Shown here in pieces: positions 1-64,000 of a DNA stretch of 64,000 nt (the first letter of the stretch is position 1; each line of letters begins with the position of its first letter). The DNA is from Oscillospiraceae bacterium (lineage in GTDB: Bacteria > Bacillota > Clostridia > Oscillospirales > Ruminococcaceae): the NCBI GenBank assembly GCA_017461565.1, contig JAFTXQ010000013.1, positions 62,001 through 126,000 on the forward strand, read 5' to 3'. A program made the translations under genes and the position numbers. The notes beneath the pieces are model-generated. The model did not search any database. It worked only from the letters and a program-made list of their open reading frames with translations, and had not been told where the DNA came from.

Positions 1-1212
1 TGCCTTGCCGGTGGGGAATGTAAGCCCTCCCTGGAGCCATACCGCATACGGCTCTCTCAAAGGAGCGTCCGCAGAAAGCTCCAGCGAGCTTCCCATAGTA
101 AATGCGCCTGCTGCCATGATGACCTTACTCTCATAGCCGGGCATATCCCACGGCTCGGGGGCTGCGAAGCTGTCCACAGGCGAGCCGCCCTGTATTCCCT
201 GACAGAATGCGATAAGCTGCTCCTCACCGCCAAGCTTCAGCGAGGTAATGATATCCGTGCGTAGCTCGTTGTAACGTGGGAAGCACTCATATCCGAGTAT
301 CTCGAACAGTGCCGAAGCAAACACCGCAGTTTTAAGCGCTCCGCAGATAGCCTCGGGCGCATGGAATATACCGAGGTACATACCACGCAGCTGGTCAAGG
401 CTTGCGCCCACCTCCTTGCCGGTGCCGGGAGTGGTCAGCCTGTAAGCGCACTGCTCAACATAGTCGGCACGTCCTGCGATATAGCCTCCTGTTTCCGCAA
501 TACCTCCGCCGAGGTTCTTGATAAGGCTGCCGATAATAAGGTCAGCACCCACCGCCAGAGGCTCATGCTCCTCTACAAGCTCGCCGTAGCAGTTATCCAC
601 CATGATACAGCAATCCTTATTTACGCTGCGCACAGCCTCAACTATCTTACCGATAACATCGATCGTAAATGAAGGGCGCAGCGAATATCCTCTTGAACGC
701 TGGATATAAGCCACCTTACAGCCTGCCGCCTTAGCTTTGATAGCCTCGTAATCGGGGGTACCGTCGGCAAGCAGATCCACCTGATCGTATTTAACGCCGA
801 AATCCTTGAGCGAGCCTATACCGTCGCCGTTTATCACGCCCTGAATGGTATCGTAAGGCTCGCCAGTCAGCGCAAGCAGCGTGTCGCCTGTGCGAAGCAC
901 ACCGAACAAAGCTGTGGTGATAGCGTGTGTGCCGTTCACAAAATTATGTCGCACCAGTGCGTCCTCAGCACCCAGTATCTGCGCAAAAACTGCGTCCAGC
1001 TTGTCCCTGCCGTCATCACCGTAGCCGTAGCCGTTAGTACCCTTCATGTGGATATCGCTGATACGGTTGTCGATAAAGGCCTTAAGCACCTTCTGTCCAT
1101 TGTGATCCGCAAGCCTGTCAAGTCTTGCAAACTGTTCTGCACAAAGCTCCAGCGCCTTTGCCTCTGCCGCTTTCAGGGCAGGAGAAAACTCAAACATATC
1201 TGATAATTCCAT
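1..1212 (-). CDS. Methionine gamma-lyase / aluminium-resistance family PLP enzyme (3' end outside window)
   Basis: The minus strand reads open from an ATG at 1212 to the window edge (404 codons, no stop), beginning MELSDMFEFSPALKAAEAK. The stretch GADLIIGSLIKNLGGGIAE carries the lysine expected to bind pyridoxal phosphate, and VDNCYGE resembles the aspartate-containing cofactor strand of fold-type I enzymes. The family is annotated as a methionine gamma-lyase-like or 'aluminium resistance' protein of about 420 residues, so only the last few residues are missing. The physiological substrate is not established from sequence. It is transcribed alone from its own promoter (1287-1315). A weak AGAAAGG precedes the start. 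Confidence 0.85.
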   Translation of the reverse strand, partial: MELSDMFEFSPALKAAEAKALELCAEQFARLDRLADHNGQKVLKAFIDNRISDIHMKGTNGYGYGDDGRDKLDAVFAQILGAEDALVRHNFVNGTHAITTALFGVLRTGDTLLALTGEPYDTIQGVINGDGIGSLKDFGVKYDQVDLLADGTPDYEAIKAKAAGCKVAYIQRSRGYSLRPSFTIDVIGKIVEAVRSVNKDCCIMVDNCYGELVEEHEPLAVGADLIIGSLIKNLGGGIAETGGYIAGRADYVEQCAYRLTTPGTGKEVGASLDQLRGMYLGIFHAPEAICGALKTAVFASALFEILGYECFPRYNELRTDIITSLKLGGEEQLIAFCQGIQGGSPVDSFAAPEPWDMPGYESKVIMAAGAFTMGSSLELSADAPLREPYAVWLQGGLTFPTGKA

Positions 1213-1233
1213 TTTTATGACCTTTCTATTTTA

Positions 1234-1248
1234 CGGACGTACCGTCCG
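1234..1248. promoter_or_regulatory. Palindrome in the 5' leader of the PLP enzyme gene
   Basis: CGGACG-TAC-CGTCCG is a perfect 6-bp inverted repeat between the -10 box (1287-1292) and the start codon (1212). Its position downstream of the promoter fits a repressor operator, or a small RNA hairpin. No cognate regulator is visible nearby. Confidence 0.4.
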
Positions 1249-1286
1249 AAATAATATCTGAAATGTACAATACACTCTAATATATA

Positions 1287-1315
1287 ATGATACACTTTTT
1301 TTCACGAACTGTCAA
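1287..1315 (-). promoter_or_regulatory. Sigma-A promoter for the PLP enzyme gene
   Basis: On the minus strand TTGACA (1310-1315) and TATCAT (1287-1292) are separated by 17 bp, 75 bp upstream of the ATG. Confidence 0.7.
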
Positions 1316-1463
1316 CTGTTTTACATGATACGACAAAAAAATCGGAGATAGGACACAAAGCTCCGTCACCAAATATCATCATCGGCATAATATGTACTAT
1401 GAAACGGAAGCTTCAACGGGAAGCCGAGGTTTCTGAAAGAAATTTTCTAAGGAGGACATCATT

Positions 1464-1601
1464 ATGTCATGCTTCAACTTTGGTGGTAACAACTGCTGCT
1501 GGATCATCATCCTCATTCTCCTGTTCTGCTGCTGCGGTAACGGCAACAACAGCGGCTGCGACAATGGCTGCGGCAACAACGGCTGCAATCCCTGCTGCTG
1601 A
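1464..1601 (+). CDS. Small high-cysteine protein (45 aa)
   Basis: A 45-codon ORF preceded by a perfect AAGGAGG (1448-1454) and followed by a strong terminator. The product begins MSCFNFGGNNCCWIIILIL and contains a short hydrophobic segment (about residues 13-21), then a CCC cluster and a Gly/Asn/Cys-rich tail ending NPCC; 12 of 45 residues are cysteine. Very similar tiny proteins in Clostridia are annotated as 'chorion class high-cysteine' proteins, with no known function. The layout suggests a membrane-anchored or surface peptide able to bind metal or form disulfides. The excellent ribosome binding site and dedicated terminator support expression as a single-gene unit. Confidence 0.75.
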   Translation: MSCFNFGGNNCCWIIILILLFCCCGNGNNSGCDNGCGNNGCNPCC

Positions 1602-1628
1602 TACCTAATCCGAAACAAACAACGGCAG

Positions 1629-1660
1629 GCCTCCCCATTCGGGGAGGCTTTTGCTTTTTT
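1629..1660 (+). terminator. Rho-independent terminator of the Cys-rich gene
   Basis: Stem GCCTCCCC / GGGGAGGC with loop ATTC, followed by a T-rich tract (TTTTGCTTTTTT). Confidence 0.85.
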
Positions 1661-1705
1661 CGTCAGTACCACAAATCACCGAAAACAAAAAAATGTCATA
1701 ATCTC

Positions 1706-1735
1706 TTGACTAATTATATTATTATATGTTATAAT
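1706..1735 (+). promoter_or_regulatory. Promoter of the amino-acid ABC transporter operon
   Basis: TTGACT (1706-1711) and TATAAT (1730-1735) with an 18-bp spacer. A roughly 180-nt leader follows before the first gene. Confidence 0.7.
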
Positions 1736-1847
1736 AAAACAGCTTTTGTTTCAATTGCTGTCGCAATTGCGCTGTTTTATTGAAAAATATCCTCCGTCTG
1801 CTCACGCAGACAACGGCTATGCCGTTTCGCAGAGCATCCGCTCTGCG
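1736..1847 (+). promoter_or_regulatory. Leader with four consecutive stem-loops
   Basis: Four hairpins follow one another: AAAACAGC/GCTGTTTT enclosing CAATTGC/GCAATTG (1736-1778), GTCTGC/GCAGAC (1796-1811), AACGGC/GCCGTT (1812-1826) and CGCAGAGC/GCTCTGCG (1828-1847). Each has a loop of 3-4 nt. None is followed by a U-run, so they are not ordinary terminators. They occupy the 5' leader between the promoter and the binding-protein gene; a second TATAAT (1855-1860) follows directly. Confidence 0.6.
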
Positions 1848-1919
1848 GATATATTATAATAAGCGAAATCATAAAATGGGGCTTTATGGGTAAGTTCCGG
1901 AAAGAAAGGTAGAAAAAAC

Positions 1920-2702
1920 ATGAAAAAGTTACTTAAATCAATTGCAGCTGCCGCTATGCTGGTAGTTATGTGCGCAGGTTGCAGCGGCGTTAAGCCCAAC
2001 GAGGTATTCACAAAGGATGACCTTGCAAACAAGATCATCGGCGTACAGCTCGGTACAACAGGCGATATCTTCGCAGAGGATGTAGAGGGCGCTCAGATCG
2101 AAAGATACAAGGCAGGCGCAGACGCTGTACAGGCTCTCAAGCAGGGCAAGGTAGACGCTGTTATCATCGATAACGAGCCTGCACAGGTATTCGTATCCAA
2201 GAATAACGATCTCACTATCCTCGAGGAGGAATTCATCACAGAGGAATACGCTATCGCTATCAAGAAGGGCAACACAGAGCTTACAGATGCTATCAACGGC
2301 GCTCTTGCACAGATCAGAGAAAATGGCACACTTGAGTCCATCAAGGCAAACTGGATCGGTGAGGAAGCAGGCGAGCATCCCTATGTTACCCCCGAGGGCA
2401 CAGAGTATCCCAACGGCAAGCTGGTAATGGCAACAAACGCAAAGTTCCCTCCCTATGAGCTGGTAGAAGGCGGCGCTGTTGTAGGCTTTGACGTTGATAT
2501 GATGAGAGCTGTATGCGACATCATCGGCTACGACCTGGAGATCACCGATATGGATTTCGACTCCATCATCGCCGCTGTTGATTCCGGCAAGGCTGACGTT
2601 GGCGTTGCAGGCATGACTGTAACAGAGGACAGACTCAAGAACGTTGACTTCTCCGAGTCCTACACCACCTCCAAGCAGGTGATCATCGTAAGAGGCAAGT
2701 AA
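1920..2702 (+). CDS. Amino-acid ABC transporter substrate-binding lipoprotein, apparently circularly permuted
   Basis: A 260-aa lipoprotein: signal peptide MKKLLKSIAAAAMLVVMCAG with predicted acylated Cys21. It has all the blocks of SBP_bac_3 (periplasmic-type polar amino-acid binding), but in swapped order. Residues 30-147 (IIGVQLGTTGDIF ... KANWIG) are normally the C-terminal half, and residues 167-260 (KLVMATNAKFPPYE ... GMTVTEDR ... VDFSESY) are normally the N-terminal half. The linker EHPYVTPEGTEYPNG would join the old C-terminus to the old N-terminus. It is the first gene of the transporter operon, followed by permease and ATPase. Total length matches a normal family member, so nothing seems lost. 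The substrate is probably a polar amino acid or cystine; this is not resolved. Confidence 0.85.
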   Translation: MKKLLKSIAAAAMLVVMCAGCSGVKPNEVFTKDDLANKIIGVQLGTTGDIFAEDVEGAQIERYKAGADAVQALKQGKVDAVIIDNEPAQVFVSKNNDLTILEEEFITEEYAIAIKKGNTELTDAINGALAQIRENGTLESIKANWIGEEAGEHPYVTPEGTEYPNGKLVMATNAKFPPYELVEGGAVVGFDVDMMRAVCDIIGYDLEITDMDFDSIIAAVDSGKADVGVAGMTVTEDRLKNVDFSESYTTSKQVIIVRGK

Positions 2703-2716
2703 TTGAAAACACCTCA

Positions 2717-2749
2717 GCCGTGCCGAACAGAAGTGCATTCCGGCACGGC
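2717..2749 (+). terminator. Intercistronic hairpin after the binding-protein gene
   Basis: GCCGTGCCG (2717-2725) pairs with CGGCACGGC (2741-2749), followed by AAAGTTTTATT. The U-tract is short, so it is likely a partial terminator or 3' stabiliser giving more binding protein than permease, as in many ABC importer operons. Confidence 0.6.
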
Positions 2750-2782
2750 AAAGTTTTATTCATTTAGAAACGGAGTGAAAAA

Positions 2783-3548
2783 ATGACGCTGACAGCTTTG
2801 ATGTCCGCAGCCACGGAAACGATCGAAACCGCTGAGACAGGCGGTTTTATGGACGGCATCGCATCATTCTTTACAGACCTCGGTGATTCATTCTATGAAA
2901 ACTTTATCGCAGAGGATCGCTGGATGTACCTTGTAAACGGTCTTAAAAACACACTGCTCATCACGATACTCGCCATCATCATCGGACTTGTTCTGGGATT
3001 TCTGGTGGCTGTTGTGAGATCCACCCACGACAAGACAGGCAAGATGAAGTTTCTCAACTTCCTATGCAACGTTTACCTCACTGTCATACGAGGCACGCCT
3101 GTCGTAGTACAGCTCCTGATAATCTATTTCGTTATCTTCGCCTCCGTCAATATTGACAAGACCTTTGTTGCGGTGGTCGCTTTCGGACTTAACTCGGGCG
3201 CTTATGTCGCAGAGATAGTCCGCTCGGGTATCATGTCGATCGATAACGGTCAGTTTGAGGCAGGCTCAAGCCTCGGTCTCAGCTACTCTCAGACCATGAT
3301 AAGCATAATACTTCCTCAGGCGTTCAAAAACGTTCTCCCTGCCCTTGCAAACGAGTTCATCGTGCTGCTTAAGGAGACCTCCGTTGCAGGCTACATAGCT
3401 ATCGAGGATCTCACAAAGGGCGGCGACATCATCCGCAGCCAGACATACGAGCCGTTCCTGCCGCTTGTCGCAGTGGCTTTGATCTATCTTGTCATCGTAA
3501 TGCTGCTGACACGCCTTGTGGCAAAGCTTGAAAGGAGACTTGCAAAGA

Positions 3549-3562
<14 letters not shown>
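2783..3562 (+). CDS. Amino-acid ABC transporter permease (HisM/GlnP type)
   Basis: A 259-aa inner-membrane permease of the polar amino-acid uptake family. It has an N-terminal soluble segment of about 45 residues, then hydrophobic segments from about residue 55 ([19 protein letters not shown]). The EAA coupling loop that docks on the ATPase appears as [21 protein letters not shown] at about residues 158-178. GGAGTG lies 8 nt before the ATG. Being the only permease gene, it probably forms a homodimer. Its 3' end overlaps the ATPase start by 14 nt, which suggests translational coupling. Confidence 0.9.
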
Positions 3563-4273
<711 letters not shown>

Positions 4274-4274
<1 letters not shown>

Positions 4275-4696
4275 TGGATATTAAAGTAACTATATCAAAA
4301 GCCGCCTCACAGCGTGAAGCGGCTTTTACAGTAAGATACGCCGTATTCGTAAAAGAACAGGGCTTTGTAGACAAGCTTGACGACATAGACGCAACTGCAT
4401 ACCACGCCGTTGCATACGACGGCGACAGAGCGATAGGCTGCGGCAGATTTTTCGGCGAGGGCGAGGTATATCACGTCGGCAGGATAGCCGTACTCCCCAA
4501 GTACAGAGGCAAAGGCATCGGCACCCTTATCATGCAGGAGATAGAGAGCTTCTCCAGAGGGATAGGTGTGCGCAGACTGGAGCTTTCCGCCCAGCGCAGA
4601 GCAAAGTGCTTTTATGACAAGCTTTGCTACACTGCCGTAAGCGACGAGTACCTTGAAGAAGGGTATCCTCACACAGCAATGGCAAAAAACATCTGA
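4274..4696 (+). CDS. GNAT-family N-acetyltransferase (ElaA-like)
   Basis: 140 aa. The acetyl-CoA binding signature is RGKGIGTLIMQEIE at about residues 77-90, preceded by the strand YHVGRIAVLPKYR. The N-terminal RYAVFVKEQGFVDKLDDID resembles the YyaT/ElaA type. It is the last gene of the transporter operon, translationally coupled to the ATPase by TAATG and ended by a terminator. The acceptor is unknown; an amino-acid-like substrate is a reasonable guess from operon context only. Confidence 0.8.
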
Positions 4697-4702
4697 ATAA
4701 TT

Positions 4703-4738
4703 GATATCCGCTTCCGAAATATCAGGAGCGGATATTTT
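4703..4738 (+). terminator. Terminator of the amino-acid transporter operon
   Basis: GATATCCGCTTCC pairs with GGAGCGGATAT, followed by TTTTCT. Confidence 0.75.
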
Positions 4739-4750
4739 CTCGACAAATAA

Positions 4751-4783
4751 AAACACCGCATCAGGAATTACCCGATGCGGTGT
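4751..4783 (-). terminator. Terminator of the minus-strand 92-aa gene
   Basis: ACACCGCATC (4753-4762) pairs with GATGCGGTGT (4774-4783). Read on the minus strand it is followed by TTTTATTTG. Confidence 0.75.
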
Positions 4784-4800
4784 CTTACTATCGTATCATA

Positions 4801-5079
4801 TCAGAAAAGCTCTTTTGCAAGCCATACATACGCTGTATCCAGCGCCTCATAAAGGCTTGACATCTCGCCCTTTCTGATCTTGGTAAGGTCAACTGCCTCT
4901 GTGCCCGTGGGAACAAGCTGCACCATTACCTTTGTGGGGATATCTACATCCTGAAACTTCTCGCTCTCTCGGATCGTCAGCTTAGTTACGAATTTGTCGC
5001 CCATGCTTCCGTAGTACATCTCATTGCCGCTGCGAACAAGCGGGAAGCCCCTGTAATAGAAAAAATTGCTTTCAGCCAT
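4801..5079 (-). CDS. Conserved small hypothetical protein (92 aa)
   Basis: The product starts MAESNFFYYRGFPLVRSGNE and has no signal peptide or membrane segment. It ends in an amphipathic helix (EALDTAYVWLAKELF). I recall similar short proteins with the pattern 'YYKGKPLVRSGN..YYG' across Clostridia, but no assigned function. GGAGG lies 8 nt before the ATG. It sits after the Gld-like operon on the same strand, about 66 nt downstream, and before a clear terminator, so it may be the operon's last gene. Confidence 0.7.
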   Translation of the reverse strand: MAESNFFYYRGFPLVRSGNEMYYGSMGDKFVTKLTIRESEKFQDVDIPTKVMVQLVPTGTEAVDLTKIRKGEMSSLYEALDTAYVWLAKELF

Positions 5080-5145
5080 GTGAATACCTCCGTATATGAT
5101 TAATTTATTTTTGGCGGAACCTATCCGCCGGGATATAATCCTGCC

Positions 5146-6708
5146 TTACCAGTCAAGCCTGATATCACCGCCATTAAGCAGTGCTTCAATATTCTCAAGC
5201 AAACGCTCCGTATACACCTGACGCACCTTGAACAGCACCTTGCCGTTTACACGGATAATGTTCTTTCGGTCGTCCGAGCGGAAATACTCAAGAGTATCGC
5301 TGTCCGTGCCGTAAAGCTCGTGATACTCCTCACGATAATTGAACTTTACAGTTATATAAGGCTCATAGTCGCCCTCCGTCAGATAAAGCTCGTCTCCCAC
5401 CGCCGTAATAAGGTGCTGATAGAGCTGCCTGAACTTATCGCCGTCAAGCTCCTGACCATCAATAGTGAAGCTGTTATCCTTTGCGTCGCCCTGAACGATA
5501 AACTTGTACTCCTTATCGGGAGTGGTGATAACAAGCGTATCGACAGTGTAGATATACGGCGAAACAGGACGTCGTGAAACAATGTCCTGAAGCTGTACCG
5601 TATACCACGGAACAGAATCGGTAGCAAACGCATATACAGCGTTGCTGCCCTCTATCATGCCATAATAGCCGGTAACAGTGGTGAGAGTTGGCGTACTCTC
5701 ATCATCGCTTTCCGTCTCGGTAATGATCTTGTTTCCGAAACGGATCACCTTACGGTCGCCACCGTATTTGAATGTGATGGTACAGAACGGGTCGGAAAGT
5801 CCCGTTTCCTCAAGCTGTGCGTCAGTTGCGTCAACATAGACGCAGGAAGCCGCCGACAGACCATATAAGCCATAGCATACCGTTCTTCCCTTTGTGGAGT
5901 CCACCTCTGCAACAAGAGGACTTGTAACACGGTGAGAATTGAATGTGGTGATGACCGAGTCCTCATCCTCAGCCTCCTCCTGAATATCGTACATAAACGA
6001 TATTTCAATATTCTCCTCAAGATCCTTGCGCTCGATGATAAAATAATTAAGCTCCTGAGGATCGTTTGCATCGTATGCTTTGGTGAAAGTAAGATTAACA
6101 AAGTCGGATATCGCATTGTATACGTTTGCTACAGAATAGTAGCTGCTGAGATAAACCGTGCTGCTGCCCTCTGTCCTGCAATAAACGTCGCTTGTGTCAG
6201 CAGGATTGCGGATACCGAAATGAACTACCGCTGAGGTGCCGTCCTCAAAAGTCACTTTAGCCGTGGCTACGGGGTTCTCAAGCCCGTACTTGTCAAGCTC
6301 CTGCGCATCCTCCTCAACAGTGTCGGAAGCGTCAATGCTTGCAAGGCAGTTCATAAACGCTTTTATCGTAGTATCATTAGGGGTCACGCCTGCAAGGTCG
6401 TCGCTCTTCCAGTAGAATTCATCCGTGGAAATAACGTTTCCCTCTTCATCCGTTCGGGATACAGTGCGCTTGTCACGGGTAAAGGTGTAGCTGCCGTGCT
6501 CGTTTGTGATCTCGGCTGTGATGATATCGATGCCCTCTTTATCGGTTATGGACACCGATGCACCTGTCGAAGAGCTGCTGTCGGGAGTTGAGCTGCTTCC
6601 CTCCTCCTTTGGCTCTGTGAGCATAAGGACGAGAAACACTATACCCAGCACCAGCAGCACCGCAGCCGCAATAATAACAGTGCGTGTTGATCTTGAAAGC
6701 TTTGACAT
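5146..6708 (-). CDS. DUF4340 domain protein of a Gld-like ABC system
   Basis: 520 aa with one N-terminal membrane anchor (about residues 9-30, VIIAAAVLLVLGIVFLVLML), a Ser/Thr/Pro-rich linker, then a large extracytoplasmic region with DUF4340-type features (a conserved 'YGL..P.a.v.f.dG' block at about residues 145-160). DUF4340 proteins are routinely encoded beside GldA/GldF/GldG-like ABC genes. The start codon abuts the GldG-like stop (TAAATG), so the two are coupled. Function in Firmicutes is unknown; gliding is not implied. Confidence 0.8.
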   Translation of the reverse strand: MSKLSRSTRTVIIAAAVLLVLGIVFLVLMLTEPKEEGSSSTPDSSSSTGASVSITDKEGIDIITAEITNEHGSYTFTRDKRTVSRTDEEGNVISTDEFYWKSDDLAGVTPNDTTIKAFMNCLASIDASDTVEEDAQELDKYGLENPVATAKVTFEDGTSAVVHFGIRNPADTSDVYCRTEGSSTVYLSSYYSVANVYNAISDFVNLTFTKAYDANDPQELNYFIIERKDLEENIEISFMYDIQEEAEDEDSVITTFNSHRVTSPLVAEVDSTKGRTVCYGLYGLSAASCVYVDATDAQLEETGLSDPFCTITFKYGGDRKVIRFGNKIITETESDDESTPTLTTVTGYYGMIEGSNAVYAFATDSVPWYTVQLQDIVSRRPVSPYIYTVDTLVITTPDKEYKFIVQGDAKDNSFTIDGQELDGDKFRQLYQHLITAVGDELYLTEGDYEPYITVKFNYREEYHELYGTDSDTLEYFRSDDRKNIIRVNGKVLFKVRQVYTERLLENIEALLNGGDIRLDW

Positions 6709-8430
6709 TTATCTGTGCCTCCTGCGTACCCAAATTACGATACCTGCTGCAATTACAAGAACAGGGATAACGATACAAAGCACGATCGCAAGTGTGTCTG
6801 CCTGCTGTGCGGTCATATCGAAGCCGGTAGTCGTGAAGGTCTTGGGAGTGATGGTGATTCCCTCCTCCTTACCGCAGATGTGATTGAACATATTGATAAG
6901 GAACTTGCTGTTATTGCCGTTTGTAAGACCCATGAAATAGCTGTTTGCCAGCATATCCGAACCGAATACCGCAAGACGTGTGATCTCCTGGGTCTTGCTG
7001 TGTACCTTGTAAGCCATAACAGCGTCGTTATAGACGCCCTTTTCGGCAGACTCAAGGTTGAAGTCGTTGTCCTCAGTAAGCGGATACAGGAATGCGCCGT
7101 CATAAGACTTCATCAGTATCTCCTGGCTGATATTACCCTGTGCACCCTCGTTCCACAGCTGGATAACAGGACGCATATATGCACCGTAGGTGTATTTGCC
7201 GTCGCCATAAGCACTGCCTGCATACTTTGTATCACAGATCTGCTGGAGATGCGAATGGGGGATATACATGGAAGCCTCATCGTAAACGTAATAGTAGTTG
7301 CTGTCGCTCTGCATTACTACCGAGTAATCAACAGACAGTCCCCACTCGTTGAGGAAGCTCTCGATATTGGGAGTCTGAGGCTGTGTTTCGGATGCAAAAT
7401 AAATCAGATTCTTGCCGAATGCACCGCCGTTGTCAAGGTACTTGTCAAGCTTTGTGAGATTGTCGTTATCTACGTCCACCTTAGGCGCAAACATCACTAC
7501 GAAATCAATCTCAGGGTCGATCTCAGTGACCTGCATCAGGTTGATAGTCTCCACCTGATAGCCGTTATCGGAAAGAAGCTCCTGAAGCGCACTGCTGTCG
7601 ATCTCCTCGTAGCCCTCAGTGAAAGCCACACGGACAAGCTCGTCGTTTGTGCAGTACATCAGTGCAGAGATAACATCCTGCTCGATGTTGGAGTAGACAT
7701 AATCGTAAGCATTAAGGCTCTCGCCCGCATAATAGGCTGCCATATATGCCTCGTAGTAGGAATCGAAATCAAAAGTGATATAACCCTCGCTCTCGCTTCC
7801 GTAATTCATCGCCTGAGCGAGATCGTCCTTCAGCACCTTACGTCTGTTCATAGACTCGCACTCTACAACGATATAATTTGCAGCCACCTCGCCTGTGGCA
7901 AACTTGCTTGCGTACTCAGGGTTCTGGTTGAGCACCTTGTACTCCACCCTGATCTGCGGATTTGCAAGCTGCATCTTCTTAAGGATCTCATTTACCTGCT
8001 TGTAGGGATCGCCAAGAGCCTCATAATTGCTCTCGGAATTGAGTACGGTGATGGTTATGTCCTTTTCAACGCCCCTGAGGTATTCCTCAGTGACCTCTTC
8101 AAGCGTGTATACACCCGAAGTTGTAAGGTCGACATTGGTATCAAATCTGTCCGAAACGATACCGACAATGACGTTGAATACCACCACAGCAGCGATGAAC
8201 ACTATCGTCAGCACAACTGACATAGTGCCATGCTTAAGGTTTCTTGTGTTGATCCTGAAGCCGCCCTTTTTATCGGACTTAGGCTCAGCTTTTTCGGCGG
8301 CGGTCTGCGCTGCCTGTTCCTGCTCTGCAACTGCTTCGGCAAGGTCAACGGCTCCGACAGTATCCCGCTCTTGTGCTGCCTCTATCGGCTTTTTAGCAGC
8401 TTCGGGTTTATTATTGTTCTTTTTGCTCAT
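6709..8430 (-). CDS. GldG-like ABC-associated membrane protein
   Basis: 573 aa. A cytoplasmic Ala/Glu/Lys-rich N-terminus (about 75 residues) is followed by a membrane segment SVVLTIVFIAAVVVFNVIV. A long external region of the GldG/IFT52-like type contains a 'VDLTTSGVYTLEEVTEEYL' entry block, and the C-terminus is a membrane helix LAIVLCIVIPVLVIAAGIVI ending RRRHR. GAAAGGAGG precedes the ATG. Located between the permease and DUF4340 genes; likely an accessory subunit of the same transporter. Confidence 0.82.
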   Translation of the reverse strand: MSKKNNNKPEAAKKPIEAAQERDTVGAVDLAEAVAEQEQAAQTAAEKAEPKSDKKGGFRINTRNLKHGTMSVVLTIVFIAAVVVFNVIVGIVSDRFDTNVDLTTSGVYTLEEVTEEYLRGVEKDITITVLNSESNYEALGDPYKQVNEILKKMQLANPQIRVEYKVLNQNPEYASKFATGEVAANYIVVECESMNRRKVLKDDLAQAMNYGSESEGYITFDFDSYYEAYMAAYYAGESLNAYDYVYSNIEQDVISALMYCTNDELVRVAFTEGYEEIDSSALQELLSDNGYQVETINLMQVTEIDPEIDFVVMFAPKVDVDNDNLTKLDKYLDNGGAFGKNLIYFASETQPQTPNIESFLNEWGLSVDYSVVMQSDSNYYYVYDEASMYIPHSHLQQICDTKYAGSAYGDGKYTYGAYMRPVIQLWNEGAQGNISQEILMKSYDGAFLYPLTEDNDFNLESAEKGVYNDAVMAYKVHSKTQEITRLAVFGSDMLANSYFMGLTNGNNSKFLINMFNHICGKEEGITITPKTFTTTGFDMTAQQADTLAIVLCIVIPVLVIAAGIVIWVRRRHR

Positions 8431-8447
8431 TTTCTGCGCCTCCTTTC

Positions 8448-9185
8448 TCAGCTCCAGCGACGGCGCTCAAGCACACGCATCGTCAGGAAGTTGAATACAA
8501 CAACGAGGCTCAGGAAGAACACAACGTTTTTAAGGCTGAATATGCCATAGGTGAACTCCTGATACTTGTAGAAAACAGAAAGGGAAAGTATCAGCTCCTG
8601 CAGCCAGTCAATAGTGACATAGTTTGCAAGGATATCAAAAAGGCATATAACGATATTAGCACCGATACTGCCGATAGCAGCGATCATCTGGTTTTCCGTA
8701 AGGCTGGAAATGAAGATGCCTACGGAGATGAATACAGCGCCGACAAGCGATATGCCGACAAGGTTTCCGAATACCGAAGCCCAGCCGAAAGTGCTTTCAA
8801 CGCCCGAAGCCGCAGCAGTGGAGGAGACCGCACCTGCGATAAACAGTGCGTAAACAAGAAGCACTGCAACGCCGATAAGGAAGATGAAGAACGCTGCAAG
8901 GAACTTTCCTGTCACAAGCCCGAACAGGCTTATCGGTGAGGTCAGCGTAAGCTGATCTGTCTTGAGTCGCTTGTCGTCCGCCATGGTCCTCATGGTCAGC
9001 ACGGGAATAAGTATCATCATGATAAAGAACATCCACAGGAATGTGCCCGACATATCAGCCGAGCCTGTGGAAAAACACAGCATCCACAGGAAAAGTCCTG
9101 AAAAGCCGTAGAATACAGCCAGAAAAACATATCCCAGCGGCGATGTAAAATAGGATGCGAATTCACGTTTCATAATTGCAATCAT
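8448..9185 (-). CDS. ABC-2 type permease (GldF-like)
   Basis: 245 aa with about six hydrophobic segments. It begins MIAIMKREFASYFTSPLGYVF, the characteristic N-terminal 'KRE...YF.SP..Y' of GldF-type ABC-2 permeases. Its ATG overlaps the ATPase stop (ATGA), and a GGAGG lies 9 nt upstream. Together with the ATPase it forms the transmembrane export core of the operon. Confidence 0.88.
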   Translation of the reverse strand: MIAIMKREFASYFTSPLGYVFLAVFYGFSGLFLWMLCFSTGSADMSGTFLWMFFIMMILIPVLTMRTMADDKRLKTDQLTLTSPISLFGLVTGKFLAAFFIFLIGVAVLLVYALFIAGAVSSTAAASGVESTFGWASVFGNLVGISLVGAVFISVGIFISSLTENQMIAAIGSIGANIVICLFDILANYVTIDWLQELILSLSVFYKYQEFTYGIFSLKNVVFFLSLVVVFNFLTMRVLERRRWS

Positions 9186-10150
9186 TTATCCGCACCTCCG
9201 TTTTCTGTGTTGCCGTAAAAATCGCCGGTAGTAAGCTTAAGGAAGATCTCCTCCAGCGTAAGCTCGGAGGAACGCATAAGCAGTATGGGATAGCTTCTCT
9301 CCGCCATGCGCTTGAAGACCTCACGGCGCACGTCTGCACCCTCTCTGGCGTTGAGGGAGTACTCTGTAACAGTCTTATCCACCTGACGGTTTATATGGAC
9401 CTCTACCATATCGGGTATGTTCTCAAGCAGGGTCTTTACCTCCTTGGAGGGACCCTCTATCTGTACCGTCAGCTTGTGGTCTGCGGAAAGGTTGTGAGAA
9501 AGATTTTCGGTAGTATCGTTTGCAACAAGCTTGCCCTTGTCGATAACAACGATACGGTCGCATACCGCCTGCACCTCAGACAGAATGTGCGAGGACAGGA
9601 TAACGGTGTGATTTTTACCAAGCTTCTTGATAAGCGTCCTTATCTCGATTATCTGCTTCGGGTCAAGACCTACCGTTGGCTCGTCAAGGATAAGCACCTT
9701 GGGATTTCCGACCAGCGCCTGTGCAAGACCAACACGCTGCTTGTATCCCTTTGACAGGTTACGTATAACACGTTTACTTACATCAGTGATCTTTACAAGA
9801 CCGCATATCTCCGCAAGATGGGAGCGGCGGGGCAGCTTGCACTTCTTAAGATCGTATACGAAGTTGAGGTACTCCATAACGGTCATGTCAAGATAAAGAG
9901 GCGGCAGCTCGGGAAGATATCCGATGTCCTTTTTCGCCGCAACGGGATCCTCAAGGATGTCGATACCGTTTATCAGCGCCTGTCCGCTTGTGGAGGACAG
10001 GTAGCCTGTAAGTATGTTCATCGTGGTGGATTTTCCTGCGCCGTTAGGACCGAGAAAACCGAGTATCTCGCTTTCGTTTGCGGTGAAGCTTATGTTATCC
10101 ACCGCAAGCTTGCTGCCGTAGCTCTTGCATAGATTTTTTACTTCGATCAT
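9182..10150 (-). CDS. ABC transporter ATP-binding protein (GldA-like)
   Basis: 322 aa. Walker A GPNGAGKST at about residue 34, Q-loop IGYLPE, signature LSKGYKQRV, Walker B VLILDEPTVGLD and the switch histidine in ILSSHILSE are present, followed by about 90 extra C-terminal residues typical of drug or exopolymer exporters. First gene of the four-gene operon (ATPase, permease, GldG-like, DUF4340). CGGAGG lies just before the ATG and a promoter is found at 10177-10206. Confidence 0.9.
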   Translation of the reverse strand: MIEVKNLCKSYGSKLAVDNISFTANESEILGFLGPNGAGKSTTMNILTGYLSSTSGQALINGIDILEDPVAAKKDIGYLPELPPLYLDMTVMEYLNFVYDLKKCKLPRRSHLAEICGLVKITDVSKRVIRNLSKGYKQRVGLAQALVGNPKVLILDEPTVGLDPKQIIEIRTLIKKLGKNHTVILSSHILSEVQAVCDRIVVIDKGKLVANDTTENLSHNLSADHKLTVQIEGPSKEVKTLLENIPDMVEVHINRQVDKTVTEYSLNAREGADVRREVFKRMAERSYPILLMRSSELTLEEIFLKLTTGDFYGNTENGGADK

Positions 10151-10176
10151 AAAGCCTCCGAATCAATTGAATGGGC

Positions 10177-10206
10177 ATAATATACCAGAATCAGTATAAT
10201 GCTCAA
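10177..10206 (-). promoter_or_regulatory. Promoter of the Gld-like ABC operon
   Basis: Minus-strand TTGAGC (10201-10206) and TATTAT (10177-10182) with an 18-bp spacer, 27 nt upstream of the ATPase start. Confidence 0.5.
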
Positions 10207-10243
10207 TAGTGATAACTGTGTGAATTATTAATGAAAGTAATTA

Positions 10244-11701
10244 TCAGCCAAGCGCCTTTTCAAGCAGCTCTATACCCTTCTTGATTCTGGCTACCGTTTC
10301 ATCCTTACCGAGGATGACTGCAAGCTCTACACCGCCGCCGGGAGTAACAAGCTTGCCGCTTACTGCGATACGCAGCGGCCACAGCATATAACCGTTCTTT
10401 ACGCCCTCTGTTTCGATCAGCTTGAACAGTGCGTCGTGTACGCTGTCATGAGAGAAATCGGAAAGGCCCTCGAAAACGGGAAGTATCTTCCTGAGTGCAA
10501 CCAGTGCGGTCTCGGGATTTGTCTTCATCTTCTTGCTGGTGTAAAGCTCAAGATCGTACTCGGGAAGCTCGTCAATAAAGTCAAGCTGTGCGGGGATGTC
10601 TGTGAAAAGCTCTGCACGGGGCTGGAGCATAGCGCACAGCACCTCCATGTCGATATCCTCACGCTTGCAGCCCTGACGTACATAGGGTGCAGCATACTCG
10701 ATGAACTTCTCAAGCGGCAGCGCACGTACATACTGCGCATTGATCGCCTTGAGCTTCAGTGCATCGAAAATAGCGGGAGATTTGGAAATACCGCTGAGAT
10801 CAAAAGCTTCGATCATCTCGTCAAGGGAATATATCTCCTGCTCGCCCTTGGGCGCCCAGCCGAGAAGCAGGATGTAGTTGAGGACAGCCTCTTTCAGGTA
10901 TCCCTTGTCGATAAGATCCTGGAAGGATGCGTCACCGTCACGCTTAGCAAGCTTGTGCTGAGCGTCCTTCATGATGTGCTCAACGTGGATATATACGGGA
11001 GGCTCCCAGCCGAATGCGGAATAAAGCAGGTTGTACTTGGGAGTGGAGGAAAGATACTCATTTCCTCTTACAACGTGTGTGATAGCCATTGTGTGGTCGT
11101 CAACAACGTTTGCGAAATTGTATGTGGGCATTCCGTCCGACTTAAGCAGCACCTGATCGTCAAGGTCTGCATTCTCAACAGTGATGTCACCGTAGATCTC
11201 ATCGTGGAATGTGGTAGTTCCCTCTGTGGGGATACGCTGACGGATGACGCAGGGAACGCCTGCCTCACGCTTTGCCCTTGCCTCCTCGCAGGAGAGATCA
11301 CGGCAGCCGCAACGGTTCATGGAAGCAACACCGAGAGGCTTGTCCTCGCCGTCTGCGTCGTCATCGGACTTATCGCAGAAGCAGTAGTAGGCCTCGCCCT
11401 TTTCAACGAGCTGCTCTGCGTACTCCTTGAACATACCCATACGCTCGCTCTGGATGTAGGGACCGTAGTCGCCGCCGATATCGGGACCCTCGTCCCAGTT
11501 GAGTCCGCAGGTGCGCAGCGTCTTGTAGATAACATCCGTAGCGCCCTCAACAAGGCGTCCACGGTCGGTATCCTCAATGCGCAGGATAAATGTTCCGTTG
11601 TTCTTCTTGGCGATAAGATAAGTATAAAGCGCCGTTCTGAGGTTTCCTATGTGCATATAACCCGTAGGAGAGGGCGCAAATCTGGTTCTTACGTTTGCCA
11701 T
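10244..11701 (-). CDS. gltX: Glutamyl-tRNA synthetase
   Basis: 485 aa class-I synthetase that charges tRNA-Glu (possibly also tRNA-Gln, followed by amidotransfer; not resolvable here). The HIGH-type motif is PTGYMHIGNLRTALY at residues 12-26, and the KMSKS-type motif is KLAKRDGD. Length matches the bacterial discriminating or non-discriminating enzyme. Last gene of the long translation operon, 25 nt after ribF. No strong terminator is visible in the short gap before the Gld-like promoter. Confidence 0.95.
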   Translation of the reverse strand: MANVRTRFAPSPTGYMHIGNLRTALYTYLIAKKNNGTFILRIEDTDRGRLVEGATDVIYKTLRTCGLNWDEGPDIGGDYGPYIQSERMGMFKEYAEQLVEKGEAYYCFCDKSDDDADGEDKPLGVASMNRCGCRDLSCEEARAKREAGVPCVIRQRIPTEGTTTFHDEIYGDITVENADLDDQVLLKSDGMPTYNFANVVDDHTMAITHVVRGNEYLSSTPKYNLLYSAFGWEPPVYIHVEHIMKDAQHKLAKRDGDASFQDLIDKGYLKEAVLNYILLLGWAPKGEQEIYSLDEMIEAFDLSGISKSPAIFDALKLKAINAQYVRALPLEKFIEYAAPYVRQGCKREDIDMEVLCAMLQPRAELFTDIPAQLDFIDELPEYDLELYTSKKMKTNPETALVALRKILPVFEGLSDFSHDSVHDALFKLIETEGVKNGYMLWPLRIAVSGKLVTPGGGVELAVILGKDETVARIKKGIELLEKALG

Positions 11702-11726
11702 TTATTTTTCAGTTCCTTTCTGAGTT

Positions 11727-12629
11727 TCATTTCATGGATATAAGCTTATCCTCGGCTATCTGCTCTTTAAGCTCCTCCAGGGAGGAAAACTCCCTCTCGG
11801 GACGTATGAAGCCTGTAAGCGACACGGATATATTCTGTCCGTAAAGGTCGCCGTCAAAGCCGATGATATGTGTTTCCATCACCGCACCGCTGCCGTCGCC
11901 ACGGTTTTTAACGGTAGGCTTTACGCCGATGTTGGTGATCCCACGGTAGTTGCGGCCGTCAAGGGAAACAAAGCTTTTGTATACACCGTATTTCGGTATG
12001 ATGTTCGTCTTTGGTATCACCTGGTTTATTGTCGGAAATTCAAGAGTTCTGCCGATCTTGTTGCCCTCGATAACAGGGAGCCTGTACCACAGGTCATAGC
12101 CCAGCAGCTTGTTTGCCTCCTCTATCTTTCCGTTTCTGATAAGCTCACGGATATAGGTAGAGCTGATAGGCACGCCCTCGTGGCATACATCATCAACTAT
12201 CTGCACCTTTATGCCGTGCTGTGCGCCGAGCTCTTCAAGCATCTGCGGATCGCCGCAGCCGCCCATTCCGAAGCGGAAGCTCTTTCCGCAGCAGGCAAAG
12301 CCCGCATTGAGCCGTTTTACCAGTATCTCGCTGACAAACTGTTCCGCCGTATGTGCGCACACCTCTGCAAAGTCGGGAGCGAAAAGATACTCCACACCTA
12401 TCTTCTGCATCAGCTCGCACTTGTTCTCAAAGGATATGATATCCTCTGGATTGCGGAATTTCGGCAGCGTGGTATCACAATTGAATGTGAACACCGCAGG
12501 CTTCATGTCTTTCTGCATGAGCGCCGCTGTTATGACTCCGACGTGTCCGAGATGAAGCCCGTCGAAATATCCCAGCGCCACCGCTGTTTTTTCGGCAGGT
12601 ACACCCCCGCCGTAAGTTATATCGATCAA
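11727..12629 (-). CDS. ribF: Bifunctional riboflavin kinase / FAD synthetase
   Basis: 300 aa, converting riboflavin to FMN and FAD. The N-terminal nucleotidyltransferase domain has GYFDGLHLGHVGVI and the later SSTYIRELI block; the C-terminal flavokinase domain has GRTLEFPTINQ and GVYKSFVSLDGR ... ITNIGVKPT. Normal family length. It lies between truB and gltX in the minus-strand operon, the usual Clostridia neighbourhood. Confidence 0.93.
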   Translation of the reverse strand: MIDITYGGGVPAEKTAVALGYFDGLHLGHVGVITAALMQKDMKPAVFTFNCDTTLPKFRNPEDIISFENKCELMQKIGVEYLFAPDFAEVCAHTAEQFVSEILVKRLNAGFACCGKSFRFGMGGCGDPQMLEELGAQHGIKVQIVDDVCHEGVPISSTYIRELIRNGKIEEANKLLGYDLWYRLPVIEGNKIGRTLEFPTINQVIPKTNIIPKYGVYKSFVSLDGRNYRGITNIGVKPTVKNRGDGSGAVMETHIIGFDGDLYGQNISVSLTGFIRPEREFSSLEELKEQIAEDKLISMK

Positions 12630-12673
12630 TTCAATACCACCATTCAGTGATCTAAGGTATTATAGCAATTATA

Positions 12674-13558
12674 TTATTCTATGGGAAAACGCTTGAGTGA
12701 CTCAAGCTCGGCGTCTTCGTTCACCTTTGCAAGTCCGAAAAACACGCCGTTTCCGTAGATACGAAGCGGCTCGCCGATATCAGGCTTTACAGACAGCCTG
12801 CCTGCGTCAAGACGCACTCCGTTAAGATACAGACGTTGCTGCACCTCGTCAAGGTCTACACGACGGTAAGGTGAGAACACCTCGTCCACAGCAAGCAGCC
12901 TGCTTTGCAGCGTATCCCTGTCCGCTTCGCGTATCTCGTCTATCGTATAGCACTGCGAAAGCGAAAAGCCGCACGCCCTTGTCCTGCACAGGCTCGTCAT
13001 TACAGCGCCCGTGCCGAGGGCTTCGCCGATATCGTGTATCAGCGTGCGGATATAGGTTCCCGAGGAGCAATCCACCTCGAGGATGCCGTCTGTGCCGTCA
13101 AATTCAACCACCTCAAGCCGTGAAACGGTTATCGGACGAGGCTCACGCTCTATCTCTATCCCCTTTCGGGCGAGGTCGCACAGCTTCTGCCCGTTGACCT
13201 TGAGTGCCGAATACATCGGCGGTACCTGCATGATATTTCCACGGAAATGTGAAAGAGCTTCATTAAGCTCGTCTGCAGAAGCGAAGCTCCTGCCCTGCTG
13301 CTTAAGCGCTCCCCATATATCCTGCGTATCGGATGTGAGTCCCAGCCTGAAGCCGCCCCGATAGCTCTTGTCGCTGTCGGGAATTATATCCACCGCTTTG
13401 GTAGCGCCCCCCACAAACACGGGAAGAACTCCCGTCGCCATAGGGTCAAGCGTACCGCCGTGACCTACCTTTTTCGTCCCGAAGCAGCGGCGCATTATCG
13501 CCACCACATCAAACGACGTGAAGTCCTGCGGCTTGTTAATACAAATTATTCCTGTCAT
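12674..13558 (-). CDS. truB: tRNA pseudouridine-55 synthase
   Basis: 294 aa. Makes the universally conserved pseudouridine in the T-loop of tRNA. The catalytic aspartate is in GHGGTLDPMATGVLPV (about residues 33-48), and the N-terminal INKPQDFTSFDVV is the family signature. Its start overlaps the end of nrnA by 4 nt (ATGA), indicating coupling within the translation operon. Confidence 0.95.
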   Translation of the reverse strand: MTGIICINKPQDFTSFDVVAIMRRCFGTKKVGHGGTLDPMATGVLPVFVGGATKAVDIIPDSDKSYRGGFRLGLTSDTQDIWGALKQQGRSFASADELNEALSHFRGNIMQVPPMYSALKVNGQKLCDLARKGIEIEREPRPITVSRLEVVEFDGTDGILEVDCSSGTYIRTLIHDIGEALGTGAVMTSLCRTRACGFSLSQCYTIDEIREADRDTLQSRLLAVDEVFSPYRRVDLDEVQQRLYLNGVRLDAGRLSVKPDIGEPLRIYGNGVFFGLAKVNEDAELESLKRFPIE

Positions 13559-14517
13559 ATAATGCCTGCCTGTTTAAGCGCCTCGCACGCAGCGGCAACT
13601 ATCTGCTTCTCTGCGTCCTCATAAGAGCAATAGAAAGAGCAGCCTGCTGCCCTTGCGTGACCGCCACCGCCGAAACCGCCTGCGATGTCCGCAACATTGA
13701 TGCGCTCGCTTGAACGGAGCGAAGCCTTGAAATAGCCCTGCTTCTTCTCCTTTATCGAGATGCCGATGTCCACGCCGTCTATCTGACGAGGGATGGAAGC
13801 CATGGCTCCCACATCATCGCTGTCAACATCAGGAAGCTTTGCAAGAGTATCCAGCATAACGCTCACAACAGCAACGTGACCGTCGCCATAGAAGCGCATA
13901 TTGCTCAGCACCTCCTGCTCAAGCTTTATCCTGCCCTGGGTCTTCAGCTCGAACATGGCATAGTTTATCGGAGCTATCTCTGCGCCGCACTCCATCAGCT
14001 TAGCCGCTGTGATGTGCGTCTGCGGCTTGGTATTGCTGAATTTGAAGCAGCCTGTATCGGTCGCAACTCCTGTATAAAGGCAGTTTGCGATTATCCTGTC
14101 GATATCTGCACCGAGAGCGACAAGCACCTCGTACATAAGCTCGCAGGCGGAAGCGTAATGTTCCCTTAACAGCAGCCTTTTTGCGTAGTCCTTGTTGGAC
14201 TCGTGATGGTCTATGCAAAGATCAGCCATATCGCCGAGCTCTTTCATATCACCGAGAAGCTTGCTGTCCGCCACGTCAACTGCAACGATGGTCCTGTATT
14301 CAAACTCCTGCTGCTTCACGCCCTCACTGAGATAATCGAAGCGATGAGGTATCTCATCGGGGCATACAGCCTTTGCATTCTTGCCCATCCTCTGAAGAGC
14401 CGTACAAAGAGCGTTGCCGCAACCCAGCGTGTCACCGTCGGGACTTGCGTGCATAAGGATCAGATAGTCGTCATTCTGGCGAAAGAACTCGGCAGCCTCG
14501 TTTATCTCAATCCTCAT
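13555..14517 (-). CDS. nrnA: DHH-family phosphoesterase (NrnA-like oligoribonuclease / pAp phosphatase)
   Basis: 320 aa with the DHH-DHHA1 architecture. HASPDGDTLGCGNAL (about residue 24) and CIDHHESN (about residue 106) are the metal-binding motifs, and GGFGGGGHARAAGC near the C-terminus is the DHHA1 signature. NrnA homologues degrade short RNA oligonucleotides and 3'-phosphoadenosine phosphate. It overlaps rbfA by 11 nt; in many Firmicutes this gene sits between rbfA and truB. Confidence 0.9.
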   Translation of the reverse strand: MRIEINEAAEFFRQNDDYLILMHASPDGDTLGCGNALCTALQRMGKNAKAVCPDEIPHRFDYLSEGVKQQEFEYRTIVAVDVADSKLLGDMKELGDMADLCIDHHESNKDYAKRLLLREHYASACELMYEVLVALGADIDRIIANCLYTGVATDTGCFKFSNTKPQTHITAAKLMECGAEIAPINYAMFELKTQGRIKLEQEVLSNMRFYGDGHVAVVSVMLDTLAKLPDVDSDDVGAMASIPRQIDGVDIGISIKEKKQGYFKASLRSSERINVADIAGGFGGGGHARAAGCSFYCSYEDAEKQIVAAACEALKQAGII

Positions 14518-14899
14518 CCTCTTCCTCCTCGGTCACTTCATCCTCTGTCTGTACGGGCTTCGGGAGCTTTGAAAGTATATCCTCGATATGCGCCGCATAC
14601 TCAAGAGAATTGTCAGGCAGGAATATAAGCTCGGGGATCTTTCTTACACGTATCGCAGATGCGATGCGTTTCTTGAAGTATCCCGAAGCGGCAGTCATAC
14701 CCTCTACTGCCTTTGATGTCCTTCCCTCGCCGCCCAGACACGCAATATGCACCTTGCAGTAGGAAAGATCGTTTGTTACCTCGCAATGGGTCACCGTCAC
14801 GAAATTCTTCGCAACACGGGGATCCTTCACGCCGCCGACAGCAGCGGAGATCTCACGCTTGATGTCCTCATTGAGTCTTTTTATATTAAAGTTAGCCAT
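14507..14899 (-). CDS. rbfA: 30S ribosome-binding factor A
   Basis: 130 aa. A KH-like domain protein required for late 16S rRNA/30S maturation. The N-terminal NIKRLNEDIKREISAAV and the RIRKIPELIFLPDNSLEYAAHI block match the family, and the C-terminus is a run of acidic residues. Located directly downstream of infB as in most Firmicutes. AGGAGG lies upstream of the ATG. Confidence 0.93.
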   Translation of the reverse strand: MANFNIKRLNEDIKREISAAVGGVKDPRVAKNFVTVTHCEVTNDLSYCKVHIACLGGEGRTSKAVEGMTAASGYFKKRIASAIRVRKIPELIFLPDNSLEYAAHIEDILSKLPKPVQTEDEVTEEEEDED

Positions 14900-14970
14900 A
14901 TTATAAAGCCTCCTTTACCTTGTGATGACCCCGTGCCGTCATGCAGCACAGGGATCATCGGAAAAATTCA

Positions 14971-17868
14971 TCAGTCACGGTATTCTTCCATTATATATGC
15001 TTCAAAGATATCGCCCTCACGGATATCGGTGAACTTCTCAAGGCTTACGCCGCACTCATAACCTGCGGTTACTTCCTTGACGGAGTCCTTGAAGCGCTGC
15101 AGACCTGCGATATGATCGTCGCCGACGATGATACCGTCACGCACGATACGTACCTGACCGTTTCTTGCTACCTTACCGTCAAGCACATAAGAGCCTGCTA
15201 CGATACCAACGTTTGTGATCTTGAACACCTGACGTACTTCAACACGTCCGAGCTCGACCTCACGGAACTTGGGTGAAAGCATACCCTTCATAGCTGTTGT
15301 GATATCCTCGATAGCGTCGTAGATCACACGGTACAGACGAACCTCTACGCCGTCACGCTTTGCGTTCTCGGCTGCGGAGGGATGAGGTCTTACGTTGAAG
15401 CCTACGATGATAGCGCCCGAAGCCATAGCCAGCATTACGTCGCTCTCGCTTACAGCGCCAACTGCGCCGTGGATAACTCTTACACGTACCTCTTCATTTG
15501 TGATCTTCTCAAGGGACTGCTTTACAGCCTCAACAGAGCCCTGTACGTCAGCCTTTACGATGATGGGAAGCTCCTTGACGGTACCGCTTTCGATGGAGGA
15601 GAACAGATTATCAAGTGTAACCTTCTGATATGCCTTGAACTGCTCTTCCTTGGCGTCGTGCTTACGCTTCTCAACAAGCTCACGAGCCAGCTTCTCATCC
15701 TCTACCGCTGCGAATGTGTCACCTGCGGAGGGAACCTCGGCAAGACCCATGATCTCAACGGGAACGGAGGGACCTGCTTCCTTTACAGTTCTGCCCTGGT
15801 CGTCACGCATCACACGTACACGACCTACTGCTGTACCTGCGATGATGACATCGCCTGTGTGAAGTGTACCGTTCTGTACAAGCACAGTAGCGATAGGACC
15901 TCTGTTCTTGTCAAGACGTGCCTCGATAACAGCTCCCTTAGCAAGTCTGTTGGGGTTAGCCTTAAGCTCAAGCACATCTGCAACGAGACCTACCATCTCA
16001 AGCAGTGTATCCATGCCCTGACCTGTCTTGGCGGAAACGGGAACGCAGATAACATCACCACCCCAGTCCTCGCATACCAGGTCGTACTTTGTCAGCTCTT
16101 CCTTTACACGATCGGGGTTCGCAGCCTCCTTATCCATCTTGTTGATGGCAACGATGATGGAAACGCCTGCTGCCTTTGCATGGTTGATAGCCTCGACTGT
16201 CTGGGGCATGATGCCGTCGTCAGCCGCTACTACCAGGATAGCGATATCTGTGAGGTTTGCACCTCTTGCTCTCATTGTTGTAAACGCTTCATGTCCGGGT
16301 GTATCAAGGAATGTGATCTCTCTGTCCTCGAGAGCGACCTTGTAAGCACCGATATGCTGTGTGATACCGCCTGCCTCAGTGGTAGTAACGCTTGCTTTTC
16401 TGATATAGTCAAGCAGCGAGGTCTTACCGTGGTCAACGTGACCCATTACAACAACTACGGGAGAGCGTGGCTCAAGGTTCTCTGCGGTATCCTCTACCTC
16501 TTCAAACAGACGTTCCTCGATAGTTACCACAACTTCCTTCTCAACCTTTGCACCCAGCTCCTCAGCTACGATGCAGGCTGTATCAAAGTCGATAGTTTCG
16601 TTGAGGTTTGCCATTACGCCAAGGTTGAACAGCTTCTTGATGACCTCGGTAGCTGTAACCTTAAGACGTGTTGCAAGCTCGGATACCACGATCTCATCGG
16701 GGATCTGTACCTTGAGCTGCTGCTTTCTTGCTCTCTCAAGCTCAAGACGCTTAAGCTTCTGCGCTTCAGTCTCACGCTTATTGTTATATCCGCCCTTATT
16801 CTTGTTCTGGGACTTCTGATTGATCTTCTGCTTACGCTGGAAGTTATCGTTGTTGTGGCGGGATGCGGGAGCGATGGTCTCATAACGCTCGTTGTACTTG
16901 TCAAGCTCAACATAGGAGCCTCTGGTGTCTACCATCTTAGTCACCTGCTCGCCACGCTGAACAGCCTCACCCTTCTGCTTCTGCATACTGGGAGGTGTGT
17001 TTACCTTGATCTTGGAAGAATCGATAGCGGGAGCGTTGGGCGCAGGCTTAGCAGCAGGTGCGGGAGTATTTCTGTTTCTGTCGTTTCTGTTATCCCTGTT
17101 GTCACGGTTGAAGCCGCCCTGACGGTTGTCACGGTTGTTGTCGAAGCGCTTTTCGCCACCCTGACGATTGTCACGATTATTATCGAAACGCTTTTCACCA
17201 CCCTGACGGTTGTCACGATTATTATCGAAGCGCTTTTCACCGCCCTGACGGTTGTCACGGTTAAAAGCAGGTCTGTCGCCGTTCTGACGATTGTCACGGT
17301 TCTCCTGACGTGCAGGTCTTTCCGCAGGCTTTGCAGGCTCAGGCTTAGGCTCGGGCTTCTTCTCCTCCGCCTTTACCTCGGGCTTTTCAGGCTCTGCCTT
17401 GACCTCAGGCTTCTTCTCCTCTGCCTTTACCTCGGGCTTTTCAGGCTCCGCCTTGACTTCAGGCTTCTTCTCCTCTGCCTTTACTTCAGCCTTTGCAGGC
17501 TCTGCCTTAGGCGCAGGCTTCTTCTCTTCTGTTTTGGGAGCTGCCTTCTTTTCCTCAGCCTTAGCCTCGGTCGCTGCTTCCTCCGCCTTGGGAGCCGCCT
17601 TCTTCTTTGCAGGCTTCTTCTCCTCCGCCTTGGGCTTTTCTGTTTTTATTGTCGCAGTCTTTGCGAAATATTCGTTAAAATCCTTTACCTCGTGCTTATC
17701 GGAATACTTGGCAAGGACATAGCTTATCTCCTGAGGAGTAAGCGCTGTCTGCGCCTTCTTGGAAGTGCCGCCGAAGGTCTTGTCGAGAAGCTCGATGATC
17801 TCGGAGCGGTCGACGCCCATATCCTTTGCGATGTCCTGAACACGATATTTATTACTGGTCGTTGGCAA
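14971..17868 (-). CDS. infB: Translation initiation factor IF-2
   Basis: 965 aa, starting at a TTG (17868) with GGAGG 8 nt upstream; an in-frame TTG at 17883 lies before that site and is less likely. The N-terminal IF2_N helix bundle is followed by a very long Lys/Glu/Pro/Ala-rich linker and three tandem copies of [14 protein letters not shown]. Then come IF2_N subdomain 2, the GTPase domain ([24 protein letters not shown]), domain II, and the fMet-tRNA-binding C-terminus. GTP-dependent delivery of initiator tRNA to the 30S subunit. Confidence 0.96.
17105..17270. repeat. Tandem coding repeats in the infB linker
   Basis: A roughly 42-bp unit encoding [14 protein letters not shown] occurs three times, followed by a diverged copy. 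It lies inside the disordered linker of IF-2, so copy number should vary between strains without harm. Confidence 0.8.
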
Positions 17869-17901
17869 TGTAAAATCCTCCAATACTGGTTTGTAAATTC
17901 A

Positions 17902-18204
17902 TTATATGTTATTCTTGATAGAGCCGTAGAGTCCCTTGTCGAGTATGAGAAACACCCCGACACGCTTACCGACAGCGTCCTTCGCCTCGTCCATCGTGAA
18001 CGGTGCAGCGGCGACCTCGCAGCCGTATTTCTCTGCGGCAAAGCGGATCTCCTTTTCGGTCTTTTGCGAAACATCCGCTGCCAGAACTATTCCTGCCGCC
18101 TTTGATCTCGGTGCGGCAAGCTCCTGCACTACCGCATCGAAGCCCAATGCAAGCTTCCCTGCACGGCGGCAAAGACATATTGTCGAAAGTGCCTTATTGA
18201 TCAG
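17902..18204 (-). CDS. ylxQ: L7Ae-family RNA-binding protein YlxQ, probable CTG start
   Basis: A 100-aa L7Ae/L30e-fold protein between ylxR and infB. The conserved N-terminus (INKALSTICLCRRAGKLALG) lies in frame upstream of the first conventional start, and an in-frame TGA bounds it. The only codon placed correctly is CTG at 18204, with AAAAGGAG 7 nt upstream. A start at TTG 18147 would remove the family's first helix. It overlaps ylxR by 11 nt. In B. subtilis the homologue binds kink-turn RNA; its exact role is not settled. Confidence 0.85.
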   Translation of the reverse strand: MINKALSTICLCRRAGKLALGFDAVVQELAAPRSKAAGIVLAADVSQKTEKEIRFAAEKYGCEVAAAPFTMDEAKDAVGKRVGVFLILDKGLYGSIKNNI

Positions 18205-18463
18205 AACTCAGCTCCTTTTCAATGATATCGTATATTTCATCGGGAACAGCACATTTCAGCGCTTTTTCAAGGCGGTGAGCCTTCCTCACCATTGCGAAGC
18301 ACTCTGCGTCGTGGCAGATATAAGCTCCACGGCCTGCCTTTTTTCCCGTAAGGTCGAGAGATATCTCACCCTCCTTGCTGCGTACTATCCTCACGGCGCC
18401 TTTTTTGCCTATCATCTCGCCGCAGCCCAGACATTTACGAAGCGGTATGCGCTTTTCCTGCAT
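18194..18463 (-). CDS. rnpM: YlxR / RnpM family RNA-binding protein
   Basis: 89 aa. The family motif RKCLGCGEMIGKKGAVRIVR (residues about 8-27) and GRGAYIC are present. YlxR homologues bind RNA and have been reported to modulate RNase P, hence the symbol RnpM; that role is taken from family knowledge. It sits between nusA and ylxQ in the conserved operon, 12 nt after nusA. Confidence 0.9.
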   Translation of the reverse strand: MQEKRIPLRKCLGCGEMIGKKGAVRIVRSKEGEISLDLTGKKAGRGAYICHDAECFAMVRKAHRLEKALKCAVPDEIYDIIEKELSSDQ

Positions 18464-18475
18464 AGAAATCTCTCC

Positions 18476-19660
18476 TTATTCTTCGGTAGCAACAGCCTCA
18501 GCGTCTTCATCGTACTCAGGCTCGGGGAGCTCGATCACCTCAAGATCCTCGGGAGTAACCTTGCTCTCAGCCTTGATGTCGATCTTGAAGCCTGTCAGCT
18601 TAGCCGCAAGCCATGCATTCTGACCCTTGTTGCCGATAGCAAGCGAGAGCTGATTATCGGGAACGATAGCCTTGCAGGCACGCACTGCGGGATTGTTGAT
18701 AACTACCTGTGTTACCTCTGCGGGCTTGAGGGCCTGCTTGATGAACTCCTCGGGATCCTCACTGTAAAGAACGACATCGATCTTCTCACCCTTGATCTCC
18801 TTTGTCACAGCAGTGATACGGCTCTTCTGGGGACCGATGCAGGTACCGACAGCGTCAACATTGGGATCGTTGCTGATAACAGCGATCTTGGAGCGTGAGC
18901 CGGGCGCACGGCTGATGGACTTGATCTCAACAGTGCCGTCATAGATCTCGGGGCACTCAAGCTCGAACAGGCGCTTGATAAGACCCTTATCGGTTCTTGT
19001 GATCCTGAGGGACTGCTTCTTTGCGCCCTCCTTATATTCTCTGGAAACACCTGTGATATATACCTTTATTACCTGACCCTCTACCAGTGTCTCACCGGGG
19101 ATCTGGTCGTTTCTCATCAGAAGCGTTTCGTTCTTGTTCACTTCAATAGTTGCATGGCCTGTCTTAGGCTCTACACGGGTAACAAGTGCGGATACCGCCT
19201 CGTTCTCGTACATTCCCCACATCTCGGAGAGCTGCTGGCGCTCTACATCACGGAAGCCCTGCTTGATAAGGTCCTTTGCGTTCTTTGCGGCAATTCTCTT
19301 GAACTCGTGAGTGTCGATGGGGCAGCGGACGAAATCGCCCACCTGGAGAGTAGGATCGATCTTTCTGGCCTCCTCCAGAACGATCTCGGTCTCGGGATCG
19401 TAAAGCGTATCGACCACCTCGATTATCTCCTTGAGGACGCTTACATCGAATATCTGCTTTTCAAGGTCGATATTTACCTGAACCGCATCGCTCTCCTTGT
19501 CCTCGATATGGAGATTGGTCTTAAGGCTCTTTTCAATAGCGCTCTTGATCTTCGTAACGAACACATCGGGGTCGATGCCCTTTTCCGCCGCAAGATCAGC
19601 CAGTGCGTTGAAAAACTCGCCTATCTCGTTTTCCTTTGGTGCTACCTTTTTCTTAGCCAT
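18476..19660 (-). CDS. nusA: Transcription termination/antitermination factor NusA
   Basis: 394 aa: N-terminal RNA polymerase-binding domain, S1 domain (about residues 135-200), then two KH domains (the GTCIGPQKSRI and LAIGNKGQNAWLAAKLTG blocks). It ends in a short acidic tail without the extra C-terminal repeats of enterobacteria, as is normal for Firmicutes. 20 nt downstream of rimP in the same operon. Confidence 0.95.
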   Translation of the reverse strand: MAKKKVAPKENEIGEFFNALADLAAEKGIDPDVFVTKIKSAIEKSLKTNLHIEDKESDAVQVNIDLEKQIFDVSVLKEIIEVVDTLYDPETEIVLEEARKIDPTLQVGDFVRCPIDTHEFKRIAAKNAKDLIKQGFRDVERQQLSEMWGMYENEAVSALVTRVEPKTGHATIEVNKNETLLMRNDQIPGETLVEGQVIKVYITGVSREYKEGAKKQSLRITRTDKGLIKRLFELECPEIYDGTVEIKSISRAPGSRSKIAVISNDPNVDAVGTCIGPQKSRITAVTKEIKGEKIDVVLYSEDPEEFIKQALKPAEVTQVVINNPAVRACKAIVPDNQLSLAIGNKGQNAWLAAKLTGFKIDIKAESKVTPEDLEVIELPEPEYDEDAEAVATEE

Positions 19661-19680
19661 TTTCTGTTACTCCTTCTTTA

Positions 19681-20172
19681 TTAAATATCATAGTTATCAA
19701 AATCATCATAATTTATTCCCGAGATATCGGTTACAGCCAGTGCGACCTCTCCGAAATCACCGTTCACAGTGATATTGTTGCCGTCAAAATCTGCAAGCAC
19801 ACCGCTGAAAGCCTTGGAGGGCGCCCCCTCGACAAGCTTGTAGGTCTTGACCTTCACCTTTTTACCGACAGAAAGCGTAAGCTGCGCAAGACGGCGTATA
19901 GGTCTTTCAAGACCTGCCGAGCCGATCTCAACATAATCCACCTTATCGATGAAATCCTGCTTGTCGATCACCTCGTTGATAAGTCCGTCAATGGACTCGC
20001 AGTCATCAATGGAGATACCCTCCGCTCTGTCAATGAATACCCTGAGATACCACTTTGCGCCCTCTTTAACGAACCACACATCCCATAAAACAAAGCCGTG
20101 TGACTCGACAATAGGACGTACAGCAGCCTCTGCCGCAGCCTCTACCGTGCTGAAGCCCTTTGCTAAAGCCAT
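19681..20172 (-). CDS. rimP: Ribosome maturation factor RimP
   Basis: 163 aa starting MALAKGFSTVEAAAEAAVRP at 20172; AAAGGGG lies 8 nt upstream. A longer in-frame ORF to 20238 has no ribosome binding site and runs into the leader hairpin. RVFIDRAEGISIDDCESI and the VEIGSAGLERPIRR block are the RimP signatures. Assists 30S assembly. First gene of the large translation operon. Confidence 0.92.
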   Translation of the reverse strand: MALAKGFSTVEAAAEAAVRPIVESHGFVLWDVWFVKEGAKWYLRVFIDRAEGISIDDCESIDGLINEVIDKQDFIDKVDYVEIGSAGLERPIRRLAQLTLSVGKKVKVKTYKLVEGAPSKAFSGVLADFDGNNITVNGDFGEVALAVTDISGINYDDFDNYDI

Positions 20173-20224
20173 TGAATAACCCCTTTCACTGATTTTTTCA
20201 GGCGTTTTTTCCCAATTAAAACTT

Positions 20225-20250
20225 AAAGACCGGAGCAAGCCCCAGTCTTT
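20225..20250 (-). promoter_or_regulatory. Leader hairpin upstream of rimP
   Basis: On the minus strand AAAGACTGGGGC and GCTCCGGTCTTT form a stem-loop, followed by AAGTTTTAATT. Similar short hairpins precede rimP in many Clostridia; it may act as an attenuator of the operon. Confidence 0.6.
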
Positions 20251-20269
20251 AGTCTAATCTATTGTATGT

Positions 20270-20298
20270 ATTATAACACTATTTAAAAATAAAATCAA
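20270..20298 (-). promoter_or_regulatory. Promoter of the rimP-gltX operon
   Basis: Minus-strand TTGATT (20293-20298) and TATAAT (20270-20275), spacer 17 bp. The AT-rich stretch upstream (20299-20340) could act as an UP element. Apart from this promoter and the leader hairpin, I see nothing else in 20173-20517. Confidence 0.75.
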
Positions 20299-20517
20299 GT
20301 AGTTTTTTAAAAAAAGTTGAATTTTATTAGATGTTATGATAAATTATAATTATAAGCGCAAAAGCATAATTAGCATTACACAAGGGTCAATTGTATCAAT
20401 AATGACAAATAAACGAAAACAAATCTTTCAAAAACAAACCGTGGATGTCACATATCGGAGCGTTATACAATACAATATAATCAAGGAATGAACTTCATCA
20501 GCAAAGGAGTGATTCAA

Positions 20518-20763
20518 ATGTTCAGCAACCGAACACCAGACGGCAGGAACAACATATGTGGCGTTAAGGTCGCTAAGCTGCGCAAAAACCTTAAGATATC
20601 CCAGCGTGAGCTTGCGGACAGGCTGCAGCTGATCGAGCTTGACATCGACAAGAACGCTGTACAGCGCATTGAATCCGGACAGAGATTCGTAACAGACATC
20701 GAGCTTATCTCACTTGCTAAGGTGTTTTCCGTAAGTATCGAAGAGCTGCTCAACAGGGATTGA
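20518..20763 (+). CDS. Small XRE-family HTH regulator (81 aa)
   Basis: A single HTH_3 domain: VAKLRKNLKISQRELADRLQ and AVQRIESGQRFVTDIELISLAKVFSVSIEELL. The start at 20518 is chosen because AAAGGAG lies 10 nt before it; the in-frame ATG at 20488 precedes that site. Stand-alone chromosomal gene, convergent with corA and sharing a bidirectional terminator. Target unknown. Confidence 0.85.
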   Translation: MFSNRTPDGRNNICGVKVAKLRKNLKISQRELADRLQLIELDIDKNAVQRIESGQRFVTDIELISLAKVFSVSIEELLNRD

Positions 20764-20798
20764 GTCTACTCTTTTTATGAAAACTGATCAAACACACG

Positions 20799-20827
20799 AA
20801 AACGGCGGTTATAATGACCGCCGTTTT
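20799..20827. terminator. Bidirectional terminator between the XRE gene and corA
   Basis: AAAACGGCGGT pairs with ACCGCCGTTTT around loop TATAATG; T-tracts follow in both directions. Confidence 0.85.
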
Positions 20828-20829
20828 AG

Positions 20830-21780
20830 TTATTTGAATTTTTGAGTGAAATTGATAAATAATCCTACCAGTACAGACAACCCGAGACTCAGCACCAGAG
20901 GAAACCATACATTAGCCAGAGGCAGACCGCCTGCATTCTCGTTGATATTCATTCCGTAGAAGCTAAACACTATCGTCGGCACTGCAATTATTATCGTAAA
21001 TGTCGTCATGCGCTTCATGACGATGTTGAGATTGTTTGAAATGATGCTTGCAGTAGTATCCATCGTACTTTTCAGGATGTTTGTATAGATACTTGTCATC
21101 TCTATCGCCTGCTTTACCTCGATGATAACATCGTCCAGAAGATCCTGATCCTCTTCATACAGCTTCAGATATCTTCCCCTCATCAGCTTATTGAGGATTG
21201 TCTCATTGGATTTCAGCGAGGTGGAAAAATAGACAAGCGACTTTTCAAGTCCATGCAGCTGCAACAGTCCCTTATTCTGCATCGATTTGTACAGCTTGCC
21301 CTCAACGAAATTGGACAGCTTGTCTATCTGCTTTAAGTATTGCAGATATCGTGCTGCGATCCTCAGCAGGATAGTAAACACAAATCTGGTCTTGAAATGC
21401 GGGCATACGCCCTTGACTACTCCCTTTGAAATATCATCTATGATAGGGTTTTCCTTGGCACTTACCGTCACGACATTATCAGAAGTCACAATAATGCCCA
21501 TAGGCGTTGTGAAATACTGAAGCGTATGATCCGGGCTGTTATCGATATTATCGGCAACAGGATAGTCCACAACTATCAATGTGACACCGTCATCCGACTC
21601 GATACGTGAAGGCTCCTCCTCATCCAGTGCGGCACGAATATAGTCACGGTCTATACCAAGATCCTCTTCAAGGGCCGATATCTCTGTTTCAGTAGGGTTG
21701 ACCACTGATATCCAGCTTCCCTGCTCTGCCGTTTCTATCTCACACAGGCGGTTTTCAATATTTTTGTAATATCTGATCAA
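20830..21780 (-). CDS. corA: CorA-family magnesium/cobalt channel
   Basis: 316 aa with a TTG start at 21780 chosen because AAGGAG lies 8 nt upstream (an in-frame GTG at 21789 overlaps that site). The long cytoplasmic funnel domain is followed by two C-terminal membrane helices. The pore signature GMN is in FSFYGMNINENAG, followed by the second helix and a basic tail (NFTQKFK). Forms a pentameric inner-membrane Mg2+ channel. Preceded by a 34-codon leader ORF in the same transcript. Confidence 0.9.
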   Translation of the reverse strand: MIRYYKNIENRLCEIETAEQGSWISVVNPTETEISALEEDLGIDRDYIRAALDEEEPSRIESDDGVTLIVVDYPVADNIDNSPDHTLQYFTTPMGIIVTSDNVVTVSAKENPIIDDISKGVVKGVCPHFKTRFVFTILLRIAARYLQYLKQIDKLSNFVEGKLYKSMQNKGLLQLHGLEKSLVYFSTSLKSNETILNKLMRGRYLKLYEEDQDLLDDVIIEVKQAIEMTSIYTNILKSTMDTTASIISNNLNIVMKRMTTFTIIIAVPTIVFSFYGMNINENAGGLPLANVWFPLVLSLGLSVLVGLFINFTQKFK

Positions 21781-21800
21781 AAAAATCACTCCTTGCTTTT

Positions 21801-21905
21801 TTACGCAAAGAAGCTCACTGCGAAGAACATGAATCCATCCACAGAAGCTTCGTATGCAAATTTCACTGACAGTCTACTTCGTGCCTGCCCGGGGTCTGCA
21901 TTCAT
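21801..21905 (-). CDS. Leader peptide ORF upstream of corA (34 aa)
   Basis: AAAGGGTGGTGAGAAC places a good ribosome binding site before ATG 21905. The ORF encodes MNADPGQARSRLSVKFAYEA and 14 further residues ending FFAVSFFA, and stops 20 nt before the corA start. It lies in the corA leader downstream of the promoter (21944-21972). Its position and proline near the start recall leader peptides that sense ions or translation speed, but it could also be a stand-alone small protein. It resembles no family whose function I know. Confidence 0.5.
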   Translation of the reverse strand: MNADPGQARSRLSVKFAYEASVDGFMFFAVSFFA

Positions 21906-21943
21906 GTTCTCACCACCCTTTTCTCAGATAATAATACATTATT

Positions 21944-21972
21944 ATTTTATCACACTGTTCACGAAAAAACAA
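21944..21972 (-). promoter_or_regulatory. Promoter of the corA transcript
   Basis: Minus-strand TTGTTT (21967-21972) and TAAAAT (21944-21949), spacer 17 bp. It gives a leader of about 150 nt that contains the small ORF. Confidence 0.55.
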
Positions 21973-22037
21973 GCGTTTTTATCGAAATATTACAATATTT
22001 TTTGCTGCAGTTATACCAGAACGGCATAAAATAAAAA

Positions 22038-22072
22038 TTCCGCTGAACCTCATTCCGATAAGGTTCAGCGGA
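22038..22072 (-). terminator. Terminator of tRNA-Ser
   Basis: TTCCGCTGAACCT pairs with AGGTTCAGCGGAA; on the minus strand it is followed by TTTTTATTTTA. Confidence 0.85.
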
Positions 22073-22076
22073 ACAC

Positions 22077-22165
22077 TGGCGGAGACGGCGAGATTCGAAC
22101 TCGCGGGGGATCGCTCCCTAACTGATTTCGAGTCAGCCCCGTTATGACCACTTCGATACGTCTCC
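22077..22165 (-). tRNA. tRNA-Ser (anticodon CGA)
   Basis: Minus-strand GGAGACG...CGTCTCCG forms the acceptor stem. The long variable arm typical of tRNA-Ser is present, the T-loop reads GAGTTCGAATC, and the anticodon loop CTCGAAA gives CGA. The CCA end is encoded (22077-22079). Own promoter at 22181-22209. Confidence 0.95.
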
Positions 22166-22180
22166 AGATCAACAAGATAT

Positions 22181-22209
22181 ATTATATAGCATTTCTACTA
22201 TTTTGTCAA
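22181..22209 (-). promoter_or_regulatory. Promoter of tRNA-Ser
   Basis: Minus-strand TTGACA (22204-22209) and TATAAT (22181-22186), spacer 17 bp: full consensus. Confidence 0.9.
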
Positions 22210-22271
22210 GTATAAGTCAAAGAAAAACCACATACTGCATATAAAAAAATAATCTTTTTTCAAAAAAACAC

Positions 22272-22300
22272 TTGACAAAGCAAAACCCTTGTGATATAAT
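22272..22300 (+). promoter_or_regulatory. Promoter of tRNA-Arg
   Basis: TTGACA (22272-22277) and TATAAT (22295-22300), spacer 17 bp: full consensus, 24 bp before the tRNA. Confidence 0.9.
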
Positions 22301-22323
22301 ATATGAGTGCTTAAGAGCAACAT

Positions 22324-22400
22324 GCGCCAGTAGCTCAGCTGGATAGAGTACTTGGCTACGAACCAAGGGGTCAGGGGTTCGAATCCCTTCTGGCGTGCCA
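22324..22400 (+). tRNA. tRNA-Arg (anticodon ACG), integration target
   Basis: A 77-nt cloverleaf with acceptor GCGCCAG/CTGGCGT, anticodon loop CTACGAA (ACG), T-loop GGTTCGAATCC and encoded CCA. The 3' 45 nt are duplicated at 44667-44711, marking it as the attachment site of the element to its right. The gene is intact because the element supplies an identical 3' half. Confidence 0.96.
22356..22400 (+). repeat. attL (tRNA-Arg 3' half)
   Basis: 45 bp, from the anticodon (CTACGAACC...) to CCA, identical to 44667-44711. The following terminator hairpin is also nearly duplicated to about 22443, so the direct repeat is about 88 bp with a few mismatches. Confidence 0.92.
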
Positions 22401-22402
22401 TG

Positions 22403-22439
22403 AAAAACCGCTTAACCATCAGGGTTAAGCGGTTTTTTG
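22403..22439 (+). terminator. Terminator of tRNA-Arg
   Basis: AACCGCTTAACC pairs with GGTTAAGCGGTT, followed by TTTTGTTTT. A near-identical copy lies after attR. Confidence 0.9.
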
Positions 22440-22471
22440 TTTTATATAGGAATTTTCGAAACGCCCGTTTT

Positions 22472-22489
22472 GGGTACAATTCGGGTACA
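22472..22489 (+). repeat. Possible integrase arm-type sites, left end of element 1
   Basis: GGGTACA occurs twice with 11-bp spacing (22472, 22483). The same heptamer recurs just inside the right end (44533, 44545, inverted at 44554). Paired short repeats inside both ends fit arm-binding sites of a tyrosine integrase. Confidence 0.5.
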
Positions 22490-22632
22490 CTTATCAGTTT
22501 TTTTTATATTTATTATTAATATTGTATTGAATAATTCAGGTATTAACTCTGAAATTATCAGTATTCTTATTTATATATTATCTCCATGTAGCTATATAAG
22601 CTACCCGATTAATTATCGGATCATAGAACGTT

Positions 22633-22663
22633 CCCCTGGGTTTAACGGCTCAGGGGATTTTTC
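22633..22663 (+). terminator. Terminator-like hairpin before the amidoligase cassette
   Basis: CCCCTG pairs with CAGGGG, followed by ATTTTTCTG, 21 nt upstream of the DUF960 start. It could stop transcription entering from the tRNA or act as an attenuator. Confidence 0.5.
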
Positions 22664-22683
22664 TGTTTATGGAGGTAAACGAC

Positions 22684-22980
22684 ATGGCACAAAAAATCAA
22701 CAATCAGCACTACTGTACCAAAGGCATCTCAGAGCGACTCCCTATCATGACGCAGGTTATTTTGTGGGAGCTTATTCAGTCCATGGAAGTCGAGGAGCAG
22801 GATTACTTGCAGGTATTCACGCTCTCTGTCGAGAACGGACAGCAGAAGATCCTGCACGAACAGGAGTTCCCCGAATACTCAAAGGAGCATCTGTTTCCCA
22901 GCACTGATCCTATTACAGGCAAGATATTCGTCATTGACGAAGAGACCCATTCCACCATGCTTTTTGCTGAAGAATATTAA
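22684..22980 (+). CDS. DUF960 family protein
   Basis: 98 aa starting MAQKINNQHYCTKGISERLP. GGAGG lies 8 nt upstream; an in-frame ATG at 22669 overlaps the site. The pattern 'T.GI..R.P...Q.ILWELI' followed by 'DYLQVFTL' and 'Q.I.HEQE.PEY' is that of DUF960, a small cytoplasmic family of unknown function common in Firmicutes mobile elements. First gene of a four-gene run whose spacing (12, 2 and -1 nt) indicates one transcript with the amidoligase, amidotransferase and recombinase. Confidence 0.8.
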   Translation: MAQKINNQHYCTKGISERLPIMTQVILWELIQSMEVEEQDYLQVFTLSVENGQQKILHEQEFPEYSKEHLFPSTDPITGKIFVIDEETHSTMLFAEEY

Positions 22981-22992
22981 GGAGGTACTACT

Positions 22993-24105
22993 ATGCAAAA
23001 CGATATCATTTTCTGCGACCGCTGCGGATGCGAACTCACAAGAGATTCTGTTCACTATTTTGAGGATGAATACTTTTGCTCGGAATGTCTTGACGATGCA
23101 ACGGTCATCTGTAACCACTGCGGCGAAAGAATCTGGGATGACGATAATAACGGTACGGACTCATTTCCGCTCTGTCAGAGATGCTACGATAATCATTACA
23201 CCACTTGCGAAGATTGTGGCAGAGTAATTCACTATGATGACTGCAATTATCTTTATGACGATGATGACATCGCCTACTGTTATGATTGCTACAATCGTCA
23301 TAACAACGGACCTATCCGCGACTACAGCTATAAACCCGATCCCGAGTTCTACGGCGAGGGCGATCGCTATTTCGGTGTGGAGCTTGAGGTCGATGAGGGC
23401 GGTAAGATCGGAGACAACGCGCAGGCGCTCATTGACCTTGCAAATGTGCTGTCTGAGCACATCTACATTAAGTCCGATGGTAGTCTGAACGACGGCATGG
23501 AGATTGTTACACATCCCATGACACTTGATTACCATAGGACAACTATGCCGTGGGAGCGGCTCTGTGGCAAAGCAATTCATCTTCGCTACAAGAGCCATAA
23601 GACAACAACCTGCGGTTTGCATATTCATGTCAACCGCACCGCATTTGGCGAGACCCGAGAGGAGCAGGATGAAGCTATCTCTCGGGTTTTGTATTTTGTG
23701 GAGCATCATTGGGCGGAGCTTCTGAAATTCAGCCGCCGCACCGAGTACGCAATGAACAAATGGGCGGCTCGATACGGCTACAAGCACGACCCGAAAGAGA
23801 TTATGGAGAACGCTAAAAAGGGCGGCAACGGAAGATACGCTTGTGTAAACATCACAAACTGGAACACGATTGAATTTCGTATGTTCCGTGGCACGCTAAA
23901 AGCGAATACCATCATTGCAACTCTCGAGCTTGTTGACAAGGTGTGCGACCTTGCTCTGTACTTGACCGACAAAGAGATTGCCAACGTCAGCTGGACGACC
24001 TTTGTCAAGACGCTCGACGCTACAAAGCATAAGGAGCTGATAGCTTATCTCAAAGAACGCCAGCTGTATGTCAACGACCCAATCGACTTTATGGAGGATG
24101 ATTAA
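22993..24105 (+). CDS. Amidoligase (COOH-NH2 ligase superfamily) with N-terminal zinc-binding region
   Basis: 370 aa. Residues 1-100 hold repeated CxxC pairs (for example CDRCGC, CSECLD, CNHCGE, CQRCYD, CEDCGR, CYDCY), suggesting several zinc ribbons or LIM-like knuckles. From residue 127 (YFGVELEVDEG) the glutamine-synthetase-like amidoligase domain follows: SDGSLNDGMEIVTHP (161-175), CGLHIHVNR (207-215) and IEFRMFRG (293-300). Family knowledge: such ligases form amide bonds ATP-dependently, often with a linked class-II amidotransferase, on peptides or proteins not yet identified. The next gene is exactly such an amidotransferase. The substrate is unknown; the zinc region could bind a protein or nucleic-acid target. 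Confidence 0.85.
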   Translation: MQNDIIFCDRCGCELTRDSVHYFEDEYFCSECLDDATVICNHCGERIWDDDNNGTDSFPLCQRCYDNHYTTCEDCGRVIHYDDCNYLYDDDDIAYCYDCYNRHNNGPIRDYSYKPDPEFYGEGDRYFGVELEVDEGGKIGDNAQALIDLANVLSEHIYIKSDGSLNDGMEIVTHPMTLDYHRTTMPWERLCGKAIHLRYKSHKTTTCGLHIHVNRTAFGETREEQDEAISRVLYFVEHHWAELLKFSRRTEYAMNKWAARYGYKHDPKEIMENAKKGGNGRYACVNITNWNTIEFRMFRGTLKANTIIATLELVDKVCDLALYLTDKEIANVSWTTFVKTLDATKHKELIAYLKERQLYVNDPIDFMEDD

Positions 24106-24107
24106 TT

Positions 24108-25103
24108 ATGTGCGCTATATTTGGACTTATCGACTACCGAAACTATTTCACCAAGCACCAACGCGAAAAGGTCTTAAAGGTGCTTTCAAAGGAATGCGAG
24201 GTCAGAGGTACTGACGCTACTGGCTTTGCATATATCCACGACAACAAGCTCTCCATTTTCAAGAGACCTCTTGCCGCTCATAAAATGAGGCTCCGTCTAC
24301 CCTTTGAGAGCAACATCGTTATGGGACACACTCGCATGGCTACCCAGGGCAACAAGTTTGAGAACTACAATAACCACCCGTTTTCGGGGTGTTGCGGTAT
24401 GACAGACTTTGCCCTTGCTCACAACGGAGTGCTTCACAATGACGAGAAACTCCGCAAGGAGTTGAATCTTCCTGCCACAAAGATAGCGACCGACAGCTAC
24501 ATTGCAGTTCAGTTGCTTGAACAGAAAGACACCCTCGACTTCACAACCATTGCAGAAATGGCTGAACAGCTCGAGGGGTCTTTTACTATTACGGTGTTAG
24601 ACATAGCTCGCAATATGTATTTCATAAAGGGTGACAATCCGCTTGCGCTGTATCATTTCGAGAAGGAAGGTTTCTATATCTACGCAAGCACCGCCGCTAT
24701 CCTGGATTGTGCGCTTATAACACTCGGGCTTGTGACGAAATTCTACACCGAGATCGATGCTAAATGCGGAGATATCCTGCGAATCTCTCCTGATGGCGAG
24801 CTTACTTCAGCCAAGTTCAATACCGCCAAACTGGAAGCCCTTGACTATTATTACAGCTACCGACCGTATTGGTGGACACACGCTGAACCTGAGGACTACG
24901 CTGAGTGGTTCGAGAGCGCTGCTGTAAAAGAGCTTAAGCAGTTTGCGAGCTACATCGGCATTGCTGAGAAAGACATAGACCTGCTCCTTGAATACGGCTA
25001 CACCGTCGATGATGTCGAGGATTTGCTTTACATCCCCGAGGGTGTGGAAACAGCCGTCGAGGAAATACTTTGCGAATATGCTTACTGCGGAGGTGAATGG
25101 TAA
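24108..25103 (+). CDS. Class-II glutamine amidotransferase
   Basis: 331 aa Ntn-hydrolase. The product begins MCAIFGLIDY, so removal of Met1 exposes the catalytic cysteine. MGHTRMATQG (about residue 73), NNHPF and FALAHNGVLHND are the glutamine-binding and oxyanion motifs. There is no synthase domain; instead a C-terminal region of about 100 residues of unknown function. Two nt after the amidoligase, so it probably supplies ammonia, or a gamma-glutamyl transfer step, to that reaction. Confidence 0.88.
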   Translation: MCAIFGLIDYRNYFTKHQREKVLKVLSKECEVRGTDATGFAYIHDNKLSIFKRPLAAHKMRLRLPFESNIVMGHTRMATQGNKFENYNNHPFSGCCGMTDFALAHNGVLHNDEKLRKELNLPATKIATDSYIAVQLLEQKDTLDFTTIAEMAEQLEGSFTITVLDIARNMYFIKGDNPLALYHFEKEGFYIYASTAAILDCALITLGLVTKFYTEIDAKCGDILRISPDGELTSAKFNTAKLEALDYYYSYRPYWWTHAEPEDYAEWFESAAVKELKQFASYIGIAEKDIDLLLEYGYTVDDVEDLLYIPEGVETAVEEILCEYAYCGGEW

Positions 25104-25651
25104 TGCGAAACTTCGTGTTCGGGTATGCGCGAGTCTCGACGGAACAGCAGAATCTTGACCGTCAGATTGATATGCTCAAAAAGTACGGCGTTGACCACAT
25201 CTACAACGAGAAGATGACTGGCACAAAGCGCAATCGACCTGAGCTTGAAAAGCTCCTGGAGCGCCTGATTGAGGGGGACACCGTAGTAGTGGAGTCCCTC
25301 TCCCGTCTGGGAAGAAGCACAAAAGACCTCATCTGGCTGATGGAGACATTCAACGGTCGTGGTGTCAATCTGGTTTCGCTGAAAGAGTCCATTGACACTA
25401 CTTCTAGCACTGGAAAACTACTATTCACACTGATGTCAGCTCTGGCGCAGTTCGAGCGTGATGTCCTTGCCGATAGAACAAAAGAAGGGCTTGCCGCTGC
25501 GAGAGCAAGAGGGCGCAAAGGCGGGAGACCTGCTGCTGATAAAGAAGCAGTCCGAAAGGCTGTAAGACTTTACAAGACTGGAGAATATACTGTTAAGGAG
25601 ATTGCGGAGCTAACAGGTGTCAGAAAAACTACGCTGTACAAGAATCTATGA
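25103..25651 (+). CDS. Serine recombinase (resolvase/invertase family)
   Basis: 182 aa. The catalytic serine is in GYARVSTEQQNLDRQ, followed by ESLSRLGRSTKDL and ALAQFERDVLADRTKEGLAAARARGRKGGRP, then a Hin-type C-terminal HTH (EYTVKEIAELTGVRKTTLYK). Start 25103 is favoured because GGAGG lies 9 nt upstream; the ATG at 25097 is too close. Overlaps the amidotransferase stop by 1 nt (TAATG). It may resolve dimers of the element or invert a segment; I did not find paired crossover sites. Confidence 0.92.
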   Translation: MRNFVFGYARVSTEQQNLDRQIDMLKKYGVDHIYNEKMTGTKRNRPELEKLLERLIEGDTVVVESLSRLGRSTKDLIWLMETFNGRGVNLVSLKESIDTTSSTGKLLFTLMSALAQFERDVLADRTKEGLAAARARGRKGGRPAADKEAVRKAVRLYKTGEYTVKEIAELTGVRKTTLYKNL

Positions 25652-25658
25652 TTATAAT

Positions 25659-25693
25659 GCAGAGCTGCTTTGTGCGGCTCTGCTATTATTTTT
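25659..25693 (+). terminator. Terminator of the amidoligase-recombinase operon
   Basis: GCAGAGC pairs with GCTCTGC, followed by TATTATTTTTTG. Confidence 0.8.
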
Positions 25694-25716
25694 TGCAAAT
25701 TATCTTATGTTTTTTG

Positions 25717-25745
25717 TTGAAATAGTACGCAAAATATGTTATAAT
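25717..25745 (+). promoter_or_regulatory. Promoter of the type I restriction-modification operon
   Basis: TTGAAA (25717-25722) and TATAAT (25740-25745), spacer 17 bp, 44 bp before hsdM. Confidence 0.75.
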
Positions 25746-25789
25746 ATTTATGTATGCCTTTTTTCTAAATATGTGAACGGAGAATAGAA

Positions 25790-27532
25790 ATGAGTTTAAC
25801 ATCCAATATCAACGAAAAAGCCGCTCTTATATGGGCGATTGCAGATAAATTAACAGGTGTATATAAGCCTCATGAATACGGAGAAGTCATTCTTCCTCTC
25901 ACTGTTATCCGCCGTTTTGACTGCATTCTTGCGGATACAAAGGACGCTGTACTGGAAAAGTACGAATCCGTTAAGACGCTTCCTATGCGTGATGTGCTGC
26001 TGCGTAATGCCGCTGGCGGTCTTGCATTTTATAATACAAGCAAGTTCACATTTGAAAAGCTTCTGGACGATCCTGACAACATCGAGGCGAACTTCCGTGA
26101 CTATCTGAACGGATTCTCCGAGAATGTCCAGAACATTATCGAGAAATTCAAGTTTGACAGTCACATCACAACAATGGCAAACAAGGGTATTCTCTACATT
26201 GTTATCAAGGAATTTACATCACCTAAAGCCAATCTGCACCCTGATGTGATCTCTAATCTTGAGATGGGTTATATCTTTGAGGAGATCATCCGTAGATTTT
26301 CCGAGTCGCACAACGAGGATGCAGGACAGCACTACACTCCCCGTGAGGTTATTCGCCTTATGGTAAATATCCTGTTTTATGATGATAACGATATTCTTTC
26401 TGGTAGCAATGTCGCAAAGACAATCTATGACCCTGCCTGCGGTACGGGCGGTATGCTCTCTGTTGCAGAGGAATATCTCCATGAATTGAACAATGCTACT
26501 GAGCTTCTTGCATTCGGACAGGAACTGAACGATCAGACATTTGCTATCTGCAAGGCAGATATGCTTATTAAGGGCAACAATGCTGACTTTATCAAGGATG
26601 GCAATACTCTTTCTGATGATCAGTTCGAGGGACAGACCTTTGATTACATCATTTCCAATCCCCCGTTCGGACGTGAGTGGAAGAACGAAAAAGCCAAGGT
26701 GGAAGCCGAAGCCAAGCGTGGATTTGCTGGCAGATTCGGTGCTGGACTTCCTGCCGCTTCTGACGGACAAATGCTGTTTTTGATGACTGCTATCGCAAAA
26801 ATGAAAGAACCTGCACAGGGCGGTAGCCGTATTGCAATCATTCACAACGGTTCTCCGCTGTTTACAGGAGATGCCGGCAGCGGTCCGAGCGAGATTCGCA
26901 AGTACATACTGGAGAACGACCTACTGGAAGCAATCATCGCTCTGCCTAATGATATTTTCTACAATACTGGCATTGCCACTTACATCTGGGTGCTGTCCAA
27001 TAAAAAAGCTGGCACAAAGCGTGAGGGCAAGGTGCAGCTTATCAACGCAAACGGACTCTTTGAGAAACGCAGAAAGGCACTCGGTAACAAGCGTAACGAC
27101 ATCCCCGAAAGTGCCATTGCGGAAATCACCCGTCTTTATGGTGATTTCAGAGAAAGTGATATCAGCAAGATTTTCGATAATGAGGACTTCGGTTATACCA
27201 AAATTACGGTAGAGCGTCCGCTGTGTGATGAAAACGGCGAGCTGATTCTGAAAAAGGGCAAGAAACAGCCCGATCCCTCTTTGCGTGATACGGAGAGCGT
27301 ACCGCTGAAGGAGGATATTGACGAATATTTCAGCCGTGAGGTGTTGCCCTTTGCATCTGATGCGTGGATAGATAAAAAGAAATCCACCGTGGGCTATGAG
27401 ATCCCGTTCACACGCTATTTCTACAAGTATGAAGCCCCGAAGCCGTCCGCAGAGATCATGGCGGAGATTTTAGAGCTGGAAAAGGAACTTGATGGCAGTC
27501 TGGCGGAGGTTTTTAATGAAGAACAAACTTGA
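25790..27532 (+). CDS. hsdM: Type I restriction-modification system, methyltransferase subunit
   Basis: 580 aa N6-adenine methyltransferase. The N-terminal HsdM helical domain (IWAIADKLTG...VILPLTVIRRFDC) is followed by the AdoMet motif YDPACGTGGML (about residue 216) and the catalytic ISNPPFG (about residue 289). First gene of hsdM-(cyclase-like)-hsdS-hsdR. GGAGA precedes the ATG. Its last 17 nt overlap the next gene. Confidence 0.95.
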   Translation: MSLTSNINEKAALIWAIADKLTGVYKPHEYGEVILPLTVIRRFDCILADTKDAVLEKYESVKTLPMRDVLLRNAAGGLAFYNTSKFTFEKLLDDPDNIEANFRDYLNGFSENVQNIIEKFKFDSHITTMANKGILYIVIKEFTSPKANLHPDVISNLEMGYIFEEIIRRFSESHNEDAGQHYTPREVIRLMVNILFYDDNDILSGSNVAKTIYDPACGTGGMLSVAEEYLHELNNATELLAFGQELNDQTFAICKADMLIKGNNADFIKDGNTLSDDQFEGQTFDYIISNPPFGREWKNEKAKVEAEAKRGFAGRFGAGLPAASDGQMLFLMTAIAKMKEPAQGGSRIAIIHNGSPLFTGDAGSGPSEIRKYILENDLLEAIIALPNDIFYNTGIATYIWVLSNKKAGTKREGKVQLINANGLFEKRRKALGNKRNDIPESAIAEITRLYGDFRESDISKIFDNEDFGYTKITVERPLCDENGELILKKGKKQPDPSLRDTESVPLKEDIDEYFSREVLPFASDAWIDKKKSTVGYEIPFTRYFYKYEAPKPSAEIMAEILELEKELDGSLAEVFNEEQT

Positions 27533-28226
27533 AGTCACTCAACATATTGTTGCATTTATTGATATTTTGGGTTCCTCTGATGCTATAAAGAACAATTCTC
27601 AATCATCACTCGAGGTGATGCATTCGGCTTATCAATCTGCATTGGATTTATTTAATAGGTTTTTTGATAATAAAAACATTCAACCTAAAATCAAGATTTT
27701 TTCTGACAATATATCAATAGCAGTTCCATGTGATATAGGTTTTGAAAAGCCTTGTTTCCTAGCTGTCGCAATGATGAGTGGTATCATTCAAATGGAATTT
27801 TTAAAGAGAAACTACTTAACACGTGGCGGTATTGTAATTGGTGACTACTTTTGTGATGATGTTATGGTATGGGGGAACGCTCTTGTAAAAGCTTATGAGC
27901 TTGAAAGTAAAGTAGCATTTTACCCAAGAGTGATTATTGATCCTGAATTAGTCGGCAAATTAAATCTTACTTCTGAAGATAAAAAGAGTCGGTGTGGAAC
28001 ATGGATAAACCAAGATGAAGACTTTCTTTTTTGTGTTGATTATGTAAATGAATGTTTAAAGGATCAGTTGGTTTTTGTTCTGGGTACTATGAATATGGTT
28101 GAAACGAAAATTGTTAAATATAATAGCAATATTAAAGTATGTCAAAAGTGGTTGTGGTTGCAAAAATATCTTGCTAAGAAACTATACTGTAACTCAGATG
28201 AGGGAGATGAAAAGACAGATGTGTGA
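27516..28226 (+). CDS. Class III nucleotidyl-cyclase-like protein embedded in the restriction operon
   Basis: 236 aa starting MKNKLEVTQHIVAFIDILGS. GGAGG in the end of hsdM lies 6 nt upstream, so it is translationally coupled. The strand-loop with Asp16 (FIDILGS), Asp64 in KIFSDNISI, and RGGIVIG (103-109) followed by WGNALVKAYELES (119-131) align by eye with metal-binding and base-proximal elements of class III adenylate/guanylate cyclases, the fold also used by Pycsar pyrimidine cyclases. Activity is inferred; it may be an inactive relative. AT-rich compared with hsdM, indicating separate origin. No obvious second-messenger effector lies beside it. Confidence 0.6.
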   Translation: MKNKLEVTQHIVAFIDILGSSDAIKNNSQSSLEVMHSAYQSALDLFNRFFDNKNIQPKIKIFSDNISIAVPCDIGFEKPCFLAVAMMSGIIQMEFLKRNYLTRGGIVIGDYFCDDVMVWGNALVKAYELESKVAFYPRVIIDPELVGKLNLTSEDKKSRCGTWINQDEDFLFCVDYVNECLKDQLVFVLGTMNMVETKIVKYNSNIKVCQKWLWLQKYLAKKLYCNSDEGDEKTDV

Positions 28227-30132
28227 AATGAAAGACAGCGGGATTGAATGGATTGGGGAGATCCCTGTTGGGTGGGAAGTTTGCCGTATAAAAGAGCTGT
28301 TTCACGAGGTAAATGAAAGATGTGAAAACGGTAATGATTATACTTTGCTTTCTGTATCAGAGTATTACGGAGTTTCACCTAAATCGCAGAGAATAAGCGA
28401 TGACGATATGCTCACACATGCTGAAACTTTGGATGGCTATAAAGTGTGCCATGAAAATGACATTGTAATGAATATTATGTTGGCATGGAAACGGGCTTTA
28501 GGTGTTAGTCAGTATGAAGGTATTGTAAGTCCAGCTTATTGTGTCTATCGTACCAATAAAGACCTTGATTCAAAGTATTTTCACTATCTCTACAGAACAG
28601 ATATGTACGCAAATTTGTTCAAACAATTCTCCACAGGTATTATAGATTCTCGTTTGCGTCTGTATCCCGATAAATTTTTGAGTCTTAAATGTCAGGTTCC
28701 CCCATTAGAAGAACAACACCGCATCTCCACCTACCTCGACACCAAATGCGAAAAGATCGACAGCATCATTGCACGGCAGCAGGAGGTCATCGAAAAGCTG
28801 AAAACCTATAAGCTCTCCGTCATTACCGAGGCAGTCACAAAGGGGCTGAATCCTGATGTGAGGATGAAGGATAGCGGGGTTGAGTGGATTGGGGTGATTC
28901 CTCAAGATAGTATTCTTGTCAGATTAAAGAATTTGGTTGGCGTATCTGATGGTACGCATGATACGCCACAATATGTTGATGAATCCGAAAATTCGCATCC
29001 CTTAGTAACATCAAAATGCATTTCCGATGGTTTCATAATAGAATCGCTTGCTAACCATATAAGTGAAGCTGATTATTGTGAAATTAATAAACGTTCAAAA
29101 GTAAGTAGATTTGATGTATTAATGCCAATGATAGGAACTGTAGGAAATCCTGCTTTAGTACAAGCAGAACCAAATTTTGCAATAAAAAATGTCGCATTGT
29201 TGCGAACAAATTCAAATGAAATACTTGGAAAATATGTTGTGTACATTCTATCAAGTCAATTAGCAATAATTCAATTTGATAGTCTTAACAGAGGCGGCGT
29301 TCAGAATTTTATCTCACAGGAAAAACTTAAAAATTTGCTGTTTGTTAAGCATTCTGATATTAGAAGTATAGTAAATTATCTCGACAAAAAATGCTCCGCA
29401 ATTGACTCAGCCATCGCCAAAAAACAGGCGATCATTGAAAAACTCACCGCATATAAAAAATCCCTCATTTATGAGGTTGTAACGGGAAAGAGAGAGGTGA
29501 ATCCTAAAAAAGAGGCGATTACAGTAATTTGTCCTGTCGGTATTCCAACCAATGAAGAGGAATATGCAAGAATTCTTCTTTTTCAAAAAATCATTACTAT
29601 GTGTGGTAATCATCTAAAAGGTCGTACTCATCTAATGAAGATACTTCATGCAATAGAGCTTGGAATAGGTTTTTCCTTTAATACTGAATATACTCGACAC
29701 TATCATGGTCCTTATGACAAACATATCGAGAATTACGAGAACGCCCTTGTGCGTAAAGGTTGGATAAAGCTAAAAAAAGGAAAAAATATAGAATACATAG
29801 TTACCAATTCAACAGCATATAAGTCTGATTACAAACGGATTTTCGGTAAATACAACAAAGAAATTGAACGAATTATAGATTTCTTTAAGTCCATGAAAAG
29901 AACTTCTAAAGCGGAAAAGGTTGCAACCTTATTAGCTTCTTGGAATGATTTCTTAATTGATGGGATAGCTGCTCCTGATGATCATATGATTATTTCAGAT
30001 GTAATGAACAACTGGACGGAAAACAAGAGCCATATTGACTATGCGACATGGCAAGAGATCTTAAATCAGATGAAAAAGGAAAATATCATTCCACATGGGT
30101 ACTGTAATCATACTATAAAAGCGGAGGATTGA
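28219..30132 (+). CDS. hsdS: Type I specificity subunit with extra C-terminal domain
   Basis: About 637 aa. Two target-recognition halves each begin with MKDSG(I/V)EWIG and end in the conserved coiled-coil helix (EEQHRISTYLDTKCEKID; later IVNYLDKKCSAIDSAI). After the usual end (about residue 435) about 200 residues follow that are not part of a normal HsdS. They contain RTHLMKILHAIE, HGPYDKHIENYENALVRKGWI and LASWNDFLIDG, resembling the Panacea/SocA-like winged region seen in some restriction-associated proteins. The start is uncertain: ATG 28219 or 28228; the ORF is open from 28099. Confidence 0.85.
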   Translation: MCEMKDSGIEWIGEIPVGWEVCRIKELFHEVNERCENGNDYTLLSVSEYYGVSPKSQRISDDDMLTHAETLDGYKVCHENDIVMNIMLAWKRALGVSQYEGIVSPAYCVYRTNKDLDSKYFHYLYRTDMYANLFKQFSTGIIDSRLRLYPDKFLSLKCQVPPLEEQHRISTYLDTKCEKIDSIIARQQEVIEKLKTYKLSVITEAVTKGLNPDVRMKDSGVEWIGVIPQDSILVRLKNLVGVSDGTHDTPQYVDESENSHPLVTSKCISDGFIIESLANHISEADYCEINKRSKVSRFDVLMPMIGTVGNPALVQAEPNFAIKNVALLRTNSNEILGKYVVYILSSQLAIIQFDSLNRGGVQNFISQEKLKNLLFVKHSDIRSIVNYLDKKCSAIDSAIAKKQAIIEKLTAYKKSLIYEVVTGKREVNPKKEAITVICPVGIPTNEEEYARILLFQKIITMCGNHLKGRTHLMKILHAIELGIGFSFNTEYTRHYHGPYDKHIENYENALVRKGWIKLKKGKNIEYIVTNSTAYKSDYKRIFGKYNKEIERIIDFFKSMKRTSKAEKVATLLASWNDFLIDGIAAPDDHMIISDVMNNWTENKSHIDYATWQEILNQMKKENIIPHGYCNHTIKAED

Positions 30133-30134
30133 CA

Positions 30135-33134
30135 ATGCCAGACTTCGACTACAAAGAAAAACGCTTTGAACAGGACATCGAGGAATTTCTCACCACCCAC
30201 GGTGGCTACATAAAAGGCGACCCGAAAGCCTTTGACCGCAAGCTTGCCCTTGATGTGCAGACCTTTGTTTCCTTCATCAAGACAAGCCAGCCGAAAGCGT
30301 GGGAGCGTTTCGAGAAAATCTACGGCGGCGACAGCGAAAAACAGATCGTGGAGCGTTTCTGCCGTGAAGTAAAAATGGTGGGACTGCTGAAAGTGTTACG
30401 ACAGGGCTTCACTGACAGGGGCATCAAGTTCCGTGCCGTATTCTGGAAGCCTGAAACCTCCATCAACGAAACCAGCCGTATGCAGTACGAGAGCAATGTC
30501 CTCCACTGCACAAGACAGCTTCATTATTCCCTGCAAAACGAAAACAGTATTGATATTGTGCTGTTCATAAATGGTATTCCTGTAGTATCTATGGAGTTGA
30601 AATGCCAGTTCACAGGGCAGGATACCTCCAATGCAATCAATCAGTATAAGTTCGACCGAGCAAGCAAGGACGCTATTTTCGAGTTCAAGAACAGAGTACT
30701 GGTACATTTTGCTGTTGACCTTTCCAATGTGTATATGACAACACGCTTGGAGGGTGCGTCAACCTATTTCCTGCCGTTCAATCAGGGCAGCAATGGTGCG
30801 GGCAATGTCGGCGGCAAGGGCAATCCGATCAATGAAAATGGCTATGATACAGCGTATCTCTGGGAACAGGTGCTTGTCAAGGACAGATTACTGGAGATCC
30901 TCCACAAGTATCTGCATTTGCAGGTGGAGCGTGATGACAAGGGCAATGTGAAATCTGAGCGAATGATTTTCCCCCGTTATCATCAGCTTGATGTGGTGAC
31001 AAAACTGCTTGCCGATGTCAAGGAAAACGGCTCTGGCAGGAATTATTTGATTCAGCATAGCGCAGGTTCGGGCAAGTCCAATTCTATCGCATGGCTTGCA
31101 CATCGCCTGTCGGGACTGCATGACAACAAAGACGAGAAGATTTTCCAGTCGGTGATCATTGTCACGGACAGACGAGTGCTTGATAGCCAGCTCCAGAATA
31201 CAGTGTATCAGTTCGATCATGTTGAAGGCGTTGTGCAGAAAATCGACAAGAATGCGAAACAGCTTCAGGAAGCGATTGAAGCAGGTACGGGCATTATCAT
31301 CACGACTTTGCAGAAATTCCCTGTGATTTACAAGGAGGTTAATTCTGCGAATAAGCGTTTTGCGGTGATCATTGACGAGGCACATTCTTCGCAGACAGGC
31401 GATGCCGCAAAGAAACTGAAACGAGCACTTGCTGATACAGAAAAGGCTCTGGAAGAAATGGCAGAGCTGGAATACGAGGAAGAAACCAAGCGTAAGGATG
31501 ATGAGGACAAGCTTCTTGACGAACTTGCATCACAGGGCATTCACGATAATCTGTCGTTCTTTGCATTCACAGCCACGCCCAAGGATAAAACCTTGCAGAT
31601 GTTCGGACAGCGTGACGCAAGTGGAAAATATCACCCGTTCCATATCTATTCCATGCGACAGGCGATTGAGGAGCATTTTATTCTGGATGTGCTGCAAAAT
31701 TATATGACATATAAGATGTACTATAAGATTGCAAAGACCATTCCCGATGATCCGGAGCTTGATACAGTGGCAGGTGTCAAGGCAATCCGCAACTATGAAA
31801 CCCTGCACCCGCATAATATTTCGCAGAAAACAGCGATCATGCTGGAGCATTTTCTTAACATCACACGGCATAAAATTGGTGGCAGAGCAAAGGCTATGAT
31901 TGTCACACCGTCCCGACTTCACGCTGTAAGATATGTTCTGGAATTCAAAAAGCAAATTGAGGAGAAAGGCTATTCCAATCTGGATGTGCTTGTGGCATTT
32001 TCAGGTGAGGTGGAGGATAACGGCGAGAGTTATACCGAGGAGAAGATCAATAAGACTAAGGATGGAGAACCCATCAAGGAAAAGGCACTTCCAGCGGCAT
32101 TCCATACAGATGATTTCGGTATGCTGATCGTTGCGGAGAAGTATCAGACAGGCTTTGACGAACCGCTGCTGCATACAATGTTCGTGGATAAGCAACTGTC
32201 TGGTGTTAAGGCAGTACAGACGCTTTCAAGACTCAATCGTACCTGTCGTGGTAAACTGGATACATTCGTGTTGGATTTTGTCAACAGCGCAGATGACATC
32301 AAGAAATCCTTTGATCCGTATTACGAGGAGACGGTGCTCGAAAAGGAAACCGACCCAAATGTTGTATATGATCTAAAGAATACGCTTGATGAATACAGAG
32401 TTTATCAGCAGATTGAGATCAACAGTTTTGCGGATGTGTGGTATTCTTCATCTAGTCAAGAGTATGGTGATATGGGCAAGCTAAAAGCAAAAATGCAGCC
32501 TGCGCTCGATAGATATATGGCTCTTGACGATGAGAAGAAGGATATATTCAAATCCACACTTGCAAGATTCAATCGTATCTATTCGTTTGTTACTCAGGTG
32601 TGCCGTTTGTTTGATAAGGAACTGCATAAATTCAGTATCTATGCGAAATTCCTTGCAACTATGCTTCCGAAAGGTAGTTCTGAGTATGTCTACGTGGATG
32701 ATAAGGTACTGCTGGAATATTACAAGCTGCAAAAGGATTTCGATGGTGCTATAGAATTGCAGGCAACGGAGGAAGGTTTCACTCCCATCACTGGAGAAGC
32801 TGGCAGGTGCGAGAAGAAGAAAGATCCTCTCACTGTAATTATTGACAAAATCAATGAGAAATACGGTACTGCATTCACCGAGATGGACAAAGTGCTTCTT
32901 CAAATAGAAAACGACTATGCAACACAGGATAAATGGCAGAGTTACGCTCAAAACAATGATTTCAAAACCTTTATGCTTCTATTTGAAAAGGATTTTCCTG
33001 AAATGGCAGCAGCTCGTTATGAACAGAACGAGGAGTTTTTTGTCAAGATGTTTGCTGATCCCGATATGATGAAACAGGTTATTGATTCCATTGGTAATGT
33101 TGTATACGAGCGATTAAAAAGCAAGAGACAATAA
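30135..33134 (+). CDS. hsdR: Type I restriction enzyme, endonuclease/translocase subunit
   Basis: 999 aa. An N-terminal PD-(D/E)XK nuclease (VSMELKCQ at about residue 156) is followed by the SF2 motor: Walker A HSAGSGKSNS (about residue 313), IIDEAHSSQ, AFTATPKD, then helicase domain 2 and a C-terminal helical region. The start at 30135 has GGAGG 7 nt upstream; TTG 30129 is not needed. Completes a probably functional type I system (EcoR124-like size). Followed by a structured 118-bp repeat. Confidence 0.95.
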   Translation: MPDFDYKEKRFEQDIEEFLTTHGGYIKGDPKAFDRKLALDVQTFVSFIKTSQPKAWERFEKIYGGDSEKQIVERFCREVKMVGLLKVLRQGFTDRGIKFRAVFWKPETSINETSRMQYESNVLHCTRQLHYSLQNENSIDIVLFINGIPVVSMELKCQFTGQDTSNAINQYKFDRASKDAIFEFKNRVLVHFAVDLSNVYMTTRLEGASTYFLPFNQGSNGAGNVGGKGNPINENGYDTAYLWEQVLVKDRLLEILHKYLHLQVERDDKGNVKSERMIFPRYHQLDVVTKLLADVKENGSGRNYLIQHSAGSGKSNSIAWLAHRLSGLHDNKDEKIFQSVIIVTDRRVLDSQLQNTVYQFDHVEGVVQKIDKNAKQLQEAIEAGTGIIITTLQKFPVIYKEVNSANKRFAVIIDEAHSSQTGDAAKKLKRALADTEKALEEMAELEYEEETKRKDDEDKLLDELASQGIHDNLSFFAFTATPKDKTLQMFGQRDASGKYHPFHIYSMRQAIEEHFILDVLQNYMTYKMYYKIAKTIPDDPELDTVAGVKAIRNYETLHPHNISQKTAIMLEHFLNITRHKIGGRAKAMIVTPSRLHAVRYVLEFKKQIEEKGYSNLDVLVAFSGEVEDNGESYTEEKINKTKDGEPIKEKALPAAFHTDDFGMLIVAEKYQTGFDEPLLHTMFVDKQLSGVKAVQTLSRLNRTCRGKLDTFVLDFVNSADDIKKSFDPYYEETVLEKETDPNVVYDLKNTLDEYRVYQQIEINSFADVWYSSSSQEYGDMGKLKAKMQPALDRYMALDDEKKDIFKSTLARFNRIYSFVTQVCRLFDKELHKFSIYAKFLATMLPKGSSEYVYVDDKVLLEYYKLQKDFDGAIELQATEEGFTPITGEAGRCEKKKDPLTVIIDKINEKYGTAFTEMDKVLLQIENDYATQDKWQSYAQNNDFKTFMLLFEKDFPEMAAARYEQNEEFFVKMFADPDMMKQVIDSIGNVVYERLKSKRQ

Positions 33135-33145
33135 TTAGCATCCAT

Positions 33146-33263
33146 AAAACGCTCCTTTTCCGAACATAGATTTATGAACGGGTTTCCGAACGAAAAATCC
33201 CCTGAAATCGCCTTGATTTCAGGGGATAAATTTTTGTCCGTAAAACGTTCGTTTTTTGAACAA
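33146..33263 (+). repeat. Structured ~118-bp repeat, copy A
   Basis: Nearly identical (by eye about 8-10 differences) to the reverse complement of 57487-57603. The core is a 13-bp stem ATCCCCTGAAATC / GATTTCAGGGGAT (33197-33209, 33215-33227), flanked by GAACG- and CGTTCG-containing arms. It lies between hsdR (12 nt after its stop) and the convergent XRE gene. Confidence 0.85.
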
Positions 33264-33267
33264 CACA

Positions 33268-33289
33268 GCCCCTTGAATCATCAAGGGGC
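33268..33289. terminator. Hairpin between repeat A and the XRE gene
   Basis: GCCCCTTGA pairs with TCAAGGGGC around loop ATCA. It sits between two convergent genes and probably ends both transcripts. Confidence 0.6.
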
Positions 33290-33300
33290 AAGTTTATTCT

Positions 33301-33531
33301 TTAGTCATCTTTAAGCAGCTTATACGGAGGTATGTCCAGCACCTTTGCTATATCGAACAGTGTATCCAGAGAAACTGTCCTGTCTACATTTGGAGCTTCG
33401 ACTGCACCGATGAAGGCAAGGTTCTTATCCAGCTTTTCAGCAAGCTGTTCCTGTGTCAGACCTTTCAGCTTACGATAGTAGCTGATCTTCAGACCTAACT
33501 TGCGATACTGCTCTCTGTGTTCCTGCTTCAT
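33301..33531 (-). CDS. XRE-family HTH regulator (76 aa)
   Basis: Single HTH_3 domain: GLKISYYRKLKGLTQEQLAEKLD, then LDTLFDIAKVLDIPPYKLL. AAAGAGG lies before the ATG. Convergent with hsdR and divergent from the zinc-ribbon operon, whose promoter overlaps its own; a 19-bp perfect palindrome in that intergenic region is its likely operator. Confidence 0.88.
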   Translation of the reverse strand: MKQEHREQYRKLGLKISYYRKLKGLTQEQLAEKLDKNLAFIGAVEAPNVDRTVSLDTLFDIAKVLDIPPYKLLKDD

Positions 33532-33555
33532 AGTGCCACCTCTTTCTATGCTTAT

Positions 33556-33606
33556 ACTATAATTTTACCAAAATACCTTGACAATTAGAATTTGATGTTG
33601 TACAAT
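33556..33606. promoter_or_regulatory. Overlapping divergent promoters
   Basis: Plus strand: TTGACA (33578-33583) and TACAAT (33601-33606), 17 bp apart, for the zinc-ribbon genes. Minus strand: TTGTCA (33579-33584) and TATAGT (33556-33561), 17 bp apart, for the XRE gene. The -35 boxes overlap, so the two promoters exclude each other. Confidence 0.7.
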
Positions 33607-33609
33607 ATC

Positions 33610-33628
33610 TATTGTATATAATACAATA
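33610..33628. promoter_or_regulatory. Palindromic operator before the zinc-ribbon operon
   Basis: TATTGTAT-ATA-ATACAATA is a perfect 8-bp inverted repeat just downstream of the plus-strand -10 box. A third half-site-like ACAATA sits at 33602. Probably bound by the adjacent XRE protein. Confidence 0.6.
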
Positions 33629-33651
33629 ATATCGATATTGGAGATGATATT

Positions 33652-35202
33652 ATGAAATGTATTAAGTGTATGTCCATTATCCCTGATGATAGCGAATTCT
33701 GTCCAAAATGTGGCCACAAAATAGATTTGTATGATTTGAGGTTTTGCAGAAAATGCGGTAAAGAAATCGAATTGGACAGCGGATTTTGTCGCCACTGCGG
33801 TGAGGCTACAATGCATTCAAATGTTGACATACCTGTGCAGGTTTGCGAAACCTGCCAAAAACCGATGAAGCCGGAATGGGATAAATGTCCGAATTGCAGT
33901 ACAATAAAATTATCAAATACTATCGACAATACGTCTAAAGATAAGCTTACTAACGAAACCCATAGAGAAGCCAGAAAAAAACTTACTAAAAAAATTATCG
34001 GCATCGCCTCAGCGTTTGTAGCTACAGCAGCAATCGCGTCAATATTAATTGTTCCGCAATATTATTCGGATTTTGAGGTGTCAAATCTTGAAGATGGTAC
34101 ACTAGCAATAAGTGGGTATCATGGGGACGGAGGAGATATTGTAATTCCAGAGAAGCTGCACTTCAAAACAGTAACGGCAATAGATGCTGACGCATTTAAT
34201 AACAATGACAATATTACCGAAGTAGTTTTACCTAATACAATAAAATCAATTGATACATCAGCTTTTTTTGATTGCGATAAACTGTTTCGAGTTGTGATGA
34301 CAAATAGCGTGGATTACATAGGAAAGACTGCCTTTGCTAATTGTGACAATCTTGTAACGATAACAGGCTATGGCGGAAACGATGGTATCACGCCTACCAA
34401 AACGGATATCAGTGTAACAACTATCGACGACGGTTGCTTTTCTGACTGCCGCAAACTCACTGATATTGTGCAGGCAGATAATATAGGTGTCGGAGCATAC
34501 GGTAACTGCACCAATTTAAAAGGACGGCTAAAAATAAACGCTGTGAAAATAGGAACAGCGGCATTCTCAAGCTGCACAGGGATAAGAGCACTTGAGATCA
34601 TTGCCGATGAAATTGATTCCGCTGCTTTTGAATTCTGCAATAAGTTAATAGATACAAAAATAGAGCCTCGTTTCGCTTCTCAGCCACAAGTAGCATCAGA
34701 TGCATTTGTGGGATGCAGTATAAAAGATGGATTGCATTGGATCACCGATTCATCTATAGATATATCAGTTCAAACTATAGAGGATAGTAGAAATTTACAG
34801 AATTCGTTAGGCAGATCTGCTATTGAAATAATAGATAAAACAAAAAACGAAGCGTTTGAATACCTTATTGACAATTACTCCAAACAAAACTGTGAATGGG
34901 GAGGTAGAATGTATTATAGTAAAGAAAGTAATATTGCATTTATTCAAAGCAGTTATACTGGTGTAATTGATAAGGTTATTGTATACGGCGGAGTATACTA
35001 TAAAGGATACATCCATGGGGATATATCTCCAAACATGACATATCGTGAACTTTTTGAAGTGCTTGGTGAACAAACGATTATTCCGGATGACATAGGTAAA
35101 TATGGCTTTGCGTGTAAATATGGCAATTGCATATTATCTTTTGTAGGTTCTTCAGATTCATTGGATTCGTCTCCTGAAATATGCTATATTTGTCTGGCGT
35201 AA
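33652..35202 (+). CDS. Zinc-ribbon membrane protein with BspA-type leucine-rich repeats
   Basis: 516 aa. Three CxxC...CxxC zinc ribbons occupy residues 1-80 (for example CIKC...CPKC, CRKC...CRHC, CETC...CPNC). A membrane helix at about residues 120-140 (IIGIASAFVATAAIASILIV) is followed by an LRR_5/BspA-like array with AIDADAFNN, SIDTSAFFDCDKL and YIGKTAFANCDNL at about residues 175-330. The final 130 residues are unrecognised. Topology would put the ribbons inside and the repeats outside. First of three zinc-ribbon genes in one run. Function unknown. Confidence 0.8.
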   Translation: MKCIKCMSIIPDDSEFCPKCGHKIDLYDLRFCRKCGKEIELDSGFCRHCGEATMHSNVDIPVQVCETCQKPMKPEWDKCPNCSTIKLSNTIDNTSKDKLTNETHREARKKLTKKIIGIASAFVATAAIASILIVPQYYSDFEVSNLEDGTLAISGYHGDGGDIVIPEKLHFKTVTAIDADAFNNNDNITEVVLPNTIKSIDTSAFFDCDKLFRVVMTNSVDYIGKTAFANCDNLVTITGYGGNDGITPTKTDISVTTIDDGCFSDCRKLTDIVQADNIGVGAYGNCTNLKGRLKINAVKIGTAAFSSCTGIRALEIIADEIDSAAFEFCNKLIDTKIEPRFASQPQVASDAFVGCSIKDGLHWITDSSIDISVQTIEDSRNLQNSLGRSAIEIIDKTKNEAFEYLIDNYSKQNCEWGGRMYYSKESNIAFIQSSYTGVIDKVIVYGGVYYKGYIHGDISPNMTYRELFEVLGEQTIIPDDIGKYGFACKYGNCILSFVGSSDSLDSSPEICYICLA

Positions 35203-35223
35203 AAAATAACGGAGGTAATTATT

Positions 35224-35622
35224 ATGTTTTGCAGAAAATGTGGGACTCAGCTCCCTGACGATAGTGAATTTTGCTTGAAATGCGGTGCTACCACAAGTAA
35301 CTCACCATTGCCTAGCCAAAATAACTCTATCACTTCGCCATTATTCAAATCAAACGCAAATAGTATGATATGTAAAAATTGCGGAAAGCCACTTACAACC
35401 AAATGGAAACATTGCCCATATTGCAATATCACAAACCCATTTTACATATCAGCTGAACCAAAGGAAGCTAACCCTGTGCAATCACAGCCACAAGTTATTA
35501 TACAAGAACGTGAGGTTATAAAGCCTGAAGAGCCGGGCTGTGCAACTTATATCGGTCGATTTGTTATTGGTATTTTTGTTTTATCAGTAATATGTAGTAT
35601 GTTGTCTCAATGTGGCGCTTAA
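35224..35622 (+). CDS. Small zinc-ribbon membrane protein
   Basis: 132 aa. An N-terminal zinc ribbon (MFCRKCGTQLPDDSEFCLKC) and a second one (CKNCGKPL...CPYC) are followed by a Pro/Gln-rich linker and one C-terminal membrane helix (RFVIGIFVLSVICSMLS). GGAGG precedes the start. It lies between two other zinc-ribbon genes with short gaps, so it is probably co-transcribed. Function unknown. Confidence 0.75.
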   Translation: MFCRKCGTQLPDDSEFCLKCGATTSNSPLPSQNNSITSPLFKSNANSMICKNCGKPLTTKWKHCPYCNITNPFYISAEPKEANPVQSQPQVIIQEREVIKPEEPGCATYIGRFVIGIFVLSVICSMLSQCGA

Positions 35623-35635
35623 AAGGAGGATCATT

Positions 35636-36355
35636 ATGTATTGTAACAAATGTGGAAATCAACTGCCGGACGATTCATGCTTTTGCAACAAGTGTGGTAA
35701 TCAACTTCAACCGATGTGTAGCACCTTGGAACAACCGGAAGAAATCAATGTATATGATGTAATATTAACCTTTCCTGGCATACACAAGGAAGAAGTAATA
35801 AGATTTATAAAAAGCAATAAAAATATAACATTGCAGGAAGCACAAAGTATAGCCAACAACACACCTGTGTTGATTTCAGGCAAACTTGACTATGCTGAAG
35901 CAGAGCTGTTGCGTTCGACATTAGAGAAACTAGGTGCAAAGGCAGACGTCTCTGTAACGCCAGCAGAAAGGTTTTACTATCAGGATGAATTCAATCGATT
36001 GGTTCAGGATTATAGTAACCTGACCCCTGATTGCATTGCTTCGCTGGAAAAAAGAAATCAGTTTATAAGTATTATAATTGAATGTAATAAAGCATTATAT
36101 ACCGGTGGAGCATTATCTTCACTTGCAAACATAGCATTTATGAAAAAAACAAAAGACAGGTACAAAGAGATCGCTCCGCAGGCGGATGCTGAAATAGAAA
36201 GATCCCAAAAAGAATTGGAAAAAGCAGTTTCAGAGCTTAACAAAAAATATGGCAATATGTATTTTGTTCACTCGCCTACTGAGGTTGCCAAAGAAATGGC
36301 TACGAATATTTATAAATATGTCAATAGCTTTACAAAGATTGGTAAGATGCTTTAA
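35636..36355 (+). CDS. Zinc ribbon fused to an L7/L12-C-terminal-like domain
   Basis: 239 aa starting MYCNKCGNQLPDDSC (AAAGGAGG 7 nt upstream; an earlier in-frame ATG at 35612 precedes it). After one zinc ribbon, residues about 39-105 (YDVILTFPGIHKEEVIRFI, ITLQEAQSIAN, AEAELLRSTLEKLGAKADV) match the pattern of the ribosomal L7/L12 C-terminal domain ('DV.L...G..K..VIK..R..TGL.L.EAK.LV...P....A..L...LE..GA.V.'). A predicted coiled-coil tail follows (about residues 180-210). The L12 fold binds translation factors; a role in interfering with translation is a speculative possibility. Confidence 0.7.
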   Translation: MYCNKCGNQLPDDSCFCNKCGNQLQPMCSTLEQPEEINVYDVILTFPGIHKEEVIRFIKSNKNITLQEAQSIANNTPVLISGKLDYAEAELLRSTLEKLGAKADVSVTPAERFYYQDEFNRLVQDYSNLTPDCIASLEKRNQFISIIIECNKALYTGGALSSLANIAFMKKTKDRYKEIAPQADAEIERSQKELEKAVSELNKKYGNMYFVHSPTEVAKEMATNIYKYVNSFTKIGKML

Positions 36356-36472
36356 CTAAATAACTAATTTTATCATATCATTAAGTTGCTGCTAAACCAC
36401 ATCAACGGTGTATAATACTGCAAAGCATAATCCCCCTAAACATAACAGTAAAAACCTAAAGGAGGTAATGCT

Positions 36473-36673
36473 ATGCTTGACAGCAACGACATATTACAGA
36501 TCATCAATGAATATGGAGAGCTGACCCTGGTGCAAAGGAGATGTCCTGATTGTATCTTCACAAAAGCACGCTTGCAGCAGCTTGAAGAAACGATGCACTC
36601 ACCTGAATTCAAGGCACTTGTCAGAGTTGACGCTGATGATATCATTCAGATGTTCAGGGATAATTTACAATAA
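36473..36673 (+). CDS. Hypothetical protein (66 aa)
   Basis: Starts MLDSNDILQIINEYGELTLV with AAAGGAGG 8 nt upstream. It contains a CPDC pair (RRCPDCIFTKARL) and an acidic C-terminus. It is 11 nt before an excisionase-like HTH gene, likely the same transcript. I do not recognise the family. Confidence 0.6.
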   Translation: MLDSNDILQIINEYGELTLVQRRCPDCIFTKARLQQLEETMHSPEFKALVRVDADDIIQMFRDNLQ

Positions 36674-36684
36674 GGGGGATAACT

Positions 36685-36870
36685 ATGTTTGAGGATTACA
36701 ATGATATGATAACTGTTGAGGAGCTTTGCTATATGCTCCGTATCGGTAGGAACAAGGCTTATGAGCTTTTGCGCAGCGGCAGGATAGGAGCCTTTCGTGA
36801 CGGACGGCTATGGATGATACCAAAGGTGGCTGTTATCGAGTACATCACCACATCGAGAAAAAGAGCATAA
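36685..36870 (+). CDS. Excisionase-like HTH_17 protein (61 aa)
   Basis: Winged-helix MerR/Xis-like domain: MITVEELCYMLRIGRNKAYELLRSG, then GRLWMIPKVAVIEYI. Closely related to 52672-52854 and 52898-53092 of the second element. GGGGG lies upstream of the ATG, and a terminator follows. Probably a regulator or a recombination directionality factor. Confidence 0.85.
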   Translation: MFEDYNDMITVEELCYMLRIGRNKAYELLRSGRIGAFRDGRLWMIPKVAVIEYITTSRKRA

Positions 36871-36874
36871 AACT

Positions 36875-36908
36875 ATGGAGCAGGCTTCAGAACCTGCTCC
36901 ATAATCTT
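36875..36908 (+). terminator. Terminator after the small HTH gene
   Basis: ATGGAGCAGG pairs with CCTGCTCCAT, followed by AATCTTTT. Confidence 0.8.
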
Positions 36909-36998
36909 TTGCGATACAATTCATTTAAGATGTAACGACTGAAGATTGCCAATTATTTTTTTGGATTTTTCAGAAAAAAATTCAAAAAAATAGTTCTC

Positions 36999-37027
36999 TG
37001 GAAATACATAAATGTGTGTGATATAAT
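36999..37027 (+). promoter_or_regulatory. Promoter of the SF3 helicase gene
   Basis: TGGAAA (36999-37004) and TATAAT (37022-37027), spacer 17 bp. Confidence 0.5.
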
Positions 37028-37094
37028 TAAATTACGGTTAAGTTAGGTGGCCACTCTAAATGAAACCGATACTTTTTATTAGGAGGTATCCGAT

Positions 37095-38882
37095 ATGGAG
37101 GATATAACCACTACTCAAACACCATTACCATTTGGTATCCCTGACGGCGACAAGGTAAACTATTTGGTGAAGATAAAAGACGGCAACGATACTAACTATG
37201 CTGTTTATACAAAATCATCAGATGGTAGATCTTCTCCATTTTTAGTTCCACATGATTCTTATGAAGAAGCTCTTGCAACAGTATTGCCACTATCAAAAGA
37301 AGTAAGCACACCAATTGAACCTATAGAACAACCCACGCAACCGCCAAATATACAATGTTGTACCAGTCAATCGACACCAATACAACAATCTTCCTTAGCT
37401 CTTGCGGTTAAGCCAAACGAACCACCCCATGCTACTGCAACACCAGTCGTGACGCAATGCGAGACAGATCCGCCCAGGATAGGGGTTAAACAGGAATTGA
37501 TCCCCACAAACGGCAATGCAAATAACTCCCCACAACAAGCTGTTATCATCGAAAAGAAAAAAGAGGAAATATCGAGCTTCGATGTATCTTCCGATATAGT
37601 GGATAAACTTCCATTTAAAATAGTTGATAAAGAACTCTACTGTTTTAATGGATGCTATTATTCTATTGTGGACAGCTATGATGTCAATTTCTTGATAATG
37701 GAATTATGTCCAGATGAAGTACGAGCAAAGGGATATCCAAGATTTGTCAAGGATATCCAAGAGTTCATACGGATGCGTCCTGAACTTGTATTTAACAAAT
37801 CCATTCAAAACAGCTTCCCACACTGTTTGGCATTCAACAATGGAGTGTTAGATTTGCAGAATTGGATCTTGGTTCCCCATTCACCGGATATTTTTTTGAC
37901 ATACAAGGTCTGTACAGATTTCTATTCTACCGCAAATCTTGATACACCTATATTTGATAGATATTTAATGCAGACCTTTAACGGAGAGCCTCAGCTTATT
38001 GAGAGAATGTGGGAAAGTCTGGGTTACCTGATCACAAACGATCACAACGGAAAGGTTTTCTTCGTACTTCAAGGCGTTGGCGACAGCGGCAAGAGTATGT
38101 TGATACACTTCATTGAAAGCCTTTTCCCCGAATCCCTTATCTGTCCTGCACAGCTATCGGATTTCGGTGAACGCTTTGGTATGAGCATTATGAACGGCAA
38201 GAAGCTGTGCATTTGTGCAGACCTACCAAAAAAGCCGATCAACGAACAGGCGGCAGGCATGATAAAGGCTATGACAGGCGGAGATGTAATAGCTTGTGAA
38301 GGCAAATATGAGGCTAAAAAGACCTTCAAAAATACCGCAAAGCTTATCTGCGCCACGAACCATCCTGTTACGCTTGCATCTGAAGATGAAGCTTTTATGC
38401 GTAGGATGATAATCATTCCTTTTATGTACAGTATCCCCAAAGAGCAACAAGACCATATGCTTATCGAGAAGCTCAAAGATGAGAAACAAGCTATAGTCAT
38501 CAAGGCTCTCCAGGCATACTGTAGATTGAGAGACAGGAATTACGTTTTTTCAGGGAGCAACCTGGTAAATGCCCTTCGATTGAATGCAGCACCAGTTGTT
38601 GTTTCCACCGAATCCCTTATTGAGGAGTTAGTCAACCTTCATTGTAAATTTGTATCAGAGGAACAGTTCACATCCACAGATGACCTTTGTACGGCATATA
38701 ATCAATTCACATCACAAAGGGGTCTGCCGATGATGGACAAGACCGACTTCTCTAAAAGGTTAAAGGAGAAGTATTCCCCCAGAATAACCGATGACCGAGT
38801 AACGGTAAGCGGCAAAAAGACCAGAGGCTACAGAGGAATCATTCTGGTTGAAGCACAGACCGAGACCACGGACCAACAATAA
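37095..38882 (+). CDS. SF3 helicase / phage-plasmid primase P4-like replication protein
   Basis: 595 aa. A low-complexity Pro/Gln/Thr-rich N-terminal region (about 150 residues) is followed by a D5_N-like domain and an SF3 helicase core: Walker A GVGDSGKS (about residues 326-333), Walker B-like KLCICADLPK, and the sensor CATNHPV. GGAGG precedes the ATG. Such proteins start replication of integrated or satellite elements after excision. Followed by the excisionase and integrase genes. Confidence 0.88.
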   Translation: MEDITTTQTPLPFGIPDGDKVNYLVKIKDGNDTNYAVYTKSSDGRSSPFLVPHDSYEEALATVLPLSKEVSTPIEPIEQPTQPPNIQCCTSQSTPIQQSSLALAVKPNEPPHATATPVVTQCETDPPRIGVKQELIPTNGNANNSPQQAVIIEKKKEEISSFDVSSDIVDKLPFKIVDKELYCFNGCYYSIVDSYDVNFLIMELCPDEVRAKGYPRFVKDIQEFIRMRPELVFNKSIQNSFPHCLAFNNGVLDLQNWILVPHSPDIFLTYKVCTDFYSTANLDTPIFDRYLMQTFNGEPQLIERMWESLGYLITNDHNGKVFFVLQGVGDSGKSMLIHFIESLFPESLICPAQLSDFGERFGMSIMNGKKLCICADLPKKPINEQAAGMIKAMTGGDVIACEGKYEAKKTFKNTAKLICATNHPVTLASEDEAFMRRMIIIPFMYSIPKEQQDHMLIEKLKDEKQAIVIKALQAYCRLRDRNYVFSGSNLVNALRLNAAPVVVSTESLIEELVNLHCKFVSEEQFTSTDDLCTAYNQFTSQRGLPMMDKTDFSKRLKEKYSPRITDDRVTVSGKKTRGYRGIILVEAQTETTDQQ

Positions 38883-39084
38883 TTATTTTTATAGCAAACT
38901 AATCTTGCAATGCGACCGGGACCGGAGACCGGTGATAAATATCGGCTTTATTACGCTGAAAAGCCTCTTGTAAAGAGTTTTTCAGTGGTCTGTGGTCCTG
39001 GGCTGTTGCGATGTTTGGGAAATCTCCCATTTTCGATAATATATTATATATCTGAACTACAATATACCGAAAGGAGTATTAATT

Positions 39085-39411
39085 ATGGCAAAAACAATTA
39101 ACCCATCCGTACCCGAAACGGTGATCATCTCCCCGATTCCGCTGTTATCCGAACAGGACAGCCCTAAGATGGTCAACACTATCGGAGAAACCGCCCGCTA
39201 CTGCCGTATGATGAACATTGGTGTCAGCGAGAGCACTATCCGCTTTCTGTGCAAGAGCGGAGCTATCCCCTGCATAAGAGTTGGCAGTAAGATATTGCTG
39301 AACTGGGAGATATTTATGGATTATCTGAAATCGGGAGGCAGCCGTTCCGCTCCGCCCGTCCAGCAACCGACTACCGGAATACATGCAATACCCGAAAAGC
39401 TTAAAGTGTGA
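39085..39411 (+). CDS. Excisionase / HTH DNA-binding protein
   Basis: 108 aa. HTH_17-type core: ETARYCRMMNIGVSESTIRFLCKSGAIPCIRVGSKILLNWEIFMDYL. It is 15 nt before the integrase, as expected for a Tn916-type Xis. The second element carries a homologue at 47239-47571 in the same relation to its integrase. AAAGGAG lies before the ATG. Confidence 0.88.
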   Translation: MAKTINPSVPETVIISPIPLLSEQDSPKMVNTIGETARYCRMMNIGVSESTIRFLCKSGAIPCIRVGSKILLNWEIFMDYLKSGGSRSAPPVQQPTTGIHAIPEKLKV

Positions 39412-39426
39412 AAGGGAGCATGGTAA

Positions 39427-40827
39427 ATGGCACATATCGAAAAGCGAGGCAATAAATATCGGATACGGATATCCGATGGCTTCGACCCTTTGACAGGAAA
39501 GCGGCGCTTCAAGAATATGACCTGGACTCCTGAAGCAGGAATGACCGAGCGGCAGATCGAAAAGGAGCTTGAGCGGCAAGCAGTCCTCTTTGAGGAGAAG
39601 AACAGCCGCAACATGATACCGGATGACAGAACTACATTATCTGAATTTGTGGAGATCTGGCTGAAGGATTACGCCGAGCCAAATCTTAAAAAGACTACTC
39701 TCGCACAGTATAAAACATTACTTGTGAGGATACTGGAGGGTCTTGGACATCTCAGGATGTCCAAGATATCCCCTGCTCACATAAACATCTTCTACGCTAA
39801 CCTTCGTGAAAACGGCATCCGTGTTGACGGTAAGTATATCTGCATAACGGATTTCAGAAAATTCCTTAAGGATAACAATATCTCCAGACAAAAGCTATCA
39901 GACTATTCAAGAGTATCTATGAGTACGATAGAAGCTATCGTTAACGGCACAAGAGTCAGCAAGGCGACCGCCAGAAAGCTTTGTGATACAATGAATATCA
40001 GCATAGACCTTCTGTTTGAGCCTGAACACATTGACAAGCCTCTTGCCCCCAAAACTCTTTCACACTATCACAAGCTGCTGAAATCCATATTTGCTAAAGC
40101 AGTCAAGTGGAATGTTATCTATGACAACCCTTGTGAACGAGTAGACCCGCCAAAGCTCCAGCGGAAAGAGGCGGAATACCTGTCCGAGACCGAGACCAGG
40201 CAGCTGATGGACGCATTGGACGACGCCCCGATACAGTACAGGGTAATGGTATATATGATGGTCTACCTCGGAGCAAGACGAGGCGAGATATGCGGTCTTG
40301 AATGGAATGACATCGACTGGGAAAATAACCGCATCCATATTCAAAGGAATCTTCTCTATCTTCCCGAGGTAGGTACTTATGAAGATACTCCAAAGACCGA
40401 GACCTCCAACAGGATAGTGGTCATTCCAAACCGCATAACAGATATGCTTCGTGAGCTTCTGGAGTGTCAGAACCAACAGCGTGACCAGCTGCTGGACCAC
40501 TGGGTAGAAAGCGGCAAGATATTCACTCAATTTAATGGCAGCCCTATACATCCATCCACCATTACCAAATGGCTCAACAAATTCTGCAAGACCAAAGGTC
40601 TGCCACATATTTATCCACACATGTTGAGACACACATCAGCTACAATGCTTCTTATGCAGGGCTTGCCGCTGAAAGCGGTATCAAAGCGGCTCGGACATGC
40701 TCAGGCAAGTACCACAAGTGACATATATGGACATAGCCTTCTGTCTGTTGACGAGATAGCTGCCGAAGCACTTGATAATATGCTTGACCCCGCAAGTAAG
40801 TTGAAAGGAACTAACGACACAAACTGA
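39427..40827 (+). CDS. Tyrosine integrase with an XRE-type HTH inserted in the core-binding domain
   Basis: 466 aa. An AP2-like arm-binding N-terminus (residues 1-50) is followed by the first part of the core-binding domain (70-135). Then comes an XRE HTH (about 143-198: FRKFLKDNNISRQKLSDYSR, VSMSTIEAIVNGTRVSKATA), after which the core-binding domain resumes (LAPKTLSHYHKLLKSIFAKAVKW). The catalytic domain has ARRGEICGLEW, HMLRHTSATMLL, RLGHAQASTTSDIYGH with the tyrosine nucleophile. It recombines the tRNA-Arg att site of element 1. Confidence 0.93.
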   Translation: MAHIEKRGNKYRIRISDGFDPLTGKRRFKNMTWTPEAGMTERQIEKELERQAVLFEEKNSRNMIPDDRTTLSEFVEIWLKDYAEPNLKKTTLAQYKTLLVRILEGLGHLRMSKISPAHINIFYANLRENGIRVDGKYICITDFRKFLKDNNISRQKLSDYSRVSMSTIEAIVNGTRVSKATARKLCDTMNISIDLLFEPEHIDKPLAPKTLSHYHKLLKSIFAKAVKWNVIYDNPCERVDPPKLQRKEAEYLSETETRQLMDALDDAPIQYRVMVYMMVYLGARRGEICGLEWNDIDWENNRIHIQRNLLYLPEVGTYEDTPKTETSNRIVVIPNRITDMLRELLECQNQQRDQLLDHWVESGKIFTQFNGSPIHPSTITKWLNKFCKTKGLPHIYPHMLRHTSATMLLMQGLPLKAVSKRLGHAQASTTSDIYGHSLLSVDEIAAEALDNMLDPASKLKGTNDTN

Positions 40828-40836
40828 CATAGCTAT

Positions 40837-40876
40837 CCGCAGACAGAGCGTATCTGTCTGCGGTGGGTTATTTTTT
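40837..40876 (+). terminator. Terminator of the integrase operon
   Basis: CCGCAGACAG pairs with CTGTCTGCGG, followed by TGGGTTATTTTTT. Confidence 0.8.
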
Positions 40877-40950
40877 GTATGTGTCCCGCTTGAATTATTA
40901 TCATTAATATGCTATACTATAAATATATGACATCGAAAGGGGCTGATAAA

Positions 40951-42495
40951 ATGGCAAAGAAATTCAATATCAACGGTACCTGTCTGCCCGAAAAGCATTA
41001 TATGGTAAACCTCGATACTCGTCTGAAAAAGATACGCAGTATGGTTGAGGATGGCGAGTATTTTGTTATAAACAGAGCCAGACAGTACGGCAAGACCACT
41101 ACTCTGTGGGCAATAAACCGTGAGCTTAAGAATGATTATCTTGTTATCCTGCTTGACTTTCAGTGCCTTTCCAACTCCGCTTACGAAAACGAGAATGCCT
41201 TTTCTACAGCCTTTGCCGCATTGTTCGTTGAAGCTGCATCAAATTCGGGTGTAAATACCGATGCCCTTGACGATTTCAGAAGCAGCACAGCAGATGATAT
41301 AAAACTGCCTAAGCTGTTCACTGCACTTAACCAGCTTATAAGTAATGAGGATAAAGAGATCGTTCTTATAATAGATGAAGTAGACAGTGCTTCAAATAAT
41401 GTCGTATTTCTTGACTTCCTTGCACAGCTAAGAGCTGCATACCTGAGCCGTAACATCAGAAAGACCTTCCAGTCCGTTATTCTGGCAGGAGTATATGACA
41501 TACGCAATCTCAAGCTGAAGCTCCGCCCTGACGAGCAGCATCAGTACAACAGCCCCTGGAATATTGCCGCTCCGTTTGATGTGGATATGAGCTTCTCCGC
41601 CGCTGACATAGCGGGTATGCTTACTGATTATGAATCTGACCATTCCACAGGTATGGATATTGCGGCTATCTCACAGGAAATCTATAATTACACCTCGGGG
41701 TATCCGTTCCTTGTTTCAAGGATATGTAAGCTGATCGATGAGCAGCCTCTCTCCTGGGATATTGACGGAGTTGAAAGAGCAGTAAAGCTGATACTCAACG
41801 AAAAGAATACGCTTTTTGATGACCTATTCAAGAAGCTTCACGAATACAGCTCACTGCTAGATATCCTCAGAAGGATGCTTTTCAGCGGCATCAGTTATTC
41901 CTATAATCTCTATGACCCTGCCATTGATCTCGGAACGATGTTCGGTATCCTTGCCAATAACAACGGCTCTCTGTGTGTTACTAACCGTATATTTGAGACT
42001 ATGCTGTATAACTACTTCCTTTTTGAAGAGCAGAACAGCAAGACCTACAGCGCAGGTGCACTGAACAAGAATCAGTTTGTCGAAAACGGCGAGCTGAATA
42101 TGGATCTTGTGATGCAGAAGTTCGTGGAGCATTTCACAGAGGTGTACAGGGATAACGACAGTACATTCGTTGAGGAGAACGGAAGAAAGCTGTTCTTACT
42201 GTACCTTAAGCCTATCATTAACGGTACAGGAAACTACTATATCGAAGCCGCAACAAGAGATATGAAACGTACCGATATCGTCATAGACTACCTCGGAAAG
42301 CAGTTCATAATCGAAATGAAGATATGGCACGGCGACGAGTACAACAAGCGAGGCGAAAAGCAACTCGCAGAATATCTTGACTCCTACAAGCAGGATAAGG
42401 GCTGGCTCCTCAGCTTTAATTTCAACAAGAATAAAAAGGTGGGTATAACCACCATAGAATGCGACGGCAAGACGATTGTTGAGGCTGTTGTTTAA
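40951..42495 (+). CDS. AAA ATPase-like + PD-(D/E)XK nuclease-like protein
   Basis: 514 aa starting MAKKFNINGTCLPEKHYMV (AAAGGGG 8 nt upstream). Residues about 35-230 form the AAA-ATPase_like domain (ARQYGKTTTLWAI as Walker A; VLIIDEVDSA as Walker B). The C-terminal 120 residues have the restriction-fold signature (RTDIVIDYLGKQFIIEMKIW, with the D...ExK triad). This combination is widespread in gut Clostridia and Bacteroidetes, often in many copies and linked to mobile DNA; its role is unknown. Own terminator at 42502-42534. Confidence 0.85.
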   Translation: MAKKFNINGTCLPEKHYMVNLDTRLKKIRSMVEDGEYFVINRARQYGKTTTLWAINRELKNDYLVILLDFQCLSNSAYENENAFSTAFAALFVEAASNSGVNTDALDDFRSSTADDIKLPKLFTALNQLISNEDKEIVLIIDEVDSASNNVVFLDFLAQLRAAYLSRNIRKTFQSVILAGVYDIRNLKLKLRPDEQHQYNSPWNIAAPFDVDMSFSAADIAGMLTDYESDHSTGMDIAAISQEIYNYTSGYPFLVSRICKLIDEQPLSWDIDGVERAVKLILNEKNTLFDDLFKKLHEYSSLLDILRRMLFSGISYSYNLYDPAIDLGTMFGILANNNGSLCVTNRIFETMLYNYFLFEEQNSKTYSAGALNKNQFVENGELNMDLVMQKFVEHFTEVYRDNDSTFVEENGRKLFLLYLKPIINGTGNYYIEAATRDMKRTDIVIDYLGKQFIIEMKIWHGDEYNKRGEKQLAEYLDSYKQDKGWLLSFNFNKNKKVGITTIECDGKTIVEAVV

Positions 42496-42501
42496 ATAAT
42501 C

Positions 42502-42534
42502 AAAGCCGATAGCACATCTGTACTGTCGGCTTTT
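42502..42534 (+). terminator. Terminator of the ATPase/nuclease gene
   Basis: AAAGCCGA pairs with TCGGCTTT, followed by TTGC. Confidence 0.65.
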
Positions 42535-42565
42535 GCTGTAAATATTCAGAAACGGAGGATGTATT

Positions 42566-44572
42566 ATGGAAGAACGCAACATTTCCGAGGATAAGGAGTT
42601 TATTGAAAAGCTTGATAAAGCGGTTGACAAGCAGATGTCAGGAAAAAGCAACGATAACAACAGCTTTGATCTGATCGACTATGTTTATAGTGCGATTAAG
42701 GACTACTATATAGGTATTGAAACTGATAGTTCCAAAGAACAACAAACATCTCCCTGCTTCGGAGACAAGGATTTCGGAAATGATTTCTTTGAGATGATAA
42801 AGCAGGATATATGTCTTGAACTGCTTTATAGAAGGATGACAAAGCCACTTGAGGATATATGCTCTGAAATGGAAGATGGCAAGCCATACAATCTAATTTC
42901 AACATTGCAGGATAAGTATGATCCTATGCTGTTTGAGTATCCTACGTTTTCTTTTTATGTGGATATTTATGGCAAGTTGAGCGATGAAACGATAAAGACT
43001 GTTCCAAATATGTATAGATCAAATCATAAGTTCCACACAATCAATGACTTAATATCATTACATGATTATCTGCGTACTTCATCACAGAAATATATTGCTA
43101 CCAAAGAAGATTACTCAATAATGCAAGCAGTAAACGAATGCTATATGGAGCGTACCTATAATTTCTTTATTAAGCAACATTTATATCTTTATTTTTCTAG
43201 TACGCTTAAGGAAATAATCAAGGACAAGATTGCACCATATAATGTTTTCGCAAAGCTTGGCAAAGATGGAATTATTGGATATAAAGAGAAAAGCCAATCA
43301 GCGGGTGTTACATTAAGAAAAATAGATGAAACAATAGATGCATCAAAAGAAAAAGCTATCAATGTATTGATATACGGTTTTATCAAAAAAGATGATTTCC
43401 CATTTTGGGCAAATATTACCTTTAAAGAATTGCAGGTTCATTTTCCTTACCTTTCAGATGAGTTTTATAATTTATTTTGCAAAGCAATAAAACGATATAA
43501 ACTTGGAAAGTATTTCAAAAAGAAAGATAAAAATCCGTTACTTCCGTTAGCAGGATATCCTCGTTTTATCGTTAATCTAGTGGATTACATCGTTACAGCC
43601 ATAAGTGATGATATTCTCATAATTGGTTGTGGTGATAACAGAGCAATTTTTAGTAACATGGACAACAGACTGGCTGTTACCATACAATACCAGAATATTT
43701 TGCAAAAAATAATAAAACTCAAACTGTCCACCGATAATGATAATAAATTCTCAGACGAAGAGAAAAAATTTTTATTTTGTTTTGCTAACACAGAAATTCC
43801 GAAGATTTCAGCAAGTGATATAAAGCACCATATTACATATATTGAATATCTTAATATGTTTGATAAAGCTATTGATCAATGCCTAAATACTGTTAGTGAC
43901 GAAAATATTTCAGTTCCACAGAACATAAATAATTATATCCGTATATTTACAAAAGCTGTTACTGATTCTCTTAATTATTACCTCGATGAAATAAAAACAC
44001 AAAAAAGGCTATTACAGCATAGCCAAATACAGACAATACAGGACCTTAATCGATATATCAACTCATACAACACATATTCCGAAAGTATGGAATTCGCTCA
44101 ACAGTGTGCAACATATGAATTTGTCATTACACGTTCATATTTCTTTAAAAAATATATGGACGAAAAATACGCGATAAGTTTTATAACTAACACCAATTAT
44201 ATCAAAAGCGCAGGACTGATGATGGCTACGGTTAATAAAATTTATAGCAGCACATTAGAAGTTATTGTAAAATACGCAAAAAAATACAAAATAAGTCTTG
44301 ACGAAGAATATCTAAAAGATCGCTCATATAATCTTATCTCAATTGTTGATATATCTGAAGATGAAACCAGTAATACGGAAGACAAAACAGATAATACGGA
44401 AGATGAGACCAAAAATGTAGATTTTGTTCCTCTGCACATCCAGAATTTGATTGTTTATGATATAACAACTAAACCAAGACCATACTTTATACCTTTCTTT
44501 AGTAAGGACCATAGCGAACCGACCGCAATTCTGGGTACACCTTTGGGTACACCTGTACCCGAAACACTGTGA
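42566..44572 (+). CDS. Large hypothetical protein next to attR (668 aa)
   Basis: Starts MEERNISEDKEFIEKLDKAV with CGGAGG upstream. Mostly helical, soluble, AT-rich, with no motif I recognise. A low-complexity acidic stretch near the end contains the repeats NTEDKTD and NTEDETK. The last residues (ILGTPLGTPVPETL) are encoded by the GGGTACA repeats proposed as integrase arm sites, so the gene's 3' end doubles as the recombination region. Its position at the distal end of the element is typical of cargo such as defence genes. Confidence 0.65.
   Translation: MEERNISEDKEFIEKLDKAVDKQMSGKSNDNNSFDLIDYVYSAIKDYYIGIETDSSKEQQTSPCFGDKDFGNDFFEMIKQDICLELLYRRMTKPLEDICSEMEDGKPYNLISTLQDKYDPMLFEYPTFSFYVDIYGKLSDETIKTVPNMYRSNHKFHTINDLISLHDYLRTSSQKYIATKEDYSIMQAVNECYMERTYNFFIKQHLYLYFSSTLKEIIKDKIAPYNVFAKLGKDGIIGYKEKSQSAGVTLRKIDETIDASKEKAINVLIYGFIKKDDFPFWANITFKELQVHFPYLSDEFYNLFCKAIKRYKLGKYFKKKDKNPLLPLAGYPRFIVNLVDYIVTAISDDILIIGCGDNRAIFSNMDNRLAVTIQYQNILQKIIKLKLSTDNDNKFSDEEKKFLFCFANTEIPKISASDIKHHITYIEYLNMFDKAIDQCLNTVSDENISVPQNINNYIRIFTKAVTDSLNYYLDEIKTQKRLLQHSQIQTIQDLNRYINSYNTYSESMEFAQQCATYEFVITRSYFFKKYMDEKYAISFITNTNYIKSAGLMMATVNKIYSSTLEVIVKYAKKYKISLDEEYLKDRSYNLISIVDISEDETSNTEDKTDNTEDETKNVDFVPLHIQNLIVYDITTKPRPYFIPFFSKDHSEPTAILGTPLGTPVPETL
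44533..44560 (+). repeat. Possible integrase arm-type sites, right end of element 1
   Basis: GGGTACA at 44533 and 44545 (12-bp spacing) and inverted TGTACCC at 44554. The same heptamer is at 22472 and 22483 near attL. Confidence 0.5.
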
Positions 44573-44666
44573 AAATCACCTGTTTTACTAAAAAACACAA
44601 AATGACAAATGGCTTTGTTATGCGGTTTTTTCAAAACTAAACGTTAAGAAAAATGTAGGATTTCTC

Positions 44667-44711
44667 CTACGAACCAAGGGGTCAGGGGTTCGAATCCCTT
44701 CTGGCGTGCCA
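44667..44711 (+). repeat. attR of element 1 / left att of element 2
   Basis: 45 bp identical to the tRNA-Arg 3' half (22356-22400). The preceding sequence does not restore a tRNA 5' half, so this is a remnant att site. The flanking terminator is also duplicated. Confidence 0.92.
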
Positions 44712-44713
44712 CT

Positions 44714-44755
44714 AAAAACCGCTTAACCAATAGGGTTAAGCGGTTTTTTGTTTTT
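44714..44755 (+). terminator. Second copy of the tRNA-Arg terminator
   Basis: AACCGCTTAACC pairs with GGTTAAGCGGTT, followed by TTTTGTTTTT; it differs from the copy at 22403 at only a few loop and flank bases. Confidence 0.85.
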
Positions 44756-44758
44756 AGC

Positions 44759-44799
44759 GTGACCTTTGGTCACCACTGAAATGGTCACAGCGTGGTCAC
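44759..44799 (+). repeat. Possible integrase arm-type sites, left end of element 2
   Basis: GTGACC (44759) and GGTCAC at 44768, 44783 and 44794. Same distance from the att core as the GGGTACA pair of element 1, but a different sequence. It suggests a second integrase with different arm specificity. Confidence 0.5.
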
Positions 44800-44834
44800 A
44801 TTTACTGGTTTTTTTGCCCTGCAACCAACAGAAA

Positions 44835-44859
44835 ATCGGAGCATGAAAGATGCTCCGAT
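44835..44859 (-). terminator. Terminator of the AraC-like gene
   Basis: ATCGGAGCAT pairs with ATGCTCCGAT; on the minus strand it is followed by TTTTCTG. Confidence 0.7.
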
Positions 44860-44864
44860 CAACT

Positions 44865-45623
44865 TTATTGAGCAATATTATCTCTGTCACGATACATAAG
44901 CACCATTGATATATCAAGCTCCATAAAGGAACAGCCGTAGTATTCGCATATCTCATCAATCTCTTGTTCTGATGATAAACCTAAATCTACTCCAACTTCC
45001 ATTTTGGGCGACAAACTATTATTTCCGTCTTCATGAGCATCTATCATCATATCAAAGCACCTGTCAACAAACAACATCGCAGGCACACCTAAACGCTCAG
45101 CCATGTTGATCAAATCCCTGCACATTACATAATCAAAACCGTATTCGCATTTAGCGTATTCAACAATATCCAGCATCCAGCTATTAGGCTCATAAACAAT
45201 AGTATTATCAGAATTGGTTGCCACAGTTGTATCCTCCATATCACAGAACTCTTCATAAGTAAGACGATTATCAGTTACTTTGTCTGGATTGGCTTTTGCC
45301 TCAGTCGGGGTTAAGCCAAATTCAGCGCGAAACTGTCTATTAAAATAATTTATAGAACATTGTGCTATAAAATCTGCAGTTACTCCAATCTTTTGTTCTG
45401 GAGACGCCTTCAAAGCCTGAAATGTGAAGTATAGTTTCCGTTTTGTAACATAACCCCTAAGACGCATTTTGTTTTTCTTGTGAATAAGTTGCTGAAAATC
45501 TTGAATACACCACATTGCTTTGCTATTTAGTCCATGAAGGATGTCTCCATACTCATCCTCAATGTGGTCATCAATGTACTTAATGATAAATTCGAAATCT
45601 TTTTTCTTGATTTTAGGTTGCAT
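44865..45623 (-). CDS. AraC-type HTH regulator of element 2
   Basis: 252 aa starting MQPKIKKKDFEFIIKYIDDH; AAAGGAGG lies 8 nt upstream, and a longer ORF to 45659 lacks one. The middle part has an AraC-like second HTH (GVTADFIAQCSINYFNRQFRAE, then FGLTPTEAK). The N-terminal 90 residues and C-terminal 120 residues match no ligand domain I know. It lies between the att site and the integrase, so it may regulate transfer or excision. Confidence 0.7.
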   Translation of the reverse strand: MQPKIKKKDFEFIIKYIDDHIEDEYGDILHGLNSKAMWCIQDFQQLIHKKNKMRLRGYVTKRKLYFTFQALKASPEQKIGVTADFIAQCSINYFNRQFRAEFGLTPTEAKANPDKVTDNRLTYEEFCDMEDTTVATNSDNTIVYEPNSWMLDIVEYAKCEYGFDYVMCRDLINMAERLGVPAMLFVDRCFDMMIDAHEDGNNSLSPKMEVGVDLGLSSEQEIDEICEYYGCSFMELDISMVLMYRDRDNIAQ

Positions 45624-45750
45624 ATACTCAACCTCCTTTCTGATATCATAATAACACATATATGAACATCGAATTTGACAAAAAATAAAGAATGTAAAAT
45701 GTCAAGTCCATAATTACTATTATATCACGATTAAGCTACTTTGCAAACAA

Positions 45751-45780
45751 ATTCACCGAGGACATTAAATCCTCGGTGAT
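45751..45780. terminator. Terminator downstream of integrase 2
   Basis: ATTCACCGAGGA pairs with TCCTCGGTGAT, with T-rich flanks in both directions. Confidence 0.8.
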
Positions 45781-45784
45781 ATTT

Positions 45785-47182
45785 TTATTCCTGCCCTTCT
45801 CTGATCTGTGCCACAGGCTCCAGCATAGCCTCAAGCTTGTCCGCTGCGATATCCTCCACCGAGCGCAGCGAATGCCCGTAGATATCGCTTGTGGTAGAAG
45901 CTAGCGTATGACCCAGCCTGCTTGACACAGCTTTCAGCGGAATGCCCTGCATCAGCAGAAGCGTAGCCGATGTGTGTCGCAGCATGTGCGGAGTGGTGTG
46001 AGGCAGACCGTTCTTCTCGCAGAACTTTCTCAGCCACGACGATACATACGACGGATTTATCGGCTTTCCGTTCCACTGAGTAAATACCTTGTCATGCTCC
46101 TGCCATGCGTCACCGATAAGCTCCTTTTTACTCTGCTGATCGATACGCTGCTTCTCCAGAATCTCCATCACAGCTTTCGGCAGCTTGACGATTCTGTCAG
46201 AGCTTTCGGTCTTGGTGGTATCCTCATATAGTCCAGTACCTGGGAGATACAAGGAATTACGCTGGATATGTATGCGATCGTTCTCCCAGTCTATGTCGCC
46301 CCACTCCAGACCGCAGACCTCCGCACGCCTTGCGCCGCTGAATATCATCAGCTTCACCATAACGTGATACTGCAAGGGAGCCTTCTCCTCCACAGCCTCC
46401 AGCAGAGCCTTTGCCTGCTCCTCGTCAAGGCTTGCCGCTTCCTTGCGGCGAAGCTTCGGCGGCTCGACACGCTCGCAGGGGTTTGAGAACATCACGCCCC
46501 ACTTGACCGCCCTGGAGAATATCGCAGACAGGCATCGGTGATAGTGCAGCAGCGTCTTAGGTGAGAGCTTCTTCTCGGTGCCAACGGTCTCGAAGAGCTC
46601 GTCAAGTTTAAGCTCCATCGTCCTGCACAGCTTCTCAGCCGAGGTGCGGTTGACGTTCTTCCCCGAAACAACACTTTCGATCGTCGCTATGGACACGCCT
46701 GCATAGTCGCTCAGCTTAGTGCGTGAGATGTCGTTATCCTTCAGCAGCTGCCTGAAATCCACCTTGCAGCGGTACTTGTAGTCCACACGGATACCATCCT
46801 CACGCAGATTTGCGTAGAACGCATTCAGGTGAAACGGCGTTATATCGCACAGCTTGAGATGCCCCATAGCGGCGAGTATACGCTTAAGCAGCTCGTCGTA
46901 TAGTGCCAGAGTGGTCTTCTTCAGATTAGGAACGGCATATTCCTCACGCCAGCGCTCAACAAAGACCTCAAGCCTGACAGTGTCGTCCAGCACCATCGTC
47001 CTGCGGCACTTCTCCTCGAAAAGCACCTTCTGACGCTCCAGCTCGTGCTCTATCTGCCTTTCGGTCATTCCAGGCTCAGGCTTCCAGGTCATAGTGTGGT
47101 ACAGACGTGTTCCAGTGACAGGATCGTGTCCGTTGGATACCCTTATGCGGTAGGCATCGCCTCGTTTTTGTACATTAGCCAT
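45785..47182 (-). CDS. Tyrosine integrase of element 2, with inserted XRE HTH
   Basis: 465 aa starting MANVQKRGDAYRIRVSNGHD (GGAG 8 nt upstream). Same architecture as 39427-40827: arm-binding domain, split core-binding domain with an XRE HTH (FRQLLKDNDISRTKLSDYAG, VSIATIESVVSGKNV), catalytic domain with ARRAEVCGLEW, HMLRHTSATLLL and RLGHTLASTTSDIYGH. Clearly homologous, but diverged at many positions and more GC-rich, so not a recent copy of the first integrase. Confidence 0.93.
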   Translation of the reverse strand: MANVQKRGDAYRIRVSNGHDPVTGTRLYHTMTWKPEPGMTERQIEHELERQKVLFEEKCRRTMVLDDTVRLEVFVERWREEYAVPNLKKTTLALYDELLKRILAAMGHLKLCDITPFHLNAFYANLREDGIRVDYKYRCKVDFRQLLKDNDISRTKLSDYAGVSIATIESVVSGKNVNRTSAEKLCRTMELKLDELFETVGTEKKLSPKTLLHYHRCLSAIFSRAVKWGVMFSNPCERVEPPKLRRKEAASLDEEQAKALLEAVEEKAPLQYHVMVKLMIFSGARRAEVCGLEWGDIDWENDRIHIQRNSLYLPGTGLYEDTTKTESSDRIVKLPKAVMEILEKQRIDQQSKKELIGDAWQEHDKVFTQWNGKPINPSYVSSWLRKFCEKNGLPHTTPHMLRHTSATLLLMQGIPLKAVSSRLGHTLASTTSDIYGHSLRSVEDIAADKLEAMLEPVAQIREGQE

Positions 47183-47238
47183 CAATTAATCTCCTTTGAA
47201 AAATTCCTTGCCGCTGTCATACGGCAAGGAGATTAGTG

Positions 47239-47571
47239 TTATCTGCGAAGCTTGACAGGCAGACGACGAATGTTGTCCGCAGGCTTCTCGGGTTGTGCCA
47301 CGATGCCAGCTGCCTCAGCAGGCACTTCGACATCGCCGCCACGGTTAAGGTAATCCATCAGCACACGCCAGTTTATCAGCGTCTTAGAGCCGATGCGCAC
47401 GCAAGGTATCGCTCCGCTGGTGCACAGGTAGCGGATTATACTTTGGTTCAGGCCGATGTTGCGCTCACGACACAGACGGGCTGTTTCGGTGATCGTATTC
47501 ATCAGCTGAGGTTCGGTGTCGGGGAAGCTTATGGGGATTGGGGAAATTATTGTTACGTTGGGTCCTGCCAT
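47239..47571 (-). CDS. Excisionase of element 2
   Basis: 110 aa. HTH_17-type core: ETARLCRERNIGLNQSIIRYLCTSGAIPCVRIGSKTLINWRVLMDYL. Homologous to 39085-39411, including the N-terminal TIISPIP stretch. Located directly upstream of integrase 2 on the same strand, with the gap containing a small CCTTGCCG/CGGCAAGG hairpin. Confidence 0.88.
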   Translation of the reverse strand: MAGPNVTIISPIPISFPDTEPQLMNTITETARLCRERNIGLNQSIIRYLCTSGAIPCVRIGSKTLINWRVLMDYLNRGGDVEVPAEAAGIVAQPEKPADNIRRLPVKLRR

Positions 47572-47678
47572 GATAATGCTCCTTTCGGTTTAATGTCATT
47601 GTTATAGTATGTGAATGATATGACAGACCATAGCAGACAGTGCAAGGGACTGTCCACTATGTCCGCCATGTCCATCGC

Positions 47679-48557
47679 TTACTTTTTTATAAACGGTCTG
47701 GTTATCAACCTTATCTGACCCTGTCTACCTGGCATTTGCCCACAGAATTCTATCGCATCTTCGAATCTATCAAACATATGGTAGAACGCCTCTGCAACAC
47801 CCTGCTGCGGATCAGGTTCAACAACGTAATACGAAGTTTTCTCCTGCTCCTCAACGCCAGAAACATCTGTATTACCAGTGTCAACAGGCTGTACGGGTGT
47901 GATACGACGTGTAGCTCCGACTGAATATCCATCCCATACAGCTGTTGTAATACCATATGGCTCAAGCGATACCTCAGGTAATCTGTCACCGTCATACAGC
48001 GTCTGTTCTGCAGAAAACAGAAACAGATTCTCAGGTATCTCAAGTAGGTCATCCTCGGTTTCAAGGGCTCTTCTGTTACACACAGACCATTTCCATGTAC
48101 GTACGCCACCGCAGCCATGTTTTAGCAGAACATCGGTACAATAAGACTTCAGTTCTACAAGTGCTGCCCTCAGCATGTCCAGCTGCTTTCCATTCTCGTA
48201 GCTTGTGTTCCCTACGATAATATGGATGTGAATGTGCGGAGTATTTGTGTGTACTGCAAATTTCGCATAATATCCTGCGAAATATTTACAGACATCCTCA
48301 CCTACACTGACAGCGGTCTGTACCGTAGCCTTATCGTGATCGTCAAAGCCAAGAACAAAATGACGGAACTGCTTTTTGTTCTTGGCATGATGCTGACATT
48401 TTAAAGCCTTGTTACACACCACCCATGTCTCAGGCGGGCAGCCGTAACCGCCCACGCTGAACATGTCCGCTTTCTCCGGATCCGATATATACCGATCGAT
48501 ATCATACAGATCAGAGAAACTGAATCTACGGTGATTTATAGCCTTAAGAATTGCCAT
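47679..48557 (-). CDS. Relaxase (MobA/VirD2-like)
   Basis: 292 aa starting MAILKAINHRRFSFSDLYDI (GGGGG 8 nt upstream). The three-histidine metal motif is HTNTPHIHIHIIVGN (residues 103-117), preceded by RHFVLGF and followed by ENGKQLD. Candidate nicking tyrosines are Tyr18 and Tyr23. It nicks oriT and leads the strand into a recipient using another element's transfer machine. Short for the family; no helicase or primase domain follows. Overlaps mobC by 14 nt. Confidence 0.85.
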   Translation of the reverse strand: MAILKAINHRRFSFSDLYDIDRYISDPEKADMFSVGGYGCPPETWVVCNKALKCQHHAKNKKQFRHFVLGFDDHDKATVQTAVSVGEDVCKYFAGYYAKFAVHTNTPHIHIHIIVGNTSYENGKQLDMLRAALVELKSYCTDVLLKHGCGGVRTWKWSVCNRRALETEDDLLEIPENLFLFSAEQTLYDGDRLPEVSLEPYGITTAVWDGYSVGATRRITPVQPVDTGNTDVSGVEEQEKTSYYVVEPDPQQGVAEAFYHMFDRFEDAIEFCGQMPGRQGQIRLITRPFIKK

Positions 48558-49035
48558 GTTCATCACCCCCTTCCTCAATCTCAGTATCCTCAGAATACTG
48601 AATATCATCGAAATCTTCATCCATTCTATCGAGAAGACGCTCCTTTACCTCTTCAATAACATTGAATGCCGCTGTTATCTTAACAGTCAGCTCAGCGAAT
48701 TCTCTGAGTATCTCGTTCTGCTTATGAAGAACAACGTCAAGCTGCTGCTTAATCTCAGCGCTGTTAACGGTCTTGCAGTTCAACTGCTGATTAATGCTTT
48801 GTGCCTCGTTGTAAGTCTTCGCTAGAAGGTGCAGGATATCAGCACCCTCCGCTATGATGATATCGGGCGTACCATCTTCCAGTGATTTCTGACGTATATA
48901 TTCTGAGCGACTCACTCCACGAAGTTCTGCCGCTTCATCTATCATATTACGCTCCTCGGTTGAGAAGCGTATCGTCACAGGCGACGATTTTGTATTCTGT
49001 GTCGGAATCTTGCCTACATGTCTTACATTATTCAT
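48544..49035 (-). CDS. MobC-like ribbon-helix-helix mobilisation protein
   Basis: 163 aa. RHH domain: PVTIRFSTEERNMIDEAAEL, then RGVSRSEYIRQ. A predicted coiled coil and an acidic tail (DEDFDDIQYSEDTEIEEGGDE) follow. It likely binds oriT and recruits the relaxase encoded immediately downstream. 4 nt after the helicase gene on the same strand. Confidence 0.85.
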   Translation of the reverse strand: MNNVRHVGKIPTQNTKSSPVTIRFSTEERNMIDEAAELRGVSRSEYIRQKSLEDGTPDIIIAEGADILHLLAKTYNEAQSINQQLNCKTVNSAEIKQQLDVVLHKQNEILREFAELTVKITAAFNVIEEVKERLLDRMDEDFDDIQYSEDTEIEEGGDEHGNS

Positions 49036-49039
49036 TTTA

Positions 49040-50377
49040 TTAATCCTCCTTAATTATCTCTTCGACCTTGAGGCTGAGCCCTTCCCAGCCCCATCTGTAA
49101 TTGCCGTTCAGGGTGAACTTTTTGTGGAGTACCTGTGGCAAGGAATTGCCGATGTAAGCCCTTACCTCGTGATCGGAGTAAGACTTGAAGCAGTTATCCT
49201 TGCAGTACTGATGATACGCTTTGAACAACGTATCAGAATGGATCTTGCCTTCAAGCTGACAGCACTCCTCGACAAAAGCCTCAAAAGATCTGCTCTGCTG
49301 AGCATACCCCTCGAGAAGAGCCTTGCTGTCTGCCGGCATAGTGAACTCGTAATTTCTCTGGTACAGGGCGGCTAATGCGTCCAGCGCAAGAGAAAATATC
49401 AAATCGCGTTCAGCCCAAAGCTTGTCCACGAGCTGTCTGTCAAGCTTGTCCGTCGGTATGGAGTGTCCGAAATGCAGGACGACCATACGATCGATAAGAG
49501 CTTCATTTCCGCTGGCATCCATCTCTCCAAACTGTGGCAGGATGTTGCCGCAGCTTAAGAGCTGGCAATGCGGAACCCCAGGAAATCCAACCTGCATCTT
49601 CTCTTGCAGATATACATCCTCATGCGATATCAATTGCTTGATGATCTCTGTACGGGGGATCTTTCTTGTCGATATCTCTTTACAGATATTAACTCTGGAG
49701 TGAAGCAACTTAATAGTCTCGAAGTTACCACCAAGCTGATGAAATCCCAGAAAGGACACACAACTTTTAGGAAAGTGCACCCTTTTCACAAGATCAGCAA
49801 TAATCGACTTACCACTGCGTGTAGCTCCTACCAGGAAGGTAGCTTTACGAACATCACGCAACGATGAGACGCTCACCCCTAGGATCTCCGATAGCAGAAT
49901 AGACTTCTCAGGACACGTGTCGTAATCCAGCGAGTCCCTCAGAAATTGGAGGTACATGTCCTTTTCCTTTAATGCGACGTTAGGACTGTAACTGAAGTTC
50001 AAAGCGTAAGTAAATCGAAGCGATTTAACCAGCTCCTCAGCCTTCTTACCCTTTATCAACTTACCGGTCCTCACATCAAAGACGCCGTTTTTAAGGTTGA
50101 TATAATACACACCCTTCAGCTTCAACTCCTCAAGATCCACTTCGTACAAAGGTTCCCTAAGAAGTGTCGTCTTAGCGTCGTCAAACACCCCGTTGGGTAT
50201 CTCTCGACGCAATCCCAGCGGCATAGACTTCATTAGCGTCGTAGGAATTCTAGGTGATGGTACCACTACATAACAGTGGTGTTCATGATCAAAAATATAC
50301 AGTTTTCCGTCATAGACGAAAAACTCTGTATGTGCCGAGAAATTATCAAGAATGTCATTTGAGTTATATTTACTCAT
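49040..50377 (-). CDS. SF3 helicase-like replication protein of element 2
   Basis: 445 aa starting MSKYNSNDILDNFSAHTEF (GGAAAGGG 8 nt upstream). Core: GVYYINLKNGVFDVRTGKLI, Walker A LVGATRSGKS, Walker B-like VNICKEIS, and the sensor QLLSCGNILP. Functional counterpart of 37095-38882, but with a shorter N-terminus and distant sequence. First gene of the mobilisation operon. Confidence 0.82.
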   Translation of the reverse strand: MSKYNSNDILDNFSAHTEFFVYDGKLYIFDHEHHCYVVVPSPRIPTTLMKSMPLGLRREIPNGVFDDAKTTLLREPLYEVDLEELKLKGVYYINLKNGVFDVRTGKLIKGKKAEELVKSLRFTYALNFSYSPNVALKEKDMYLQFLRDSLDYDTCPEKSILLSEILGVSVSSLRDVRKATFLVGATRSGKSIIADLVKRVHFPKSCVSFLGFHQLGGNFETIKLLHSRVNICKEISTRKIPRTEIIKQLISHEDVYLQEKMQVGFPGVPHCQLLSCGNILPQFGEMDASGNEALIDRMVVLHFGHSIPTDKLDRQLVDKLWAERDLIFSLALDALAALYQRNYEFTMPADSKALLEGYAQQSRSFEAFVEECCQLEGKIHSDTLFKAYHQYCKDNCFKSYSDHEVRAYIGNSLPQVLHKKFTLNGNYRWGWEGLSLKVEEIIKED

Positions 50378-50589
50378 CTTATTTACCCTTTCCATGCGAC
50401 GACAGGACGCCATGGATATCCGTCGTCATTTTGCCATCAGCACTTGCGCATCGTGTTGAAGTGTTTATGACATTATTGTACAATAACGCCTCTAAACATG
50501 ATATAATATATTAAATCGAATTTTTCCACCTTGCAAAACCCCTTAAAATATATTAAAATATGTATAGAACTTTTATGTAGGAGCGCACT

Positions 50590-52362
50590 ATGATTGGAAA
50601 GAATAATTTTGAAACAATCAACGATATAGATGAGACATTTTTACAACTTCCGCTTAACGAAACCCATAAAATGCCGACAGATGAAGAACATTTAAAATTA
50701 ATGCGTCTGCTGATGCTCGACACTGCAAAGCTAATAGAGCCATGGTTAAAATCTCATCAGGAACTTAAATATGAAGAAACACTGGATTTTCTTCGCAAAC
50801 AGGCATGTGGCACCAACCAATATTCGTATCAGACTTATAATGATTATCGAATAAAGCGTCAGATTTTCAGCTATTACACCTATGTAGGCTCCCAAAGCAA
50901 CAGATATACTATCGACTTTGACATTACCTATTTAAAGAAACAGTATGTATGGTTTGCCGAGAAATACTTGATTCCTCAGAAATCTGTAATCGAAAGCAGA
51001 ACCATCCTTCATTTTGCCGTTAATCGGCCATTAACTAACCATGAGATGGCTCAAAATCAACTTAGCGTATCTTTAGATAAATACATCGGAGTTTCTGGTG
51101 AACTATACCATAGAGTACAAGGTAAGCAAAGTATAGAAAGCCGCTTGAAAAATCAGGAAATCTTCGACATATCATCTGAACGTTGGCTTAAAAACGAAAG
51201 AACCAGATCCGATACTATTCGGCTCAAATCGTATCTTGTATATCTGGAACAGAAATACGGTATTCAAATTACAGATGTATTAAAGAAACACAACATCAGA
51301 CATACGATTCTTGCAGATCATTCTTATAATCTCGGAGATCTGTATGCAAAAATGTTGTATGATTTATCTTTAGCTCTGGACTTTGATTTTCTGGTTGATA
51401 CTCACAACTGCATTGTTGGCGCCGAATCCATGTGGTTAAATTGTATGAGAGACGCATTATGTTTACTGATGGATTTACAGCCAATAGACACAAAGGCTTT
51501 CTGCCAACAGCTTCGTATTATATTATCCTTTACAAACAGCCAAAGTAATAATACCGGCGAACAAACATTGACTGTACTGGAAGGCTTTTATACAATGTTA
51601 TCATGCGATGACAGAGCATATTTCCACAAAGGTATACTTGAGATAGAAGAACAAATCTCCAAGCTGCCAGATACTATATTTTCAGAAAAAATAACTGATG
51701 TTTCATTTATGAATCCAATAGACAATGCAAAATCTGACGATTATGCTGCAGTAAAAGAATATATTCTGAACGAGCATCTTTCTATCAGAAATTTTGTTTT
51801 TTCCGAAAAACAAGATAGAAAAACCAAAAAGAAATGGGTTAGAGATAACATAAAAGCTGTCATTAACATTCTGAAAATTCTGGATGCACACGAGCAATTG
51901 TCCGAAGTTACACCATACTTGATTTACATCTGTTTTAAGCTATACAATGACTTAGACAAAAGCATTCATAGCGTGCCAGCAATATACGATGCAAACACCA
52001 GCATATACGCCACCAAATATGACATCAACAATTACAGCACGAACATTTATAATCAGATATATTTAATCAATCGTCTGAACAAGTACCTAGCCGACCATGG
52101 CGAAAAGACAGAACAATTTAAAAGCTGCTGCGAAGTAAGTATGATGATACGCAGTTCGATGATAAAATGTTTTGAACTAAAAAGTCCCATAACAATTTCC
52201 CAACACACCCAAAGCTATTGTCAAAAAGTCAATGACCTTATTGAAACGTATCGCCGAAATGGATGGTGCAGCAACAAACACTTACCAATAGTAGGATGTA
52301 GCAACAATTCAGATAACACAAATATCAAAGTAATCGTTTCACATGAAAATGATATAACATAA
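50590..52362 (+). CDS. Hypothetical protein of element 2 (590 aa)
   Basis: Starts MIGKNNFETINDIDETFLQL with TAGGAG upstream. Soluble and mainly helical, low in cysteine, AT-rich; no recognised domain. Divergent from the helicase operon, preceded by a possible TATAAT at 50502-50507. It occupies the cargo position of element 2, comparable to the unrelated 668-aa protein at the end of element 1. No relation between the two is visible by eye. Confidence 0.65.
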   Translation: MIGKNNFETINDIDETFLQLPLNETHKMPTDEEHLKLMRLLMLDTAKLIEPWLKSHQELKYEETLDFLRKQACGTNQYSYQTYNDYRIKRQIFSYYTYVGSQSNRYTIDFDITYLKKQYVWFAEKYLIPQKSVIESRTILHFAVNRPLTNHEMAQNQLSVSLDKYIGVSGELYHRVQGKQSIESRLKNQEIFDISSERWLKNERTRSDTIRLKSYLVYLEQKYGIQITDVLKKHNIRHTILADHSYNLGDLYAKMLYDLSLALDFDFLVDTHNCIVGAESMWLNCMRDALCLLMDLQPIDTKAFCQQLRIILSFTNSQSNNTGEQTLTVLEGFYTMLSCDDRAYFHKGILEIEEQISKLPDTIFSEKITDVSFMNPIDNAKSDDYAAVKEYILNEHLSIRNFVFSEKQDRKTKKKWVRDNIKAVINILKILDAHEQLSEVTPYLIYICFKLYNDLDKSIHSVPAIYDANTSIYATKYDINNYSTNIYNQIYLINRLNKYLADHGEKTEQFKSCCEVSMMIRSSMIKCFELKSPITISQHTQSYCQKVNDLIETYRRNGWCSNKHLPIVGCSNNSDNTNIKVIVSHENDIT

Positions 52363-52454
52363 TTAAATGTAAATGGTCTTAAACCATTCTAAAGACATAT
52401 TAACACTGATAGTACCCATAATAGTGCTACAAAGATAGTGAAGAGGGAGAGCTC

Positions 52455-52540
52455 GAGAGGGGGAGCAGCGCGAGGCGCTTGCGCCGACCGCCTATGCTCC
52501 CCCTCTCGACAAAAAATATAGGGGCTCCGCCCCTATATTT
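52455..52540. other. GC-rich nested hairpins in an AT-rich gap
   Basis: CGAGAGGGGGAGC (52455-52467) pairs perfectly with GCTCCCCCTCTCG (52497-52509), enclosing GGCGCTTGCGCC. A second hairpin AATATAGGGGC/GCCCCTATATT (52516-52540) follows directly. The 309-bp gap 52363-52671 holds nothing else recognisable. It could be a terminator pair, a replication/transfer origin structure or a small RNA. Confidence 0.55.
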
Positions 52541-52636
52541 CCTTATATAGATTTACTTTTATGTTAGTTGATTATTATTATAAAACATGAATATTTATCT
52601 TTTAAACCACTTACTTATTATTAACCCAAAACACAG

Positions 52637-52667
52637 AAAAGCCGTCGCAGATATACTCTGCGACGGT
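52637..52667 (-). terminator. Terminator of the small HTH genes
   Basis: CCGTCGCAG pairs with CTGCGACGG; on the minus strand it is followed by CTTTTCTGTGTTTT. Confidence 0.7.
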
Positions 52668-52671
52668 CATT

Positions 52672-52854
52672 TCATATCTTGCTGTTATTCATGATGTAGC
52701 TGATAACAACCTCCTTGGGTATCATCCAGAGCCTTCCGTCATGGAAGCCACCCACCTTGCCGCTGCGAAGCAGCTCATATGCCTTGTTCTTACCTATCCG
52801 TAGCATCTCACAAAGCTCGTCTACTGTCACCATGTCGTTGTATTCGTTGAACAT
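52672..52854 (-). CDS. Excisionase-like HTH_17 protein (60 aa)
   Basis: NDMVTVDELCEMLRIGKNKA and GRLWMIPKEVVISYI. Nearly the same as 36685-36870 of element 1. GGAGG precedes the ATG. 43 nt downstream of a second paralogue on the same strand. Confidence 0.85.
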   Translation of the reverse strand: MFNEYNDMVTVDELCEMLRIGKNKAYELLRSGKVGGFHDGRLWMIPKEVVISYIMNNSKI

Positions 52855-52897
52855 GATCCGATCCTCCTGTTAGTTATTTACATCAATGTTCAACTGA

Positions 52898-53092
52898 TCA
52901 TAAATTGTTATCAGATGACATCTGTCGTTCGATATATTCTATTACGCTTGTTTTTGGTATCTGCCACATCCTTCCTGGTCTGAACTCTTTGATCTGACCT
53001 GAATTTAGAAGTGCGTAAGCTCGTGCAGGGCAGATACGCAGCATAACACATAGCTCACCTACCGTTACTATGTCACGATACTCTTCAAACAT
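52898..53092 (-). CDS. Excisionase-like HTH_17 protein (64 aa)
   Basis: DIVTVGELCVMLRICPARAY, then GRMWQIPKTSVIEYIERQ. More diverged paralogue of the neighbouring gene. AAGGAGG lies upstream of the ATG. Probably co-transcribed with 52672-52854. Confidence 0.83.
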   Translation of the reverse strand: MFEEYRDIVTVGELCVMLRICPARAYALLNSGQIKEFRPGRMWQIPKTSVIEYIERQMSSDNNL

Positions 53093-53281
53093 TGTTTCCC
53101 ACCTCCTTTTTTATTTTATTACTATGTTACTTTAAGAAATGATCTTCTCCGTTACACAGCGTTTTTAAAGGTATCGTATTGATTTCTAATATGGTATTCG
53201 GGCACAATTTAAGGAGATAACGAAAGTGACAGACAACAATAATTATCGCAACAAAATGCAGAAACAGTAGATATAAAGAGC

Positions 53282-53308
53282 AATGCCGCTGTTTAATACA
53301 GCGGCATT
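53282..53308 (-). terminator. Hairpin after the kinase-linked regulator gene
   Basis: AATGCCGCTGT pairs with ACAGCGGCATT, 4 nt after the regulator's stop codon on the minus strand; the T-tract is weak. Confidence 0.6.
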
Positions 53309-53311
53309 AAA

Positions 53312-53740
53312 TTATGATGTCAGTATCTCAAACTCATTATCAAACAGGACCTCATTCACCGCAAAGATACTTTTGCTGTGAGTGACAGCGTGGATGATTA
53401 TCGCATCACGCTTGCTTCTTGCGTAGAGCGGAGAATATCCCGCCTGCCGCAGCAGCTTGTCCATATCATCAAGATCAAGCTGCAAGCTGAAGCCTACCGC
53501 TATCAGCTTGTCACGGGACGGCATACGCTTGCCAGCAAAGATCTGATAAGCATATATCCTGTTCAGTCCGCTGCGTGCAACTACCTTGGATTTTTTCAGC
53601 TCTCTTTCCTTGATTATGTTGCAGATATATTCGTGCAGAGTGATTTCGGTGAACTCCTGCTCATTCTGCTCGATGTAATGTTCGATCTTGCCGCTTTTGA
53701 TCTCATTAATCAGCTCGTCTGTTGTCTTTCCATGCGACAT
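53312..53740 (-). CDS. Kinase-linked HTH regulator (142 aa)
   Basis: Starts MSHGKTTDELINEIKSGKIE; GGGGAG lies 7 nt upstream, and a longer ORF to 53791 would span the promoter. An N-terminal acidic helix region (about residues 1-35) is followed by an XRE-like HTH (KKSKVVARSGLNRIYAYQIF, AGKRMPSRDKLIAVGFSL) and a C-terminal helical tail. Such regulators are repeatedly found next to Ser/Thr kinase genes in Firmicutes, as here. Transcribed from its own promoter that carries the palindrome also seen at 57152, implying autoregulation or cross-regulation. Confidence 0.82.
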   Translation of the reverse strand: MSHGKTTDELINEIKSGKIEHYIEQNEQEFTEITLHEYICNIIKERELKKSKVVARSGLNRIYAYQIFAGKRMPSRDKLIAVGFSLQLDLDDMDKLLRQAGYSPLYARSKRDAIIIHAVTHSKSIFAVNEVLFDNEFEILTS

Positions 53741-53762
53741 TCTATCACTCCCCTTCGATATA

Positions 53763-53804
53763 ATTATATCGTCTGTAAGGAAGCAAGTCAATTAGCTGTC
53801 AGCT
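53763..53804 (-). promoter_or_regulatory. Promoter plus AGCTGWCAGCT operator (copy 1)
   Basis: Minus-strand TTGACT (53786-53791) and TATAAT (53763-53768), spacer 17 bp. The palindrome AGCTGTCAGCT (53794-53804) lies 2 bp upstream of the -35 box. Copy 2 has the same geometry at 57121-57162. Confidence 0.75.
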
Positions 53805-53820
53805 TACAAACTGAGCTTTT

Positions 53821-55509
53821 TTACAGTTCAGCAAACAAGGAGATATCGTTATGGAAATATATTCGGTAATCTATTCCGCCGATGTCCGCGATCGCAACTT
53901 TCAGCTCTTTATCGTCTATCATTACAGTTTTATCCGTCCATACCAGTGAAGCGAGACCCTGCTCCAGCTCGTCAAATGGCATTCCTATCTGTGACATTCC
54001 CGATAACCATATACCCTCTGTACCTATGAGTCCAACAATGATATCGTCATCATTGACAATGAATTTAATATTTATATTATCGTATCCAATAAGCTTGTAG
54101 CCGTTATATTCCTCCAAGATATAGTCATCACCCATACCTGTTGTAAGCATCAACAGACGCTCACCTATAAGCGGCTCGCCATCAAATATATACTCAAAAT
54201 GTTCAGGACTTGAGAATGGATAGATATAGCTGTCCGACTTTTTAACTGCTATATCAAAGGACTTATTTTTAAAACCATCAGCAGAAATTGTAACACTGAT
54301 ATGCGGATCATCTCCGAATACCGCGGCATTCTTGAAGTCCAACACAAACTGCTCCTCCGAGAGAGCAGTATCACAAGCCCAGACAGCACCTGCATACATT
54401 CCGATGCCGTTCACATGATCCGTAAGCTCCACATTTTCAGAACTATAACCGTGGCCATGCAGAAGTATTCCATGCATCTCAAAAACAATTTTCAGGTCGT
54501 CCACTACAACGTTACTATTCTTACTCACTCTGAACAACAAAGCTGTATCAGGCATAGTGAAATCAACGAACTGCGCATCTGGATGATCGTACAGTATCCC
54601 ATAATAATTATCAAGAGGCCGTGCGTAACTAAATTCGACCTCTCCCTCGCCGTCGCTGAAATATTCGTTGCCGGTATCGTTCAACATATACTCCACCGTC
54701 ACCGGACTGATCATATCCACATCATACACAGCTTTACCTGTTATTTCTGACAAAGCCTTAGGTACATCGGCACAACTGAACAACCAGACTATTGCCGTTA
54801 TCAGCAGTGCCGAAACAACGCAACCCGTTATCTCACGACGATATGGATGAGAAATATCCTTTCGTAGTGCCTTGACTGTCTTATAACGTTTCTTAGGATC
54901 GAATTCAGTACAGCCATTTATTGCACGTCTGAGAGAACCGACCTCTCCCCTGCACAACTCCTTCAGCGTAACTCCCACCGAATAAATATCCGCACGATAA
55001 TCAGTCTCTGAAAATCCATACTGCTCGGGAGCCGCATAACCCTCCGTACCCAACAGACGGGTGTCCTTATCCTGGTTTCCATCATAGGATCTCGCAGCAT
55101 TAAAGTCTATAAGTTTGATTGTTCCCGCATCTGTCAGCATAATATTTGACGGCTTTATATCACGATGTATCAAACCGCTGTTATGTAGCTTTTCTAGTGT
55201 ATCGCACAGATAAAGGCCTATTGAGCGAACCTCATTACTTGTGAATTTTCTGCCGTATGCCATGATATCAGAAAGAGTATTACCATGAACATATTCCTCG
55301 ACAATCTCGATTTCGTTTCCAATATGTTCTGCATGATATATATCGGGAAGGCTGTCGCATTTAATAGCTTTCAGGCGCGTGAACATATCATACAGGCTGT
55401 CGCTGTATGGATAACGTTTTGATACGGCGCGTCTGCTGTCAAACAACTCAACGAGCCACACCTCGCCCTGGGCAGAGCTGCTGAGGAGCTTGATCTTTGT
55501 GTACTGCAT
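53821..55509 (-). CDS. Membrane Ser/Thr protein kinase
   Basis: 562 aa. Hanks-type kinase domain, residues 1-220: ATP-site Lys31 (AVSKRY), HRDIKPSN (115-122), DFN instead of DFG (135-137), GYAAPEQYG (158-165). A membrane helix at about 228-246 is followed by about 315 extracellular residues with no PASTA repeats. The kinase end is complete, so it is probably active despite the DFN variant. Own promoter at 55543-55571; the partner regulator gene is immediately downstream. Target unknown; the HTH regulator is the obvious candidate. Confidence 0.87.
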   Translation of the reverse strand: MQYTKIKLLSSSAQGEVWLVELFDSRRAVSKRYPYSDSLYDMFTRLKAIKCDSLPDIYHAEHIGNEIEIVEEYVHGNTLSDIMAYGRKFTSNEVRSIGLYLCDTLEKLHNSGLIHRDIKPSNIMLTDAGTIKLIDFNAARSYDGNQDKDTRLLGTEGYAAPEQYGFSETDYRADIYSVGVTLKELCRGEVGSLRRAINGCTEFDPKKRYKTVKALRKDISHPYRREITGCVVSALLITAIVWLFSCADVPKALSEITGKAVYDVDMISPVTVEYMLNDTGNEYFSDGEGEVEFSYARPLDNYYGILYDHPDAQFVDFTMPDTALLFRVSKNSNVVVDDLKIVFEMHGILLHGHGYSSENVELTDHVNGIGMYAGAVWACDTALSEEQFVLDFKNAAVFGDDPHISVTISADGFKNKSFDIAVKKSDSYIYPFSSPEHFEYIFDGEPLIGERLLMLTTGMGDDYILEEYNGYKLIGYDNINIKFIVNDDDIIVGLIGTEGIWLSGMSQIGMPFDELEQGLASLVWTDKTVMIDDKELKVAIADIGGIDYRIYFHNDISLFAEL

Positions 55510-55542
55510 GATATCACCGCTTTCTGTTGGAGTGTTTATTAT

Positions 55543-55571
55543 ATGGTAGCATATTTTTGTGGGTTTGGCAA
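55543..55571 (-). promoter_or_regulatory. Promoter of the kinase gene
   Basis: Minus-strand TTGCCA (55566-55571) and TACCAT (55543-55548), spacer 17 bp. An alternative TATAAT overlaps at 55538-55543. Confidence 0.5.
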
Positions 55572-55583
55572 GGGGAGTTGCTG

Positions 55584-55616
55584 AGAAAAAAGTATAGCCG
55601 CCTTGGTGAGGCGGCT
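55584..55616 (-). terminator. Terminator of the small-gene operon
   Basis: AGCCGCC pairs with GGCGGCT around TTGGTGA; on the minus strand it is followed by ATACTTTTTTC. Confidence 0.8.
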
Positions 55617-55623
55617 GTCATGA

Positions 55624-55830
55624 TTATACCTTCATCCTGAAGCTGTTGCAAAATTCTCCGCCTGTGCGGTTGCTACCTTTAAGGGTGCACTGACTTTTCA
55701 TTACATTGTCATACCACCACACGCCTGTAACGGCATTTATCGGTCTGATAGCCGAATTAGTGGGATCATACCAATATGTACAGAATGCGCATTTCTTTAG
55801 GTTTCGCATTTTGATGTTGGTTTCGGGCAT
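55624..55830 (-). CDS. Small Cys-rich protein (68 aa)
   Basis: Starts MPETNIKMRNLKKCAFCTYW at 55830; a TTG 21 nt further upstream is possible. Four cysteines (CAFC and two later) and several tryptophan/tyrosine residues suggest a small zinc-binding fold. Last gene of a minus-strand run of six tiny genes, directly before a terminator. Family not recognised. Confidence 0.6.
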   Translation of the reverse strand: MPETNIKMRNLKKCAFCTYWYDPTNSAIRPINAVTGVWWYDNVMKSQCTLKGSNRTGGEFCNSFRMKV

Positions 55831-55862
55831 AGTAACAATTCTCTCTTCCAATGAATAATTAA

Positions 55863-56009
55863 TTAAAATGCTACACCATGTTTAACAGTCCAGTGTTGTC
55901 CGCATTTTGGACATTGGGTATTACAATTGTCGCTTGCTGTGAAAACCTTGCCACAACCGCAACGAATTGTAACATTTTTAAAAAGAATAATTCTAAAATT
56001 TCCTAACAT
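55863..56009 (-). CDS. Small zinc-ribbon protein (48 aa)
   Basis: Starts MLGNFRIILFKNVTIRCGCG with AGGAGG 7 nt upstream. Pattern CGCGKVFTASDNC...CPKCGQ is a compact zinc ribbon. The stretch KVFTAS is shared with the frameshifted gene at 56839-56999, so the two are paralogues in one operon. Function unknown. Confidence 0.65.
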   Translation of the reverse strand: MLGNFRIILFKNVTIRCGCGKVFTASDNCNTQCPKCGQHWTVKHGVAF

Positions 56010-56055
56010 GATATTTCCTCCTTAATTGCATTGATATAATTCGGATAACTAAAAG

Positions 56056-56256
56056 TTATCTCTTGTTGGAATCCTTTCCCCGCAAATCTTTTAACGAACT
56101 TTCAAATTCAGCAAACTGATCTCTCTGCTCCTGAGAATAGCGATTATCTCTTGAATATTTATGAGCATCGGATTCCAAACTGTCTAACATTGCATTGCCC
56201 ACACCTTTTGCAATATGACCTGCCGCTTTACCAAATTTATCCCAAAAATCGCTCAT
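56056..56256 (-). CDS. Small charged protein (66 aa)
   Basis: Starts MSDFWDKFGKAAGHIAKGVG; AAAGGGGGTG lies upstream. The amphipathic N-terminal helix with Gly/Ala pattern is followed by a highly charged tail (SRDNRYSQEQRDQFAEFESS). The N-terminus resembles membrane-associating or pore-forming peptides, but this is only a composition argument. 21 nt after the HNH gene. Confidence 0.55.
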   Translation of the reverse strand: MSDFWDKFGKAAGHIAKGVGNAMLDSLESDAHKYSRDNRYSQEQRDQFAEFESSLKDLRGKDSNKR

Positions 56257-56277
56257 TATTTCACCCCCTTTTGATTA

Positions 56278-56544
56278 TTAGTATTTATTCGGATTTCTCC
56301 TGATTTCATTGTCAAGATAATCCGCGATACTGTCATCCATAGAATCTCGCTTCGAACGATTGCAATGTCTGCACATGCATTGAAGATTATCAATTTCATC
56401 CGTGCCACCACAGCTTTGCGGTAAAATGTGATCTATATCAACATCTCCCTTTCGAAAGTTTCGCCCACATCTTACGCAAGTGTACCAACCATGGTTGGAT
56501 CTATTTGCGGGATCCTTGAAAAATTTGTCTCTATATCCCATCAT
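56278..56544 (-). CDS. HNH endonuclease (88 aa)
   Basis: Zinc pairs CVRC and CMCRHC frame the HNH motif DIDHILPQSCGGTDEIDNLQ, with the final N in CRHCNRSKRD. Full single-domain length. It lies in the middle of the tiny-gene operon (9 nt after the membrane gene). Comparable stand-alone HNH genes occur in phages, restriction systems and toxins; without a fused recognition domain its target is unclear. Confidence 0.88.
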   Translation of the reverse strand: MMGYRDKFFKDPANRSNHGWYTCVRCGRNFRKGDVDIDHILPQSCGGTDEIDNLQCMCRHCNRSKRDSMDDSIADYLDNEIRRNPNKY

Positions 56545-56553
56545 TCACCTTCT

Positions 56554-56805
56554 TTAAATAATCGAAACAATTATTAGGAATGCAATTATTCCGATGATAA
56601 CACATGTTCCTTTGTGCTCACTTATCCAGTCCAATACATTAGCAATAGAACTCAGGTTTTTTACTAAACCAAATCCCATGACCAACTCATCAACCAAGGG
56701 AACAGAATCAGGAAGGAGAAGATTTCCAATAAAAATTATAAGCTGCACGGGTGCAGGCACTACAAGATATATCAGTAGTATAGCAATAAATATTATCAAT
56801 CCCAT
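56554..56805 (-). CDS. Small membrane protein, two helices (83 aa)
   Basis: Hydrophobic helix at residues 2-30 (GLIIFIAILLIYLVVPAPVQ), a short loop with helix VDELVMGFGLVKNLSSIANV, and a C-terminal helix (CVIIGIIAFLIIVSII). GGAG before the ATG. Immediately upstream of the HNH gene in the operon. Function unknown; an effector or anchor is possible. Confidence 0.6.
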   Translation of the reverse strand: MGLIIFIAILLIYLVVPAPVQLIIFIGNLLLPDSVPLVDELVMGFGLVKNLSSIANVLDWISEHKGTCVIIGIIAFLIIVSII

Positions 56806-56838
56806 TGGAACACTCCTCTTAATTATGACATCCGATCA

Positions 56839-56999
56839 TTACTTGATTTTTCCTGGCTCGCTACGGGGTATATTTCCCTTGCTGTCAACGGAAATCTGAG
56901 CTTTACAATTCGGATTTCTGCAAGTTGTTCCACTTCCGCAGCTTGCTGTAAAAAAGTTCCACAATATGGACATTGTACAGTTACCGAAAATGTTGGCAC
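56839..56999 (-). pseudogene. Zinc-ribbon gene with a frameshift in a T6 run
   Basis: Reading starts at GTG 56999 (AAGGAAGGAG immediately upstream): MPTFSVTVQCPYCGT. At the run of six T (plus-strand A-run 56950-56955) the frame must shift by one base to continue as FFTASCGSGTTCRNPNC...EPGKIK, which ends at 56839 and matches the KVFTAS motif of the paralogue 55863-56009. Either a 1-nt deletion, a sequencing error, or programmed slippage on the homopolymer. First gene after the operator-promoter at 57121-57162. Confidence 0.6.
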
Positions 57000-57120
57000 C
57001 TCCTTCCTTATATTTCAGCAAGGATTGCCTTATTTCAATACTATTATATATTACAAATAATCTCTTTTGGTCAGCTCCTAGCTTACAATATTGTTGATAA
57101 GTCACAAATGATGTAACTAT

Positions 57121-57162
57121 ATTATAAGTCATATTAGACTTAAAGTCAATAAGCTGACAGCT
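57121..57162 (-). promoter_or_regulatory. Promoter plus AGCTGWCAGCT operator (copy 2)
   Basis: Minus-strand TTGACT (57144-57149) and TATAAT (57121-57126), spacer 17 bp. The palindrome AGCTGACAGCT (57152-57162) is 2 bp upstream of the -35 box. Drives the tiny-gene operon. Architecture identical to 53763-53804. Confidence 0.75.
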
Positions 57163-57169
57163 TACAAGT

Positions 57170-57175
57170 TATAAT
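57170..57175 (+). promoter_or_regulatory. -10 box for the divergent XRE gene
   Basis: TATAAT on the plus strand, 35 bp before the XRE start. The palindrome lies where a -35 box would be and no good -35 is seen, so the promoter may be controlled by the operator. Confidence 0.45.
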
Positions 57176-57210
57176 ATCTACATAACTACCAAAATTAAGG
57201 AGGGATTATT

Positions 57211-57447
57211 ATAGAAAAGTACAACACAAGATTAAAGGATCTGCGCGAAGACCATGATCTGACACAGGCTCAGGTCGCTGAGATCATTGGCACATCCCAG
57301 CAGCACTATGGCAAGTACGAAAACGGGAGGATAATAATACCCTTTGACAGAGTTATCACACTTGCTGAGTACTACAATGTCAGCCTAGATTATATCGCAG
57401 GATTTACAAACAGCCCGAACCACATCAAGAAATCAGATAAAAAATAA
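57211..57447 (+). CDS. XRE-family regulator with non-AUG start (78 aa)
   Basis: A complete HTH_3 protein: LREDHDLTQAQVAEIIGTSQ, QHYGKYENGRI, then RVITLAEYYNVSLDYIAG. AAGGAGG (57197-57203) is 7 nt before ATA 57211, with an ATT at 57208; there is no ATG, GTG or TTG in the right place. Either ATA/ATT is used, or a former ATG has mutated and the protein is poorly made. Divergent from the tiny-gene operon across the shared operator; convergent with hsdR2 across repeat B. Easily missed by gene callers. Confidence 0.7.
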   Translation: MEKYNTRLKDLREDHDLTQAQVAEIIGTSQQHYGKYENGRIIIPFDRVITLAEYYNVSLDYIAGFTNSPNHIKKSDKK

Positions 57448-57486
57448 TGCCCGATGCGAGGTCGGGCATTTCTGCTAAGCAAACAG

Positions 57487-57603
57487 TGTTCATAAAACGA
57501 ACGTTTTACGGACAAAATTTTATCCCCTGAAATCAAGGCGATTTCAGGGGATTCTTCGTTCGGAAACCCGTTCGTAAATCTATGTTCGGGAAAGGGACGT
57601 TTT
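57487..57603 (-). repeat. Structured ~118-bp repeat, copy B
   Basis: Reverse complement of 33146-33263 with few differences. The central stem ATCCCCTGAAATC/GATTTCAGGGGAT is identical, with flanking ACGAACG and CGTTCG arms. It lies between the XRE gene and the convergent hsdR2, 10 bp past the hsdR2 stop. Confidence 0.85.
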
Positions 57604-57613
57604 GCGGACACGA

Positions 57614-60600
57614 TCACGCTGCCGTCAGCGCATTAGCATTGATAGACTTAATAACCTTCATAATATCCATCCAGATAACCGTATTCTCCGCAAACAAGTC
57701 AGCCACATCACCCTTATCGGTGAACGGAGCCTCCTGAAGTACAGAAATGTCTTTCATCATACCATTTTGAACGATGTAGTTGATTATCTGATTTACAAAA
57801 TAAATCTGCCTGTCATCAAGATTTACATCGTTTAGGTACTTTGAAAATGCTTCCTTTGCAGAATTCATATCTAGGCCAACGATCTCACGTACCAACTCAC
57901 CAAGAGGTTTGTCCTGATACTCACTCTGATAATCCTCCTTTGAGCCAAGCTCTGACCAGAGAATCTTTTCTAGCTCATCGATATCTGCGTGAGTAAGCGG
58001 CTGATTTGTATGCAGCTTTGCTATTACCTCGTTATCCATGTGCTGACGGATATAGTGGTTTACCTTCATCCTGTAATTCTCAAGGTCATTGCTGCTGAGA
58101 TCGGATTCCTTCCACTCCATCGAAAGGATATCATCATCAAAGTTAGTCACATACACAGGGTTTTCCTTGATAGGAATGTACTTTATCAGATCACGGAGCT
58201 TTTCTCTGATTGCCTCAAATTCATTTATACCGGCCGTTTCTATATATGTAGTATTAAGAATCTGATTGATAAACTCTTTCTGTGCATTTACCGCAGGAAT
58301 AGTGCCGACCTTTGCCACAGCACGCACCTTTCCCATAAGATCACCTATGCCACGGGTGTACTTATTGCCTGTAATGTAACCAAGCTCTATTGCATACATC
58401 AGTGCATCGAAACGCACCGCACATATTTCGTCCTCGTAGGGAAGTATCAGCGGAGCAATCTCTGTTTCGAGCTGCTGAAGATCCATCGGAACAAGCGAAT
58501 CAAAGCTCTTTCTGTCTGAATAAAGCTCCACATATCTGAGGTGCTGTTTAACTGCGAAATTATCCTTGTTCAGCTCCTTGACCTTGCTGATGATATCATC
58601 GATGAACTCGTTTCTGAATGCGATAAGCTCCTCGGTCTGATACGCAAGATCCTGCAACTTATAGACCATCTGTGTTTTCAGATTGAAGATACGCTGCTGA
58701 ACTGAAAGCGTAGTAGGAACCTCTCTGCCCTTATCATTCAAACGGAAGAACTCAAAGTTTCCGCAGAAATCAAAAATATAGAACTTGTCCTTATCCGCAC
58801 CGTCAAGAAGTTCGGGGCACAGTCTTGTTCCTCTGCCTATCATCTGCCAGAACTTCGCCTTGCTGAGCACCTTCTTGAAGAAAACGAGATTAACGACCTC
58901 AGGAACATCAATTCCCGTATCCATCATATCAACTGAAACAACGATCTGCGGCATTTTCTTCGCGTCGGAGAACTCGTCGATAAGGCTCTGAGAATATTTC
59001 GTCTGATTGTCAATAACACGGCAGAAGCCATTTTTGTACTTCGGGTATTCTTTTCCGAATATCTCGCATATCTTCTCAGCGTGCTTGTGGCTCTTTGCAA
59101 AAATGATGGTCTTGCCTATCTTGTTGCCATAATCCACCTTGATGCCCTTTTCCATAAGGATAGAAAGTACCTGCTTGATTGTGTCTACATTGAAGATACG
59201 ATTATTCAGCTCGGAGCTGTCGATAGCTTCGGGAATCTCGCCGTCCTCGGTGACAAAAAGCTCCTCATAAGCAGCCTTGTCCTCGTCGGACAGATCATCG
59301 TAGACAATGCCCTGCTCCATCAGCTTCAGCGATGTCTCCACTGTCATAAAGTCCACAAGATAGCCGTCCTGCACCGCCTGAGCAAGCTCATAGCCGTATG
59401 TCGGAACTCCGCTTTCAAGCTCGAATATTCCATAAGTATTCTTATCGATCTCATCCTTGGGTGTTGCGGTAAGTCCCACAAGATGAGCGTCAAAGTAGTT
59501 GAAAATATCCCTGTATTTGTTGTAGATACTACGGTGAGCCTCGTCGCACACGATCAGGTCAAAATGTCCCACGGTGTACAGCTTGCCGCCGTTTTCGTCC
59601 TTGGTTTCGTCGATGCAGTTCATCATCGTCTGATAGGTGGAGAACACGCCTCTTGCGTTGTAGTTCGCCTTATCCTCGCAGAGATTCACCACCGAGAGAT
59701 TAGGCAGCAGATTCACAAACGCACGCTTTGCCTGAGTTACAAGGCTGGTGCGGTCAGCAAGGAACAGCACATTCTTCACCCAGCCGTGACGGATAAGCAC
59801 ATCCACGATTGAGATAACCGTTCTCGTCTTGCCCGAGCCTGTCGCCATGACCAGCAGAGCCTTTCTGCGGTTCTCATCATCGAAAGCACGGCAGACAGCC
59901 TTGATTGCCTCTTTCTGATAATAGCGTCCTGAAATATCATCGTTAATGCGGACATTATCAAGACGGCTGCGCATAGTCAGCTTGTTGAACTCCTTTTCAA
60001 GGTCACGCTTGGAGTAAACTCCGCTAACTCTGTGCTCAGGATAATAGTTGTCGTTCCATATCTTAGTATCAAAGCCGTTGGTGAGGAAGATTATCGGGCG
60101 TCTGCCGAACTTCTTCTCCAGCATATCCGCATACAGCTTCGCCTGCTGACGACCTACCGCCACATCAACGCAGGTCTTTTTCGCCTCGATAACAGCAAGC
60201 GGCTTGCCATCGTCACCGAAAAGCACATAATCAGCATAGCCGAGACCGCTCTGGTTGGGCATTCCCTCGACTTCATACTCGTTTATCCAGTCCTTGCCCT
60301 CTGTCCAGCCGGCATCTGCAAGCATCGTGTCAATGTAGATCTTGCGGGTCTTGTACTCGGAGAGGTCGATCGGCTTTTCCACATAGGTTGGAGCCTGCTC
60401 CTGTCGCCTCTGGGTGAGTTGCTCACGCAGAGCCTCATTCTCCGTCTTCAGCTTTTCAAGTGAAAGCTCGTAATCGACAGGCTTTACAGGTTCAGCAGGA
60501 ACGGCTTTCAGCAGATCGGCATTAAATTTCTGCTCGGTATATTCAGCGGCATAGCAGTATGCGACCTCATCAAGAAAATAGAACAAATGCTCCAGCGCAA

Positions 60601-60925
60601 GCTGTGCCTGCTCGGGCTTTATCTTCTTTGAGGTATGCGCCGCTGTATTTCCTACGGTTCTGATGAATTCCAGCCGCCTTGACATAGTATCGCCAACAAG
60701 GTCTTTGAAATCAGGTACATTGATAAGGCTGACGAAGTTATCCTGATACGGCTTTTCAAGCGCAGCATCAACGGAATACATCCACTTTACCGCAAACTCC
60801 GCCGCCTTTCTTACATTGAGCGCACAGGCAGCCGCGTCGATATTGTATAGCTTTTCGGCAACTATTGCAGCGTCAGCAAAGCTGTCGAACTGCGGCTCGT
60901 TTTTCAGGAAATCGAAGTTGGTCAT
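57614..60925 (-). CDS. hsdR: Type I restriction R subunit without M or S partners nearby
   Basis: 1103 aa. N-terminal DUF4145-like domain (about residues 1-140), coiled coil (SLEKLKTENEALREQLTQRR), nuclease YADYVLFGDDGKPLAVIEAKK, motor with VMATGSGKTRT, VCDEAHRSI and GLTATPKDE, then an EcoEI-type C-terminal domain. Full length and intact. Different subfamily from the hsdR at 30135. No hsdM or hsdS on either side in this window: upstream is a RES-domain gene, then prophage. AGGAG precedes the ATG. Confidence 0.93.
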   Translation of the reverse strand: MTNFDFLKNEPQFDSFADAAIVAEKLYNIDAAACALNVRKAAEFAVKWMYSVDAALEKPYQDNFVSLINVPDFKDLVGDTMSRRLEFIRTVGNTAAHTSKKIKPEQAQLALEHLFYFLDEVAYCYAAEYTEQKFNADLLKAVPAEPVKPVDYELSLEKLKTENEALREQLTQRRQEQAPTYVEKPIDLSEYKTRKIYIDTMLADAGWTEGKDWINEYEVEGMPNQSGLGYADYVLFGDDGKPLAVIEAKKTCVDVAVGRQQAKLYADMLEKKFGRRPIIFLTNGFDTKIWNDNYYPEHRVSGVYSKRDLEKEFNKLTMRSRLDNVRINDDISGRYYQKEAIKAVCRAFDDENRRKALLVMATGSGKTRTVISIVDVLIRHGWVKNVLFLADRTSLVTQAKRAFVNLLPNLSVVNLCEDKANYNARGVFSTYQTMMNCIDETKDENGGKLYTVGHFDLIVCDEAHRSIYNKYRDIFNYFDAHLVGLTATPKDEIDKNTYGIFELESGVPTYGYELAQAVQDGYLVDFMTVETSLKLMEQGIVYDDLSDEDKAAYEELFVTEDGEIPEAIDSSELNNRIFNVDTIKQVLSILMEKGIKVDYGNKIGKTIIFAKSHKHAEKICEIFGKEYPKYKNGFCRVIDNQTKYSQSLIDEFSDAKKMPQIVVSVDMMDTGIDVPEVVNLVFFKKVLSKAKFWQMIGRGTRLCPELLDGADKDKFYIFDFCGNFEFFRLNDKGREVPTTLSVQQRIFNLKTQMVYKLQDLAYQTEELIAFRNEFIDDIISKVKELNKDNFAVKQHLRYVELYSDRKSFDSLVPMDLQQLETEIAPLILPYEDEICAVRFDALMYAIELGYITGNKYTRGIGDLMGKVRAVAKVGTIPAVNAQKEFINQILNTTYIETAGINEFEAIREKLRDLIKYIPIKENPVYVTNFDDDILSMEWKESDLSSNDLENYRMKVNHYIRQHMDNEVIAKLHTNQPLTHADIDELEKILWSELGSKEDYQSEYQDKPLGELVREIVGLDMNSAKEAFSKYLNDVNLDDRQIYFVNQIINYIVQNGMMKDISVLQEAPFTDKGDVADLFAENTVIWMDIMKVIKSINANALTAA

Positions 60926-60943
60926 TTTGTCACTCCTGTCAAG

Positions 60944-61531
60944 TTATATATTTTCATTGGTGATTTTTCTTAAAGAGGAACTGATTGGTTTACATTTGTC
61001 ATAATTGAAAATAACTATGTTAGTCTTTGCTTCATCTTTTAATGACTCAACACTGGGTAACGCTGAAAAATATGACATCCCATCATAACCTAGTGATTTG
61101 ACAATCTCTGATACATATTGGCACAATGCGTAATCATTGCTATTGTCAACTTTACGGCTAAACTCATATGCAAGATATGAACATAATACAGCATTGTTTT
61201 CTTCTGATAATATAGGCTCTTTTTGGTCTACAAACCAAAATCTCTTATTAAAGCATAATATCTTCAGTGGCTGTTCAACTTTTATCCGAGCTACACTAAT
61301 ATAATCACCTTTTTTTGCCCGTACTTCATATATGCAACATATTTCTGACAACGCTGTATATAAATAAGGTGTACCTACTGAATTACAGCGAGAACCAGTA
61401 TTTTGGTGGATATTAGTATTCACAAAAGATCCTGCGGCATCATAACCAGCAAAAATTCCTACTGGATTATTATACCTTGTTTCGGCATCTGGTGTAGCTT
61501 GCCACGCAAAACACGAAATTTTGACACCCAA
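60944..61531 (-). CDS. RES-domain protein, probably N-terminally truncated
   Basis: Open from TTG 61531 (195 codons) with no ribosome binding site; an in-frame stop lies 24 nt upstream inside the terminator hairpin. Recognisable RES blocks: RYNNPVGIFAGYD, GSRCNSVGTPYLYTALSEIC, GDYISVARI, and NIVIFNYDKCKP. RES proteins are NAD+-degrading toxins in known systems. Here the start appears cut off at the prophage border, so it may be a remnant; alternatively a short form starts internally. 18 nt upstream of hsdR2 on the same strand. Confidence 0.6.
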   Translation of the reverse strand: MGVKISCFAWQATPDAETRYNNPVGIFAGYDAAGSFVNTNIHQNTGSRCNSVGTPYLYTALSEICCIYEVRAKKGDYISVARIKVEQPLKILCFNKRFWFVDQKEPILSEENNAVLCSYLAYEFSRKVDNSNDYALCQYVSEIVKSLGYDGMSYFSALPSVESLKDEAKTNIVIFNYDKCKPISSSLRKITNENI

Positions 61532-61536
61532 AACAC

Positions 61537-61575
61537 AAAAAACCGCGAGAGTTTAAAAAACTGCCCGCGGTTTTT
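61537..61575. terminator. Strong bidirectional terminator at the prophage border
   Basis: AAAAACCGCG pairs with CGCGGTTTTT, with an inner AGTTT/AAACT stem; T-runs lie on both sides. Confidence 0.85.
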
Positions 61576-61723
61576 CTATGTCCTTTTAAATCGCATGATT
61601 AAGCCGTTTGTTCGAATCGAATTCCATTGCGCTCGACAGATAATTCACGATTGTTCAATATTTTCCAGCCACAAAGCGGCTTATGTTGAATACTTGTGCA
61701 AATCTCACAAAAAAGCTATAAAT

Positions 61724-61933
61724 CTAAATTACGCTATTTGTGTGCTCTAAAATATCCTTTAAATCACATTTTAAAACCTCTAAAATACGGTTTAAAAAGT
61801 CTATTTTTATAAATTCAGCATTGTTGTTGCATATGTCGCAGATGGTAGAAGGTCGGATGCCTGTAAGTCTGGCAAGTTCCGATTGTGTCATGTTCCTGTG
61901 CTCCAGCAATGAGCGTAATTTTATAGTAATCAT
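61724..61933 (-). CDS. XRE/Cro-type HTH regulator (69 aa)
   Basis: MITIKLRSLLEHRNMTQSEL, then ARLTGIRPSTICDIC and LNRILEVLKCDLKDIL: the YozG-like small HTH type. CGGAGG precedes the ATG. Located at the prophage edge, separated from the dam gene by 87 bp. Confidence 0.88.
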   Translation of the reverse strand: MITIKLRSLLEHRNMTQSELARLTGIRPSTICDICNNNAEFIKIDFLNRILEVLKCDLKDILEHTNSVI

Positions 61934-62020
61934 GATGTCCTCCGAGTTATTTTGTTTATGTGGTACATAACCAAATCCGTTATTTACGTCATAAAAAAAA
62001 TAAGCCGAAGCTACTTAATA

Positions 62021-62770
62021 TTAATAATTAGTAATTATGAGTTCCTTGAAGCTACCGCTGGAGAGATTGTTATTCCGCTCTACAGCTTCAATTTTGAAGT
62101 CGCTATACAGCTCTCTGACAAAACTATCATCATTGTAAGACAGGAGGAATTTCCCCTTTATAGCAGCAAGTGTATCACGCAGCCTGATGTGATCTGCCTC
62201 ATCGAACTGTACATCATAGTACTTTTCAGTGGAATGATAGGGCGGATCGCAATAAAACAGCGCCGTTGGACGGTCATATACCTTTATAATATTTTCAAAA
62301 TCCTTGTGCTCAATTACTACCGAAGCTGACATCAAGCGCCTTTGCACATCCGATAGATATTCGATGGATTTATCCAGATTTTTTGTATTACAACCATAGG
62401 TCTGCCCATCCGCACCGAAAGATATCTTCATGCAGAGAAAATATCGCGCTGCCCGTTGGATATCGGTTAAACCGCGGCAATTGTTCTGGGCAAGCGCATC
62501 CTGAAAGAACTCTCTGGAATTGCAATAACCATCAAGTTCACGCTGGAGCTCTGCAGCGTGATACTTAATACAGCGCATTAAATTGACAAGATGCCCATCT
62601 GCATCGTTGTAGACCTCCAGTTTTGCGTGTTTATCCTTATAAAAAAGCACCCATCCTGCTCCACCGAATACCTCAATGTAGCGGTCATACGTTTCATGTG
62701 GTGGAAATCGATCGCATATATGCTTTCGGAGCAGCTTTTTACCGCCTATTCTTGTGATTGGACTGTTCAT
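62021..62770 (-). CDS. DNA adenine methylase (Dam/D12 class)
   Basis: 249 aa. The N-terminal RIGGKKLLRKHICDRFP, EVFGGAGWVLF (AdoMet motif) and the catalytic FYCDPPYHSTEKYY (DPPY) are intact. GGAGG lies 7 nt before the ATG. Phage-encoded; probably protects phage DNA from restriction or times packaging. Recognition sequence cannot be read from the protein. Confidence 0.92.
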   Translation of the reverse strand: MNSPITRIGGKKLLRKHICDRFPPHETYDRYIEVFGGAGWVLFYKDKHAKLEVYNDADGHLVNLMRCIKYHAAELQRELDGYCNSREFFQDALAQNNCRGLTDIQRAARYFLCMKISFGADGQTYGCNTKNLDKSIEYLSDVQRRLMSASVVIEHKDFENIIKVYDRPTALFYCDPPYHSTEKYYDVQFDEADHIRLRDTLAAIKGKFLLSYNDDSFVRELYSDFKIEAVERNNNLSSGSFKELIITNY

Positions 62771-62794
62771 TTTAAAACCTCCATAATAATATTT

Positions 62795-62820
62795 AAAGGG
62801 GAGAATAATACTCCCCTTTA
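62795..62820. terminator. Hairpin between amidase and methylase genes
   Basis: AAAGGGGAG pairs with CTCCCCTTT around ATAATA; T-rich on both sides. Confidence 0.65.
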
Positions 62821-62888
62821 TTGATTTTACTCCTCTTTAAAGTTGTTCTTATAAGCTGAGTGGGTAAGCTCTTTACCAATTATGTAAC

Positions 62889-63602
62889 TTAAGCCTCAAC
62901 AACAAAAGCCTGATAGCCATCAGCTTCAGCCTTTTTCTTGTATGCTTCTGCGTTCTGGCGATTACTGAAGGCGCCGATCTGCACTCTGTACAGAGTCTTA
63001 CCTGCACCGAAATATTCAGCGATAACCTTCGCTTCCGCCTGTGCAAGCTGTCTGAGGTTGCTGTCGCTCATAAGATAAGCTGCATCCTTCGGACAAGTGT
63101 GGAAGCCATGCTCGATAAGATAAGCCGCCTTGCAGCCGCTCCGTGCTGCGTTACGAATCACGCCGTAATAATCCCAATCAGGATGCTCTTCACTGTACTC
63201 TTTTGTTTTAGAGCCGCGGTAGTTATGTCCCATCTTTGCTGATATGACGTTTCCAAGTTCGTCGGCGAGGTCTTTGTTATCTTCATCGGTAAGGCTGTAA
63301 TAAACACAGGTACCCGTTATTGAGGTGTCGTAAGTACCGTCTTTCTTTTTGCCGGGAGCGTTGCTGTGTAAGGAAACAAACAGGTTGCTGCCGTTCTTGC
63401 CAGCAAGCTTGCCTCTGTCTTCAAGAGTGGGGCAATCCTTGAGGCTCTTGCGGGTTATTTCAGACTCAATATCATATTCCTTAAGAGCCAATGCGAGATA
63501 TCCTGCAAGCTTATACATCTGTACACCCTCAGTGTAGTTCTTTACAGTAGGTGATACGTTGCTCTGGTGGTCGTGTCCGGGATCAATTGTAACCTTATAC
63601 AT
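62889..63602 (-). CDS. Phage endolysin: N-acetylmuramoyl-L-alanine amidase with SPOR domain
   Basis: 237 aa starting MYKVTIDPGHDHQSNVSPTV (AGGAGG 9 nt upstream; an ATG two codons earlier is too close). Amidase_3 zinc ligands: DPGHDHQ, the glutamate in the EG of NYTEGVQ, LHSNA, and the later IEHGF. The C-terminal SPOR domain (YRVQIGAFSNRQNAEAYKKK) binds denuded peptidoglycan. Overlaps the holin gene by 8 nt, forming the lysis cassette. Confidence 0.93.
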   Translation of the reverse strand: MYKVTIDPGHDHQSNVSPTVKNYTEGVQMYKLAGYLALALKEYDIESEITRKSLKDCPTLEDRGKLAGKNGSNLFVSLHSNAPGKKKDGTYDTSITGTCVYYSLTDEDNKDLADELGNVISAKMGHNYRGSKTKEYSEEHPDWDYYGVIRNAARSGCKAAYLIEHGFHTCPKDAAYLMSDSNLRQLAQAEAKVIAEYFGAGKTLYRVQIGAFSNRQNAEAYKKKAEADGYQAFVVEA

Positions 63603-63840
63603 TGTCATTATCCTCCTCGTTTTTCATTTCAATCACAGAGGGAGCGCTGTCTGCAAGTCCCTCACCTATGGCATAAGCTACGACCGCAGCTCCTGCCATA
63701 ATGCTACCACTAACTGTTTCCGCTGTGTCAGAATTGCCGCCGAAAGCTACGATGAGACCGCTCACAAAAGCAGCTATCGCCAACCAAAACTTTCGGCTTG
63801 TGAGTTTCCTTACCCAGTTAATCTTATTCTTTTCATTCAT
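63595..63840 (-). CDS. Phage holin (81 aa)
   Basis: A basic N-terminus (MNEKNKINWVRKLTSRKFW) is followed by two membrane segments (LAIAAFVSGLIVAFG and SIMAGAAVVAYAIGEGLA) and an acidic tail (MKNEEDNDNV). Directly upstream of and overlapping the endolysin gene. Forms the membrane lesion releasing the endolysin. Confidence 0.85.
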   Translation of the reverse strand: MNEKNKINWVRKLTSRKFWLAIAAFVSGLIVAFGGNSDTAETVSGSIMAGAAVVAYAIGEGLADSAPSVIEMKNEEDNDNV

Positions 63841-64000
63841 GATATTTTATCCTCCAGTTCATTTATTCTTGCACGCCAAGCCGCCCTCTGCGCACGTTCC
63901 TCTAAGTATTCATCCTCGGCGCACGCACCTTCGCCGATCTTAATACCGATGTAGTCAGTATCAGCAAGCTTCTGTTTAAGCTGAGCTATCTCCGCAAGGG
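63837..64000 (-). CDS. Small phage protein, 5' end outside window
   Basis: The open frame from the window edge encodes LAEIAQLKQKLADTDYIGIK then IGEGACAEDEYLEERAQRAAWRARINELEDKIS, and stops overlapping the holin ATG (ATGA). The pattern 'LADTDY..IK..EG......Y...RA.RA..R..I..LE' is common in small proteins before holins in Clostridia phages, of unknown function. Confidence 0.75.
   Translation of the reverse strand, partial: LAEIAQLKQKLADTDYIGIKIGEGACAEDEYLEERAQRAAWRARINELEDKIS

Follow-up and report, generated by a model that had tools for sequence, protein, structure and literature searches.

Class III nucleotidyl cyclases use a transition-state Asn and Arg (VN.A.R) for catalysis and a Lys and an Asp to select the purine base. 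Pycsar is the known case of such cyclases in phage defence. The layout in which an accessory gene is embedded in a type I restriction operon is also known already: PrrC, an anticodon nuclease whose gene lies within the EcoprrI type IC operon, is described as a latent killer for which a guard logic has been proposed (PMC3874165). In addition, nuclease-protease pairs are recurrently acquired by antiviral systems (PMC12799240). Among open-access titles and the starts of abstracts, none concerned a type I operon containing a cyclase gene, and the terms 'nucleotidyl cyclase' and 'type I restriction' together returned 0 papers.

We analysed a stretch of 64,000 nucleotides from an Oscillospiraceae bacterium (the window), in which a gene that we call CYC is the second member of a type I restriction operon with the head-to-tail order hsdM-CYC-hsdS-hsdR (Table 1). 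The original prediction had proposed an open reading frame with cyclase-like motifs as a true member of this operon, and both parts of the proposal hold. The frame has exactly the proposed coordinates, and the protein contains all four motifs, FIDILGS (with D16), FSDN (D64), RGGIVIG (R103-G109) and GNALVKAYELES (G120-S131). The ATG of CYC follows a GGAGG sequence at the distance given in Table 1 and lies 17 nt inside the end of hsdM. The candidate hsdS ATGs (28198, 28207 and 28219) all lie within the 3' end of CYC, indicating that hsdS is coupled too. CYC is not a chance open reading frame, because 20 relatives (21-42% identity) keep its motifs and D16 and D64 are present in every row of a 43-row family alignment (open reading frames below 200 aa were left out and identical rows merged, which reduced 46 rows to 43). 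The GC content of CYC is 32.8% (GC3 0.274), that of hsdM 45.7% and that of hsdR 44.7%.

Table 1. Positions of CYC and neighbouring features in the window.
Feature	Positions	Strand	Description
Promoter-like site ahead of hsdM	25717-25745	+	TTGAAA-17-TATAAT, TG before second hexamer; 11/12 matches; consensus match only
hsdM	25790-27532	+	Type I methyltransferase subunit, 580 aa; HsdM_N and N6_Mtase (Pfam); PADLOC MTase_I, E 1.3e-263
Ribosome binding site of CYC	27505-27509	+	GGAGG, 6 nt before ATG
CYC (P0001)	27516-28226	+	236 codons and stop, 236 aa; predicted divergent class III nucleotidyl-cyclase-superfamily protein; accessory gene in hsdM-hsdS slot
hsdS	28207-30132	+	Specificity subunit, 641 aa; Methylase_S (Pfam); PADLOC Specificity_I, E 6.2e-97; start could be 28198 or 28219
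HsdS C-terminal extension	29503-30129	+	209 aa; no Pfam family at E<=0.01
hsdR	30129-33134	+	Restriction subunit, 1001 aa; HSDR_N, SWI2_SNF2 and ResIII (Pfam); also recognised by PADLOC
Terminator-like hairpin 3' of hsdR	33197-33227	+	14 pairs; consensus match only

Promoter-like sites in the region number 21, against 17.8 in shuffled sequences, and terminator-like sites 13, against 5.8. Between hsdR and an HTH gene on the minus strand (33301-33531) lie two tandem hairpins (33197-33289) that are terminator-like on both strands. Just upstream of the restriction operon, genes for an Amidoligase_2 protein, a class II glutamine amidotransferase and a serine resolvase stand in a row (22993-25651). 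Outside the window, some 67 kb downstream on the same contig of the source genome (C9:155541-157710), there is a second pair of genes resembling hsdM and hsdS.

The cyclase reading, made originally by eye, lay beyond proof from one sequence: the window protein alone gave 1.7% and no match against class III cyclases, and ten single class III sequences compared with the CYC family profile gave uneven values, from 0.1% to 88% (at least 49% in five of the ten). Similarly, an eight-row CYC profile retrieved no cyclase at E<=10 from the PDB sequences, the only match being haemoglobin (E 0.8). The comparison of family profiles, however, bore the likeness out. When the 43-row CYC profile was aligned by hhalign to class III cyclases (10 of 17 PF00211 matches were used), the match had a probability of 95.9%, with a score of 59.7 and an E of 5.6e-9 over 139 columns. 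The 221 nulls reached at most 21.2 (100 column permutations, up to 19.5; a reversed copy, 16.1; 120 unrelated open reading frames, up to 21.2). Five random half-alignments of the CYC family gave 91.9-95.5%, and an alignment without the window protein and its relatives at L055, L056 and L057 still gave 95.2%. In comparison with GGDEF, the CYC family gave 1.3% and class III 75%. As seen from the aligned pairs, D16 and D64 of CYC fall on the two metal aspartates of class III cyclases, RGGI..G on R(I/V)GI..G, and G.ALVKAYELES on G..VN.AARLES. The two families thus have in common both metal aspartates, R.GI..G, G..(V/L)..A..LE and the next strand, in the same order over the 139 columns.

The two families differ in the remaining catalytic positions. 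Invariant in all 43 rows of the CYC alignment are G19 and G104 in addition to D16 and D64, and near-invariant are R103 (42/43), G109 and K211 (41/43 each), P137 (37/43), E130 (36/43) and R138 (33/43). In contrast, the class III catalytic Asn (column 124) is found in 2 rows and the Arg (column 128) in 3, so neither is conserved; the same is true of the purine-selecting Lys (column 60, 9/43) and Asp (column 117, 3/43), two columns that were paired with the class III positions by our own matching. The near-invariant K211, P137 and R138 of CYC are not those of class III cyclases, the 'GD' of class III is 'SD' in CYC, and CYC has no direct Pfam match. Since the metal aspartates are invariant yet the catalytic Asn and Arg are lost, CYC is, as judged from sequence, a divergent branch of the class III nucleotidyl cyclase superfamily, in which the metal site is strictly constrained and textbook cyclase chemistry apparently absent. 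The loss of the canonical Asn and Arg, together with the overlap of the CYC frame with both hsdM and hsdS, would also suit a catalytically dead, nucleotide- or DNA-binding cyclase fold with a regulatory or chaperone role for the Hsd complex. We consider this unlikely, because conservation of the metal aspartates, R103 and K211 to the degree given above would be unusual in a dead enzyme. Furthermore, most of the relatives examined have no Hsd genes near them, and at three loci (L153, L154 and L155) related hsdM and hsdS genes join directly, CYC being absent.

The motifs had also been taken to resemble the class III core that Pycsar enzymes use, but membership of Pycsar was not supported. At E<=1, no PADLOC model matched any of the eight members of alignment A1 (window CYC and seven relatives), whereas the PycC models of the same collection caught 6 of 6 ordinary class III domains used as a control. 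In four genomes carrying CYC or a relative (the source genome G000, G310, G091 and G177) we searched for the cNMP-binding domain (PF00027) and found none on the contig of CYC, the contigs being fragments. Elsewhere in these genomes, one such domain was present in G000 (a 230-aa frame on another contig), seven in G091 and one in G177; G310, where the CYC relative lies in a type I locus, had no match at E<=0.001 anywhere. PycC proteins have an aromatic residue two positions before the first aspartate (F100/D102 and F60/D62 in PMC11224242). CYC has F or Y at this position in 41 of 43 rows, as do most ordinary class III domains. CYC and PycC thus have the superfamily and a defence setting in common and differ in profile match and in cNMP-binding neighbours, and we conclude that CYC is not a Pycsar cyclase by sequence. 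A search for true PycC genes was dropped, since most of the frames it returned were at least about 600 aa long and by our reading encode ordinary cyclases.

CYC could still be a true nucleotide second-messenger synthase that resembles Pycsar in logic and has its effector gene at another place in the genome. Class III kinship, the invariant metal aspartates and the one cNMP-binding protein of G000 are consistent with this, as is a TIR gene that lies upstream of one CYC relative on the same strand (a single site, present on two contigs, L037 and L038; TIR_2 was tested on L037). The failure of PycC models that catch ordinary class III domains, the missing transition-state residues and the cNMP-binding searches all argue against it, and so do the neighbours of the family. 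In a count over 61 loci (of 62 submitted, L069 contained no family member; the duplicates L006, L032, L034 and L038 were left out, as were L164 and any shorter version of a locus for which a longer stretch was used), no neighbour family was common to more than five. A fixed effector partner of CYC was accordingly dropped as a candidate, the larger neighbour groups being generic by our reading. Taken together, a messenger synthase appears improbable.

Recurrence of CYC relatives in other restriction operons had been set beforehand as a test, and we found it in two further type I operons, whose M, S and R genes were confirmed by PADLOC. At L064, hsdM, hsdS, the CYC relative, a small gene and hsdR follow one another on the same strand (with gaps of 1035 nt between hsdM and hsdS, 40 nt between hsdS and the CYC relative, and 504 nt between the latter and the small gene). 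At L061, the order is hsdM, hsdS, DUF2971, hsdR, a weak HEPN match and the CYC relative, all closely packed. In a 45-row tree these two relatives are sisters, and the window CYC stands elsewhere, with L055, in a clade otherwise found outside type I operons. A single clade for the three was rejected (AU p 0.00086, with the bootstrap not fully settled and many long end branches). In 23 genomes, 3 of 24 CYC places lie within 10 kb of a strong N6_Mtase match (E<1e-25, n=27), with about 0.24 expected by our arithmetic; the statistics are weak, because the E cut-off was set with the list already in view, the search began from the window, and the remaining two places are the sister copies. A weaker N6_Mtase match (E 6.6e-23) lies about 9 kb away from the G626 place, and others are near those in G329 and G461.

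To see what occupies the same position in related operons, we compared loci of the HsdM lineage of the window. HsdM was found at E<=1e-60 in 13 of 245 genomes of the order, the source genome included. In G249, which has the nearest HsdM (88% identical), another gene, encoding 264 aa (L151:11169-11963, minus strand), stands between hsdM and hsdS. This insert has a GC content of 24.8% (hsdM, 31.9%; the 16-kb stretch, 29.6%), matches no Pfam family and is not convincingly similar to the DUF2971 protein of L061 (best E 0.40). DNA homology between the window and G249 ends at position 27515, one base before the start codon of CYC, and resumes in the hsdS tail (29434-29502) and at hsdR (30130). At L153, L154 and L155, which have no CYC, the frame of hsdM overlaps directly with that of hsdS, and at L152 one frame joins HsdM to part of HsdS. 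CYC was present in none of the five loci L151-L155, nor in any of L138-L150, the 13 further HsdM loci of the lineage, which were covered with flanks of at most about 1.5 kb. From three junctions without an insert and two with different ones, we conclude that accessory genes are exchanged at the hsdM-hsdS junction. The C-terminal extension of HsdS, considered as an antidote to CYC, was dropped as a candidate: it has no Pfam match and is also present in the HsdS of L153 (E 1.6e-45), another genome, where CYC is absent, and it is therefore not a dedicated partner of CYC. At L151, a gene resembling an ABC ATPase (Walker motif by eye), apparently in two frames, lies 3' of hsdR and may resemble RloC.

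As a whole, the CYC family is widespread yet diverged, and none of the libraries searched gives it a name or a function. Searches of PDB, NCBIfam, Pfam and PADLOC with the single CYC sequence gave nothing above thresholds; the sole Pfam match of the window protein at E<=1, DUF4378, was under its cut-off, and searches with 8 members (Pfam) and 21 members (NCBIfam) gave just scattered weak matches, each in one member. All 21 members of alignment A2 matched phrog_23933, whose function is given as unknown in PHROGs. As a single-protein query, CYC was absent from 60 of 60 relatives of the source genome, 36 of them of the same genus. Profile searches of genomes of the order found relatives in 17 of 295 and in 19 of 394 (16 genomes common to both and 20 in their union), and a search across the phylum in 7 of 398, the source genome being counted each time. 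One match from the order search, in G123, is probably false, because the locus (L069) showed no family member. Further relatives came from genome contigs (4 loci from 71 candidate stretches), viral contigs (18 loci from 71 candidates; four further single-protein scans of viral contigs gave none) and plasmids (43 of 72,556 records, all below 60% identity, of which 17 were examined); none was found in 50,697 phage records. Their sources include Bacillota, Pseudomonadota, Bacteroidota, Bdellovibrionota, Omnitrophota and one WOR-3 genome. One relative, a 603-aa fusion protein of a Spirosoma plasmid (L163:4119-5930), has an N-terminal region of unknown kind, some 290 residues long, ahead of its CYC-like part.

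Several relatives lie beside other defence genes, at loci that were chosen by eye for scanning and so give no estimate of frequency. We found a type IIG gene (L058), methyltransferases (L111), BREX and Gabija together (L073), Gabija (L007), Dsr1 (L156, as annotated), AbiEii 13 nt upstream (L161, as annotated), a Panacea antitoxin (L041), HipA, Fic and PIN (L062, L063 and L018) and nSTAND3 (L004). By our reading, many CYC loci have no defence gene close by, and several have prophage-like or ordinary surroundings. At two loci (L073:8282-9711 and L074:8740-10047), an M1E1E6-like protein and a CYC relative form a two-gene unit; the M1E1E6 match is below the Pfam cut-off in L074, and the unit of L073 lies behind the BREX and before the Gabija genes.

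These distributions bear on the possibility that CYC is a passenger of mobile elements without a tie to restriction, its position in the type I operon being accidental. The low GC content of the insert relative to hsdM, the relatives on plasmids and viral contigs, the many loci without a close defence gene, and the absence of CYC both from the 13 other HsdM loci with their short flanks and, as a single-protein query, from all 60 relatives of the source genome would be expected of a passenger. However, the start and stop of CYC are fitted into overlapping frames and the gene has its own ribosome binding site, two separate groups of relatives occur in type I loci, and BREX, Gabija, Dsr1 and toxin-antitoxin genes are neighbours in the chosen loci. 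An accidental position is, in our estimate, quite unlikely.

We tentatively favour, at not far short of an even chance, the reading that CYC is an exchangeable and probably catalytic accessory effector, a two-metal nucleotide enzyme that would back up type I restriction as a second line of defence. Counting against it, the canonical Asn and Arg and the base-selecting positions are not kept, and the window protein alone does not match class III. Moreover, relatives lie mostly outside restriction-modification operons, 37 of the 61 loci in the neighbour count have no close co-directional partner, and CYC is so far unique in the HsdM lineage of the window (among loci with short flanks). Starting from what is at hand, a conserved metal site in a restriction operon, we infer the further steps as follows. 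The type I operon would have taken up the CYC gene in its hsdM-hsdS slot, and the CYC protein would be made together with the Hsd subunits. It may be kept quiet by these subunits or by a missing trigger, and would be switched on when a phage engages or blocks restriction. Active CYC would then make a nucleotide product or use up NTPs, and the infected cell would be stopped. Since relatives occur in other anti-virus gene clusters, CYC may have been wired into restriction as a reserve alarm or kill switch. This accessory-effector reading parallels PrrC in the position of an accessory gene within the type I operon and in the guard logic proposed for PrrC (PMC3874165), but CYC has no Pfam match to anticodon nuclease and the analogy is one of layout. 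It likewise parallels the nuclease-protease pairs of PMC12799240, where one gene module is taken up by several unrelated defence systems; those pairs belong to other protein families, whereas CYC is as a rule a single gene. A bolder and rather doubtful proposal is that these divergent enzymes, a class III cyclase-like family not named in the libraries searched, act as a signal or kill module that plugs into type I, type IIG, BREX and Gabija loci alike, which would couple restriction of phage DNA to a nucleotide-based alarm through non-canonical chemistry (metal aspartates, with Arg103 and Lys211 replacing Asn and Arg).

A second, sequence-distinct class III branch in restriction and defence loci of several phyla would show that immunity has recruited the superfamily on more than one occasion. 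The CYC operon itself offers a testable example of type I operons that carry exchangeable accessory weapons at a defined slot.
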